Source: Antedon mediterranea
Taxonomy: Eukaryota; Echinodermata; Crinoidea; Comatulida; Antedonidae
Direction: 5' to 3'
Assembly: GCF_964355755.1 (NCBI RefSeq)
Contig: NC_092672.1
Span: 38,374,501 to 38,438,500, forward strand
Length of the DNA stretch: 64,000 nucleotides
In this document: positions 1 to 64,000 of the stretch, in pieces
Numbering within the stretch: the stretch's first letter is position 1
Layout of the letters: every line of letters begins with the position of its first letter
Translations under genes and position numbers: made by a program
Notes under the pieces: generated by a model
Databases searched by the model: none
What the model saw: the letters and a program-made list of their open reading frames with translations, nothing else
Told to the model about the DNA's origin: nothing

Positions 1-894
1 TATAAATGGGTTAGTGCCTATGGTAGATTATTAACGTTATTTTTTAAATAAAAAAACACCACCTCACACCAGTGTTTAGTCTCTAGGTTCTAGACGGAGT
101 TGTGACTTAATATTAGTAAAGAGATAAGTACAGACTTGGGGCAAGTATTAAAAGAATGCTTCAGTATGGTGTACCGATTGTGGTTGTAAACGTTTCTGAT
201 GTGAAAGTGAAATGTACTCGTTATGGTGTATACTAAGTACGTACTAAAAAAATCGTAAACAGGCGCGGTTCCTTATGATCTTTTTGAATATAAGTTCTAA
301 GTTGTTGAAATGTGATAACTCCGAACCAACGTGATGATACCACCTCCTGCTCCTTTGTTTGGTCACCTAGGTAGGGGTCCGGAACCGCGACAGAACGAGA
401 ACGGATGGGGACCCTCCAAAGAAATTGCATTTTATTTGTCAGGCATTTGTATGATTTGTTTTTATTTTTTGAATGCGCCTTGAGCATGTGCGCTATAAAA
501 ATCCTGTTATTATTATATTATTATTATTATAGCCCACTACAACTTACGCCAGGTATAAAATAAGCACAGGGGTACTGTGATGGATCAATTAAGAAATATT
601 CATCAATATCAGTTTAACAATAATCGATTTTAACTTTATACTGTAATTTCTCTGTAAATACATTCTAGTCTTGCCAGTGTATGTTAGACGTCAAACCAGA
701 CGTCGTTCTGTATTATGTGCAATATATATGTTTAAGGCTGAGCAACAAAATATGACTAATTATGTAAAATATATCCGTTGATTTATATTTATTGAGTATT
801 CTTCACACCCAAGTTAAGTTCACTAAATACTGTATATAATATATTATATAAAAATTAGCCAATCTCAGCACTTTTGGCTCTATATTTTATATAG
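1..894. other. AT-rich non-coding stretch
   Basis: No supported exon. The 84-codon minus-strand frame at 233-487 lacks splice or coding support. Likely intron or intergenic. Confidence 0.4.
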
Positions 895-3800
895 TATGGC
901 AAAATGGTGACCCTTTTATTAAAAAAAATCACCCCAAAAATGGTCATTAGAACAGGGATTTTGCGACCTTTTTCTTTTTATTGACATAAATGGTTTCTAA
1001 AAACCCGATATTTTGGGCATTTTTCGAAAAAATCCCTGTGCTATAGTTACTACAGGATTTTTTCAAAAAATAGCATTTTATTTTCCGAAATCAATGGTGT
1101 CTATGGCACTATAAGGTGATGATAACGCAATATATGTTCATGTTTATATAGCAATATTATCGCATAAAAATGGAAATTTTCTGGTTGCTATAGCACAATT
1201 AACATGCACAGAACCCATTAGTCGACTCTTCGCATGTTTATTATGCTATAGTAACCATTTATGTCAAAACTGGTTACTATAGCACAATTGACATGCGCAG
1301 AATTCATTATTCGTCTCTGCGCATGTTTATTATGCAATAGTAACCATGTATGTCAAAACTGGTTACTATAGCACAATTGACATGCGCAGAATGCATTATT
1401 CGTCTCTGCGAATGTTTATTATGCAATAGTAACCATTTATGTCAAAAAATAAAAGGGTCGAAAAATCGGCCATTTTTCGAAAATTTTCCTGTACAGGGAT
1501 TTTTTCCAAAAAATTGCCAATTTTCGACCTTTTTATTTTTTCATGAAACTGGTTACTATAGCACAATTAACATGCGCAGAACCCATTAGTCGACTCTGCG
1601 CATGTTTATTATGCTATAGTAACCATTTATGTCAAAACTGGGTTACTATAGCACAATTGACATACGCAGAATTCATTATTCGTCTCTGCGCATGTTTATT
1701 ATGCAATAGTAACCATTTATGTCAAAACTGGTTACTATAGCACAATTGACATGCGTAGAATGCTTTATTCGTCTCTGTGCATGTTTATTATGCAATAGTA
1801 ACCATGTATGTCAAAAAATAAAAGGGTCGAAAATCGGTCATTTTTCGAAAATTTCCCTATACTATAGCACAGGGATTTTTTTCCAAAAAATTGCCAATTT
1901 TCGACCTTTTTATTTTTCGATAAAACTGGTTACTATAGCATAATTAACATGCGCAGAATCCATTATTCGTCTCTGTGCATGTTTATTATGCTATAGTAAC
2001 CATTTATGTCAAAACTGGTTACTATATAATAAATAAATAATAAATAATAAACTGGTTACTATAGCTCAATTGACATGGGCAGAATCCATTATTCGTCTCT
2101 GTTAAAACTGGTTACTATATAATAAATAAATAATAAATAATAAACTGGTTACTATAGCTCAATTGACATGGGCAGAATCCATTATTCGTCTCTGCGCATG
2201 TTTATTATGCAATAGTACCCATTTATGTCAAAACTGGTTACTATAGCACAATTGACATGCGCAGAATCCATTATTCGTCTCTGCGCATGTTAATTGTGCA
2301 ATAGTAACCATTTATGTCAAAAATAAAAGGGTCGAAAAACGGCAATTTTTCGAAAATTTCCCTGTACTATAGTACAGGGATTTTTTCCAAAAAATTGCCA
2401 ATTTTCGACCTTTTTATTTTTGATAAAACTGGTTACTATAGCACAATTAACATGCGCAGAACCCATTAGTCGACTCTGTGCATGTTAATTATGCTATAGT
2501 AACCATTTATGTCAAATATGGTTATGATAGCACAATTGACATGCGCAGAACCCATTATTCGTCTCTGCGCATGTTTATTAGGCAATAGTAACCATTTATG
2601 TCAAAAAATAAAAGGGTCGAAAATCGGCAATTTTTCAAAAATTTCCCTGTACAGTACAGGGATTTTTTTCCAAAAAATTGCAAATTTTCTGGTTACTATA
2701 GCACAATTAACATGCGCAGAACCCATTAGTCGACTCTTCGCATGTTTATTATGCAATAGTAACCATGTATGTCAAAACTGGTTACTATAGCACAATTGAC
2801 ATGCGCAGAATGCATTATTCGTCTCTGCGAATGTTTATTATGCAATAGTAACCATTTATGTCAAAAAATAAAAGGGTCGAAAATCAGCCATTTTTCGAAA
2901 ATTTTCCTGTACTATAGTACAGGGATTTTTTCCAAAAAAATTTTAAATTTTCGACCTTTTTATTTTTTCATGAAACTGGTTACTATAGCACAATTAACAT
3001 GCGCAGAACCCATTAGTCGACTCTGCGCATGTTTATTATGCTATAGTAACCATTTATGTCAAAACTGGGTTACTATAGCACAATTGACATGCGCAGAATT
3101 GATTATTCGTCTCTGCGCATGTTTATTATGCAATAGTAACCATTTATGTCAAAACTGGTTACTATAGCACAATTGACGTGCGCAGAACCCATTATTCGTC
3201 TCTGCGCATGTTTATTATGCAATAGTAACCATTTATGTCAAAAAATAAAAGGGTCGAAAATCGGCCATTTTTCGAAAATTTCCCTGTACTATAGTACAGG
3301 GATTTTTTCCAAAAAAATTTCAAATTTTCGACCTTTTTATTTTTCGATAAAACTGGTTACTATAGCACAATTAACATGCGCAGAACCCATTAGTCGACTC
3401 TGCGCATGTTTATTATGCTATAGTAACCATTTATGTCAAATATGGTTATGATAGCACAATTGACATGCGCAGAACCCATTATTCGTCTCTGCGCATGTTT
3501 ATTATGCAATAGTAACCATTTATGTCAAAACTGGTTACTATAGCACAATTGACATGCGCAGAATCCATTATTCGTCTCTGCGCATGTTTATTATGCAATA
3601 GTAACCATTTATGTCAAAAAATAAAAGGGTCCTAAATCGGCCATTTTTGGAAAATTTTTCCACATAACAGGTTTCGATAGCACTTATGATGATAACGCAA
3701 TATATGTTCATATATAGCAATATTATCGTATGGTATTTTAAAAACCCGATATTTTGGCCTTTTTTTCGAATAAATCCTTATACTATAATACAGGATTTTT

Positions 3801-3960
3801 TTTCGAAAAATTGGCATTTTTTTACCCTTTCATTTTTCGACAAAGCTGGTTTCTATGGCAATATAAGATAATAACGCAATATATGTTCATATATAGCAAT
3901 CGCATACAAATGGAATTTTAAAAACCCGATATTTTTGCTATTTTTCGACCTTTTATATAC
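895..3960. repeat. Composite palindromic tandem array
   Basis: About 20 copies of a roughly 90-bp unit, each an imperfect hairpin: GGTTACTATAGCA pairs with TGCTATAGTAACC, and ACATGCGCAGA with TCTGCGCATGT. They alternate irregularly with a second roughly 100-bp palindrome (GTCGAAAAT ... ATTTTCGAC around CCCTGTACTATAGTACAGGG). The flanks (1092-1180, 3667-3940) are diverged versions with AACGCAATATATGTTCAT. Short plus-strand frames such as LVTIAQLTCAE are repeat by-products. Confidence 0.9.
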
Positions 3961-4662
3961 AAAATTACAATGTTAACGTGATTCTTTTTAAATAATGAAT
4001 ATTATTTATTATTTTAAATTATTATTCAATTTAAAATGAATATGCAAACTTTAAACCTGACAATCAATATATTGCTTTTATTTCATTAAATTGATTGAAC
4101 CAACTTTTTAAGAAATGTAGGGTAAATTAATGTTGGTGTATCATAGGCATATTCCTAAACACATTGTCACATGGGACCTGGTTTGTTTAAACATATATTA
4201 TTTGTTTTAGTACTGTAGCAAATATGTCTAAAGTACTGTTTAAAATAAACTATTATATAATTAGTTTCTTTTTCAAATTTTGGTGGACTAAGTTAATTAG
4301 TAGCTAATTTTATAACAATGGTCATATGGACAGCTTAACAGTATCATATCCTTAAAATTACTACATTTGTACAATTATTTATAATCATAGCTAAATGCAT
4401 TCATGTTTATACCAATTTACACGAATCCATAATGTTAACCAAAATGGTTTATATATTTTGTAGTTCTTATTCTATTCTGAGGTACTCTTGATAGATATTT
4501 TGTAGTTCTTATTCTATTCTGAGGTACTCTTGATAGATATGTTGTATCTCTGGCTGTTTGTATGGAGACAAGACATAAGTGAGTTCACACAATAAAATAC
4601 TGCTTAGTTCAGAAAGCAATACAAGATTGATGAAAACAATTCAGTTTCAACTTGACGTTGTA
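3961..4662. other. AT-rich stretch with a two-copy 41-bp repeat
   Basis: Two direct copies of a TTGTAGTTCTTATTCTATTC unit at about 4461-4541; nothing else supported. Confidence 0.5.
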
Positions 4663-5112
4663 CAGTAGGCCTTATCTGACGTTGTACAGTAGGCCTTATC
4701 TGACGTAGTAAAGTAGGCCTTACCTTACGTTGTACAGTAGGCCTTACCTTACGTTGTACAGTAGGCCTTACCTTACGTTGTACAGTAGGCCTTACCTTAC
4801 GTTGTACAGTAGGCCTTACCTTACGTTGTACAGTAGGCCTTACCTTACGTTGTACAGTAGGCCTTACCTTACGTTGTACAGTAGGCCTTATCTGACGTTG
4901 TACAGTAGGCCTTATCTGACGTAGTAAAGTAGGCCTTACCTTACGTTGTACAGTAGGCCTTACCTTACGTTGTACAGTAGGCCTTACCTTACGTTGTACA
5001 GTAGGCCTTACCTTACGTTGTACAGTAGGCCTTATCTGACGTTGTACAGTAGGCCTTACCTTACGTTGTACAGTAGGCCTTACCTTACGTTGTACAGTAG
5101 GCCTTACCTTGC
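4656..5112. repeat. 24-bp minisatellite, about 19 copies
   Basis: Unit GTTGTACAGTAGGCCTTACC plus TTAC. Because 24 is divisible by 3 it creates spurious open frames on both strands (KVRPTVQR on minus). Variant units with GTAGTAAAG at 4705 and 4921 are exactly 216 bp (9 units) apart, showing a higher-order duplication. Confidence 0.95.
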
Positions 5113-5597
5113 TCCCAAATACCACTGCCATTAAACATTATAGTACTCAGAAATGCAAATTATCAATTATCTTCATGGTCTTCATGGTAATTTTCCGTAG
5201 CTATGAGAATGTTTAGGAACACTGTGATGCTTTTTCAACAAATCCTTTAGAAAATAAAAACAAAACAAAAAAATTGTATTTATTTATTTATTCAGATTTT
5301 GTTTAGTTTATTTGTAGTGATTTTATGTAGCCTACAGAAATGCTGTAATTGTACCTATTAACCTATTAATAATATTGTTTGTAGGCACTTTCAGCATATA
5401 TTTATGTTTGTTAATGAAGGAAAAATGTTTTTTGATTGATTGATTGATTGAAAGTACTGAATTATAAAGTGCACTATTGTACAATTTCTCAATACTGTAG
5501 AACCACCATTAAAGGGACACCCTCGCTCGACGGGGACAAAGAAAATGTGCAAATAGTAGGGGTATCTGAATGGATCCCTCCTTAACAGAAAAGTGTT

Positions 5598-6033
5598 AGA
5601 AGTGTACCCAGAATGAGGGCTTTTACTGTATTCTGTTAGAAGTGTACCCAGCATGAGGGCTTTTACTGTATTCTGTTAGAAGTGTACCAAGCATGAGGGC
5701 TTTTACTGTATTCTGTTAGAAGTGTACCCAGCATGAGGGCTTTTACTGTATTCTGTTAGAAGTGTACCCAGCATGAGGGCTTTTACTGTATTCTGTTAGA
5801 AGTGTACCCAGCATGAGGGCTTTTACTGTATTCTGTTAGGTACCCAGCATGAGGGCTTTTACTGTATTCTGTTAGAAGTGTACCCAGCATGAGGGCTTTT
5901 ACTGTATTCTGTTAGAAGTGTACCCAGCATGAGGGCTTTTACTGTATTCTGTTAGAAGTGTACCCAGCATGAGGGCTTTTACTGTATTCTGTTAGAAGTG
6001 TACCCAGCATGAGGGCGTTTACTGTATTCTGTT
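5598..6033. repeat. 40-bp minisatellite, about 11 copies
   Basis: Unit AGAAGTGTACCCAGCATGAG plus a 20-bp second half; one copy lacks AGAAGTG. Not CRISPR: there are no unique spacers. Confidence 0.95.
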
Positions 6034-6056
6034 TGTCAGGGATGGTTTAATATGAC

Positions 6057-6122
6057 ATACTTACTCCCTCTGCTGACTGGAGTAAAACTAACTTACTCCC
6101 TCTGCTGACTGGAGTAAAACTA
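6057..6122. repeat. 32-bp direct repeat, two copies
   Basis: TTACTCCCTCTGCTGACTGG units adjacent to the 40-bp array. Confidence 0.8.
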
Positions 6123-6479
6123 ACAGGTATATGGTGTATTCATAGTTTTGTTAACCATTCACTACAGTGTTAATATTTCACACCATGGGGTAACTTGGAA
6201 CAGCCAAAACTGACCAATCAGATGTCAGAATGTCTTTCTATGACTTTTCTTCTCGGATAAGAACTATAAACCGTAGGTCCAGTGTACACAACTGTGCACT
6301 TTAAAGAACCTAGTACATCTTCCGAGATGAGTAGAGGGTTACCCCGGTGTATCACCCTCTGAGAGACCAGTCTTTGACTGAAGAGGTCGCCCAGTATAAA
6401 TATAAAACAAACAAATATGACAAGACACTGACCAACAGAATACATATTGAATACAAGATACAGATATGTATTAGGTTAC

Positions 6480-6521
6480 CTTTTGTCGTAGTTCATTCCT
6501 CTGTTGTTCCTTGTCTTCCAG
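6480..6521 (-). CDS. Coiled-coil block 2 exon 8
   Basis: TTCTGACAG acceptor and GTAACC donor, phase 0-0. Fourteen codons: LEDKEQQRNELRQK. Confidence 0.6.
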
Positions 6522-9500
6522 CTGTCAGAAAAACAATCAGTAAATAATTTAAAGTATTTTTTTAATAGTTTTAATACATTTTTTCTGAAATTAATATTAA
6601 AAACTGAAACAAATATATTTCTAGGTTTGTTTTGGTATTTGGTCTAACTAAGGTGTTAACATTTTAAGTAAAAGATATGATGTATTAAGTATATATTTAG
6701 CATCTCTGCAAACTCATAATTTAATTAAAAATCAAATTGGATGAATATTTTCAGACACTGTCCACAATAGTCAGGGGTAATATCATGATATTTCCTTTAT
6801 CTCACCTTTGATACTGTTTCTAATTCATCAACCAACAAGTGACTAGAGTTCAAATCGCGTTTCAATGTTACATTCTCATGACGTAGAAGCTTTATTTTTT
6901 CTTGTAAATGTCTTAGTAACTTGACAGTGTTGGCGTCTTGTGGCGATGGACTAGCACTCCTGTCCTGTAAGAAACAAGAATAGGCAATACATTTTAGATG
7001 TATGTTGCACTCAGTAAAACTACAGTTGAACACCTTTTTTATTTTTTTATTTTTTTTTCAATTTAATTTATTCAATTTATGATCAATCAATCAATATTAA
7101 GAACTAAAGTGCTTCACCAATCTTATATCAAAGATAGTGTGATATAATAACTCTCACTTTTTTTCGTGAAAAGTACAAGACTGCACATGGCATAATTATT
7201 TATTTCTAGGTAAATGAATAAATTAATTAAATGAAAGAATCTTACAGAGTTTGCTGATCTTCTAAGTGGTGTGTGATGTGAATCTTGCATCCTCCTAAAA
7301 AAAGAAAAAAATAGATGATGACCCTATTATGGATACCGATTGAGAAGATTTGATTGAGGCTATTGAGGGAGGACACAACAATTCCCAAAAGCCCCACATC
7401 GTATTCTCAAAGCCAATTTTCCACTGCGCATGCGTATAAGCTGACGCTTTTGATTCGCGCAAACAAATTCGCCTAGTGGCAAATCGGCTTTAGAATGCAT
7501 TTTCCAATAATATCTCTTTTATACATTTCTAGGTATACAACAACTGATCACATTATATAGGAATTTATATTGCTAAATATAATTGTTTGCAGTTTTATAA
7601 ATAAATACTTTTTCAATTTTGAGTTAGTGACCGACCGACCGACATAGTGAGCTATAGTTACGTTGCACGTGACTAAAAATTGATAACCAAATGCTAAAAT
7701 ACCAATGTTTTATCCACATAAAACTTTTCATTAATTAGTACTAATATCAAAAACTTACACCTGTAATTCTTTGTTAAGTTCTTCCTCAAACTTCTTTGCC
7801 ATTTTGAGAGCTGTTTCCTCCTTCCATAGTGTCATTCCTTTTTGTACTTGTATCATCTCTTTGTCTTTTTCAACTAGTCTTCCTTGTAATGCTGATTCAG
7901 TAGCTTTTAGTTTGGCCACAGTCTGCTGTAAGGATTCTATCTCATCTGTATGATCCTAAAAAACAACAGGTTTTAAAAATCAAGTTGAATATAAATTGAC
8001 ATTTTTATCTCTTATAAGGAAATCAAATTTGGATCCACTTTTAATATTATATTATTTATTTAGTATTATTATCTACCACTTTACAAATAGCAACTCTTAG
8101 TAAGCTGTCTAAAAAATAACTAATAATATGTCAGAAGAACATTGAATCTTTTATTTTGAAAGTTTATTTAGGGAATTAAATGGAGATCAAATTTATTACA
8201 TAATACCACTAAAATAAAAAATAAATAAACACCATATCTAGTCTGTCTTTCATCGCTTGTAAACTTGAAGAACTTTCTAAAGATCTGTTTTTCTTCTCCT
8301 TTTCCTAATAAAATTGAAGTCAAAAAAGAAGTGAAAAACAAAACGTAATAAATAACAAATATACACAAATACTCTACTGAATGCAAGTCTTACAATTTGA
8401 AACTAAAAACAATTAATACATACCCGTACTTTACTTGCTTTTAAGTTGATGCGCTTTTGTTTATCCAAACTTTGTTTTAATTCTTGCAGCTTGTTGCGCA
8501 AGTCTTCGTTGCATCCTTTTATGTTACCAAGGGCAGACATCAACTGGACTTTGCTGGAGATTTCTGTGTCTGACCCACTGGATGATGTTTTGCCATTGGT
8601 CATTGCTCCCTTATGTGCGCTAAAAAATGATTAAAAATCGGCTAATTATTAGATTTTCTTTTACAGTTGATATGGTGAGTTAAATCGACCACTTTCAATG
8701 AACAGCTTACCCTATTAAGACTTTCTTGGATGATACACCCAGTGCTTGGCTAGTTTTCTTACATTCTTCATTCATTTCCATAACTAGTGACCTGCTAGTT
8801 CTCTCATAATCCCTCAATACTTCTCTTTCACGTTCTTTGTTCTTTTGTATTTCTGATTTTAATATTTTTATTTCTTCATCTTTTGCTCTTTCAGATTCTT
8901 TCAACTTTTGTAGTTCTTTTGTCTTTTCCTGAAAAAAAAATGTATTGTACATCAGATTAATGGAAATATTAGACAGTTGCAATGTGGAAGTCAGAAGTGT
9001 GTAGGTTTGCAGTAGGTCTGCTGCTATACAATAACACGCCAACTGAATTATAAATTGCAAGCAAAGATTTTTAAATATAAAAACGTTTAGTGATTGAAAT
9101 GTGACAAAGCATCCTCACTCTTAATCCTTCTGTACATGTTTTTAATAAGTCCACACTTCTTTGCAGTTGAATTTGAGTTTTCAATAAGAGTTCACTTTGA
9201 TCATAACAACTTGTTGTTGAAATGGAAGAGTCTAGCTTCTCCTGACTCAAATTTAATGTAACATCATGCTCATCATCTAAAACATTGAATGGAACATGCT
9301 CATCATCTAAGGCATTGAATGCAACATGCTTATCATCTGAAGCATTGAATGGAACATGCTCATCATCTGAAGCATTGAATGGAACATGCTCATCATCTGA
9401 AGAATTAAATGGAATATGCTCATCATCTGAAGCAGTTCCATTTGTACAAAATGTGGAATTTTTGCTTTTATTATCATGGACACCCATTTCTCCGCTATTA

Positions 9501-9781
9501 TCATCATTTTTTGTATATTCATCAACTTTTTCATTTATAAAGTCTTGGCCATCTTGCAGACCATCGGTAGCATCTGATTGGCTACTTTCTGATTTTCTAC
9601 TTTCTGATTTATCATTGGTATATGATTGTGATTGGTCAGTCTTTAGCGTATCCTTGAAATATGGTTGATTGTTTTCTTGATTCTCTTGCAGACCATTACA
9701 GTCTTCTGATTGGCTGTTCTTTAGCCCATTGCTGTCGTCTGAATTAGAGGCTATTTCTGAAACTGGTGATGCCGACTCCAT
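6480..9781 (-). CDS. Coiled-coil protein, block 2 (8 exons, 3' end not found)
   Basis: Eight exons join in phase into 530 residues. Exon 1 (9119-9781) starts with ATG (MESASPVSEIASNSDDSNGL) and encodes an acidic, disordered head with six copies of a decapeptide near DDEHVPFNAS. The rest is coiled coil (LQKLKESERAKDEEIKILKS, TLWKEETALKMAKKFEEELN, LRHLQEKIKLLRHENVTLKR). Exon 1 ends in phase 0 as does the last exon of block 1, so both can feed exon 2 at 8928. Block 2 may therefore be a separate gene or a downstream promoter form of the same gene. The last exon I can support ends in phase 0 at 6480; further exons would lie across the tandem arrays at 6.1-4.6 kb or outside the window. No family assignment. 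Confidence 0.75.
6806..6964 (-). CDS. Coiled-coil block 2 exon 7
   Basis: Phase 0-0, 53 codons. Encodes SPSPQDANTVKLLRHLQEK and LRHENVTLKRDLN. Confidence 0.8.
7246..7294 (-). CDS. Coiled-coil block 2 exon 6
   Basis: Phase 2 in, 0 out, 49 bases. Encodes RMQDSHHTPLRRSANS. Confidence 0.6.
7622..7676. repeat. Short dispersed repeat end
   Basis: GACCGACCGACATAGTGAGC followed by ACGTTGCACGTGACTAAAAA. The same end occurs at about 47489-47551, so it marks a transposon terminus; the class is not certain. Confidence 0.45.
7759..7955 (-). CDS. Coiled-coil block 2 exon 5
   Basis: Phase 0 in, 2 out using GTAAGT at 7758. An alternative donor two bases earlier would put the next exon into a frame with a stop. 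Encodes TLWKEETALKMAKKFEEELN. Confidence 0.75.
8233..8304 (-). CDS. Coiled-coil block 2 exon 4
   Basis: Phase 0-0, 24 codons: EKEKKNRSLESSSSLQAMKD. Missed by simple ORF calling because it is short. Confidence 0.65.
8430..8619 (-). CDS. Coiled-coil block 2 exon 3
   Basis: Phase 2 in, 0 out. Encodes SSKVQLMSALGNIKGCNEDL. Two overlapping donors exist; GTACGG keeps the phase for the next exon. Confidence 0.75.
8711..8928 (-). CDS. Coiled-coil block 2 exon 2
   Basis: Phase 0 in, 2 out, donor GTAAGC. Encodes EKTKELQKLKESERAKDEEI. Confidence 0.8.
9119..9781 (-). CDS. Coiled-coil block 2 exon 1 (acidic head)
   Basis: ATG at 9779-9781, donor GTGAGG after 9119, phase 0 out. Contains a 30-bp coding minisatellite at about 9255-9440. 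An acceptor-like TTAG sits one base before the ATG. Confidence 0.75.
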
Positions 9782-11395
9782 TCTAATATTCCCAATAATA
9801 TGAAACCATAAACAATATTTGTATGTTTATAATATACAACACATTCTAAATAGTATAGGAAAACAGAGAGAGTAACACAGCTCATTCTAAGTTTACAGGT
9901 AAGAATTATGAGAAGTTATATATATGCAAAGTCTGGGAAACCAAGATATACAAGAAATATGCTTTATTTTCTATTAAATGGCAGTCACTAGAATTGAACA
10001 AGCACTCTGGGCTTAGGAGGTGACATGTGGCCACCAAATGTGTAACACCACTAGATAATTAGTAATGTACTTATATCAAGTACATTTATCATCATAAGTT
10101 AATAAATTATTATGCTATGAGACTATTATTAATGTAAACTTAACTATCATTAAGTAGAAGGCCCTAGCAGGCGCTAACGCCACACTAATATTCATGTCTC
10201 TTATAAAGAATTCAAGCAAATAAGTAATGAAATACAATTACTTGTATAATCCCAAGGACAGGCACCACTTACCAGTGAATGTAATCAGCATAAAAGTACT
10301 TAGCATTTGGTAATCATGCACAAAGATGTTGTTGAACAATATATTAATTACATTTTAATGGATCATTACAAATTTATAAGTACACAAACTTATATAGCTT
10401 CGTTTGACTTAACTACCCTTTTACTCTTCCAAAACAACCAGAGTAATTTTTGAAATTAAATTCAACTTAAATATTCTAGAGCTCTGACGAAGGCATTATT
10501 TAGAACTATATTAGAAAAAACAATTAAATCTCTATTCTAACTAAAAAACTGACTTAAAAAATTCAAACCAAAATGGAATGAAGTTGAATACAAGCACAAA
10601 CTTAAACTCCACTCATCCTGAATAATATCAAAGAGTCTTTACAGTCCATCAGTTGTACTTTACAAACCAAACAACTCAACGAACATTGAGCAGCATTGGG
10701 TCAAACCTCAAATCTAAGGTCAACATCTTAAAACAGCAGAGAATACAAATCATTTTGAGTCTCCTATCTGTGTGTGTTTACATTCAACAATGATAGGCAA
10801 TGAATTGAGCCCTCACATTTCTTCACAATGTGTTCACAAACAGACATGTGTGTTTAGTGCATTTACCCATGACACGAACAGACCACTGTTACTATGGTAT
10901 GTTTACACAACAAACTATCTTTATAAAGGTGAAAAGTTATTCACTCACGTGCAATTTGTATTTTGATCAATTACATTTTACAGAAAACTAGATATTTTTG
11001 AGATGTAGATTTCATTGGAGAGCTGATATAAGTAATAGTTAAATAGTTAGTTAAATTGAAGAACCTCATGAATTATATACAGCATTTTCTGTGCTAGGAT
11101 TTGAAAAAACAATGATCTTGTTCTCAGAAAGCAATGATTGTGATTTTTGTATATAAGTTCACACTTTTGGAAAAAAAAGTGTTTTAATGTGCTTTCTGGC
11201 TAAGCTACATTCACATTTCATCGGAGCTGTTTTTTCAATTATTTAACAACAGGGCACCATCTTCCTTCCGTGAAACAAAGTGTGAATGCACCTTTATGCA
11301 TGATTATTTCTTGATTTAAATAGAATGTTTTGTGCACAATAGTAAAATAAATGATAAAATTAAACATATTGATGATGACAACAATGATCTTTTAC
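9782..11395. other. Intron or inter-block region of the coiled-coil locus
   Basis: No exon supported. If block 2 is an independent transcript its promoter and 5' UTR should lie here. Confidence 0.4.
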
Positions 11396-11527
11396 CTGAT
11401 TAAACTCCTGCCTCATCTCTTCTAGATCAGTTTGTCTTTCTTGACGGGCTTCTTCTCTGATCTTTGACACTGCCTCTACTTTTTGCCGATGCATTGTCAG
11501 GTTTTCTTGACGCAGACTGTCCAATTC
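11396..11527 (-). CDS. Coiled-coil block 1 exon 11
   Basis: Phase 0-0, 44 codons. Encodes ELDSLRQENLTMHRQKVEAV and EMRQEFNQ. Confidence 0.8.
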
Positions 11528-14500
11528 CTTTGTGATAAAAATGGTGCATGACATGAAGCATGAATATGAGTGCTCTAAAAACCTTTGACCAATAAATGAC
11601 CTGCTTTGTAATTAAAAAACAAAATTTAAATGGCTCTGCATACAGTTATGAATAACTTGTTAAGAGAGAATTCTTTTTGTAAAGAATGTTTCACAACTGC
11701 CTTCAGTCTTATAATAAATAAATGACCAGTAATATAGAAGCAATGCTTACTATTAATGAAGTCAAATTAGAAAATGTGCTTTTCTTTTAAAATTTAAATG
11801 ATCAAGTGCACCACATGGATATATAGCTATGACAATGAAAGGATAATAATGACTCACATCTTTTAGTGAATTGATAGCAATTTGGAGCTGGCTTGAGTAT
11901 TGCTTTTCTTTAGCAATATCCGCCTTCAACTGTGTTGTTGCCCATCTCTCTTCATCATTTTTTTTTATCAATTCTCTCTTTAATGACTTTTTAGACTCGT
12001 CTTCCCAGATTTCCCGTTCTTTCTTAATTGCATTCTTAATCTATATATATATATATATAAAGCAATTTGAAAATCATGGAAAAGCTGCTGGAATATTTTG
12101 CAATATACATTAAAAAAAATGGTTGTTATATGTAGTAAGAAAAACAAGTACACACCATCCATGTTAGTAATTAGCCAGATTAATGTTATTACCTGGTCAA
12201 GTGCATCCATGTTAGTGATTAGCCAGATTAATGTTATTACCTGGTCAAGTGCCTCCATGTTAGTGATTAGCCAGATTAATGTTATTACCTGGTCAAGTGC
12301 CTCCATGTTAGTGATTAGCCAGATTAATGTTATTACCTGGTCAAGTGCCTCCATGTTAGTGATTAGCCAGATTAATGTTATTACCTGGTCAAGTGCCTCC
12401 ATGTTAGTAATTAGCCAGATTAATGTTATTACCTGGTCAAGTGCCTCCTTGCGTAATTTCTCTCCAAGTCCCCTGGTGGCCTTCTCCTGTTCTTGTAGTC
12501 TAGACTTCAGTAGATCAATCTCTTCTACTTTCTCCTAAAACATCAACATTCATAAGTGTTATGATGATGAGTAGTTTGGTATTTTAATCAACTCATTCAT
12601 AAGTGTTGTGAATATCCTTGCGCAAATCAGTATACAATACTGTATTATATCATGGAGTTTATAGCTCCATGATTATATACAATAGGATTTTCAACCCACA
12701 GGAGGAAGTGTTTAAAACTTGACAAAACTGGAACTGTACCTTGAGGTCTTCTTCATATTTGTTTGTTTGTTGCTTAAATGTTTCCTCTTGGTTCCTTACA
12801 ATATCTTGTCTTGTTGCCACCATCTCTTGTCTCAACTGAAAATGAACAAAATGTTGCCAAATTAATAAAATGTGTTTCTAAATACTAGGTTAATCATAGA
12901 GCCATTATACAAACCACAAAGCTAATTTAATTAATTGATTGATTGATTGATCACTTTATTTCAGAATAAAAATTCTATATATACGACAAACAGTACAAAA
13001 TGGAAAATCACACTAAAATAAGATTTTCTCCCATTTAGTAAAGAGATTTGAAGATCATAACAGATAGTAGTAATACACCTAACAAGATCATTTTCACTAT
13101 TCTAAACACTTATTCTAAAACCATAGACACACTATAAATGTGTATGCCTACCTTTCCAAGCTCAGATTCTTTCTCCTTTAATAAGTTGTCTCTCATTTTC
13201 AGTAAAGCAGTTTCTTTGTTAATTTCATTATATTTCTCAACCCGTTCTTTTTCTTGAAGAATCTGTTTACCATTTTCCTGTGATTTTGACAAATCTTCCT
13301 GAAGGGCATAGAGCTTGTCTCTGAGAGCATCATACACCTCTTGTTTATCTTTAATTGTTTTATTCAGAGCATCTATCTTTTGTTCTTTTTCTGTGTAACC
13401 TTTCTCCATCTGTTTTTTCTCTTGTTTATGAGTTTTCTCCATATTTTCTATTAATGCATTTTTCTCCTGATGATGAAGAGATTAAACATAAAATTAAAAA
13501 ATTAAATTAGAGCATTACGTTCTGAAAGTTCATTGTACTGCAAGTAATAAGAGGGAATCTTCAAGTCCACTTGAATAAAAATAATAAATAAATGTACATC
13601 GGAATAGAAACACATTTACAAAATATTGTGATGTATTTTGTTACAACAATATACTTCCTTATAATAAATAACAAACATGTTTCTTACAGCCAGTTGTTTC
13701 ATTGCTTTGTCTTCTAGATCATTCACTTTTTCTTCATATTCTCTTACTTTCTCTTCATGGGTGTATTCTAATTCTTCAATTTTATGAAGCTGTTCTTCAA
13801 GCTCCTTAGACAAAAAAAATAACAAAATTAAAATGTTGTTACAAACAAAGAACCTCTCTTTAAAAGTTTAATCCTACAATAAATATACATATATAAATAT
13901 ATTATATAAAAAACAAATTAATACAATAAAAAAAGAAACAGAAAAACATTAATTCATGTCTTTGAACAATTTAAAAATAAAAACTTAATAGCTCACAGTT
14001 ATGTATTTATATAAAAATAGATTATTTTTTCAATTACAAGTGATATCCATAATATCTATTTTTAGTAACTTAAACACAAACAACATCCAGATAGCTTGAA
14101 CAATACAAGAATACTCAACATTCTATTAAAATGTATTGAATTAAAAAATATAAAATGTATAACATTAATCAATATAAGATAATGCTTTATCAATTTTTTT
14201 TAAGGATTTTTTTTTTACAGTACATAAAAAACTCAGAATTAAGTTAAGGTTACCTCTGTTAGTTTTTCCATTTTTTCCCTAGATGTTTTCTGCTCAGAAA
14301 ATAAATCTTGTTTAGCTAGATTCAGTTGTCTCGCTAACTCATTTTTTTCTAGATCCGATGTTACCGCATCATTCTTACATAATCGCTCTTTAAGTTCATC
14401 CCTTTCTTGGACCACAGAAATTATCTACAATTTAATTATAGTTATTTTAAATCATAACATCTATTTTAGAAAAATACTTTAGAAAGCAGAAGATAGGAGT

Positions 14501-17382
14501 TGTATCAGGGGACATTTGGTGTGTATGTACACACACACAATATCAAGCCACTCCCCAAGGCATCTTTGTCAGACTTGCTTGAGGAGTATTCAAGAGGACA
14601 AACACCAAATACCAAGTGGATTGATGTGATTGTTGGGGTGTACTGTAGGTTCAAATAAAGTGATTTATACCTCTGACTTTGAAAGGCCCAACATCATGAC
14701 ATCTTCGCGGCTGTTTTGAGATGATCTTCTATCAAGTTCTTGTAGTGTTCTACCCTTAGCGGCTGTCTCCTCTTCAACATCTCGCAATTCTCGTTGTGCT
14801 TGGTCGCGCTGAAACTCCAACACCATAAGCTCCGACCTGACAACATTTATATTGCTATTTTTATTTACTACATCTACAACAAATCTATATTTATCCATGA
14901 TGTAATTCATATAAAGTCAAGTGCTTAGAAACATTGTATTAGGCGCTATATAAGACTAGCATTATTTACCTCCGCCAATGAGGTATATGTAATCGATTGC
15001 ATGTGTTTGTTTGTCTGTCTGTTTGTTTGTTTGTTTGTTTGTTTGTTTGTTAGCAGGATTACTTAAAAAGTAATTACAAGATCTTTACCAAAATAAATAT
15101 ACAGATAGATATGTGGTCAAGGACCATTCCATGGTCCCAATTCTGGACCACTTTTTAGTATACTTTTCAGACCTGCTAGTGTTAAAAGATAGGACAGAAT
15201 TTTTCAAAAGCCGGCGAGCAGTCTTAAAGTAACAAGTAAACTGAAATTGCATTTTCTCGAGAACTACTTGTCCAAAAAACTACAAGAGGCAAGAGTTATA
15301 ATTGGTGATTTGTAATTTTAAAACATAATTTGATTTAATGTGCACCTTTTTTGATGAGAGTAGTTTAAAAAACCTATTTCTTTTCAAATTCACTCGTTCA
15401 ATTTTCGCGTTGCTGTTCTATTGTTAGTCAACTGAATCTAGGCTTGTTACATAACCATTACGCCAAACTCGCATACACATGCTTGTAGTGATATTAGCCT
15501 AAATCACAAACAGCATTAAGACACACACAAATATATATCAATTTATATATTTTTTCCCGGAGAAATCTTATGTAGGAGAATTTTACAGTAGGCGGAGGTA
15601 TGCACTCTCAGAGTGGCTTTCTAGTTAGTATTAAAACTGATCTTGGTCAATAGCTAAAATTCATTGTTGTTATTAAAAATAGTTATAACAATATTTAGTT
15701 TAATTTAACGCAAGCCATTTCAAATTGTAAGCAACTATGTTAATAAACAACTTTAATCCAACATATTTAAAAAGAACAACAAACACTGCTTTTTTTACCG
15801 TGCTGTTTCTGCCTTTTCTTGGTGTTGACGTACGACTTCATTTGCTTTTTTTATTTCGGACTTGTTTTGATGCACAGAGTCTAATAAGATCTTTAACTCT
15901 CCTAAAGCAATCTAGAAAAGCAGATAAACATAGATGACAAATCATTGTTTACATTTTATTTTATTATAAACAATATACACTATAAAAAAACTATTTTAAA
16001 GATATTATTCACAATTTCAAGATAATGAAATTATTTAAATAAATATTCTATGATAACTAAAAATAATATTTCAAAGAAAAATATTTTTTCTACAATAAAA
16101 TAGCTAATATATCATTATTTAACCTTTGTTTTTGTTTTGTTTATTTCCAACAAATTTTGTTATTTTTTCTACCGGTAATTATTTTCTTAATCTTTTATTA
16201 CACACAATTTTTTCTTTAATTTTCTACCTGTCGTTTACTGAAAATATTTGTAAAATTGTTCTTTATTGTGAATTGTTATAACTGTCTTTATCTAAATACT
16301 TCAAAACTAAAACATAGATTACATATTTTAAGAATCAAAACAATAATATACTTAAAGATTGTGTTGATTCCGAAATCTAACAAATATATTGGTTTAATGG
16401 TAAATGGTTTCAAAATTAATAAAGCGCAAAAACAAAAGTCTTGAAACATTGGATAAGGTTGAAGTGTTGAACACTCAAGTAATGACTAAATTAATCATTG
16501 ATATGTTTATTTTCGACAAATTCATTTCATTAAAAAATAACGCATAATAATCATCATAGTCTACTGTCTACAGACTACTACTACTATCACATTTAGACTA
16601 GTAGTAATAGTATATCCTATTCATATATCTCATCAGTCTGCATCCAAGATACCCAGATGACGGTACTTGAAACGTCAAGATTTTTAGTTCAATAATAAAC
16701 TATGGATGAACTAATTCCTTCTGAATAAACTAATATATTATTATGTGCATGCATAATCATTGTTTATTGAACAATATGTTATACACTACACTAATGAGTT
16801 TCATTTTATATGTTATTCACTGAGATGTACTACTAACTACTGTATTTTATGCTATACACTGATGTACTAAATTCATTTACAATATGTTATACAATAATAT
16901 ACTTATGCATTTAATTATACACTATATGATGCATTAATGCATTTATAATGCTATACACTAATATTATACTAATGCATTTATAAGTTATCCACTAATTTGA
17001 CTGATGTATGAAAACATTACCTTTTTCTTTATTGTGATGTCATTTAATTCATCTTTAATACTGGAAACCTGATAGTTCAACTCATCTTCATCCAAAGACT
17101 GAATACAAGAACAAACAACAGGAAGGAATGGATAAAGAAATACAATGCTGTTTCAACAAAGCAAATTAGCCTACATAATAATAATAATCAAAATAGTGTA
17201 CCAATCAGTAATTTTTCAATACCCACCATTCTAGTGACTGGAACTGATTTTGCTTGACTTTTAGGAGTTTCCTTCTTAGATCTGTTGCGTGACTTGACCT
17301 TGTTTGATACATGGTCATGTGACCTAATGAGATGGCCGCTGTTGATGAATGAATCACTTGTGGAACGGTTTCTGTGTGCCAT
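11396..17382 (-). CDS. Coiled-coil protein, block 1 (11 exons)
   Basis: Eleven exons join in phase into 543 residues from ATG 17380-17382 (MAHRNRSTSDSFINSG). After a basic, disordered N-terminus the protein is nearly all heptad-type coiled coil rich in E, K, Q and R, with no membrane segment or signal peptide. Examples are KAMKQLAEKNALIENMEKTH and RQENLTMHRQKVEAVSK. This is typical of centrosome, cilium or cytoskeleton scaffold proteins, but I cannot assign a family. The last exon ends in phase 0, which fits both a stop further on (not found) and direct joining to 8928, the second exon of block 2. Exon 9 ends inside a minisatellite that repeats its splice donor. The ATG lies in an AT-rich context, and the CACAG just after it could be an acceptor for an unseen upstream exon. 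Confidence 0.78.
11858..12040 (-). CDS. Coiled-coil block 1 exon 10
   Basis: Phase 0-0, 61 codons, acceptor in an (AT)n tract. Encodes KKEREIWEDESKKSLKRELI. Confidence 0.8.
12157..12448 (-). repeat. 48-bp minisatellite spanning an exon-intron boundary (6 copies)
   Basis: Each unit contains GCACTTGACCAG followed by GTAATAAC, i.e. the end of exon 9 of the coiled-coil gene and its 5' splice site. Unit length is 16 codons and the whole array is open in frame. Confidence 0.95.
12433..12534 (-). CDS. Coiled-coil block 1 exon 9 (repeated donor)
   Basis: Phase 0-0 if the first donor (CAG/GTAATAAC at 12433) is used; 34 codons ending LRKEALDQ. Its last bases and the donor are copied five more times downstream (to 12157) in 48-bp units, each adding 16 in-frame codons if chosen. 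Confidence 0.75.
12740..12835 (-). CDS. Coiled-coil block 1 exon 8
   Basis: Phase 0-0, 32 codons. Encodes LRQEMVATRQDIVRNQEETF. Confidence 0.78.
12928..13020 (-). mobile_element. Retroposon 3' tail remnant
   Basis: On the minus strand, A/T-rich sequence ends in a short tandem (AATC)n tail (plus-strand ATTGATTGATTGATTGATC). Confidence 0.35.
13152..13466 (-). CDS. Coiled-coil block 1 exon 7
   Basis: Phase 0-0, 105 codons. Encodes DKQEVYDALRDKLYALQEDL and related heptads. Confidence 0.82.
13688..13804 (-). CDS. Coiled-coil block 1 exon 6
   Basis: Phase 0-0, 39 codons. Encodes ELEEQLHKIEELEYTHEEKV. Confidence 0.8.
14254..14424 (-). CDS. Coiled-coil block 1 exon 5
   Basis: Phase 0-0, 57 codons. 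Encodes VVQERDELKERLCKNDAVTS. Confidence 0.8.
14671..14836 (-). CDS. Coiled-coil block 1 exon 4
   Basis: Phase 2 in, 0 out. Encodes SELMVLEFQRDQAQRELRDV. Confidence 0.8.
14970..15624. mobile_element. Helitron-like element (CTCCGCC family)
   Basis: Starts CCTCCGCCAATGAGGTATAT, has a (GTTT)n tract, and ends with a small hairpin (CACTCTCAGAGTG) then CTAG followed by T, as Helitron 3' ends do. Such elements are common in marine invertebrates. The 5' end does not show a clean A/TC junction. It sits in an intron of the coiled-coil gene. Confidence 0.5.
15799..15911 (-). CDS. Coiled-coil block 1 exon 3
   Basis: Phase 0 in, 2 out. Encodes LLDSVHQNKSEIKKANEVVR. Confidence 0.75.
15912..17020. other. 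Intron with degenerate AT-rich tandem repeat
   Basis: About 16770-17000 holds a degenerate repeat around TGCTATACACTAATATTATA; otherwise plain AT-rich intron. Confidence 0.5.
17021..17098 (-). CDS. Coiled-coil block 1 exon 2
   Basis: Phase 0-0. Encodes SLDEDELNYQVSSIKDELND. Confidence 0.75.
17227..17382 (-). CDS. Coiled-coil block 1 exon 1
   Basis: ATG start, phase 0 out at GTGGGT. Basic and serine-rich: SHDHVSNKVKSRNRSKKETP. Confidence 0.6.
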
Positions 17383-17896
17383 AAAAATATTTAAAAAAAT
17401 GTTCATTTCGACCTTGTAACTGCATTAGTTAAATCACTGATAAAAAAATAGCGTTTTGCAAATGCTTGATAGTTCAATCATCATATTATTATGTTTTTGA
17501 GTTTGTCATTATATAAATGATAATATACACATGGCAGTTTATGATGATATGTTCATAGTGCAAAAATAAAACCATTAAAAGTATTGCGTAGGTCTATTAT
17601 ATTTTCATATTGTAAAAATCATAAAGAAAAGTTAAAAATAAAATGCACATTTATAATGAAAACAACAGGAAAGAAATAATAATACAACATTATTTTATGA
17701 AGAGTATTAGCAATCATTTACGTCACTGAACAAAAGTGACGCATTCATTATATTAGTGTTAATTCAAGAAACTATGATGAAATGTTGAAATAATAATCTC
17801 TAATATTAAAAATTATGATTATAGATGATATAAAACATTGTTATGTAAAGCTGGATGAGGTGCCTTCATTGGGGTAACATTTTTTTACTGTGCCTT
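17383..17896. other. Spacer between two genes
   Basis: No exon seen. It should contain the coiled-coil gene's promoter if exon 1 there is a true first coding exon. Confidence 0.35.
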
Positions 17897-17951
17897 TTTA
17901 TTTCTAAACACTGTAATTATTAATCAGTATTTCAATTCACAGGTGTTTATT
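17897..17951 (-). terminator. Two AATAAA polyadenylation signals
   Basis: AATAAA on the minus strand at 17946-17951 and 17897-17902, 66 and 115 bases past the TAA of the large exon. Confidence 0.45.
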
Positions 17952-18016
17952 TTACTGTAGTGCTATAACTTGAATGTGTGTGCTATTGGTTAAAAGAAAA
18001 GACATAAATCTTTCAC

Positions 18017-21000
18017 TTAAAAACAAAATATTGTCATAAAAGTTGTTTGACAGACACATCTAAAACAAGACATACATTTAATCATTACCAGAGGATTGCT
18101 GGATATATCAGAATCATTGTTGACAAATAACGTTAATGTAGAAATTAAAGACGACGCAGTTGTGACATCATCACCGATCAGTGGTGGCGCTGGAAGAAGC
18201 TGGAGGTAGATTTGTGAAGAGAGTGGTTGAATATCAGATACCTTATGTTGGTATGAGGGAACATGTATAAAACATTCAGATCGGAAAGTCTCATTTACAC
18301 ATTCATTCGGTTTGATTTCCATATTAGATATTTTGGCAGGTTGATCAATCAATGTCTGGTGATGTTGTGCCATTGAATAAGAGAATGCTCTTGTTATACC
18401 AGGACAACTCGAATCGTCTGAAGAGAAATCTAAGATTTCATCACAAATTTTATCAGTGGAGTCATCTGTGTCTTCAATCAACCAACTGTTGTTGACGGTG
18501 TCAAAACTATCTTTAAAACTTTCTCTTTTAAAATGATTCTGTCTTGATGATTTTGATGGTCTTACAGTACTGAAGTTAGAATTTATGCCTTCATTGGTTG
18601 CATAGCTATTTTGATCACAAATATTTTCTGGTGCAGTCTTTTTATTATATGGAGAACTGGTTGTAGAATCTGTGTCTGAGTTTGTAACATTGTTATTGTT
18701 AAGTCGAAAAGAAGAGCCTGGACTCTTCATAGTGTTTACAATGCAACAGCTTCTTGGACAATGACAACAGTGAGAGTGATCATTAAATGTTGGTGACATT
18801 TTTTGCGAAAGTCTGCTAGAATAATTATGATTGTTATCAATTCCTCTGGAACCTTTGGTGAAGCCGATGTGGTTATTGCTACTGTAGCTATTGGATGACA
18901 TACTTTCACAAAAACAAGGTTTACTTTGAACATATCTCTGTTTCTTCTTTCTTTGTCGTTTACTTTTCTTTGGTCTTGAAAGCATTTTGCCAGTTTTTGT
19001 TTGTCTTCTTTCAGATGGTGAATTGGGAAAAACCTTACCGTTTAAACCCAAATGATTACCCATACTAAAACCATTCATTTCTACAAACTTCTTTGTGAGT
19101 TTTCCTAGTCTTCTTTCTTGAATAACTGTACTAGGAACTAAGTTCACATTGCCAGTGTTAACTTTCAGTACAGGATTAGGAACTGGAGAGTTACTACTGG
19201 ATGGATACAACCCATCAAATAACCCTGGATCAGGAATCAAAAGTCGTTTATGCTGAGACGTTGGTGAATCAAGAGATTGTGTAATGTCAAAAAGATGGTC
19301 AACATCTGCTTCAACTGGCTCTGTGACTCGTCCATTTGTAATTTTCATCAAAATTCTGTCAAAATATTCTCCATAATCCTCATCCTCATTTTGAACAGTA
19401 TCTTCATAAGTGAGAAGTGAGGAGGTATTACAATTGCAACTTGACTCACTCTTTGTCTCACATTTTGTTTGTGAATATGTAGGCTCCTTCTGATCAGGTG
19501 ATGGGGTATCTGCACAATTAGATTTGAAATCTGGAAGTGGTATTCGACAGTCATCTACATCAAATGTTTGATCACCAGAAAATACACTCAAATTCTCATC
19601 AAATCGTTGACAAAATGTTTCATTTAAACTTGACAAGGATGGTCTACCAGATGAACATTCAAAAGAAGTTTGAGTTTGAGTAACTTTTGTTGATTCAATA
19701 ATCTCAAAATTTTCATCCTGGGTTTGGGTTGCAATAGAAAATGTTACAAAATTGTGAGGCAGTATTTTACTATTTCTTTTTGTGGTATATTTGTATTGAT
19801 CTTCTGTGTTAATTTGAGCATCAGTTTTTGATTTTTCAGATTCATCAATTGCAGTTTTGTTATCAACAGATTGTTCAAAAGATGTACTAAAGCTTTGGTG
19901 CAACGACTTCTGCCCTTCGTCTTCCTCTGGAAGCGTTTCAAGAGAAAGAGGAAGTGAATGCTGTTTTCTAAAAAGCTTTAATCTTCTTTCTTTTGAACTT
20001 GTGTGATCTCTCCTTTTTCTGTTTTCTATTTTCTGTGGTAAACTTTTTCTTCTTTGGACAATAGAATCAGAGTTTGAATCAACAACACACTCTTGAAGTT
20101 TTTTCACAACAGAATCAATATCAAGACAACCAATTGTTGCTGCTCTCTTAAGTTTCTTTCTCTTGTCAACTAATGCTGTTAAATATGAATTATTATTATT
20201 ATTGGAAGTTGAACTTTGAACTTTACTAGTTAGTCCTTTATTTTTTACACCACCATTTATTAGTTCATCCGTTTCAACAACATCACAAACATCAAAACTA
20301 TTACTGTTATCATTTCTTTTATCTTGTTTGATTTCATGTTCTTGCATAGCATTAGACTGCAAAGTTTTACTCAATGATGTTTCCGTTTTGTCAGTATTCT
20401 CTCCTTTACTTTCTGTCTTCATAGATAGTTTCCATCTATTGCTAGTACTTTGTCCAGGTAGTCGTACATTGAAGGCACGTTGCAGCATTTTCTGAACTTG
20501 TTCAGCACGTTTTTTGGCCTTTTCTGCCTGCACCTTTGCTTGCTTCTGCCGCAGAGAAATCATAAATCTTTCTGGGACACCAGTAACCTGTCCACCAAAT
20601 CCTAAATCCATTAAAATCTCCTCTGATGGAACAGGATTGTTGTACATCATTTGGCTCATGCCACCTGGATTTAGTGCTCCCAAGGACGCCTCCATCAAAT
20701 ACCGAGCCTCTAAGGGCAATTCACTGATGTCATTGACATGATTCTGCTTACTCTGTTCTTCTTTAGCAATAGACATTGCTTCTTTATAAAAATCACTGTA
20801 GTTGGGTTTCGGCAATAATGAAGAATCAATGTTTTGTGGCTGGTTGTCTGTAGGGTCCAACCTATCTGCACATGAACTCTCCACCCATTCTGCTACACTC
20901 CAAGTAAGATCAGGTTCTCCTAAATCTAAAGCTTGACATAGAGAACTTGCATAGCTACCACTACTTGAGGAAGGACGGTTATATTCGATTATTGGTTTAG

Positions 21001-21212
21001 ATAACTTTTCAGGGACACCATATTCTTCATAATCGTAATAATCATTGCTCTGCCATTGACCCGTTTCAAAACCAACTCCGGAAAAACTTTTTCCTTTTCT
21101 TGATTCAGTATTGGAGGTTGCTGATTGGCTTCTTAAACTCTCAGTTTCAAATGTTGAGATAGACTCTTCTGAGGTAGTAAATCTTGATAATTGTCGTCTT
21201 AAATGGTTAGAG
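18017..21212 (-). CDS. Large terminal exon, possible ITPRID/TESPA1-family protein
   Basis: TTTTCAG acceptor above 21212, phase 2 in, open for 3.2 kb to TAA at 18017-18019. AATAAA signals on the minus strand at 17946-17951 and 17897-17902 fit a terminal exon. A donor-like CTG/GTAATG at 18089 could instead remove the last 23 residues. Its codons read as one continuous low-complexity protein with no frameshift. Confidence 0.85.
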
Positions 21213-24200
21213 CTGAAAACCATAAAAACATTATAGTTATTTATCTTAAAATATTTAAAAGCTGAAATATTTGAAATAAAGATTTGTAATGTATCTATAT
21301 ATAAATTTACGTAAGGGCAAAATTCGGTAAATCGCGCCTTACTTCTAGAATTTTCACTCGATGGTATGTAAAGTTGGTTCGTACTTTCGGTACTGATTTT
21401 AACCGCCTGATGTAACCCTGTTTACTAATTAAATTGAGTTAGATAATTAGTTATTGACGATTAAAACGAATTTAGGTTCAACGATTTGCCCCAAATAGGG
21501 GTGTTTTCCGATCGTGGAATACACTGTCTAATGGATGTCCGTCTTGAAAAATACCCGCCAAAAAAATGCGAGGAGGCTTCGCATTTTTCTATCTCCTCCT
21601 ACGATAATTGTTTTTAATAGCTGAAAACCGGTTGAACAGCTAGAGTACACCATCATAATGTTGAAGACAGGCCGATTTTCTTTAAAAAATACTATTTTGA
21701 TAGATTTAATATACGATTATGCAAATGTATTGATTTGCGATGAATGGAACATCCCAATCTCTCAGTCTGCCAGAGTTTGGTTTAACACAAGTACTGTAGG
21801 TAAATTTATGAGCCCTTGGTTTAACACATACGGTAGGTAAATATATGGGCCCTTTGAGAATAAACTTGCAATACTTTGACAATACTGTAAATACCTATTA
21901 ACTATTTTTCATTTGAATCGAACATTTCTTACTGTGAATGTTCGTACTGTTAGATGTAATATAAAAATATATACAAATAAACTTTATTACTGAGACTGTG
22001 GATAGGCTCTACTGTTAGATATACAAATAAACTTTATACTGACAGTTCCTTCTCAACGTTTGTATTAATAATTACCAAAAATATAAACGTCGTAGTGGTG
22101 TATCGTGACATGTACTTTAATATTTCAATCGATTATGACAGTGACAGTTTTAACAAAGTATTAAATCGCAAATGTTTTAGGCCTACTGTATTTAGAGGTA
22201 TATTATTTATAGGCCTATAAAACATGAACAAAATATTTCGTTACTCAGTGGATAAAGAATATATTTAAAAATTGTTCCTCTTTGTACCTATCCGCTTTCC
22301 CATCCCTCAACCCTAATGTTACATAGCGAGGAGGCTTCGCATTTTCCTATCTCCTCCTACGATAATTGTTTTTAATAGCTGAAAACCGGTTGAACAGCTA
22401 GAGTACACCATCATAATGTTGAAGACAGGCCGATTTTCTTTAAAAAATACTATTTTGATAGATTGCTAGAGTACACCATCATAATGTTGAAGACAGGCCG
22501 ATTTTCTTTAAAAAATACTATTTTGATAGATTTAATATACGATTATACAAATGTATTGATTTGCGATGAATGGAACATCCCAATCCAGAGTTTGGTTTAA
22601 CACAAGTACTGTAGGTAAATTTATGAGCCCTTGGTTTAACACATACGGTAGGTAAATATATGGGCCCTTTGAGAATAAACTTGCAATAGGTTCGGAAAAT
22701 GTTAAAAACCAATTTCTATTATTTGAATCGGTAAACAGTTTCCATTTATTATACATTGATAATGAAACATGAAATATTCCTATTTATGTCCCTCGAGGTT
22801 CATTACAATTTATATTTAGTAGTCCCACGGACTTCATCTTAGCCACTCCCCCGAGTGCTAAGGCCAAATTTATGATACCCTACTTTCTATGTAAGTTTAG
22901 TTACAGTTAGTTCTTGATAATACAACGAATTTAGGTTACACCCTTCGGCCGCGAAAACGTTTCTGTACAAATATGATACCGATTGGCTTTATTTCATTCA
23001 ACAGCGACCATAATCTCGCCAATTACAGGATAGATAAACTATTTTATTATTGATGTGCTTATAAATTAAGACTCATGTAAACAGCTTGATTACATCATTT
23101 TACAGACAAACGAAACTTTTTTAAACCTACTGTTTCAATAACTGAGTATAATACTGTATACGTTTTCATAAGTAAGTGCATATACATTTTCGTGTTTTCA
23201 TTGACGAGATTGTAATAGTAACTTCAGTAACTATTACAGTACTTATTTATTATACGACACAAGACAATTGTATCTGACAGGTACGTACATTATTCTAAAA
23301 AATAAGTCTAGATAGATCCCTTAGGCGTCATAAATCACAGGCCAACAAATCAGTACTCATGACAGAAATTCGACCCAGTTTGGTTCACACAAATGTTTAC
23401 AGGAAGTTCAACACCACAACCGATGATTTGCCCTAAATATTTAGGTAGACTACAGTTTAATTTTTCACTGAATAGGAGCTTGAATTTCCGATTTCCATTT
23501 CGCAGAATGTCTAGGTCTATTTATTTAGTTTGGTTCTTATAATATATAAATACAATCAACTTTATTACTGCGGTTCCATCACCACCACCACGTGCCGCCC
23601 AATTCCCGTACATACATTTCCATTTCTCCCTAATTTCTTTAATCCACATAAATTAATTGTCCTTTATGGAATCCAGTATTGGTTTTGTTGTCTCTATTTC
23701 TGAATACCCCAATTAGAGGGGGACACTTCCGTTTTTGTTTAGTGTCCCAAAAAAGTCCCCGTCCGTGGATTCTACTGTATTCGAGAACCATCTGTGAGCA
23801 CCCCTAGATGGTACGCGAGCGAAGCGAGCGTGCCATCTAGTGGTTACAATTGAACTTAATGTTTCCAACATGGTTCAGTTAATATCTACTGTAGTAAATG
23901 AATTTGAATAACAAAATCATGTTTAAAATTCTAATAAAGATCTGCATTCATGCAATGGTTATTGGACAACTAATTCAACTAATATCTACAAAATGAAATT
24001 TAAAAAATAATATATATACTCTACATTTGATATATACAAAACAAATTGGGTACTAAATCACACTAATGAATATGATACAATCATTTCCAATAATATAAGA
24101 CGATACACAAAGAATCTATGTATAGATGAATGATTGACATCATAAGATCTAATCTACTTTATTCTTAATAAAACACAACACTAAGAATCAACTTTAACTT

Positions 24201-24795
24201 ATTTTAGCATTAGAAGACAATGTGACTACAAAACTACTGATTAAATTCAAATTTAACTATTTTTTTATTTTGATATAGATCATCAAGTTGGTGTGAAATA
24301 GATTTTTGTTTTTAGAACACTAGTTTTGAAATACTGGTGTTCGGTATAATAATCTATATATAAATTTAGGGCAACATTTGGTAAATTGTGCATTATCTCT
24401 AAAATTTTTACTCGATGGTATATAAAGTTGGTTCGTACGATAATTGTTTTTAATAGCTGAACTGGTTGAACAGCTTTTTGTATTAAATTAACTACGGAAT
24501 ACTGTATTGGCAGTGTATCTTAGTTTAAAGCATCCTTTTTGTTTCCTTTTTGTCAACTTAGGCATCACAAATTTTGATTTGATTGTTGGAAAATGATTAT
24601 CAGAAATAATACAAAGTGATAACATTAACGCTCCCAGTTGCAGAGCAATGACATTTTTAGAAGATTTTCCAGAATAAAGTCCAGAAAGCTTAAGTATATA
24701 GTTTTACTTCCATTGGGGTCTCTGACTGTGACGCAACTATTTTATAAATAATTAGACATGAATCTATAGAACACTTACCGCCTGTCCATTGCCAT
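18017..24795 (-). CDS. Two-exon gene, possible ITPRID/TESPA1-family protein
   Basis: A 17-base exon (24779-24795) starts with ACCATGG, a very good Kozak context. It ends in phase 2, joining the large exon to give MAMDRRSNHLRRQLSRF at the N-terminus of a protein of about 1,070 residues. The first 250 residues contain DLTWSVAEWVESS, then EEILMDLGFGG followed by VPERF. That spacing and motif recall the N-terminal IP3-receptor-binding region of the ITPRID2/TESPA1 proteins (an EE(I/V)L..LGFG....(I/V)P.RF pattern). A short charged helix (RQKQAKVQAEKAKKRAEQV) follows. The rest is S/T/N-rich with a basic cluster (KKSKRQRKKKQR) and a cysteine cluster (HCCHCPRSCC). If the family call is right, it may tether IP3 receptors. 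The call is tentative because the segment after VPERF does not match. Confidence 0.6.
21294..23840. mobile_element. Non-autonomous Helitron, copy 1
   Basis: Begins TCTATATATAAATTTACGTA after an A and ends CTAG before a T. A hairpin, AGATGGTACGC...GCGTGCCATCT (23806-23838), lies right at the 3' end. No Rep/helicase frame. Internally, about 300 bp around 21540-21840 is repeated at 22325-22690, and a 68-bp block is repeated again at 22398-22532. Confidence 0.72.
24353..24475. mobile_element. Helitron fragment, copy 2
   Basis: Same 5' end (TCTATATATAAATTTA). After GTTGGTTCGTAC it jumps directly to GATAATTGTTTTTAATAGCT, so the middle is deleted; no 3' hairpin. Confidence 0.6.
24779..24795 (-). 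CDS. Candidate first coding exon of the two-exon gene
   Basis: ATG at 24793-24795 in ACCATGG context, donor GTAAGTG after 24779, phase 2 out. Adds MAMDR plus a split arginine codon to the large exon. Confidence 0.55.
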
Positions 24796-26020
24796 GGTTA
24801 CACGGCGATAAATTGAAGAAATGTTTGTGAAACCAGGAATGTTTCTTTGGTTAAGTATCAAACTTAGTTGTCAAAAACAAGACCAAAACCTGATCAAGGT
24901 ACACTTGGAAATACTAAACAATCAAATGTGAACATTCGGCATAAAGTCACCAGCTAATACTAGTCTACGACTCAGCTGTCAGCTCATATTTAGACTCATA
25001 ATTATTTTCAGTAATGGAAGCATTTTCCTGTAATCGACATATTTTAATAATAATTTCATGGTGTAATGGAGTAATTATCTTCGGAGTAATTATCTTCACA
25101 CTAATCAGTTCACTGTAAATGGATAGCTTCAAATTAGCTCATGTACTTGTGAGGATGATTTACCCTCAAGAAATGTGTAGACAAACAGACAGTCAGCCAG
25201 TTTTAGGCTCCATTTTCAAATCAGATAAAAGCTTAGGTAATTGTTCAACCAACATTCCACACCATCCTTCAGAATTGAACATCCTTCAGATTAGATGAGA
25301 AGTAGATGAGAAGTAAATACTTCTTAAATGTCTTCGCAGATCAACTTCACACATCACATTTCCTAAAACAAAACACCTGTGTACTGTAAACCAAAGCTAC
25401 ACGCTGCATACAATGTGCAGTGAATGATTAGCAGCTAGGCCATACAAGAATTCAACAGCATCTATCTACATGCAATCTCGCACAGTAGTTTAAATTTAAA
25501 TATACATCTAATTTTAAAGAACCACCACTGTCCACAGTGAATGAAGCAATCAATAAGAAATGCATTACCACGGCTATTGCATTCAGTTAATAGTCTGTGT
25601 AGTATAGATAGAGGGCAGCAGATTTATGATTGCTAGGTTGCCAGAGATGTAATTAGAGCATCATGATTTTGTAGTAATTTATTGGCCTTGCGCATGTAAT
25701 GGAACAATTAACAATACAAAGCAAACCAGCCCCTAAACAAACAATTTCATCTCTAATCAGCGTCCATGTTCATTTGATTTCATTCATAGATCAGTTTTTA
25801 AGACCACCACTACAAAATTGAATGTAGTAATTAAAATAATTGACCAGTGCACTGCACTAATTGACTCCACCACAAACTTTTCTTATTCTAAATATGCTAA
25901 AATAAGAATAAAAATAAAGATGAAATAATTGTTTCTTATGTGTAGTCAATATCCTCCTTTACGTACATTTATAAATTCTAATTTGCATTGCACAACAGAC
26001 TAGTTTTACATGTAGTACTT
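24796..26020. other. Non-coding stretch upstream of the two-exon gene
   Basis: Should contain the promoter and 5' UTR if ATG 24795 is used. No exon or repeat supported. Confidence 0.35.
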
Positions 26021-26026
26021 GCATTA

Positions 26027-26165
26027 AACATGAATTTAAGAGCAAAAATAGGTCTAACATTGAACATGAATTTAAGAGCAAAAATAGGTCTAACATTGAA
26101 CATGAATTTAAGAGCAAAAATAGGTCTAACATTGAACATGAATTTAAGAGCAAAAATAGGTCTAA
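26027..26165. repeat. 36-bp minisatellite, 4 copies
   Basis: Unit AACATGAATTTAAGAGCAAA plus 16 bp. Length divisible by 3, giving spurious frames on both strands. Confidence 0.95.
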
Positions 26166-26364
26166 ATCCGCACCAACCATAGCATATAAAGCCATCTTAT
26201 TTTCACCTGCTGAAGGTTAGCTTGATTTATAAACAGCAAACATGCAAGAGTTATACACAATTAACAAGTAATTATAGAAAGTGTAACTAATTATCTTGAA
26301 TATCTTTTATTTCATTTTTATTACATCCTTTTTTGCTATCTAAGTAAATTGTACAGTAATTTTG

Positions 26365-26437
26365 TAAAGGCAACGTTTTTAGCCTTGCGGCTACTTGTTA
26401 TAAGTTCTATATCCAAATAAATAAATAAATAAATACA
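26365..26437 (+). mobile_element. Retroposon 3' end
   Basis: TAGCCTTGCGGCTACTTGTT followed by a (AAAT)n tail, as at the 3' ends of LINE-type elements. Confidence 0.4.
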
Positions 26438-26763
26438 GCAGCATTCAGGTAGACTATTATTGCAAACAGTGTATAAATGACTGTTTATTGTCAGGAGGGT
26501 GGGAAAGAGAACACAGGTGCTCTGTTTGATGGTTAACTTATATTATGAATTACTTTTGATAGACTACTACTAATAACATATGTTTAGCACTGGTTCTCAT
26601 TACCATTTTTTAAAACCTTACAAGACAGAGTTTATTGAACCTGAGATTATATAATTCTTGCTCGGATATATACAGCGCCCTCAATGAAAATTAATAATAA
26701 TGTGGTTTATCATTTTTTAATATAGGAAAAAAACCAAACAATTATTGTAGTGTATATTCTCTA

Positions 26764-27334
26764 ACAAAAAATGGTAGGTTGGGTGGAGAGAGAGATAAAA
26801 CCTACTACATCACTGATGCTATTGATTATAGTGCACAACAAATGGTAGATTGGGTGGAGAGAGAGATAAAACCTACTACATCACTGATGCTATTGATTAT
26901 AGTGCACAACAAATGGTAGGTTGGGTGGAGAGAGAGATAAAACCTACTACATCACTGATGCTATTGATTATAGTGCACAACAAATGGTAGGTTGGGTGGA
27001 GAGAGAGATAAAACCTACTACATCACTGATGCTATTGATTATAGTGCACAGCAAATGGTAGGTTGGGTGGAGAGAGAGATAAAACCTACTACATCACTGA
27101 TGCTATTGATTATAGTGCACAACAAATGGTAGGTTGGGTGGAGAGAGAGATAAAACCTACTACATCACTGATGCTATTGATTATAGTGCACAACAAATGG
27201 TAGGTTGGGTGGAGAGAGAGATAAAACCTACTACATCACTGATGCTATTGATTATAGTGCACAACAAATGGTAGGTTGGGTGGAAAGAGAGATAAAACCT
27301 ACTACTATCACTGATGCTATTGATTATAGTGCAC
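26764..27334. repeat. 71-bp minisatellite, 8 copies
   Basis: Unit AACAAATGGTAGGTTGGGTG plus 51 bp, nearly identical across copies, so recently amplified. Confidence 0.95.
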
Positions 27335-27869
27335 AACGATGTAAAATGAATAACTCAGTTTCTTAACGATTAATTACCATCATCTCTAGGACACAATACA
27401 AAATCATTTGATTTTTAATGGGGCCATTTGTTATAGATTCAAGGCTACCATAATTACTTTTCAGAAAACCCTAGAGTTCTTCAGAATAATACACAATTAA
27501 TAGCCTAATTTATATTTAAAATCAAATGAATAATACTCTCAGATATCAATTAAGATGATGAAATTTAAACAATTAATAAATTAATTGAAATAGTTCAGGG
27601 AGGAGGGGAGGGGAGCTTAAGGTTGAATATTGTAAAATAAAGTGCAGGACATTGTTATATATTGTGCATTGTAATTTTCACAATTTAGGGTGGAGGCCCC
27701 ATTAGTCTGAAGTTCCATTTTCCTGATACTAAGTGAACCTCATTGGAAACAAGTTCAAAGGCTTTTATTAATGTGTTCATGCAATGTTCATATTAAATAT
27801 AATAAACATAAATTTGTGCTAATAATATTTATCAATAAAAACTCACAAATAAATAATATAAGAACTTAC

Positions 27870-27960
27870 CTGACAGAGGGGGAAATGACAGTAACATGCA
27901 CAGTAATAGGTTTCTCATATTCAAAATAGCATTCAAATGTTCCAACTGATATGCACATGC
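27870..27960 (-). CDS. Candidate extra exon, two possible frames
   Basis: A strong donor (CAG then GTAAGTTC) ends at 27870. One frame, open from about 27997, reads VGTFECYFEYEKPITVHVTV and needs phase 1 in, 2 out. A second frame starts at an ATG (27916-27918) and reads MRNLLLCMLLSFPPLS, which resembles a signal peptide. No strong acceptor is visible. It is unclear which gene would use it. Confidence 0.28.
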
Positions 27961-28060
27961 CTACTATTACTTCACAATGCATACATATACGGTAGAGTCA
28001 ATACAATATGATCAAAAACATTGAGTAAAGAAATACACTGCTAAAATAGTTTAAAATAAA

Positions 28061-28253
28061 TACAGTCAACTCAATATTGAAATCTCTGAAAACTATAAAC
28101 TCGCAAAAACCATAGTTTTCTTGAATTGAATCATACAAAATATTCCAAATTCTTGTTTTACCATTAAAAACACATTTGGAATACCAGATTTTCTGGAAAA
28201 CCAGACATATTAAGCTGACCAAATTATGTCAGATATTGGAGAGTTGACTGTAT
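28061..28253. mobile_element. MITE with TACAGTCAACTC termini
   Basis: Ends TACAGTCAACTC and GAGTTGACTGTA are inverted repeats bounded by TA, as in Tc1/mariner or pogo-type elements. No coding capacity. A related terminus occurs near 58660-58700. Confidence 0.6.
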
Positions 28254-28342
28254 AATAACAATGATGTCCGATATTGGGAGAGTTGACTGTATAATAATAA
28301 TGATGTCCGATATTGGGAGAGTTGACTGTATAATAATAATGA
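28225..28342. repeat. 39-bp tandem repeat derived from a MITE end, 3 copies
   Basis: GATGTCCGATATTGGGAGAG units continue the right terminus of the adjacent MITE, so the terminus itself has been tandemly amplified. Confidence 0.8.
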
Positions 28343-28558
28343 TTTAAGAAAAAAATAGAAACAAAAACAGGAAAAAAAAATAAAGTTTATGAAATGAATG
28401 ACACAATTGAGAGAAAAAAATTTAAAATATTTTTAAAATAAAAACAAACATGACCATTAAAAGTGACCATTTTTGCATGCACATTATTTACCACTTGCAC
28501 AATGTGTGACTATAGGATGCAATTACATTAAATAATATTATAAAATATGTTATTTTAC

Positions 28559-28679
28559 CTGTTTGTGCGGTTCTTATCTGATCCTTGATGTAAACCTTTT
28601 CCTGGAGATTTCTTGGCATTCTGTTTTTTGTTTCTAGAAGGTTCATCTGGATATGCTTGCCTTGTAATCCGTTGTATAC
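28559..28679 (-). CDS. Acidic-protein gene exon 10
   Basis: Phase 1 in, 2 out. Basic: RITRQAYPDEPSRNKKQNAK. The phase-2 donor fits the acceptor at 21212. Confidence 0.6.
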
Positions 28680-31600
28680 CTATGGAAACATGTAATGACA
28701 ATATTATATGACATATATTTATTCATTAAGACACAAGACTGTGTTTCTTTAAAATACAAATTAATGTTGCATAATGTATAATATATAATGACTGCTGCAT
28801 CAGACAACCACAAATAACAACTTAAAACAACAAAGCTACACATTTGTATGATACTGTAGAGTAACAACCAGTTATCTAAATAAGTTTATATAGGCTACAG
28901 CATCAAATGTCTTACCTGCAACTAAAAATAATTTTCACTCACTAGTGAAGGAAAAAAACACAAATTCCATCCAAAAAATGTTTGTTACATTGACAGAATA
29001 ATACATTTTTTAACTAAATGAATTGTAGGTTAGATCCTGAAACTTAGAATTGATGTCAATTATGTTAACTACAAAGCTAAAGAAACTAAATCTTACCAGT
29101 GTACTATAATTTCTAGAAAAGAATGGTAATACAATGTTTCTCAAACGACACGAAAATACAATAAGGAGACTATCAATTTTCATCCTACGAAGCAAATGTT
29201 TATTGAATCATTTCTTCACAGACTTGTGTTGTTTAGCATAGATTTCTGTGCAGGAGAATCGAAGTGACAACATCATAATTCTTAGAGGAAGTGAAAACAA
29301 AAGATTGACGCAGAAAAACATGTAGTGAAAATGCAGAAACACCTGCCAAACTAGCATAACTAAATCCATGATACAGTATTAAGATTGAAACCTTGAGAAC
29401 AAAGTTAATCTCAGTGAATCAATAAGAACATTAATAGAGTAATAATATCATTTTACTTTTTGTATTCTTTGGAAATGATTTATACATAACACATGTGAAG
29501 AAGAATTCACTAACACTAATAACAGCGCTATTCATTTCTATTACTAAATGATATATCTTTTATTGTTTAAGTATAATACACACATAATTGTCTTTTACTG
29601 AGCTATTAAAAGGTATCCAAATAGGTTTCTATACAAGAGAATGGGAACCAGACACAATTCAGTGGTAGATCCAGAATGTTGAAATGAAATTGGGGTTTTT
29701 AATCTTCTCAAAACATTTCTTAATTTTAAGAGTACATGGATTTTCTTTTCGAAAAATGGCCAAATATTAAGAAAAATATCTTGATAAGATTATCTAAGTA
29801 AAGCTAAGCAACATATTAAACTTCCATAAAAACCTATTGTATAATATTTTTTGGGTCTCAATTTTGTTTTTGATGATTTCAGAATATTCGATAACAACAC
29901 ATAATCATAGTCTTGAAAACACTGATTCACAGAAAAAACAGCTTACTTTCCTTGAATCATATACATACATACAAATAATACAACGATTTCTAATGCCTCA
30001 AGCTTTATCTTTATGCTGTATAAACTGAGTGAAATTGAATTCAGACCAACCAACATCCAAAACAAGATGCATTTCCATAAAACATAGACGGTTTAAATGC
30101 CATTTAGTTCTTGATTGATATAATTGACGTGATAAGTTGCTCCTCTATGCAGTGTACAAATAAAGATTGTTTACCATGTATTAATATAAACATCATCACC
30201 ATCTTTACTCTATCTTCACTGTTTGTACTACTAATATGGTTACCATGCCAACTGTCTCCTCACGCTGGATACTTAAGCAATTACTGAATCAATCAGAGTT
30301 GTGAAGTAGCATCAAATAGGTTAAGAGTACTAAAATGCACTATAAATGCACATACTAATTAACTGTCAGGGCTCAGTTTAATACTAGGCTAAATACACAA
30401 CAACTTTTGACAGTACACTCAGTGTACAGTTATCTTTATATGTTTCAAGTGAATGATTTTAAAACAACCCAACGTCAATCAGACTAACAAAAGGATGGCA
30501 TGAGGATAGCCAACGCCAGACGTCATTTCATGTTGGAAAAAATACAAAATACGCAATTCATGTAGAACATGTGTAGATATACAGCTTGATGGATGATCTA
30601 TTTAAAAAACAAAAAACCCTCTCAAACAAACTAAAAGAAAAAAAATCATCAGAGTTTTTTATGTTCATTTATCATGGAAAGATGTTTAACTATCAACAAC
30701 TCGTTATAATGTAAAGGCTAAAATAATTTTTTTTCAATATGTTTTATTCTTTCCATAACAAACACACAAACCAACTTTAAAAAACCTATTGTAAAAAATA
30801 TCTCTTAAAAAAAGGCTATAGTAGATATAAAGTAGTAAGATCAATACAATCCTAATATAGTAAATGTGTATATATGTAAGAATGAATTACTCATGCCTTT
30901 AATAAGTTGAATGTTATTTATGTCTTTAAATAATGAATTGCCTATGTCTTTTTAATCATGTGAATGTTATTGTTATTGTATACGTAAGAATGAGTTACTC
31001 ATGTCTTTAATAATGAGTTACATGTTATTTATGTCTTTAAATAATGAATTGCCTAATTGTCTTTAAATAATGAATTGCTTATGTCTTTAAATAATGAATT
31101 GCCTATGTCATTTTAATAATGTGAATGTTATTGTTATTCATCTAGGTCTTGCTATTTCAAGAGAGATGTTGTCCCTAGCAAACTAGTTTGACAAAAAAAA
31201 GTGTGATGTATCCAAATATGGTAGTGATATGATGTCATCATGTACATATATGGGCACATCACATTTTTTGTCATAAAGTTTGATAGTGTAGAAAGAGCTT
31301 AACAGTACATAGGATTAACTTATAATCTAAAATAATACAAACAAAAAGAGAAATGTAAAGATTTCTAGCTGCTAACTGTATTTAGTTCTACTTCTTCACC
31401 ACAGTGGGATTCTAAATTAATTCTGCCATAGTCCTACTAAAATTAAATTGTAATAAACTATATCATGATAATTCATTTGTAAAGGCAATCAGGCAATAAA
31501 TGTACATGTTGACATTAATCCATCACATTAATCATGAATGACTTAACAACATTTACATTATTTTGGGATCGGCTAATAGAAAGATCATGTATGTAATGCT

Positions 31601-34600
31601 AATGTGTGTATCACCTCCATGGATAGACTGAAAGCAGAGACGTCATACAAAGTTGTTTTGTGAACAACACATTTCAAACTGCTAGTATTTTGTCAAAATG
31701 AAAAGATGTTCATGACTACTTAACATTTTATATTTCATATTAAAAAAAAATCAAATTTTGTTGGGTGTGGTCACGAAAATACCAAGTACTATACACATCA
31801 TGAAAAATTGTGTAAGCCAATTTGCTGGTATGAACATTACAGTAGTTTCTTAATTCAGGACTATTTCAAATTAAACATGAATTCAACCCAACTTCAAAGG
31901 TTCATCCTCTACTACTATGTCATTTATTGTTAACAATGGCTACAAATATCCTATTTTAACAAACATCTTCCTGAGTTTGATTACTTTATTTGTATATCCT
32001 CAAAGCCTATTACTGTTTAACAAACTGTTATACATAATTAAATAAAATCATACCTCTGTCTAATAAACTGTCTTCATCATCAGAATGTCTATCATCACTA
32101 GTGTAGCGTAACGCACCTTTACCGCTGTCATTATCACTGTCATTATTCAGCAAGTCTAGAAGAAATGCAAAATGGATATGAAACCATACGCAAACATTAT
32201 CATTACCAACTACACATCTTAACTTTAATCAATAAATTCTATAATAGACGTGATCAAATACATATATAACAAGAGAAGTAAAGTAGTTTTTTTTTACATC
32301 AATAAAATTAATAAATAAATAAATAAAAAACGTGACCGATGGATGGAGTAAGATGGTTGGAGGAAAAGGAGGAGGGAGGAGGGGGAGGGGCTGGTGGGGG
32401 AGGTGGTAAGGGGGAGGGGAGGGGCTGGTGGGGGAGGGGTAAGGGGGAGGGGAGGGGCTGGTGGGGGAGGGTAAGGGGGAGGGGAGGGGCTGGTGTTTAA
32501 TCTCTTGTTTTTGTTACGGTTTGATACTGATACTTTATTTTATTCCATCAGTGACCACTGGATTGATTTGAACTCACACCTTCTGATTTCAAACTACTAA
32601 GCTTCAATACCATTATGTGAACATACCTTGTCTATGTTTAAAAAAGCTTGTAAAATTATTGTTGATTTCTGAAGTTGAATCGCTTAGATTAGACAAGCTT
32701 TCCACACTTTGACACTTTTTAGCTCCTTTAAAAAAAACGAATTTAGATAAATAGTTACACATATCAGTATTGGAAGGGTAGAAAGCAGGATTTAAATAAA
32801 TGAATACACCTTTTAAAATAAAGAGAGAAGTATTAGTCCACGCCACTACGAATCGGAGCATCAATTTACAGACTTAAGTTATTCATTAAGTTATAATTCA
32901 TCATAAAATTATTATTAAACTACATCATTTTTCAACATCTATTTTAAGAATTTGGTAGTACTTCGCACCTTGAATAATTCAGGTTTGAATAATTCGGTTA
33001 AGACATAATATTATATATATAAATTTGTACAATTTTGTTTAAAAACAGTTTAAAAATGAATACAAACCTTTCTTTCTCTTTAAAACTGTCTGAAACGTTT
33101 GGCGTACATCACCAGACTTGACAGAGTCTAAATCGCTTGGAATAGTTATTGTATCAAAACTTGTTAATGGTACTCCCGCTACCTGCTTCACCATCATGTT
33201 ACGGAAACGTCTCTCAAAATCTTCTGTTTGAACCGATTCCACGTCACTTGGAACATTTAGTCTGGACTTCATCAGCGTTAGACCAGGTTTGAATCCTTGA
33301 TTTAAAAACATACAAATATATTTATATGGCCAATTGTAATTAAATAGCTGTTATTTTGCAATCATTCTAGTTGAATGTTATTACGTCAGATAAAAAAAAA
33401 AATATTAAAAGAGCAAATAACCAATAATATGTTTATAATAGATAGTATTCTGATTGATAATTAATGTATATTAAAATTCAATTTTTTTGTGACATAGTTT
33501 CTTTTACAAAACAATCAATATTAGGTCAAATTTCGACCTGATATTTTTTAAGTTCATCAAATCAATAAAAATAGATCATATTCTAATAAATGTATAATAC
33601 AATTCAAATTCGTATTTTAGTGGAATTTTCATATTTTTTTAATAACAGACAAATGAATTCATAAACACAAAACTGTACTGACATTTTTTCTATAAGTAGA
33701 AAATTATGTCAATATATGCTAAAATGCAATATCTAATAAATACCTATATTGTAAAAATGAGTACTGTAAGTAGGAATGCTTTGAGCAAAATTACAAATGT
33801 TAAGTAAGAACCTTTATATTGTTGTAATATTGAATACCAATTTCAAATGTCAATGTGTATAGTATTGATTGACATTTTATTGCAATATAAATGTTCTTGA
33901 GGGCTCACTTTAAGAAAATGAGTTAAAGCTGTATTGTCCTCCAAAAACATGAAAAAATTATTTAAAAATCAGATTTTTTCTAGGCCTGTTTCATTTAACT
34001 TGAATAATTTTTGCATTAAATTTTCAGGTACATTTTAATTTATTACATCTTTTGGTCAGAGTGAATAACTAGACCTATTATGTGACATTAAAATTGGGAC
34101 AACATATATTTAAATAAATGAGAAATGTATTCCTGTTGAAACTCTCTACAGTATGTTTTTTTCTCACAAACTACACATTTAGTCACCAAGGAAGAAATAT
34201 CCACTATCGTCACACTCATACACAATTCAGCATGCATTATTAAAACATGAAATACAAAACAATAACAGTGCACACAGCCAAGCAAGGTAAGTGATCAACT
34301 TAAACCATATTGCTGCTCAAATCTTGATATGATGCTGATAAAAATATCTGGATGTGTAATAAGATTAATGATGAATCAATTAAAATGGTTAAAAGGTTGG
34401 ATTAAATATATTGTGCATTTGTACTAATAGTATTTTATCAGGGTAAAATAATATGGAATTAAAACAATTTTAGTTCAAACCAAACTATGATAGGACCATG
34501 GACCTTAGAAGGACTCTATCATGACTAACTAACTAAACTAATTAGTTTTTATATTCATCCTCTTCTACACACAGTAGTAGAGCCTCAATTTTCAAGCGTT

Positions 34601-37600
34601 TTCAAAACGTAATTTATAGATTCATGGTATGAATATTATTTTACCCTGAATAAATGTAAATGAGTTTCATTGAATTTCTAAATGAAAATTAATTTTGAGA
34701 TAAATCATTACATGCATTTGCTTTCAAAATGTTAGCATCATTCCTGACAAGGCGCAGGAAATGTTGAATGCAATAAAATTAATGATCTCTATATGGAAAT
34801 GAATTTTGAAATTGTCTGGATGAACTAAAGCTCTGTCTACACTATTTTCAATTCAATTCAAAAGACATTTATTTTCCTCCATAGCAATACAATACAAAAT
34901 AATAAACAGAAATGGCAAGGTATATTAAAAATGAAATAGATGATTGTTGGATATACAAAAGAAAAGTGAATTTAAGAAAATTGGCTATGTAAGAAGGCAT
35001 AATCCCGAGAAGATGAGGAAATCTTGTGCTGGGTATGCCTATGCAAATAAAATGGATAATTGAATAAGAGTGGAAATTAAGAGAAACAAAGACAAAAAAA
35101 CGCACACAAAAGGGAAAAAAAAAAAAAAGTACTAAATAAATTAATTAATAAATTTTAAAAAATAGATCAATCAAATTGTAGAATCAGAAAATAAAACTCA
35201 AAAACCACAGTAGATCAATGTTCAGCAGCATAAATCAAATTGCGACATTCGATCGTTGTCTTTCTAATAGTTTGACATTAGGTGTTGTTTTAATTTTTTG
35301 GAAAATAAAGAAATTGAAACAGCATTTGTAATTGGGGTGGTAAACTGTTCATCATTGATGGACCGCAGTATCTAATACTGTTTTGAAAATAATTGGTGTT
35401 GTGGATAGGTATGTGTATATCAGTTCTAGAACGTGTAGGGTAATTGTGAATAGAAAAATTCGGAATAAACATATTGTTTAAATGATTTGGAGAAGTGGAA
35501 TGCAGGGCAGAGAATACAAATTTGCCTTGTTGCATTAAGTTTATATCAATGAGTTTGAGGAGATTAAGTTTGGAAAATAAATAGGAAGAATGGGACCGCG
35601 GTGGAGCGCCAGATATAATCCTGATAGCCTTCTTTTGTATAATTTGCAGTTTACTGAGGTTGGATACGTAAGTATTGGCCCAGACAATGTTACAGTAGCT
35701 CAAATAGGGAAGAATGAGGGAGCAGTAAAGGGTTCGAAGAATATTAAGGGGTACAAATGACTATCAAACTACTTTGCCAAAAAAAGTGTGCTGTGCCCAA
35801 ATATGGTAGTGATATGCTTAAATATGGTAGTGCTTAGTATGACATCATCATGTCCATATAGTTTGATAGTGTAGACAGAGCTTAAGATAAACATAATTTC
35901 TATGTATATTTTATATGCAAATGACAATAAATAGAAGTAATTTTCCATTGATGAATTAATGACTGAATGTAATGTAACATAATAATGTTATTTGCTTGCT
36001 AAGCAGCATGAGTACCTTCGCCAATGTACACCAAAGCTGAACTGAACATTGGCTCATAATGTTCAGTATGAATAGAGTCGGTTCCAACATCAGACTCACC
36101 AACAGGCTTCTTCAAGTACATGTATTCTGGCAAGCCGCTGGTGACCTCACTGGCAACACCGCTATCAACCGTTTTTGATCTCTTCTGCTTCGACGATCTC
36201 TTCCTGCGAGGTCTTTTTGACAGCTTTGTCGATGTCACTGAGCCATCTGTAGTAGAAGATCTCCTGTACACGTACGAGGAGCGAGACGGTGGGGGCATTG
36301 GTGGGTAATCTTGAGGGCCAAAACTTGTATCTAGTTCATGCATAATATCAATCGTTACCATGGAATCATTGTCACTAATCTTTTCGGATTTTGAGTATTT
36401 CTTATGAAAATTACTGACATCTGATAGAGTTCTGTGTATTCGTTGCTGAATCAATCCATTTTCATCTTCTATATTTCTACTCTGTATACTCTCTATTTCA
36501 TGTATATCTTCTAAGGTGTGCTCGTCAGAAACCAAACTTTTTCCTGATGCAGATAAGCCCTCAGTATCCGAGTACTGTAGTGATTCATCACCGTCATTGG
36601 AATAACCAACATCATCTTCCTCCTCAACCTGATTGTAAGATCTTTCTTCCGTAACTTCAAAATCATAATCTGCTGTAGTATCAGAATGTAAACTAGGTGA
36701 CATAGTTCTTTGAAAACTTTCTGCTGTGTTATTTATCTTTTGTGACTTATTCTTGCTACTAAAGCTGCTGATAGACTGATTGTCAAGTGATCGACTGTGG
36801 TCTAGTGTTTTGCCATCTTTCAATGATTGGACTAAGTCATCTACGAGGCAGAATTTAAAAGACAAACATCATAGGCAAAACTGTGCTAGTATTAGTATTA
36901 GTATTTAGTGTTCATTATAAGTGAGTGCTAAATACAGTAGTTAGTATTTGACTACAAATATACACATTTATCATTATACATTCATTAGTGTACATGCAAA
37001 TATACAAGAAGAATATACAAACAATATATATATACAATTGAATAATATAATCAATAAAAATATTCATAAAGAAAAAATATAGACAAGAAAAAACAAATTA
37101 CAATATTAACATATATATAATATAATACTTGTTTATACTGAACAATGTTATAGTTCAGTAAAATGTATAAAAAACTCACTTTGTTTAGGTGGGTTCTTTG
37201 CTTTAATTGAGTTAGTTCCTTTCTTCTTTTGAAGTTTGATAGATTTTGTCTTTCTTGACACACCTTCTTGATTACCTAAACAAATAGAGTACAGTAAGAT
37301 CTCTTTAATACCTTATTTACTCTACCAAATCATTTCATGCATTTTTAATATTTTTAAACAGTACTTGTGTTTGCTATGAATAATTTGTATAAAAAAGAAC
37401 ATTGCTTATCAGGGCCGTAACCAGCATGATGCAAATGAGGCGCTGGAAAATATTTTGCATCTCATTAAATAACTTTATTTCATCAATATTAATTTGTAAT
37501 ATACCAGGACTTGAAGACTCCTCTTTCAAAAGTGTTTCTGCAAATTGCATAGCTCTCCTGTGTGACATGTTTTCTGCTATAGCCTCTTCTGGACTGCCTG

Positions 37601-39782
37601 ACCCCAGACCAGTATCGATCGTACTCTCTAGAGAGCGCTGTTTTCTATCTAAAATCAAATCACAAAATGCATCGTCATAACTAACATCATTGATAAATAA
37701 AAATGCGGTGAAATCACCAAAATGAACATAATGTTTGTAATAATTTAATTGGAGAATAAAATTGTCACTTTATGGCATTATTAGTTGTAATTTTGTACCC
37801 AGGGGGCCCCGGGAGACCAGTCTTGTTCACTGATTGGGCCACACGGGTAAAATATTGAAAATAACATCCAACAAGGTATAAGCTAAAATTATAATACTTT
37901 ACTACTAATAGTATTTTGTATTCATGTGTTTCCCAGACAATCTGCTAAATATTTACCTTTCCTCTTCTTAAGTTGGCCGGTGCTGTTTTGTGAAGTTGAT
38001 ACTGGTGACTGTTTTGACTCCTTTTTATCACTGGATTGTACAACTGGATAGGTCTATCGATAATAATGTTTTATATTGTACACATTTGAAAATCAAAGAA
38101 AAAAATAAAATTTTGTTTAAATAGCAGTTTTTGTGTTTAAATTGTTATCAAATTTGTATCCCTCCTTCACTGTTTCCAACATCTTTTTTCCATCAGGGAC
38201 ACAATAACTATATCCTCTTTATATAAATCATACATTTTATTGTTTCTTAGACCACAACAAATATTGTGAGTGGCACAGATTCAAAGGTCAATAAATAAAT
38301 AAATAACAATAAATTATTTCTGAAATATGGCTGTACCTGGCTGATGAGTGCATTGAGTTCCTTATCAATGCTGTCCAGTATGAAATCAGTATGGTCAACA
38401 TTGACCTTTTTGACCTCTACTCCATATTCACTTTCATCACTAAATTCAGATTCTTCTTCTTCTTCATTAGTTGATGCTTCCTCCTTGCTTTTATCTTGCT
38501 CCTCTTCATCCGTCAAGACATGGTCACTCTCAGAATGTATTTCTGGAAAACAGTTTTCAATCATGTTAAATTGTTATCAGATTTATCAAGTAAGTAAGTA
38601 AGTAATATTTATTGCTCTCCAAGAACAGTACAAATTTATAAAACAGTATAATGTAAATGAAATAAAAAGAGAAACATTAAATATAATAAAACAAGACTAA
38701 ACTAGAAAATAAGCATGGAAAGCAGGGGATGGCCCTTTAAGCCCAGAGGCTTGTTTCCAAAGGGGTTATTTCCTAAATGAATAATTAATTAACTGTTAAA
38801 CTGTGTTGGAAAAGCATCATTAATGACAATAATAATGACTATGAATGTACTTTTAAGTTGTATTATCTAAAGCTCTGTCTGACACTATCAAACTTTATGT
38901 GACAAAAAAAGTGATGTGCCCAAATATGGACATGATGATATATCACTACCATCTTTGGGCATACCACTACCATTTTGGACACATCACACTTTTTTGTCAC
39001 ATAAAGTTTGATAGTGTAGACAAGGCTTTAGTAATAATAGCATGACAAATGAGGTTGATGCCAATTAAAATAAAGATTTCATTAAATAATGAAGGTGGTT
39101 GCAGTGGTTATATTGATCTCAATTAGTTGTAATGATAATTATACATTGTGACTAGAACAAAAATGATGACAACAATAATATTATCTGGCTAACAATGAAA
39201 CGACTCCTCCTATTGACATTTGCTGCACTGATGGGAACAATATTATTTGATACTGCAGTACTTCATGGTGAACTCTACAATATTATTACTACATCTTACA
39301 CACTGGCATAGTTTATTTTTAGAGTCAGTACATCAAAGTCGTCACACATTTTCAATCCACTCACATGTGGCTCATATCATCTAATAACTGATCACTTAAA
39401 CTAATTTTACACTTGACTGACTTTAGACAACACCAACTGAAATATTACACTAACTTAATTCCACAAAACTGTATTTTAGCTGTTTTCGTTTTCTTAAAAA
39501 GCCCACTATTAAAACAATGTAATGTACAATCTACTACCTGCATTTGGTAATCTACTACCTGCATTTGGTCACTTTTTATTTTAAAGATGGCAAATCCAGA
39601 ATTGTATAATGGATTGTGGTAAATTGTCAAAAATCACATATTTAATCACAATAGATTGAGAGATTGAAGAGATCCAAAAATAAGCAGGATGTCCATGTAA
39701 TTGATGTAAATGTGAATATTCTCATACCTTCTGTTACTTCTTCCTCTTCACTCCATTCAGCCTCTGCATCAGATATTTCCAT
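28559..39782 (-). CDS. Unidentified acidic/serine-rich protein, 10 exons
   Basis: I do not recognise this gene. Ten exons joined in phase give 657 residues from an ATG at 39780-39782 (MEISDAEAEWSEEEE). The N-terminus is very acidic (runs of E/D at 38.3-38.5 kb). A conserved-looking stretch follows (DTGLGSGSPEEAIAEN, then MSHRRAMQFAETLLKEES). A lysine-rich stretch, a long S/D/E-rich region with a basic patch (RPRRKRSSKQKRSK), and three related modules containing VPSDVESVQ, IPSDLDSVK and QSVESLS come next. No membrane segment or signal peptide is visible. Six consecutive exons are phase 1-1. The last exon ends in phase 2, which fits the large exon at 18017-21212, so this may be the 5' part of the neighbouring gene. 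The composition suggests a disordered, possibly cytoskeletal or nuclear protein; that is inference only. Confidence 0.72.
28680..30896. other. Intronic AT-rich sequence
   Basis: Part of the 3.4-kb intron between exons 9 and 10 of the acidic-protein gene. No exon or clear element seen. Confidence 0.4.
30897..31133. repeat. Imperfect AT-rich tandem repeat
   Basis: Degenerate copies of TATGTCTTTAAATAATGAAT. Confidence 0.7.
31178..31302. mobile_element. AAGCTCTGTC MITE, copy 1
   Basis: Shares AAACTAGTTTGAC, the TGATGT...ATATGGTAGTGATATG core and the TTTGATAGTGTAGA terminus; one end truncated. Confidence 0.75.
32054..32155 (-). CDS. Acidic-protein gene exon 9
   Basis: Phase 1-1. Acidic: DLLNNDSDNDSGKG and SDDRHSDDEDSLL. 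Confidence 0.65.
32364..32494 (+). repeat. G-rich tandem repeat, quadruplex-prone
   Basis: About three units containing GGGGAGGGGCTGGTGGGGG with many G3-G5 runs. It is in an intron on the strand opposite the gene's RNA. Confidence 0.85.
32525..32610 (-). mobile_element. Degenerate tRNA-derived SINE candidate
   Basis: Minus strand shows AGCTTAGTAGTTTG (A-box-like) and GAGTTCAAATC (B-box-like) about 20 bases apart. Confidence 0.35.
32627..32725 (-). CDS. Acidic-protein gene exon 8
   Basis: Phase 1-1. QSVESLSNLSDST followed by FTSFFKHRQ resembles the exon 7 modules. Confidence 0.65.
33068..33295 (-). CDS. Acidic-protein gene exon 7 (two related modules)
   Basis: Phase 1-1. Two internal modules about 40 residues long share a (V/I)PSD(V/L)(E/D)SV core and end in charged FxxxxxR/K helices. 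Confidence 0.7.
33296..34827. other. Intronic sequence without recognised features
   Basis: Lies between exons 6 and 7 of the acidic-protein gene. AT-rich, no exon or repeat seen. Confidence 0.4.
34826..35884. mobile_element. AAGCTCTGTC MITE, copy 2, split by a LINE
   Basis: Left piece 34826-34845 and right piece 35760-35884 reconstitute one MITE bounded by TA. The gap is filled by a LINE fragment, with ACTAT present on both sides of the insertion. Confidence 0.75.
34846..35759 (-). mobile_element. 5'-truncated non-LTR retrotransposon (CR1/L2-like)
   Basis: On the minus strand it reads LILPYLSYCNIVWANTY, QKKAIRIISGAPPRSHSS and SKLNLLKLIDINLMQ, the C-terminal part of a LINE reverse transcriptase ORF. 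An open frame runs to 35290, followed by a 3' tail of TTGAATTGAATTG. It is flanked by ACTAT target duplications and is dead by 5' truncation. Confidence 0.85.
36016..36840 (-). CDS. Acidic-protein gene exon 6 (largest)
   Basis: Phase 1-1, 825 bases. S/D/E-rich with a basic patch RPRRKRSSKQKRSK and an LPEYMYLKKP segment. An in-frame stop lies just past the GTACTC donor; I take the donor as real because every neighbouring intron is also phase 1. Confidence 0.72.
37180..37275 (-). CDS. Acidic-protein gene exon 5
   Basis: Phase 1-1, donor GTGAGT. Lysine-rich linker (SRKTKSIKLQKKKG). Confidence 0.62.
37505..37648 (-). CDS. Acidic-protein gene exon 4
   Basis: Phase 1-1. Encodes STIDTGLGSGSPEEAIAEN and MSHRRAMQFAETLLKEES, the segment most likely to be conserved in this protein. 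Confidence 0.72.
37795..37860. repeat. Dispersed GC-rich repeat fragment
   Basis: CAGGGGGCCCCGGGAGACCA in an otherwise AT-rich intron; looks like part of a dispersed repeat. Confidence 0.3.
37957..38053 (-). CDS. Acidic-protein gene exon 3
   Basis: Phase 0 in, 1 out. Encodes a K/S/Q-rich linker ending TGQLKKRK. Confidence 0.65.
38337..38542 (-). CDS. Acidic-protein gene exon 2
   Basis: Phase 1 in, 0 out. Very acidic, ending VDHTDFILDSIDKELNALIS, a likely helix. Confidence 0.72.
38589..38775 (-). mobile_element. Retroposon 3' tail remnant
   Basis: On the minus strand an A/T-rich 3' region ends in a (TTAC)n tail (plus-strand AAGTAAGTAAGTAAGTAA). Confidence 0.4.
38868..39030. mobile_element. 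AAGCTCTGTC MITE, copy 3
   Basis: Complete copy with both termini, bounded by TA, with two ACTACCAT subrepeats. Confidence 0.85.
39031..39727. other. Intron without recognised features
   Basis: Contains only a short local duplication (ATCTACTACCTGCATTTGGT twice, about 39529-39568). Confidence 0.5.
39728..39782 (-). CDS. Acidic-protein gene exon 1 (start codon)
   Basis: ATG at 39780-39782 and donor GTATGAG after 39728; phase 1 out. Encodes MEISDAEAEWSEEEEVTE. Confidence 0.7.
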
Positions 39783-39804
39783 CTTTCAATTCAAGTCCAT
39801 TCAA
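39783..39804 (-). other. 5' UTR part of first coding exon of the acidic-protein gene
   Basis: A TTTTCAG acceptor ends just above 39804, 22 bases before the ATG, so at least one non-coding exon lies upstream. Confidence 0.5.
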
Positions 39805-40617
39805 CTGAAAATAAAACAAAATGTTAATAATCTTTAGATTCATCATCAAAATACACTCAGTACCAAATCACTTACTATAACTTTATTATATTCAATAAAT
39901 GAACAAAAGAATATTCAGATTGATAGTTTATCATCAATAAACTTTAACAAATTTGTTTCCTTCTTAAAAGAAGAAAACAGAATATCAGTAAATAAAATAT
40001 TATGATACTGATATAAATAATCTTTAAGAATGGTCTCCCATAACTTGTCTGTGTACGGTATCTCACTGAAATTAATAAACATCATGGCAAAACCAATCAT
40101 ATATATATATATATGAATTGTCTTTTGTATATTTTTTAATCAGGTAATGAAAAGATGATGTCAAATGAAGTGAAAGAAAATGACTTTATTAATGAAAATT
40201 ACACTTTTTTAGAATATTATATGCAATGTCAAGTGCACACAAGCACTATGGTAATGAATAAATTGTCATCGTCTTTATCAATTGTAATGAAAAATATTTC
40301 AGATTAAAACAAATCTATTTATTTTATATTGCACATGAAGATCTATTAATATAATTGGTGTTAGGTCCTTCATTGATATTACCAGGCTCTATGTTCCACA
40401 CATCACTACCACAAAAGGTGGACCAAAACTCTGGAATGACCTACTAATTTATAATTCTCACCAACACTCAATAAAAAAAAACTTAATCAATGTGTGTGCA
40501 GTATTTAATGCCTACAGTAGGATATCCATTAAAGGATGGAATAGTTTTTTTTTTTCAATTTTTTTCTCTGATTTATTTGCGTTGTTGTTGTAAATAGAAT
40601 TTAATAGAAAATATTAA
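39805..40617. other. AT-rich non-coding sequence
   Basis: Intron or promoter-proximal sequence of the acidic-protein gene; nothing recognised. Confidence 0.4.
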
Positions 40618-42655
40618 TCTATATATAAATTTACGTAAGGGCAAAAATCGGTAAATCGTGCGTTATTTCTAGAATGTTTACGCGATGGTATATAAAGTTG
40701 GTTCGTACTTTCGGTACTAATTTTAACCACCTGATGTAACCCTGTTTACTAATTAAATTGAGTTCGATAATTAGTTATTGACGATTAAAACGAATTTAGG
40801 TTCAAAGATTTGCCCCAAATAGGGGTGTTTTCCGATCGTGGTATACACTGTCTAATGGATGTCAATTTGAAAAATACCCGCACACAATAATACGAGGACG
40901 CTTCGCATTTTCCTATCTCCTCCTACGATAATTGTTTTTAATAGCTGAAAACCGGTTGAACAGTTCGAGTACAGCATCATGATGTTGAAGACAGGCCGAT
41001 TTTCTTTAAAAAATGCTATTTTGATACATGTAATATACGTTTTTACAAATGTATTGATTTGTGATGAATGGAACATTCCAAATTATTTGGTTTAACCATA
41101 GAGGTATAGATTTAGATTTATGGGCCCCCTTGGAGAATAAACATAAATAGTATTGCAATGCTGTACAATACTGTTAAGGTATTGTTAGATTATAAACATA
41201 TAATATACAAATAAATAAACGTTATTACTGACAGTTGCTTCTCAACGTTTGTATTAATTAATAATTTAAAAATATATAAACGTACGTAGTGGTACGTGTA
41301 TCGTTACATGTACTTTACTTTTTCAATAGTATGGAACGCCGTTTACGCAACATTTTGATGATATGAATTTTATGACGCGATATGTGAATGAAATGCATCG
41401 ATATGAATTGAATGGCGCGATATATTAATGAAATGTTTTGAATTGAATGCTTTGAATTGAATGTTTTGAATGAAATGTTTTGAATTGAATGTTTTGAATA
41501 AAATGTTTTGAACGAAATGTTTTGAACGAAATGTTTTGAATGAAATGTTTTGAATGAAATGTTTTGAATGAAATGTTTTGAATGAAATGTTTGAATTGAA
41601 TTGAAAAGTCAAACTATTGGCGGCGTATGTCATTCCCGCTCGCGATTTTGTTTTAACCTCTTGGCCCTAAGCCTGGGTACCCTCATCTCCTTTCCACGCT
41701 TCATCAATATGGATCCTTTACAAAGAATCCTAACAGACCTGAAACATTGGAATACATATTTCCGAACCCAGGTCTGTTAGGATTCTCTGTAAAGGCAGCG
41801 TGGAAAGGAGATGAGGGTACCCACGCTTAGGCCTAAGAGGTTGAGAAAAAAATCGCGAGCGAGAATGACATACGCCACCAATAGTTTGACTTTTCAATTA
41901 AATTCAAACATTTCATTCAAAACATTTCATTTAAAACATTTAATTCAAAACATTTCATTCAAAACATTTCATTCAAAACATTTCATTCAAAATATTGCAT
42001 TCAAAACAATTTATTCAAAACATTTCATTCAAAACATTTCATTCAAAACATTCAATTCAAAGCATTCAATTCAAAACATTTCATTCATATATCGCGCCAT
42101 TCAATTCCTATCGATGCATTTCATTCACATATCGCGTCATAAAATTCATATCATTGAAATGTTGCGTAAACGGCGTTCCATAGTAATAGACTATGACAGT
42201 GAGAGTTTTAACAAAGTATTAAATCGTAAATGTTTTACTGTATTTAGTGGTATTATTATTTATAGGCCTATAAAACATTTAAAACAATATTTCGTTACTG
42301 AGTGGATAAGAATATATTTTAAAATGTTTCCTCTTTGTACCTATCTTCTTCCCCCATCCCTCAACCCTTAATGTTACATACAAAACACAAATTGGGTTTG
42401 TTTAAATGAGTCCAAATAAAAAAATTTGACTCATTTTGTTTCTCTCTCGGAAGTAATTCCCAGGGTGCTAATTTTAGCTGACTACATAAATCATCGTGTA
42501 TATTTATTCGTTTCTGTAAACGACAATGTATTATAGTCCTGCAGTACGTACCTTTGAAATCTCCATTTTTTTCTCGCTGGAAAATACTGTGTATTCGAGA
42601 ACCATCTGTGGGCACGACCTAGATGGTACGCGAGCGAAGCGAGCGTGCCATCTAG
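40618..42655. mobile_element. Non-autonomous Helitron, copy 3, with nested fold-back element
   Basis: Same TCTATATATAAATTTACGTA start after an A and same CTAG end before a T as copy 1, with the terminal hairpin at about 42621-42653. About 0.85 kb of its length is a later insertion (41332-42180). Confidence 0.75.
41332..42180. mobile_element. Fold-back (long inverted repeat) element, 849 bp
   Basis: Arms of about 405 bp are inverted copies: TGGAACGCCGTTTACGCAAC at one end and its complement at the other. They contain tandem TTGAATGAAATGTTT repeats and a short loop near 41740-41775. TAGTA lies directly on both sides. No coding capacity; frames reading SFKTFHSKHFIQNI are repeat by-products. Confidence 0.88.
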
Positions 42656-43790
42656 TATACATAATTATAGAAAAATAACCAAAAACGTGAGTGAAAGTGA
42701 TTTAAAACGTTCTATTTGTTGCAATCTACTCCATGTACTACCATACAGTAATTCAAACTCTTAAATCTGTTTCTTTATATAATTGAAAATGAAGTAAACA
42801 TTTCTTCTTGTTAGAGTTTGTTCTATCCTGGTTTTATATATATTATCATAAAATCAACCTTCTGTTTGTATCTTTATTCTGCTTATCTTAAATACTGTAC
42901 ATACTTAAGTTAGAACATGTCGTGTATCTTATTTTGTAGATTACGTATGTTTGAACTTAATTCAAAATCAGGTTACCTGGTAGGTAGGCTTACCTGTCAA
43001 TACACTGTAATAAGATTACAAAGATTCAAATAACTTTATCCTTGAAAAGTTGTCAAACAGCACAAATAGAAGGCGTTAAAACTCGATAATCTTTGTCTAA
43101 ATCAATTAAATCAATATCACTCTAAATACTGTATGGCCATCACTTTTTTCTGATGATAAGAAATGCATGAAACAATTGAATGAAGGAGTGGACCAATAAT
43201 ATGTAGGAACATCGCTGCAGGGATAACGCTATATCAGCCTCCCACTGCTTTCTGGTAATCATATTTCTTTATGTTTTATCTACAGCATAGCATCACAATT
43301 AAGCCCAGCCCATACTTTAATAAACTCACCACAAAAACTTAAAATAAACTTTACATTGTATGGTGTGTGTATCTTTTTTTTTAATTATAAACATTATCTA
43401 CAAAAAACAAAAAACAAATATTAAACCTGAGATTTACTGAAATATTACATAAGTTTGAATAACTTTCTTAATAGTGCGTATAATAACTAATGTTTAAAAA
43501 TAAACACCTTTTTTATTTACACTTATTAAACCTTTACTTTTTTTGTTTTGATTGAACTTTATTATTATGAAGTAGAAATGCAACATAATAGTCTTACTGG
43601 AAGAGAACACACATAATTTGAAAGCATTCTAATATTAATGCCTTTGCCGATCTTATTTCTAAGTCATAGACTAAATATATCAAGCCGGTTTTCACAACCT
43701 CCAGATTGGAACAGTAACCAAATATCGGTGTAATCAAATTTGTTACATAAGTTGAAAAATGTTGATATGAAATAAAACAAAACAACTTAC
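42656..43790. other. AT-rich non-coding sequence
   Basis: No exon supported; a possible retroposon tail near 43015-43075. Confidence 0.35.
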
Positions 43791-44190
43791 CTAGAACTTC
43801 TTTTGTATTTAAGAATCAAAGAATTGTGATCATACTAGATTTCCTTTAAATTTGTATAGGCGTTTTTTTTTCAAATGTGTATCATCTCGCGTTACCCATG
43901 TCTGTAAGTTGACAGTCTATTTGACACGTCTACTGACCTTGTATTAATACGATGACTGTGATCGCACCGAGAGAGCTTACCAGGGTGGCGGCCAATTCAA
44001 CATAAATCCAACTGTATTTGATGAATTATGTTGAATTGCCCGCCAAAACCCTATTTTGTTATTGTAAGTACCGTATATATATAAGTATGATATACTAAAA
44101 ATACTACAATAAGAAAAACCACTGAAAAATAATACTGTACGTATAAACATTTCAAATGAAAGGAAAAAGAAGTAAACAAACAATTTTACC
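43791..44190 (-). promoter_or_regulatory. Candidate non-coding 5' exons or promoter zone for the acidic-protein gene
   Basis: Three consensus-like 5' splice sites on the minus strand (ends at 44190, 43983 and 43791; TTCTAG/GTAAGTTG is the best) lie about 4 kb above the first coding exon, which has its own 5' UTR acceptor. Their clustering suggests alternative first exons. Confidence 0.25.
43984..44044. repeat. Short perfect-stem palindrome
   Basis: GGCGGCCAATTCAACATAA faces TTATGTTGAATTGCCCGCC with about a 20-bp loop. It may be a minimal MITE. Confidence 0.6.
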
Positions 44191-45810
44191 TGCGTAAATT
44201 AAAGTAAGGTAAATATTTCTTCTTTCTTAACCAGTCTAAAGAACAGCAACAAATTTACTGAAATGTCGATACAATCTCTATTGCAGAATCTCAAGCCACA
44301 ACAATCTTCAACAACTTCAAAATATTGTGTTATTTTAAAATTGAAAGATCAAACTGTATTACTACACACAGCAACCTCTTGACTCTGACGGTATATTGAT
44401 CTAATTCTAAAATTTGAATCTGAGCGGTTACCTCCAATTCCTACAAGGTAAATATTGAACTGACGTTGAGCAAACAAAGCATTCTACACCTGATGAAAGA
44501 GATTTACGCTGGATGGTTGCTTGTTAGTTTGAACAAACAATGTTCTGATTAGATAGTTGATAGTTAAACTATTAGCAGTTTCTGATTTTTAAAGCAAATT
44601 GTTAAATTGATAATTTCTTATTTGGTGATTTAGGTCATTGTTGGTTCTGGTTGGATATTCTTTTGAGGTTTAATCATTATTTCCAATAGTATTTACTTAT
44701 TTATATCAGTCTTTGACCCTTAAACATTACTAACTAAATAATTAATATCAACTTTAATCTACAATCATAAAGATAATAGGCCTGTACCATCTTGAAAAGG
44801 TCATTTTGTAGTTATAATACAGTTACAGAAAATTCACTTTCACCAAATTAACACAAAAAAAATGTTATCACTTATAAAAAAACAAAAAAAACCATTACTA
44901 CACACATTTATATAAATAAATAATAATTTTGGTTAAAGTGAATAACTATTTTATGACATTAAAATATATACAAAACAAAAATTGTAATATAATTTTTTAG
45001 AGGAACAATATATCTTTAAAGTGCATAGCAGAATATAAAATGAACAAACTCATACTATATAATTATACCGTTTCCATAGCAACCAAACGCATCATCCTAG
45101 AATGTGATAATCACAATAAATTTAAATCAGTTTGCTGGACTATTGATGTGGAGTAGCCCCAGGCTGCATCTTGTCAGAAGGTAACTGTACTATCTTGCTG
45201 TCTTGCTGTACAATATAGTTCCACAAGAGAGTAGGCTTATTATTAATATTATTATCAGTCCACATGTAATCAATGCGCCACAGTGTTTGCCAAGCTACAA
45301 AACAGGATTTGAGGCATCTTTTGTGCTGGCTTTATAGTACAAATTTACATAGCAATACAGTAATGCATTAAATGATATCAACGGTTTAAAGATCAGTATG
45401 TAATATCTTGATTACGTTTGTCTATGCAATTTTATTCGCTTTTATTTAACATTTGACAAGTCGGCATTTGAATAAAAGTAAAAATATGTGAAAGAGGATG
45501 TCTGCGGTAATATTAAAATAGTAATAAAAATGCGAAATGTGTTTCTGCTCGGGATTAACAAATGTTTGGGGTCAAGTGAGGGTCAAGCGAGGACCACATT
45601 TGAAGTGTTTTGTAAGCTTTATGTCAGATTTACGATTCCATTTTATGTTTGAATTAAACTATTGAATTAAATATCAAACAAGTACTTATTTTGGTCTTTA
45701 GGATTTTAGTTTAAGAATCTTGATTATAATTATGACATCATTATCCTTGTCAATTCAGCAGGTAACGTTAGATATAAATACAGATCATGTTATTCAACTA
45801 TTTATTTTGT
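44191..45810. other. Intergenic AT-rich sequence
   Basis: Nothing recognised on either strand. Confidence 0.4.
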
Positions 45811-45916
45811 TAATCTCTGTCTACACTATCAAACTTTATGTGAAAAAAATATATGGACCTTGATGATGTCATATCCGAAAATATATTATGTTTGATAGTG
45901 TATAGAGTGAGATTTT
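45811..45916. mobile_element. AAGCTCTGTC MITE, copy 4
   Basis: Short copy without the internal ACTACCATATTTGGGCA repeats. Confidence 0.75.
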
Positions 45917-46029
45917 AAAATCGAGCTATATAAATTAATAATGTTGTAATGTGATGGTTTAAAATTAAATTTAAAAGCAAAGAACAATTCTGATGTCCTT
46001 ACATAAAACTAAGGTGTAAAACAAGGTGT

Positions 46030-46172
46030 AATGAATATTGATTGGTTGATAATCCCATAGGGCCTACTAAGCAATGGATTATTGATTGGTTGATAATCCC
46101 ATAGGGCCTACTAAGCAATGGATTATTGATTATTGATTGGTTGATAATCCCATAGGGCCTACTAAGCAATGG
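46030..46172. repeat. 44-52-bp tandem repeat, 3 copies
   Basis: ATTGATTGGTTGATAATCCC units ending AAGCAATGG. Confidence 0.9.
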
Positions 46173-46326
46173 ATTATTGAACAGTTATTCTATTTATATG
46201 GTCTTACTACGTGAGAATAGACTAAATACCATGACAATAGCACAGAGGTGAAACTGAAATCTAAAATATCAACAATTTATAAACAGGTAAACAAATGTAG
46301 AAAATTAATTACCAACTAACTACCTT

Positions 46327-46459
46327 TTAAGCTCTGTCTACACTATTAAACTTTATGTAAAAATGTGATGTGTCCATATATGGGCACGGTGACATTATCA
46401 CTACCATATTTTGGCACCTCACACATTTTGTGTCAAAGTAGTTTGATGTGAGAGCATTA
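46327..46459. mobile_element. AAGCTCTGTC MITE, copy 5
   Basis: Left terminus intact, right terminus decayed; one ACTACCATATTTTGGCA repeat. Confidence 0.75.
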
Positions 46460-47130
46460 GAAATTCATTATTAATATAATTAAATTGAATAGACTTATAG
46501 ATTTTCCCCAAAAATTCCATCAAAGAGGTGGCAGTAAGGAGGGTGATGGTGTAGGCCTAGAGTAGTACATGTGCATAAACTTATCTTCACACCACCCGGT
46601 CCTTGCCCTGTGTTCAGCTCACGCTCACCGTCGACAGAGATGAATCAGTCAATAAATAAAACATTCACACAGCCTACAGCAAGGTTGCAATTAATAATTT
46701 ACCTAACAGTATTTCAAATTACATTTTGCTCACTCACATAACCAGTATACTACTTACATAATTGAGCTTCGTTATCATAAATCTGTGTTGTTTTTAGTAA
46801 GTACTTATTTCATACCACCCGCCATCATAACAGACTAAAAGTGCAATTTTCATCTTAACTATAGAGGGGGTAAAGCTGTCAAGAATATTCGTGACCAAAG
46901 AAGAGTTATAATAAATATATCTTTCGTCATGACATTATTATTATTGAGAGGTTTTTGTTTTATATCCCATTTCGGGATCAGGAACAGAATTAAAACGCAT
47001 TAATCTGGCATTTGAACTTGTGTATTCATGATTTGTCCCCAAAATAAATTCGCATCCCTGTGCCAATTATGTATTTCAATCTTTCCATTTGTTACAATAG
47101 TTAGTGACAATCTCTACTTCGTTTCCATCA
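46460..47130. other. Intergenic sequence without recognised features
   Basis: No exon or element supported. Confidence 0.4.
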
Positions 47131-47132
47131 CG

Positions 47133-47551
47133 TGTTTTTCACTCGCCGATTGTCAAATCCGTGGGTGACAGCGGATAACCAACCGAAAAACACGGGTCTT
47201 CCAAATGAGCTACTAGGCTGGATAAAAGTAAAAGTTCATTTCTAACTGATAAACATAGCTTTCAGTAAATAAAAGAAAAAATGTAATGGTCTGTTTTGTT
47301 TCACCTAGTGCTTGAACCATTGACGACAATTAATACCATACCGAAAGACACGGGTCTTCCCTCTAAGCTGAAAGTAAAAGTTAATTTTTACCCGATAAAC
47401 ATGGCTTTCAATCAATAAAAGAAAAGGTTTAATAGTCTATCATCTGAACACGGCTGCAGTCGCGTGCTCAAGTTAGTGTTTAGCGACCAACCGACCGACA
47501 TAGTGAGCTGTAGGCCTAGAATCGCGTTGCTCGCGACTAAAAACTACGTCG
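47133..47551. repeat. Dispersed element with internal imperfect duplication
   Basis: Two diverged halves share ACCGAAAA/GACACGGGTCTTCC and a GATAAACATxGCTTTCA block. The right end, ACCGACCGACATAGTGAGC ... CGCGACTAAAAA, recurs at 7622-7676. Confidence 0.5.
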
Positions 47552-48338
47552 GTGTTGCCAACTCCTAGAGCACCTCCCTCCTGAACCACGGACCTCTGGT
47601 ATTTTCGGTTATTCACTGTATCATTAGATTAGAAAGACGCATTTGACAATAATTTTCAAAAAATGTATTAGTTTTTAATGTACTTTACAATAAGAAACTT
47701 TTTATTTAAAAAAAAAATACTCTAAAAAGTATAATTATTAGGCCTATGTACAATTTAAACGATAAATCGGGCAAATTAATATTAGACTACAAACAAATCA
47801 AACTTAAGAAAATATATATACTGTATATAACAGATAAGTACATGCTTAATGACGTAATTATTATAACGTTAATGGTAAGGCAATTAGTAACGTTCGGCAA
47901 GTTGTCAGGCAGACCAACATGAACAAGGTATTAATTCGTTTTGAACTAAAATAACTTTCGGGCAATTTACGGGCAAGCCTTTATCATCCATATTACATTA
48001 AATGTTAACAAACCCTGTAGCTTTTATGGATAAGGTGGAATACACGCACACGGATGGAAGACAATGAGCGAAAGACATTATACATTATGTGATTTGAAAC
48101 AAAACTATTACATGCGTGAAATTAAAGAATACACATAGATATAAAGTCTGCATCTTAGTTTGACAATAAGCACACACTTTCTGCAAAGCTGGTCCTTGTC
48201 CACGGACCACAAATAAACCATCATACACTGGAGGTCACTGGAGGTACAGTATTATTAATCAGAATTAATTGAGATATTTAGCTTAAATATTTAGTATTTA
48301 AATATTAATTTTATGGATTTTGCTTCAGTGACATTTAC
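47552..48338. other. Intergenic sequence without recognised features
   Basis: No exon or element supported. Confidence 0.4.
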
Positions 48339-48583
48339 TAAAGGTAGCTGTACCATATCGAACTTTATGTGACAACAAATGTGATGTGCCCATATCGACA
48401 CGATGACGTCATATCTCTACTATTTGGGCACATCACCTTTTTAGGCTTAAGCTTTGTCTACATTATCAAACTTTATGTGTCAAAAAAATATGATGTGCCC
48501 ATATATGGACATGATGATGTCATGTCACTACCATATTTAAGCATAGCACTACCATATTTGGGCACATCACCTTTTTAGGTTTA
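48339..48583. mobile_element. AAGCTCTGTC MITE, copies 6 and 7 in tandem
   Basis: Two copies lie side by side (48339-48446 and 48447-48583), both lacking a good right terminus (ending CATCACCTTTTTAGG). Confidence 0.75.
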
Positions 48584-49046
48584 CCAAAGAATACAAGAAT
48601 TGTTTTTATATTTTAAATGTTTGTTAAATGTTATTGTTAAAATACTTCCTAATAAGGAATAACAGTCGAACATCTAATAATGCACCTTCAGAGAGAAATT
48701 ATTGATTGTCACAACACACACACAGCTTGCTGTACACATTATACTTAAATATATTTCTTGATTATTAACATCATGATATTCAAACTGATGTACATACGTT
48801 ATTATATTACATAATGCATTGCCCAAAACTATTACACTAAAATCGGTTAGTACTTTTCTACTTACAAATGATCACAAAAATAAAATACAAAACAGAATGC
48901 ACAAACAACTCCTTAACATTTAAAGAAAAACACAACAACATTTCTTAACTAAAAACAAAACCCTTTTAAATTACAACAAGAAACAGAATTGGAATGGCAA
49001 TAAGGACACACAACAATGGTGTACGTGAACAAAATAAACAAAATAA

Positions 49047-49315
49047 GGCGCTAGTTCCGTTTTGCACCTGTCGTTTATTTCGACTCAAAATTGGTTAAGT
49101 AACTTTATCGTGAGTACCACACCTTAGAATTAGGCCTAAAAAATACTTTTACGAAGGAGATCACACAAAAAGTAAAAAATAAATCCTTTAAATTGATGAA
49201 TTTTCAGACGTGTTTCTCGCACATTTTTAAGGTGTGGTATTCACAATAAGGTGCTTAACAATTTGGAGTCAAAAGGAAGTCGAAATAAAAACAGGTGCGA
49301 AACGGAACTAGCGCC
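49047..49315. mobile_element. hAT-like MITE, 269 bp
   Basis: Termini GGCGCTAGTTCCGTTTTGCA and its inverted partner span about 55 bp each. CAAAATAA is present immediately on both sides, an 8-bp target duplication typical of hAT elements. Confidence 0.85.
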
Positions 49316-49433
49316 CAAAATAAACTATACAGAATAAAAAGAACAACTGCATTCTATAAACTTACATATTATAACATTGATGAAAACAAACACGATTGCA
49401 AGATTTAAATGTTTGTGCTTTTTAAATATAATA

Positions 49434-49615
49434 TAAAGCTGTCTACATTATCAAACTTTATGTGACTAATGCGATGTGGCCAAATATGGACACGATGATG
49501 TCATATCACTACCATATTTTGGCATATCACTACCATATTTGTGCATACCACTACCATATTTGGGCACATCACACTTTTTTTGTCAAACTAGTTTGATAGT
49601 GTACACAGAGCTTTA
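49434..49615. mobile_element. AAGCTCTGTC MITE, copy 8
   Basis: Long copy with four ACTACCATATTT-type repeats and both termini. Confidence 0.85.
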
Positions 49616-50551
49616 GAAGTAATGATTACTTTTACTATTTATTTACAGTATTATTGCTAGGCAACAATCAGTTTCTCTTTGTTTTAAATTCTTAATTTGT
49701 GCACACAATAAATTAAAATACAGAAATCTTATTAATAAACGTATACCAAACCGTGCATTGTTTTAGGCATGTTATGTTTAAGAACAGAAATTATTTCATA
49801 TCATATCATAAATATTTATGATTTACAACAAAGAGAACTTAAAATATACTTTAATAAAACTTCAAAAAAATGTGTACTACTAGAAGAGTAAAGTATTGGA
49901 TTATACAACACAGTATGATAGCAGTGTGTATTTCATAATAAAGGTATTTATAAACCAATTATTCATTTCAATTACAGATTGCAACATGATCACATGACAC
50001 AACTAAACACTATAAGATAGAATTAATAATTAATAGATATTTTATATATATTTTTGGTACATCTTTTAGACCACTGGCCAATATCATAAGAAAGAAACCG
50101 CTAGTATCAAATTTACATTATAAAATTTCTTTTACCAAAAAAAATTCTACAAATCATGATTCGGAAATATATGCATGTTATACATGATTTTTAAGATTAA
50201 TTTTTACTACCTGATTCGGAGGAAATTAAATCATTTCTTTTTCACTCAAAATATTATTTAAATTGTTAGTAAATCGTTAGTAATATCATACAGCAGCTAC
50301 AAGAATTAAACCTATTTTTCCTAGAAAATCAATTAATGTTGAAGCAGTTTTATCTTGTAATTTCATTGCCAAAACAATATTATTTGCTAATATGAATTTA
50401 GGATTCTACTCTATTATATCCTATTATTCAAATGAATTGTCATTGCAAAGTATTTCAGAAAAAGTTAATAGTTCGGTTTGTTCTTCTGTTTCTTGCTTAA
50501 AATATTCACAATTTGGAACTTTTTATCTCCTGTACAAATCTGCAACTTTTA
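49616..50551 (-). other. Probable DEPDC5 3' UTR and flank
   Basis: AT-rich, no exon. The first canonical AATAAA on the minus strand is at 49638-49643; TATAAA-type variants occur nearer, at 50041 and 49947. Confidence 0.4.
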
Positions 50552-50984
50552 TCAATCAGCACAACTCTCATAGATACTCATTTCTTCAAACTCTGTCCAA
50601 AGATTCGCAAGACGATTATCGTGATTCGAGCAAAACAACTTAAAATCAGTTAATAAGTGTTCAGCAAAGTTTTCATCAGATATACTAGTTGACCTCCATC
50701 GCTTTGTAAGCGTGTGATTGGTCACCCACATGAAACCAAGGTCAGTTTGCGAATGGACATAGTCTAACATGGGATCTTGTTTACTAATTCTTCTGGCAGT
50801 TGTATTATTGCTGTTATTGTTTGTTGAGTGGACTTCAGATTCTTGAGTGAAAGGAGACACAATGACCACAGCCATTCCTGTGATGTGAATAAATTGTTGG
50901 TGTAAACTCACGGAATACGGATCGTTTCGAGTATTGCACGATAATGGACTTCTGTTTGTAGTTATATCTTCTAAAAATCCAAAC
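50552..50984 (-). CDS. DEPDC5: DEPDC5 window exon 24, C-terminal with stop
   Basis: Phase 2 in; ends at TGA 50552-50554. Encodes [43 protein letters not shown] and [13 protein letters not shown], the conserved C-terminus. Confidence 0.96.
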
Positions 50985-53900
50985 CTACAATAAAAAATAA
51001 ATACATTATTCATTATAAAGTTTGGATAAAACAAACAAAATATTTAAGTCTTAAGAAAAAATTTATTTAATGAAAAAAATACTAATAGTCAATGGTAATT
51101 CCCAGAAACAAAGAAAAAGCACTTATAGTAAATGCTGCTATCAGCAATGATGACTGGAGTAAAGAAACCACACAATTACCTTTCAAGTATAAACTGTTGA
51201 AATTGTTTAATTTTCTGATCCTCTCTGGTGATCATTTCCTCCTGATCCTCTCTGGTGATCATTTCCTCCTGATGACCGTTGCATGAATTATTTGATCGTA
51301 GACTCAAGGTGTTAAGTTTGATAAATATTGGAGAAAGAAGCGGGTCTTGATTATCCGTGTCCAATCCAAATGGATCCAGTAGGATTGGTACAAGATGGAA
51401 ACCACTAGAGGACGCTCTTCTACTCCATTCCTTAACCTGCAATACAATTCATGTATTTAGCAGAATATAGTGCTATAAAAAATATTATATAACACCTAAA
51501 TAAATTCCTGTCATTTGATTGGAAGATTGTGGGTCACATGGCATGCAATAGTATGCACTATTTAATGATTACCTCTTGGTATTATTTGTACTATTCCATT
51601 CATAAAAATTCATTATTAAAGCTATTTATTCATGTTCAATAATTTATTAAAGAAAATTTAGGAAACTAAAAATGAACAAAAAAATATAACATGAGCATTT
51701 TTATGATAAATATTTTGTGCTTGAAATTAACAATATGCAGGCCCCATCCTGTGGATTCAGGTAAATAATTTGGAACTATTTGTAAATTAGGCCCAAAATA
51801 AACCAAAAATATTAGTATTCTACAGCCTGGATACTCTCATTCAAAACCATATTATCGTTATTAATCCTTCCGGAAAGTCATTGCTCGTTTAAAAAAAGGA
51901 TATATGAAAATTTATTTAAAAAAGAAAAATGTATGTATTTTATGGACATTTATAGAGGAATACTGATTTCTTACCTGGTTGTGTAGCAGACTTGGGGTGC
52001 ACACCAACCACTGTACTTCAATATCAAATGCTTGCGATGGACAATACTTGCTATGGTAACCAACATGATACCATTCAACCCTGTCATTTAGATTACTGTC
52101 AATGGTTTGAGTTAAATTCTTATATGTGGGAGTCCAACAAACTGAAAGACAATGTTACAAATTCAGTATTAAACTTAAAAATAAACTTAACTTCGAAAAT
52201 TCATTTATAAACTTCTGGAAAAAACTATGGATTAATTTGTTTTACATATTTCTCTAATTCAGACTCTGGAATCTAAATCAACTTTCCAATTTGGATTCAT
52301 GTTCAAGGCCAAAAAGAAAAAGTAGTTGCCTTTGCACAACATGACAGGAAAGACTAAGTACAATAATTGCAACTCACCATTGTCACGGTCCAGTGACTCA
52401 GGAGTGTTCCACCACTTCTGTTCTTCAAATGAAACTTCAAACCAATTACGTTCATGCTGGCCAGCGCTGATTGGCTCTGATAATTTGCGTCGCCATGGTA
52501 ACTTCAAGACATTCTCATTTTTATCATCGTCTTGGTTGAAGTAGTAGATGTAGAATCCATATTTGAAACATTTCATATTTGGACCAGATATGCTTATGAT
52601 CATTCCCTCGTCAAGAAGGTTCTGTAGTAAAATGGTTTGATTTTTAATGATTATGATTATGATTAGAAAAATATTATATAGAATAATAATTATGAATATG
52701 ATGATGCTTATTATGATTTAAAATTATTTATTTCAATCAAAGTAACAAGCTTATCAACTAAAGCTCTGTCTACACTATAAAACTTTATGTGCCTATATAT
52801 GGACATGATGATATCACTATTTAAGCATATCACTACCATATTTGGGCACTTTTTTTGTCAAACTAGTTGTGTAGACAGAGCTTTAGTCTCATTTAAGAGT
52901 TTTGAGTGAAGTAGAAACACCGATAAGTTACATCCCCTGGCACCAATTCAGGATTGAACCCTGGATCTTGGGATTGGAAGGCACCAGCCTACAGCGCCAC
53001 TATTATTACACTATTAATATCTGACCTGCATTTTATTGATAGCCTCGTAGAATGTTGAGCCATTCTCAATTGTCGCCATAAGCCATGTTACAGCTTCAGC
53101 TGCCACAAAGCTGAAACAGGGTAGCTTCTTTGAACCTGGCAAGAAATTCATTCCCTCTCTGAAAACAAAAATAGAACAAAAAATAATAATAAATAAATTA
53201 TACCAGTATAAAATACTAGTCCTGTTTAGAATGAGTTGAGAAAATAATAAATGTTAAATGTATTTATTCGTCCTCCAGCTTAACTGAAAACTGAGGAAAT
53301 TCGAATGAGGTCCTCCACGGACCCACAGCAGCCAGCAGTGCAGTGCCTACCAGATCAGCACACCGGGAGACAATCCCTTACTCTTTTTGAATAGTGTACA
53401 GTTAACAGTGTATACATGCACTACAGTATACGGGACCAATAGCTTTATATCCCATCCGAAGAATGAGGCAATGAGAATAAAGCATCTTCCAATAAACCTA
53501 AAAATGACTACAATCTGTTTTTATGCATATTCCTTTTTATTTGTATAAAAACAAAGAATATGTTAACTATACTTACTTTCCATACTTCATTGCTGCGGTA
53601 ATCTTTTCGTTTGGTGAACTTAATGTCAACTGTTCTACTGAATTTGTGATATTATCAGTTTGCTTTGCTACATTCTCAATGGCATCTAGAACCATATGCG
53701 AAATCTCTGAATTGGACGGTGGGGCGCTGGTAGGGGTGTTTGAACCACTCCCTCTTGAGGGCCTTTTCTTTGCATCAGGAAACCCTAACCTCTGTGAAAC
53801 AAATATTATAATGTGTCTGCTTAATATACACAAACCAACATTTCAAGAAGTGTCCATATTTGGGTATGATGGCATTTGTAGAATCTATACAGGTAGGGTT

Positions 53901-56900
53901 CTCACTAATAGACGACAAGGCTTGCTTCTGTCAGGTTGTAAGGAAACAGATTTACACGTACCGTAGGAGAACTCTGGCGTGAGCTCTGACGTGAACTTTG
54001 TCTTGATGCAGCCAACGGTGAAAGGTCAATATCTGCATCTGGTAAGTTTACATATGAACTATTTCTAGAAATTGACCTTTGACATTTCAATCCTGGTATT
54101 GGCGAGACTGGAGAAGTTGTATATTCTTTGGAATGTAGTCGCTACAAATAAGATGGTTTTAATATAATTAGTTTTAAACGGAAACTGTATTGCAAAAACC
54201 TTCCTAATAATTATAATTTGAACTGTAATTTGATCTGATTTTAATTGGATGTGTTTTCTAATATGTTTATCTTCTTATTTTAAATGTTTTTTATTTGTTG
54301 TTTTGTCTTGCCCTGTATATGTTTGATCCTCCAAGCTGTCACCTGCGATGTTTGTTACATTCTTATGTTTTTTTATTTGAAATAAAGGATGATTTTACAC
54401 ATACAATAGGAAAACACCTGAAATATTAAAGCACAAAACTCTTACCGATGTTCGTCCTGTTCTTTGCGGTCGTCTTATTCGGTTAAGTCCTTCAATGAAC
54501 CTGATAAAACCTTCTAATAGTTGGTGACACTGAGTCTCGTTCAGACTCTCAAAAACGTCAAACTTTGGTGAGCTGCTGGACAACTTTTTAATGTATGCAA
54601 CTGGTGAGGGCAGCAAAAGAAATCTGCTTCTCCAGAATTTCAAGGACTGCAAGTATAGAAGGAACAAAAGGCATTACTTCTTAAATCAAATTCGGATTTG
54701 CGCGGGAGAATCATTTAGAGCCCATACAAAATTACTTTTTAAAAGATTTGACGTTTTAAACATTTATGATTTAAATTAAATTAAATCCTTCACCCTGGTA
54801 TTCAATAATCTCCGCTACATTGTATCGTTATACTTGTTATTATACCATATTTAATTATATTTCATATTGTACTCTAATTGTTATCATTATCCCTTTTATC
54901 ATTATATTATATAATTGCCTGGTTTATCTTAACTTCTATAATTTAAATTTTTTTTTTTTTTTTTTGATTTTATGTACTTTCACTATTATATATTCATATT
55001 TTAGTCTACTCTGTAGCAATGTTAGTATACTTATAGGCATACGGGAGTCACGACTTAAAGTTCAGTGAACTTACTGTGACTTCCATCCACCCACATTTAA
55101 TATATGTTATGTAAATGCAAATGATATATATATATATATATATATATAAGTGAGTGGAAAAAAATAAATAAACGAATAAAAAATAAACGAAATACTCTAC
55201 AAATCGTTCTGGGAATTGAAGTTAGAGGGACACATCATTTCTGGTGATAGTTGTATCACTCCATTTTCACTTGTTATGTTTTGCAGAAAGGAATAAAATA
55301 AAGAATACATTCTGGTTTAAAGTATCTTGCAGTATTTGAAATAGCAATAATAGTAAAAAAATGTTTAAAAAAACAAAGAATGTTACTGTCATTTAGGTAG
55401 ACTGTAGAATTTAAAATCATTTTTACAAAGCATTTACTTAAAGTGCACACCTCTTTTAGTTCAAAATATGATGTAGGTGTCCCTCTATACGCAATGTAGC
55501 TATCTCTATGGTTCCATTCATTATTCTCAACAGGTTTGTGTCTTAGTTTGATGTTTGTAAAGAGGAAGCTATCTCTGCCTGGGTGCCATAGGTTGTAGTT
55601 GTATACTAACTCTGGTAACTTCTTTTCATATCTATAAACATAACAATCAAAAAATCAATCAATCATTTATTTCCTTTATTCATAAACAAACATAAATATA
55701 ACAATAATAATTTTTTTTACAATATGCAAAGCTTGTACCTCAAATCAAACTTAATTACGACTACAGAAGAGTGTTACTTCTAAGTATAAGCATATTAACT
55801 AGATCCAATGGAGGTTACTGAACAACAAGTCTCAGAGACAGGATCTGCCTAAACTATCAAACTTTATGTAACAAAAAAATGTGATGTGTCCATACATGGA
55901 TCCGATGACATCTTATCAATACCATATTTGGGCATATCACTAACGTATTTGGCCATATCACTACCATATTTGGCCATATCACCACCATATTTAGCCATAT
56001 CAATACCATATTTGGCCATATCACTAACATATTTGGGCACACCCCACTTGATCAAACCTTCAAATAAAACATAAAACCTTTAAAAAAATTGTTTATATTA
56101 TAATTACAATAATTACCTTGGTGTGTATCTGATTACATCAATACTGTTATCTGGGCTCAAAGAAATACTGTGGAATGTACTTCCATAGCTCAGCACACAC
56201 AGATTCTAAATTACATAAAAATTAAATATTGGAATTGCTTTACACCAAAGTACATATATAGTTGATGTCACCATGGAGAAATAAGTTGTCACAATTTTAA
56301 GGTTATATTCAAATTCAACATTCTTACAGTAAATAACGAACACACAACCTGTAGAGGAAGACATGAGAGTGTTGGTAACCATCCCATATGTTCACAGCCT
56401 ATCAGATAAGATTAGGAGAACACTTAAAAACTATAGTGTACGAACATACTTTAAACCATCCTTACAGAAGTATTTTATTGCTCAAAAGAACCCCAACTTA
56501 CTTTTTTCTCATTTGTAACAAGTGAGCCTCTGTTCCCAGATAATGACAAGCAGTCACTGCCCTCATCAGGTGAAACAACAAGCTGAAAATCCTGCCAGAA
56601 AACAACATTACAAATATTCACATGAAATACTGTAATACTAATTTAATAATGCATTTCTCAGTATTCAAAGGGGTGCTCCTACGATCACATTCAGACACTA
56701 TGTGAGTAATATAAAAGTGACTATACGATGCACAAGTGAGCTAGGAATATTAAAATATATAGGTTTAGGCATCACATATTCCATTCCCTAGTAATATTAG
56801 TGGCGGAACCAGGATTTAGAAATAGGAGGCACCAGGGCCTAAAAATGGTGAAATGAAGGGCTGAGCTTAATTTGATGTCCTATCTTTTGCATTACAATTC

Positions 56901-59900
56901 ATGAAATTTAGAGGTGCTCCCACTTGGATCCACTGCTACGGTATTAATGTATTAATGTAAATAAAAATTATATAATTGCACCTGTATTAGACGTTGAGAG
57001 ACAAGCTCCTTAAAGACAGCCGCTGTTGTCATTGTGTTCATGGATGTTGTATCATCCACTGCTATGGAGTAATTCCCCTCAAAATAGTCACTTTGTAGAG
57101 CGCATTTGTCCGGAAAGAAATCCGTAGTAATCGGGAAGCATGCAGTGATGGTTAGCGACTTTCGATCAAGACCTAAAGGTTAAACATGTATTTTAGAAAC
57201 GAAAATTGTAATATTTTATCATTTTCTATTCTTCTTTATAACATTATTCTCATTTGTGAGTTTATTTCAAACTTTAGCGTTAGTGGAATGTATATTTAAA
57301 AACCAGACATCCGAGTGTGGAGCTTTCGCTAAATGATATCTCTTACAAACTGATATACCTGATGAAATAGAGTAAGCCATACCTGTTAAGGTGAAGGGGG
57401 TCAGAGCCTGTTCCCCCGTAATTCCCCATGCACATCCAATCCGTCGTTTCAGATCAATACGATCAAGAACAGTCTGAGAGTCTGAAAAAAATAACAAATA
57501 GAATTTAGTATGACAAATAGTGTGTGTGTAGATAACTTCTGCATATTTTAGGATCACAAAAATGTACCTTTTTATTAATAAATAAATACAATTACCTAAC
57601 ATGCATTCAACTTTCCAATGAATACAATTATAATATATTATATAAATATTATTATATATTATAAATTATTTTAATTACCATGGTGATCGTCACTCTCACT
57701 TTCATCCGTGGCAGACAGGTGGATAGACTCGCTAGACGACGTGAGTAGAGAATGGCCATCGTCGCAAGGTTGTGTTGTTGTCCGCCAACGTTGTGCGTGT
57801 ACAGGAGTTGATGTATTACTTGCTTGATGTTGAAATTGAATCACCTCTCCAGATGGACCTTTAAATATTTATTTTAAAATAAATGAACTGATATTTATGT
57901 TTAAAGGATGTTAAAGCAGGTATAAGTGCAGTGTGTATATAGAACAATGAACAATGTCACAACATCCACATTGTTTTCCTATTTTAACATTGTTGTTTGT
58001 ACAATTTGATGTATTTTCTTGTAGTTTTATTGAATCTCAAATGTAGGAAAGACAACAAAATATTATGTGAGAATGGAATGTTGTAACATAAACAAGAGTA
58101 AAATTTATACCCATACCATGGGGGTAGACATGGGTCCATCTTCGTCGATCTGGTGTAAGCTTTGTCGTCAAGGTGGTAGGCGAGAAAGGATTCATCGTTG
58201 GCGGAAAATTCTTATTTTTTGAGGATTTCTTTTTTCCAAATGAAAACACATTGCCATCGTACGTATCATAGGGGTCATAGTTCACATCTTGCTCTAATTC
58301 ACTAGGTGGACAGTTAGGTAAACCTAAGTATTGAGGTAGGTCATATTCATTGCCTGCTAAATGCAGATAGTCATCATTTATTTTGTTCTGAAAATGAAAA
58401 TGGAAAAAAGAAAGATTTATCTTTAAATATAACTTTAGGATTTAGATGCTATACGGGTCAATTTTTAGGATAATGACCAAAACCACAAAACATTGTTTTC
58501 TCTTATTTTGCTAATACAATTTGCTCTCAATACTGGACACCTTTGGATGGCCTAAAATGTCTGCTTTTCCGGAGAGTCTGGTATTAGGAATGTGTTTCTA
58601 ATGGTAAAAATGAATTTGGGACCTTTTGGACCTAAAAAAAAATCTGAAATTAGGAGAGTTTCTGTTTTTCAGAGAGTCCGATATTGGGAGAGTCGACTTT
58701 AGTAACTTTCTAAGTAATAGTATTATTTTGTAAAGCACAAAAAACAAAAGACGCTGTACAAACAAGTGAAAGATATCAAGGAAAATTGAAGATCATGCTG
58801 AAGTCCCTTAATAAGTACCACTTAAGTCTAGCCATACCTTTGGTTTTCTGTTAGGCTGTAATGTCCTGGGTGTAAAGGTGTTACTGTAGCGTTTCTTACT
58901 TTTAGATATATAAAAACTGTAGTTAATCCAGTGAGGAATGTGATAAATATCGGAATAGTTTTGAGCCACCTCTGGATTGGCATCTATAAACTAAAAACAA
59001 AATAACAAAATTTAATTATCCATATTAAGTTCGACGGTTTGTTTAAATTCAATTAAATATTTTTGTAAGAGTCTCAGCTTAAAAGCTTTCTTATCTAGAG
59101 TTCCCTTTTCCATAAATATTTGATGACATCTTTGTACAAATTATTATTAGTTTTATGGAATAAATTGATTTTGATTGATTGATTCATTTTGGTTAATCAA
59201 AATGGTTTAATTACCTTAAGTAATGGTACAGCATGGAGAGGTTGTTCACCCAAGCACACTAGATCACTTCCAATACCTTGTAAAAGAATGTAAATAAAAT
59301 CATTAGCAATTTACAGACTGTAATTTCTCTTACAAACTTTATAGAATTATGTTTTTTTTTCAGCATGTATTGCCAAGAACACATACCATAATCTATCATT
59401 CTTGATTGCGAAAGTTCACAAAGTTGCCGATCGACCTCAAACACACCGTTACCAGGTGTTACGAATACTACAACTTGCCCAGTCCTTTCAAAGTTACGAT
59501 TTGAGTAATGGTTATCAAAAACTAAAGAAAAAAAAATGATACAATCAATTTAAATTACATAGATACACAACATATTTTCATTCATGTTCAAGATTCAAGA
59601 CATTTTATTGGTCCACTTAAAATTCATTTTGCTTGGCAAGATTAAGACAATAAAACTACAACAAAGAAAAATACATCACATTGTAAAAACGCTATAGGCC
59701 ATCCTACTGTAAAAATACTGTTAGAATACAGCTATAGGCCATCCTACTGTAAAAATACTGTTAGAATACAGCTATAGGCCATCCTACTGTAAAAATACTG
59801 TTAGAATACAGCTATAGGCCATCCTACTGTAAAAATACTGTTAGAATACAGCTATAGGCCATCCTACTGTAAAAATACTGTTAGAATACAGCTATAGGCC

Positions 59901-62900
59901 ATCCTACTGTAAAAATACTGTTAGAATACGTCATCAATAACATTACATTCTAGCATGCGTGACATGCGATAGTACACTGTCGATCCTATAAACAAATTCT
60001 AATTAATTTTCAAGTATAATAAAAAATATTTACCACTAAATGACATATTCAAAGCTTCTAGCATGTTCCCCTCTGCTGCAGTTGAGTTGGTACCTTTAGG
60101 CCAGCAACCATCTGGAAACAGGACATATTACAAATTAATTAATTGATTAATTAACAATTATTTTGTAAAAACTGTAAATGTTTAAATGTTATTGTTACCT
60201 TCCATTTCCTTGTGTTTAATGTGCTTAGGATAGTCTAACATTGCTTTCTTTAATGTCACTAGCAGTGGTGTCCATTCATTATGTCGTTCATTCTGAAAAA
60301 TTACCCTAAAAGTACAAAATAAATAAATAAATAATAAATATCACCCTCAAATAATTTACTAGCAAATGAATAGCATAACAAATTATATATTATATATATT
60401 TTAATGTCCCTCCCTCCTGAGAATTACTTGCACATTTTTCGGCAAGTATTTAATACACAAAGTAGGGCAAAACATCTGACCAGTTGACTTAACTCCCTGA
60501 TGCAGAGCTACTCTGTATTAGTTATAAAATTATCATTGCTAATCATTTTCCTAGTAGTCTGAGAATAACAAGTGTTACATTAAACATTAATTATTGTACT
60601 TCATTCATGTTTATTGAATGTATGCATACGCATGACCTTTAAGTGACATTAATAAACGACATTTAAGTGTAGGCTAATTATCTTAATTGCCATATTTAAG
60701 TCTTCTTGAAAAAAGAAACTTAAAATTATAACAACATTCATATTTCCTCTTGATCCCCCTAATGGATTACTGCGGCTTAAGTAATTTTAACTCATTAAGT
60801 AAAACGTAATCTGCGCTAAGTATGATTGCTTAGTAATTGAAATAATCCTAAGTTCTTGTCTGAATATTAATAACAACATTATTGAGTACATGCTTAATTT
60901 CTGTTGAAATATTTAAGCTAACAAGAAAATCACAGACAGGCATTTGCATAAAGTAAAATATGTTGAAATGTGATAATGTTATTCAAATTATACTATATTA
61001 TGATGATACAAATGCGTTAATGAAATTAAATGGTAATTTTTAAATCAAAATTTAATTTATGTTTAAGTGAGCATTTTTTTTTTCTTATGTCAACGTATTT
61101 ACAAATACAGCTATTTCCTTCTCCTGGTAAAATATATACTAATTAATAACTGGCTCAGCCTAAATATTGTGCATGTTTTTCGGTATACATTATTTCAAAA
61201 AGGTGCACTGACGAGATCTAATAAGATTGAAACAGTACTGTCTGAATAAGACTACTTATTGAATATAATTATATAAAATTCACATTTTTATCTAACCAAA
61301 TACAAAAAAAATAAACTGGATTTAAAACATTGATGCAAGGTGCTGGAGTAATATAATATAATATATAACGGTACCGATAAAAATCTTCATAGATTCTGCC
61401 TCTGTTGTTTATTGAAAGACATGACTTCATAGAATCTGGAAACTCATCTAAAAATGATGGAAAAACAAAACTACTTTGACACTCTCTTTGGTTTTAATGG
61501 CACATTTTAAACTTGATGAATAGTTTATATAAAAAAGTTATTTATTCATAAGACTGATTTTACAGCACAACTCGTTCAATCAACATTGATTGTTTTACAC
61601 AAGTTTGTGATAGTCATTACATACACAGGTCTTGAATCTCTTTTACAGAGAGATGAGCTAAATAATAGATACAGGTCGATCCTGGAGACAGAAGATTATT
61701 TCTAAAGAAATTAATCAGATTGATGGAAATGCAAGTCTAGTTTAATATATTAACAGATACATAGTAATTGAGTTCAGTAAAACGATTTTTGAGAGTGAAT
61801 TTCTTACCAAGAGACTCAGCATTATCATAATACGTTCTTGATGTCAGTACAATAGTGACTTCACTGTTAATGTTCTTATCTTTCCAACCATTAAAGAGTT
61901 CTGATAAAAAGCCATCTACTGCTTTCTCCATGTACAGTTCACCTGCAACCAAGAAGAGAAAGATCTCAACAATGTAATATTATGGAATCTTTTCCAGCAG
62001 AACAATTTTTAAATTTTCTATAACAAGTCTGTAGGTTCATAGGGTTCAAACAAAGCCCCCTTTTTCCTGAAGTGCCCCTTTTCAAACTAGAGATCAGCAG
62101 TTAAAGTATGGTAAAAATGCCTAACCAGTATAGTTTATGATGACTCTTGCACCTTTTGTGGAAAAATGAACCAAAAAAAAAAAAATTAAAGTAAAAAACT
62201 AGTTATGGGATTGCATAGAAACACACAAAAAATAGAAAAAAAAGGTAACAAATAAATAGTAACTCACCCCAGGTGTCAAACAACCACATTTCACTACTCA
62301 TTTGAATAAACAGGAACACCATCGCGGTCGCTGAACGAAAAGCTACCTTGGTATTAGCAGAAACAATCCCACAACGCACTCTTTCACCAACGGCCCAGAG
62401 TTCATTCACCTGTGCACCTATCATTGAGAACTCTATCTTCTGGGAAAAGTAGAGGCAGCTGCCAAGCTGTTTGGGAAAACAAATCATAAAGTAAACACTG
62501 TATATATCACAAAGGAAACGTAGAGTGGAGTCAAAAGAAAACATTACAAAAACGAAAACAATAACACACAAAGTCAACTTCCCCTGTTAAGCTCTATCTA
62601 CACTATCAAACTTATGTGACATGATGATGTCATAGCACTACCATATTTAAGCATATCACTACCATATTTGGGCACATCAAACTTTGTTTTGTCAAACTAG
62701 TTTGATAGTGTAGACAGAGCTTTAGGAAACTAACATTATATGTAGTAAATTCTAAAAGAAAAGAAGTAAAGTAATTTGGTAAAATGATTCCATAATTAGT
62801 TAGTTTTGAGGTACACCAAGTGTTTTAATTCCATAATTACTCATTTATTATGTTAACATTAGGAATGATGAGGTCACACTTACTAAATGCTTCTTCAGTC

Positions 62901-63056
62901 GCCACATGTCACTTCTGCTAATGTACTGGTCTTTGAAGACTAGCTCAACCAGGTCAAGCGTGACGGTTGCTAGGTCTTCCACCGGACGAACAACGACATC
63001 TTGATAGGCTCTCAACTGGAATGACTTGACAAGGTTTTGTTCAATACTCACAATAT
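50552..63056 (-). CDS. DEPDC5: DEPDC5 (GATOR1 subunit), 24 coding exons, 5' end outside window
   Basis: DEPDC5 (yeast Iml1) forms GATOR1 with NPRL2 and NPRL3, a GTPase-activating complex for RagA/B that restrains TORC1 at the lysosome when amino acids are scarce. Twenty-four exons join in continuous phase into about 1,348 residues ending at a TGA (50552-50554). The human protein is about 1,600 residues; roughly the first 65 are missing here and lie beyond the right edge. Recognisable blocks in order: N-terminal domain ([18 protein letters not shown]), SABA-type region ([58 protein letters not shown]), the [14 protein letters not shown] motif, the SHEN-type region ([37 protein letters not shown]), a DEP domain ([12 protein letters not shown]) and the C-terminal domain ([24 protein letters not shown]). 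Many introns are phase 1. No close canonical polyadenylation signal was seen; an AATAAA lies at 49638-49643. Identity is from remembered family sequence, not a search. Confidence 0.95.
51180..51436 (-). CDS. DEPDC5: DEPDC5 window exon 23
   Basis: Phase 0 in, 2 out. Encodes [20 protein letters not shown], as in GWHRKATSCGFLLVPVL. It contains an in-frame 27-bp duplication giving two EEMITREDQ copies (about 51216-51273), inside a loop that varies in this family. Confidence 0.94.
51216..51273. repeat. 27-bp in-frame duplication in a DEPDC5 exon
   Basis: Two tandem copies of a unit containing CTCTCTGGTGATCATTTCCT. Confidence 0.95.
51975..52141 (-). CDS. DEPDC5: DEPDC5 window exon 22
   Basis: Phase 1 in, 0 out. 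Encodes [20 protein letters not shown] and FDIEVQWLV, matching the family pattern NRTDRLEW...FEIKLHWM. Confidence 0.95.
52378..52621 (-). CDS. DEPDC5: DEPDC5 window exon 21
   Basis: Phase 0 in, 1 out. End of the DEP domain ([10 protein letters not shown]) and start of the C-terminal domain ([15 protein letters not shown]). Confidence 0.94.
52759..52885. mobile_element. AAGCTCTGTC MITE, copy 9
   Basis: Complete copy in a DEPDC5 intron, bounded by TA, one full ACTACCATATTTGGGCA repeat. Confidence 0.85.
52921..53002 (-). mobile_element. tRNA-derived SINE candidate
   Basis: Minus strand has TGGCGCTGTAGGCTGG (A-box-like) and, about 25-30 bases on, GGGTTCAATCC (B box). Confidence 0.45.
53026..53158 (-). 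CDS. DEPDC5: DEPDC5 window exon 20 (DEP domain)
   Basis: Phase 2 in, 0 out. Encodes [20 protein letters not shown], the core helix of the DEP domain. Confidence 0.94.
53577..53791 (-). CDS. DEPDC5: DEPDC5 window exon 19
   Basis: Phase 0 in, 2 out, donor GTAAGT. Linker, then an EILEAMKHP-like segment ([16 protein letters not shown]) leading into the DEP domain. Confidence 0.88.
53962..54141 (-). CDS. DEPDC5: DEPDC5 window exon 18
   Basis: Phase 0 in and out. Serine/arginine-rich linker with three RQSS repeats near its end. Low conservation is expected here. Confidence 0.85.
54446..54646 (-). CDS. DEPDC5: DEPDC5 window exon 17
   Basis: Phase 0 in and out. Encodes [15 protein letters not shown] and [17 protein letters not shown], near-identical to the human protein. 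Confidence 0.96.
54660..55200 (+). mobile_element. LINE remnant in a DEPDC5 intron
   Basis: Plus strand reads [20 protein letters not shown], the end of a CR1/L2-type reverse transcriptase. A long T-rich 3' region and an A-rich tail follow. Heavily deleted. Confidence 0.5.
55451..55631 (-). CDS. DEPDC5: DEPDC5 window exon 16
   Basis: Phase 2 in, 0 out. Encodes [20 protein letters not shown] and [11 protein letters not shown]. The next intron holds a plus-strand LINE remnant. Confidence 0.92.
55655..55735 (-). mobile_element. Retroposon 3' tail remnant
   Basis: Plus-strand AATCAATCAATCATTTATTT marks a short-tandem tail of a minus-strand element. Confidence 0.35.
55841..56060. mobile_element. 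AAGCTCTGTC MITE, copy 10, expanded core
   Basis: Longest copy: about six ATATCACTACCATATTTGGC units in tandem between decayed termini. Confidence 0.8.
56117..56205 (-). CDS. DEPDC5: DEPDC5 window exon 15
   Basis: Phase 0 in, 2 out. Encodes [20 protein letters not shown] followed by IRYTPR, matching LSMGRTFHKVTL...VTRYLPK. Confidence 0.93.
56502..56591 (-). CDS. DEPDC5: DEPDC5 window exon 14
   Basis: Phase 0 in and out, donor GTAAGT. Encodes [13 protein letters not shown], a linker continuing the ...QIIVQPK... strand. Confidence 0.9.
56799..56940. mobile_element. MITE with AGTGGCGGAACC termini
   Basis: AGTGGCGGAACCAGG at one end faces GGATCCACTGC at the other; non-coding, in a DEPDC5 intron. 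A single related end occurs near 29661. Confidence 0.5.
56982..57172 (-). CDS. DEPDC5: DEPDC5 window exon 13
   Basis: Phase 1 in, 0 out. Encodes [20 protein letters not shown] and [11 protein letters not shown], matching the LPTTTDYFPD...EEFICQRLMQG part of the family. Confidence 0.95.
57383..57481 (-). CDS. DEPDC5: DEPDC5 window exon 12
   Basis: Phase 1 in and out. Encodes [20 protein letters not shown] and LTPFTLT. Confidence 0.92.
57679..57858 (-). CDS. DEPDC5: DEPDC5 window exon 11
   Basis: Phase 1 in and out. Begins [14 protein letters not shown], then a serine- and acid-rich linker ([19 protein letters not shown]). Confidence 0.92.
58117..58387 (-). CDS. DEPDC5: DEPDC5 window exon 10
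   Basis: Phase 0 in, 1 out. Acidic linker ([15 protein letters not shown]) followed by [13 protein letters not shown] and [11 protein letters not shown], the conserved motif before the SHEN-type region. Confidence 0.94.
58526..58702. mobile_element. Diverged MITE related to the CAGTCAACTC family
   Basis: Right end GTCCGATATTGGGAGAGTCG matches the amplified terminus at 28225-28342; left end is decayed. Confidence 0.4.
58838..58990 (-). CDS. DEPDC5: DEPDC5 window exon 9
   Basis: Phase 0 in and out. Encodes [19 protein letters not shown] and NTFTPR. Confidence 0.94.
59215..59276 (-). CDS. DEPDC5: DEPDC5 window exon 8
   Basis: Phase 1 in, 0 out. Encodes [18 protein letters not shown], matching [17 protein letters not shown] of the human protein. 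Confidence 0.95.
59387..59521 (-). CDS. DEPDC5: DEPDC5 window exon 7
   Basis: Phase 1 in and out. Encodes [19 protein letters not shown] and [14 protein letters not shown], a hallmark of the SABA-type region. Confidence 0.95.
59576..59690 (-). mobile_element. Retroposon 3' end remnant
   Basis: TTCAAGATTCAAGACATTTT on the plus strand looks like the complement of a LINE 3' tail. Confidence 0.35.
59692..59930. repeat. 40-bp minisatellite, 6 copies
   Basis: Unit CTATAGGCCATCCTACTGTA plus 20 bp, almost perfect; inside a DEPDC5 intron. Confidence 0.95.
60034..60111 (-). CDS. DEPDC5: DEPDC5 window exon 6
   Basis: Phase 1 in and out. Encodes [17 protein letters not shown]. The intron that follows carries the 40-bp tandem array at 59692-59930. 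Confidence 0.93.
60199..60305 (-). CDS. DEPDC5: DEPDC5 window exon 5
   Basis: Phase 2 in, 1 out. Encodes [20 protein letters not shown], matching the family's QNERREEWTSLLVTIKK. Confidence 0.94.
60306..61374. other. DEPDC5 intron without recognised features
   Basis: AT-rich, no extra exon or element seen. Confidence 0.5.
61375..61447 (-). CDS. DEPDC5: DEPDC5 window exon 4
   Basis: Phase 1 in, 2 out. Short exon encoding [10 protein letters not shown] and [12 protein letters not shown]. The donor GTACCG is weak but the phase and homology fit. Confidence 0.92.
61808..61942 (-). CDS. DEPDC5: DEPDC5 window exon 3
   Basis: Phase 1 in and out. Encodes [20 protein letters not shown] and [13 protein letters not shown], which line up with the human ...YFEKAVNGFLADLF... 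segment. Confidence 0.95.
62268..62466 (-). CDS. DEPDC5: DEPDC5 window exon 2
   Basis: CAG acceptor and GTGAGT donor; phase 0 in, 1 out. Encodes [17 protein letters not shown] and [19 protein letters not shown], one of the best conserved stretches of the family. Confidence 0.95.
62588..62724. mobile_element. AAGCTCTGTC MITE, copy 11
   Basis: Complete copy bounded by TA in a DEPDC5 intron, two ACTACCATATTT repeats. Confidence 0.85.
62884..63056 (-). CDS. DEPDC5: DEPDC5 window exon 1
   Basis: Acceptor TAG before 63056 and donor GTAAGT after 62884. It needs one incoming base and ends in phase 0. It encodes [20 protein letters not shown], the start of the N-terminal domain. This is not the first coding exon. 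Confidence 0.92.
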
Positions 63057-64000
63057 CTAAAAATAGAATGAGTATGTTTTAGAAAATGATTCAAAGTTAG
63101 TTACTATCACATCACCAATGATTTGATTTTGATTTTAAATTATTTGAAAAATAACATTTCTTAAGTTGCTGACATGAAAAGGACATTTAAGGATGATCAT
63201 TATTCATCATTCTTTATTCATCATAGATTGATTTTGATTGATTGATTGATTTATTTATTCAACCATATTTCAAGAGGGTGACCCAGCCAGCGGAAGCTGA
63301 TTTTGAGGGGCCCTCAACAAGACGACATAAAAACATTGGCGGCGGCAGCATCTTCCTTCATTCTCTTACTTTTCTTTTGCTTTGTATATTATTATCTTCT
63401 ATGAGTCTGTAAATAAATGTTATGATACTTGAAACTTGAACAAATTTGGATTCTCTTTAATCTGAACTTGCTTTTAATACTCATTCAAACTCTCAAACAA
63501 ATGTTTTTTGTTTCAAATAATAACCACAAGAAGTATGATTAAGTACAAATTAAAAAACTTAATTCGCATAAAATCTAATAATTAATAAGGAGAATTCGTA
63601 ATAGAGGAAAAGAGTTAATAAAAGTCATAAAGAATTTGGCACAAGGTGGAGCTGTATCCTGTTGAACAACAAATATTGAATTACTAAAAAACATTCATTT
63701 ATGATTGTACTCATTCAAACCATCACAACATTTCAACGACAAGCACATGTCTTGTTATCTCACGTGAGTCACAAGGCTGTTGCTAATAACATTGTGCGCA
63801 CTTGGCGCTACGCCAAGTCGACGCGAAAACGAAACTAAACATTTCATTGATAAAGTTTTTTGACACAAGTTGTTTTGAGGTGAGCTACGATTATAGTAAA
63901 AACAAGACTGCAGAAGGTATATTAATATTTCTCTCATTTATATGCTTGGCATTATGCCATTTTATTACTTGAAAATGAAACATAAATTTTCATTGATCAA
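63057..64000. other. 5' intron of DEPDC5, window edge
   Basis: Apart from the retroposon end at 63225-63420, no exon is visible; the first DEPDC5 exons must lie further right. Confidence 0.5.
63225..63420 (-). mobile_element. Retroposon 3' end with (TCAA)n tail
   Basis: Minus strand reads GCTTCCGCTGGCTGGGTCAC, then a TTGAATAAATAAATCAATC-type tail. Confidence 0.45.

Follow-up and report, generated by a model that had tools for sequence, protein, structure and literature searches.

Described boundary repeats and the array in the window

The closest described systems are the 'mirages' of amphioxus, minisatellite-like duplications of intron-exon boundaries found in Adh3 (10-72 bp units) and in the globin genes BflGb6 and BflGb9. 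In the part of that report cited here, AG/GT signals occur in many units, one gene carries 6 and 3 repeats on its two haplotypes, and RT-PCR suggests that regular splicing is undisturbed (PMC3087553). TnC and PGBD5 are further mirage genes according to the excerpt used of PMC3902484. Boundary repeats as such are also already published for human paralogues in segmental duplications, where the cited passages describe variable minisatellite-size repeats at exon-intron boundaries (~30-bp units, ~4 copies), many with alternative transcripts that retain the repeat in an exon, and putative intron gains (PMC2812944). The minisatellites of earthworm metallothionein genes were considered as boundary arrays and rejected, being intronic repeats in the portion consulted of PMC12783039. 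Our search of the open-access literature found no report of recurrent donor-side arrays in other animals, and a search on competing donors found nothing.

The window, by which we mean the whole stretch of 64,000 nucleotides that was analyzed, carries an array that belongs to this recurrent, already known kind of structure. TRF on the 64-kb window places a minisatellite at 12158-12448 (period 48, 6.1 copies, 98% matches), within which TRF and unit alignment delimit six complete tandem 48-bp units at 12161-12448. The array and its exon lie on the minus strand, a correction to the initial annotation. Each unit consists of 16 bases like the exon end and then the donor, with a total of 32 intron bases. 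The four inner copies (2-5) are identical; copy 1 departs from them at one base and copy 6 at two, so that units differ from one another by 0-2 mismatches, and the donor 9-mer is the same in all six. In the entire window we count exactly six occurrences of CAG/GTAATAAC, spaced at 48 bp, whose first intron bases are 12432, 12384, 12336, 12288, 12240 and 12192. A search with 22 bases of the unit gave 6 matches, against 0 in 100 shuffles, and a 441-bp query over the array returned a single match in the whole assembly (354 Mb, 18 contigs).

These observations bear out the earlier claim that a donor and its exon end are multiplied six times. The sharing of exon sequence that had been described also stands; its length does not, as exon end and unit have 16 exact bases in common (GGAGGCACTTGACCAG) rather than 12. 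Similarly, the fifth added segment, previously read as ...NMEALDQ, reads ...NMDALDQ. The exon-proximal donor 1, CAG/GTAATAAC, lies at 12425-12435 on the minus strand, and by analogy with six other loci we propose it as the one used. Donors 2-5 follow on that strand in 48-bp steps (CAG starts 12387, 12339, 12291 and 12243), and donor 6, the intron-most copy, is at 12185-12195 (-).

The array spans a predicted exon/intron boundary including its splice signal, its 48-bp unit falls inside the 10-160 bp range reported for mirages, and its inner copies are homogenised, with edge copies 1 and 6 distinct and two variable sites only. It shares with the amphioxus mirages, as far as the cited text describes them, this unit size, the homogenised inner copies and the occurrence in several genes of one genome.

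The boundary belongs to a coiled-coil gene that we modelled by hand. The modelled part comprises 11 exons at 11396-17382 (-), whose single open frame encodes 543 residues, by eye largely a coiled coil; further exons, read by eye, are possible down to about 5200. The predicted coiled-coil exon next to the array, EKVEEIDLLKSRLQEQEKATRGLGEKLRKEALDQ, is 102 nt long (12433-12534, minus strand), with the acceptor TTTTAG, the donor CAG/GTAATA and both ends in phase 0. Use of donor 1 would give a predicted intron of 392 nt (12041-12432, minus strand), leading to the next exon, IKNAIKKEREIWEDESKKSL... (11858-12040, minus strand; acceptor TATATATAG/ATT), which has a coding score of 22.2 bits.

An ordinary repeat unrelated to any working donor would also be seen here if the exon prediction were wrong. 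The exon is a prediction, and Pfam and PDB give the coiled-coil protein no named homologue: Pfam matches to the product were sub-threshold only, and PDB returned none at 0.001. Against this reading, the exon shares a single open frame with ten others, its end coincides exactly with the donor, and it scores 16.3 bits when left out of the training set, the best-scoring candidate at that donor. The best candidates at nine other donors score 8.7-40.4 bits, with those exons inside the training set, and the best-scoring candidate has the modelled length at 8 of 10 donors. For comparison, 16 plus-strand AGGTRA sites at 23-64 kb of the window, which are not known donors, reach at most 3.9 bits. We therefore regard a wrong exon as very improbable.

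The neighbourhood of the gene holds further features. Upstream of it, at 18017-21421 (-), is a 1,134-residue open frame for which Pfam gave nothing above threshold; we take a stretch of it to resemble an ITPR-interacting (KRAP/TESPA1) region. NCBIfam, run on two neighbouring ORFs only, gave one sub-threshold match. At 9265-9434 (-) lies a second in-frame array (30-bp unit, 5.7 copies), probably coding, which encodes SDDEHVPFNA-like decapeptides within a 251-residue open frame. At 4655-5110 (-), downstream of a probable last exon ending in DLLKKHHSVPKHSHSYGKLP and a stop, a 24-bp unit is present in 19 copies, many with AAGGTAAGG, and could be a junction array in the 3' UTR.

Tandem arrays are common in this DNA. 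Those of period at least 15 cover 6,229 of the 64,000 bases, about 9.7% of the window with one 30-base row left out, and 5.7% of the gene model. An array covers one of the 21 modelled splice boundaries, against 2.0 expected from the coverage of the window. An array that meets a boundary by chance is thus no rarity in such minisatellite-rich sequence. The window has a GC content of 0.317 (0.27-0.39 in the sampled assembly). It also contains, at 41360-42152, a pair of 14-bp tandem arrays with mutually reverse-complementary units, flanked by 40-bp repeats and possibly a fold-back type mobile element, as well as short tandem arrays of ~21-bp units at 38940, 39528, 49502, 55914 and 62636, several of which share a CACTACCATATTTGGG-like core.

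Exon-end arrays elsewhere in the assembly

Paired donor motifs whose starts lie 21-58 bp from each other were sought across the assembly. From the matches listed we fetched 48 loci, which together with the window locus makes 49 inspected. Each locus was first given a coding score for the sequence ahead of its first copy; we then looked by eye for a duplicated junction and, where the exon was recognised, compared it with PDB. By this judgement, 7 of the 49 tandem-donor loci start at an exon end. The negatives are soft, as exon ends before degenerate first copies may be missed.

Four of the six comparators were named by homology. They are DHX8 (L008; 37-bp unit, 22 matched donors, score 4.7), TDP2 (L011; 31-bp unit, 29 matched donors, score 10.1), TRAPPC11 (L015; 42-bp consensus, 11 matched donors, score 5.0) and a maltase/alpha-glucosidase of GH31 type (L045; 43-bp unit, 2 matched donors, score 2.6); L008, L015 and L045 were kept despite their low scores because of this homology. 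The other two are unnamed exons, placed by coding score only: L018 (45-50 bp unit, 5 matched donors, 7.7) and L038 (17-bp unit, 23 matched donors, 21.6), for which the best PDB match had only E 0.38. The unit has only a short piece of exon in common at L015 (6 nt), and at L018 the 10 nt in common match imperfectly. The 29 matched donors of the TDP2 array set this genome apart from the amphioxus mirages. The TRAPPC11 array, at 263-777 of its locus, occupies almost the entire intron and stops some tens of bases short of the acceptor. In the next TRAPPC11 exon, at ~170-60 on the minus strand of L015, the donor seems to be duplicated once (CCTCCAG/GTAAGTTT ... CCTCTAG/GTAAGTTT).

Nine of the 48 fetched loci score above 3.9, the maximum of the 16 plus-strand sites, and five of these nine were counted. 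The four others are L041 (13.4), L040 (7.4), L049 (6.2) and L044 (4.8). L041 and L040 have a coding-looking exon, yet their second motif is no duplicate. L049 starts behind sequence that we liken to 5S rRNA, directly upstream of the duplicated AGGTAATA motif, and L044 is a 42-nt candidate exon. L034 (3.9) has a homocysteine S-methyltransferase-like exon end whose second copy is not convincingly a duplicate; as an exon-end array it is ambiguous, and it was left out of the count. L024, L025 and L028 were negative (-5.1, -5.6 and 2.1). The coding score alone is without power to separate the classes. Also listed but left out were C1:16088304 and a dispersed family (C1:6711558/6737313/6740369/6911055 and C3:1612965).

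We make no claim that donors seed the arrays, since a donor excess over the reversed motif is no rule: donor-bearing pairs and their reversed motifs gave 49 vs 30, 303 vs 1989, 229 vs 334, 112 vs 1657, 29 vs 157 and 22 vs 8 hits. A permuted motif gave 1 hit and its reverse 114.

On the acceptor side, a single motif gave 151 hits vs 80 for its reverse. Among 25 loci fetched from the matches listed, with one copy taken of each of two dispersed families, we found no clear array running into an exon start; L062 (15.0) and L064 (5.9) have coding-looking exons without a duplicated unit. In contrast, the amphioxus mirages, in the part of the literature cited, lie on both donor and acceptor sides. The difference between 7 of 49 donor loci and 0 of 25 acceptor loci (one-sided Fisher p 0.048; the motifs differ, and the loci were judged by eye among the matches listed) is no more than suggestive and would fit donor-side copies being hidden in the intron.

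Donor choice and reading frame

The 48-bp unit is 16 codons long without a stop, and donors 2-6 each add 16 residues in frame. A frame check thus confirmed the earlier claim that the unit is open and that each donor extends the protein in frame. Scoring of the six sites, which had been proposed as a check, gave 6.58 bits for each with a position matrix (3.1-10.0 for the other donors of the gene), and each is usable in principle. As the six 9-mers are identical, motif strength gives donor 1 no preference. In RNA folding, too, donor 1 did not stand out from donors 2-6 (predicted unpaired fractions 0.29 and 0.22-0.33). Experiments with duplicated donors often favour the intron-proximal site, which counts against the choice of donor 1.

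These properties would allow several donors to be used; the resulting set of proteins, with 0-5 additional hydrophobic segments of 16 residues each, would shift with the copy number of the allele. In favour of this reading, the open unit and the six identical donors are all in frame with the next exon, the array is near-uniform and so probably still changing in length, and the human boundary repeats include, in the cited passages, transcripts that keep the repeat (PMC2812944). This precedent slightly raised the likelihood that we assign to the isoform reading and slightly lowered that of the explanation that we prefer.

The comparators point the other way. In all six, every matched donor after the first is out of frame or meets a stop, so that they need donor 1 for an open frame. 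When DHX8 is joined at the exon-proximal donor, a 149-residue stretch aligns gap-free with DHX8 in PDB (E 3e-88), and for TDP2, TRAPPC11 and GH31 the PDB homologues are likewise gap-free over the donor-1 junction. These sequences imply that the comparator genes, if working, would use the exon-proximal donor despite the copies downstream. From their frames and homologue alignments, therefore, use of donor 1 is expected at the window locus.

Unlike the six comparators, the window locus carries no frame penalty for later donors; it is the only one of the seven exon-end arrays in which every donor is in frame without a stop. However, in the gene's other introns 944 of 3534 48-mers are open in the given frame, so the chance of an open 3n unit is ~0.267 x 1/3 = 9% per locus, and the open unit alone is therefore no evidence of use. 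The added peptide is rich in V/I/T/L/W and would stand in the middle of a coiled coil, and 16 is divisible by neither 7 nor 3.5; it is plausible that such a hydrophobic insert would break the coiled coil, as had been suggested. In addition, the amphioxus mirages are reported, in the portion cited, without splicing interference (PMC3087553).

Considering the comparator frames, the gap-free PDB alignments, the mirage reports and the ~9% chance, the earlier claim that the array multiplies proteins is not supported, and as a device for protein diversity the array is weakly supported. The use of several donors seems to us unlikely, and somewhat less likely still is a ladder of 0-5 cassettes tuned by copy number, whose products would shift with minisatellite length.

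A further possibility is that transcripts spliced at later donors are re-spliced unit by unit, through zero-length exons, to the same final mRNA. Every unit runs GT...AG, every unit junction reads CAG/GT, and a branch-point-like TACTAAC is found in two copies, 1 and 6, the one in copy 1 standing 18 bases ahead of the unit's AG/GT. Such a relay nevertheless meets a purine-rich stretch without a pyrimidine tract before the unit AG (ATGGAGGCACTTGACCAG), copies 2-5 read TCACTAAC, in copy 6 the TACTAAC leads into unique intron, and the 17-bp unit of L038 is too short as a lone intron. We find this relay highly unlikely. We also rejected a recursive splicing ratchet site, which needs a pyrimidine-rich acceptor before AG/GT, as ATGGAGGCACTTGACCAG precedes the GT instead.

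Thus, we favour, as quite probable, a mirage-type junction duplication within a pre-existing intron, with the exon-proximal donor used and the protein unchanged. The exon-end array in the window is real and of a recurrent kind, and probably passive as to splicing.

Proposed origin and significance

We infer the founder event, the donor choice and the neutrality of the array as follows. Our model suggests that the minisatellite would have been founded by a tandem duplication of the exon/intron junction in a pre-existing intron, in which imperfect short homology may have joined the exon end GGAGG with GGATG 48 bp further on in the intron. The exon-side edge of the array has the microhomology AAGGAGG, and the intron-side edge CATGGATGG. 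The junction of copy 5 with copy 6 reads GGATGC, a mix of both edges, and is thus consistent with the first duplication having occurred there. Later expansion from inside would have made the inner copies uniform; their uniformity, judged from few variable sites, suggests such growth. Splicing would most likely occur at 12433/12432, with the other copies leaving with the intron. Tolerance of the array would follow from use of donor 1, which leaves a donor-side duplication within the intron.

This model resembles intron gain by AGGT duplication, as described in the part of PMC3443670 cited here, in that a segment bearing AG/GT is duplicated and the units are bounded by GT...AG. Unlike such a gain, an older intron would here have been lengthened from its donor side. 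We rejected intron gain for this locus, as the modelled intron passes through the array and then unique sequence to the acceptor at 12041/12040. A retrocopy of the spliced junction was also rejected, with no genome match allowing up to 2 mismatches. The human repeats, as presented in the cited sections of PMC2812944, are likewise of minisatellite size at an exon-intron boundary. In contrast, they come with transcripts and intron gains, whereas here the exon is predicted and the intron is modelled as pre-existing.

If the host is not a lancelet, mirage-type arrays over several genes would extend beyond the cephalochordates, the group for which the name has so far been used. The GC content of the window (0.317) is lower than the 41% of Branchiostoma. 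The 18 contigs fit the 18-20 chromosomes given for amphioxus, and the 354 Mb of the assembly fall short of the roughly 500 Mb given there (PMC12500494). A COX1 search returned no match, and a GFP search, which had no hit in any control genome, is uninformative. Several genes with long runs of near-identical donors must, if they work, still pick the first. With up to 29 donor copies per intron, such arrays amount to a natural experiment in which the spliceosome has to select one of many near-identical 5' splice sites.
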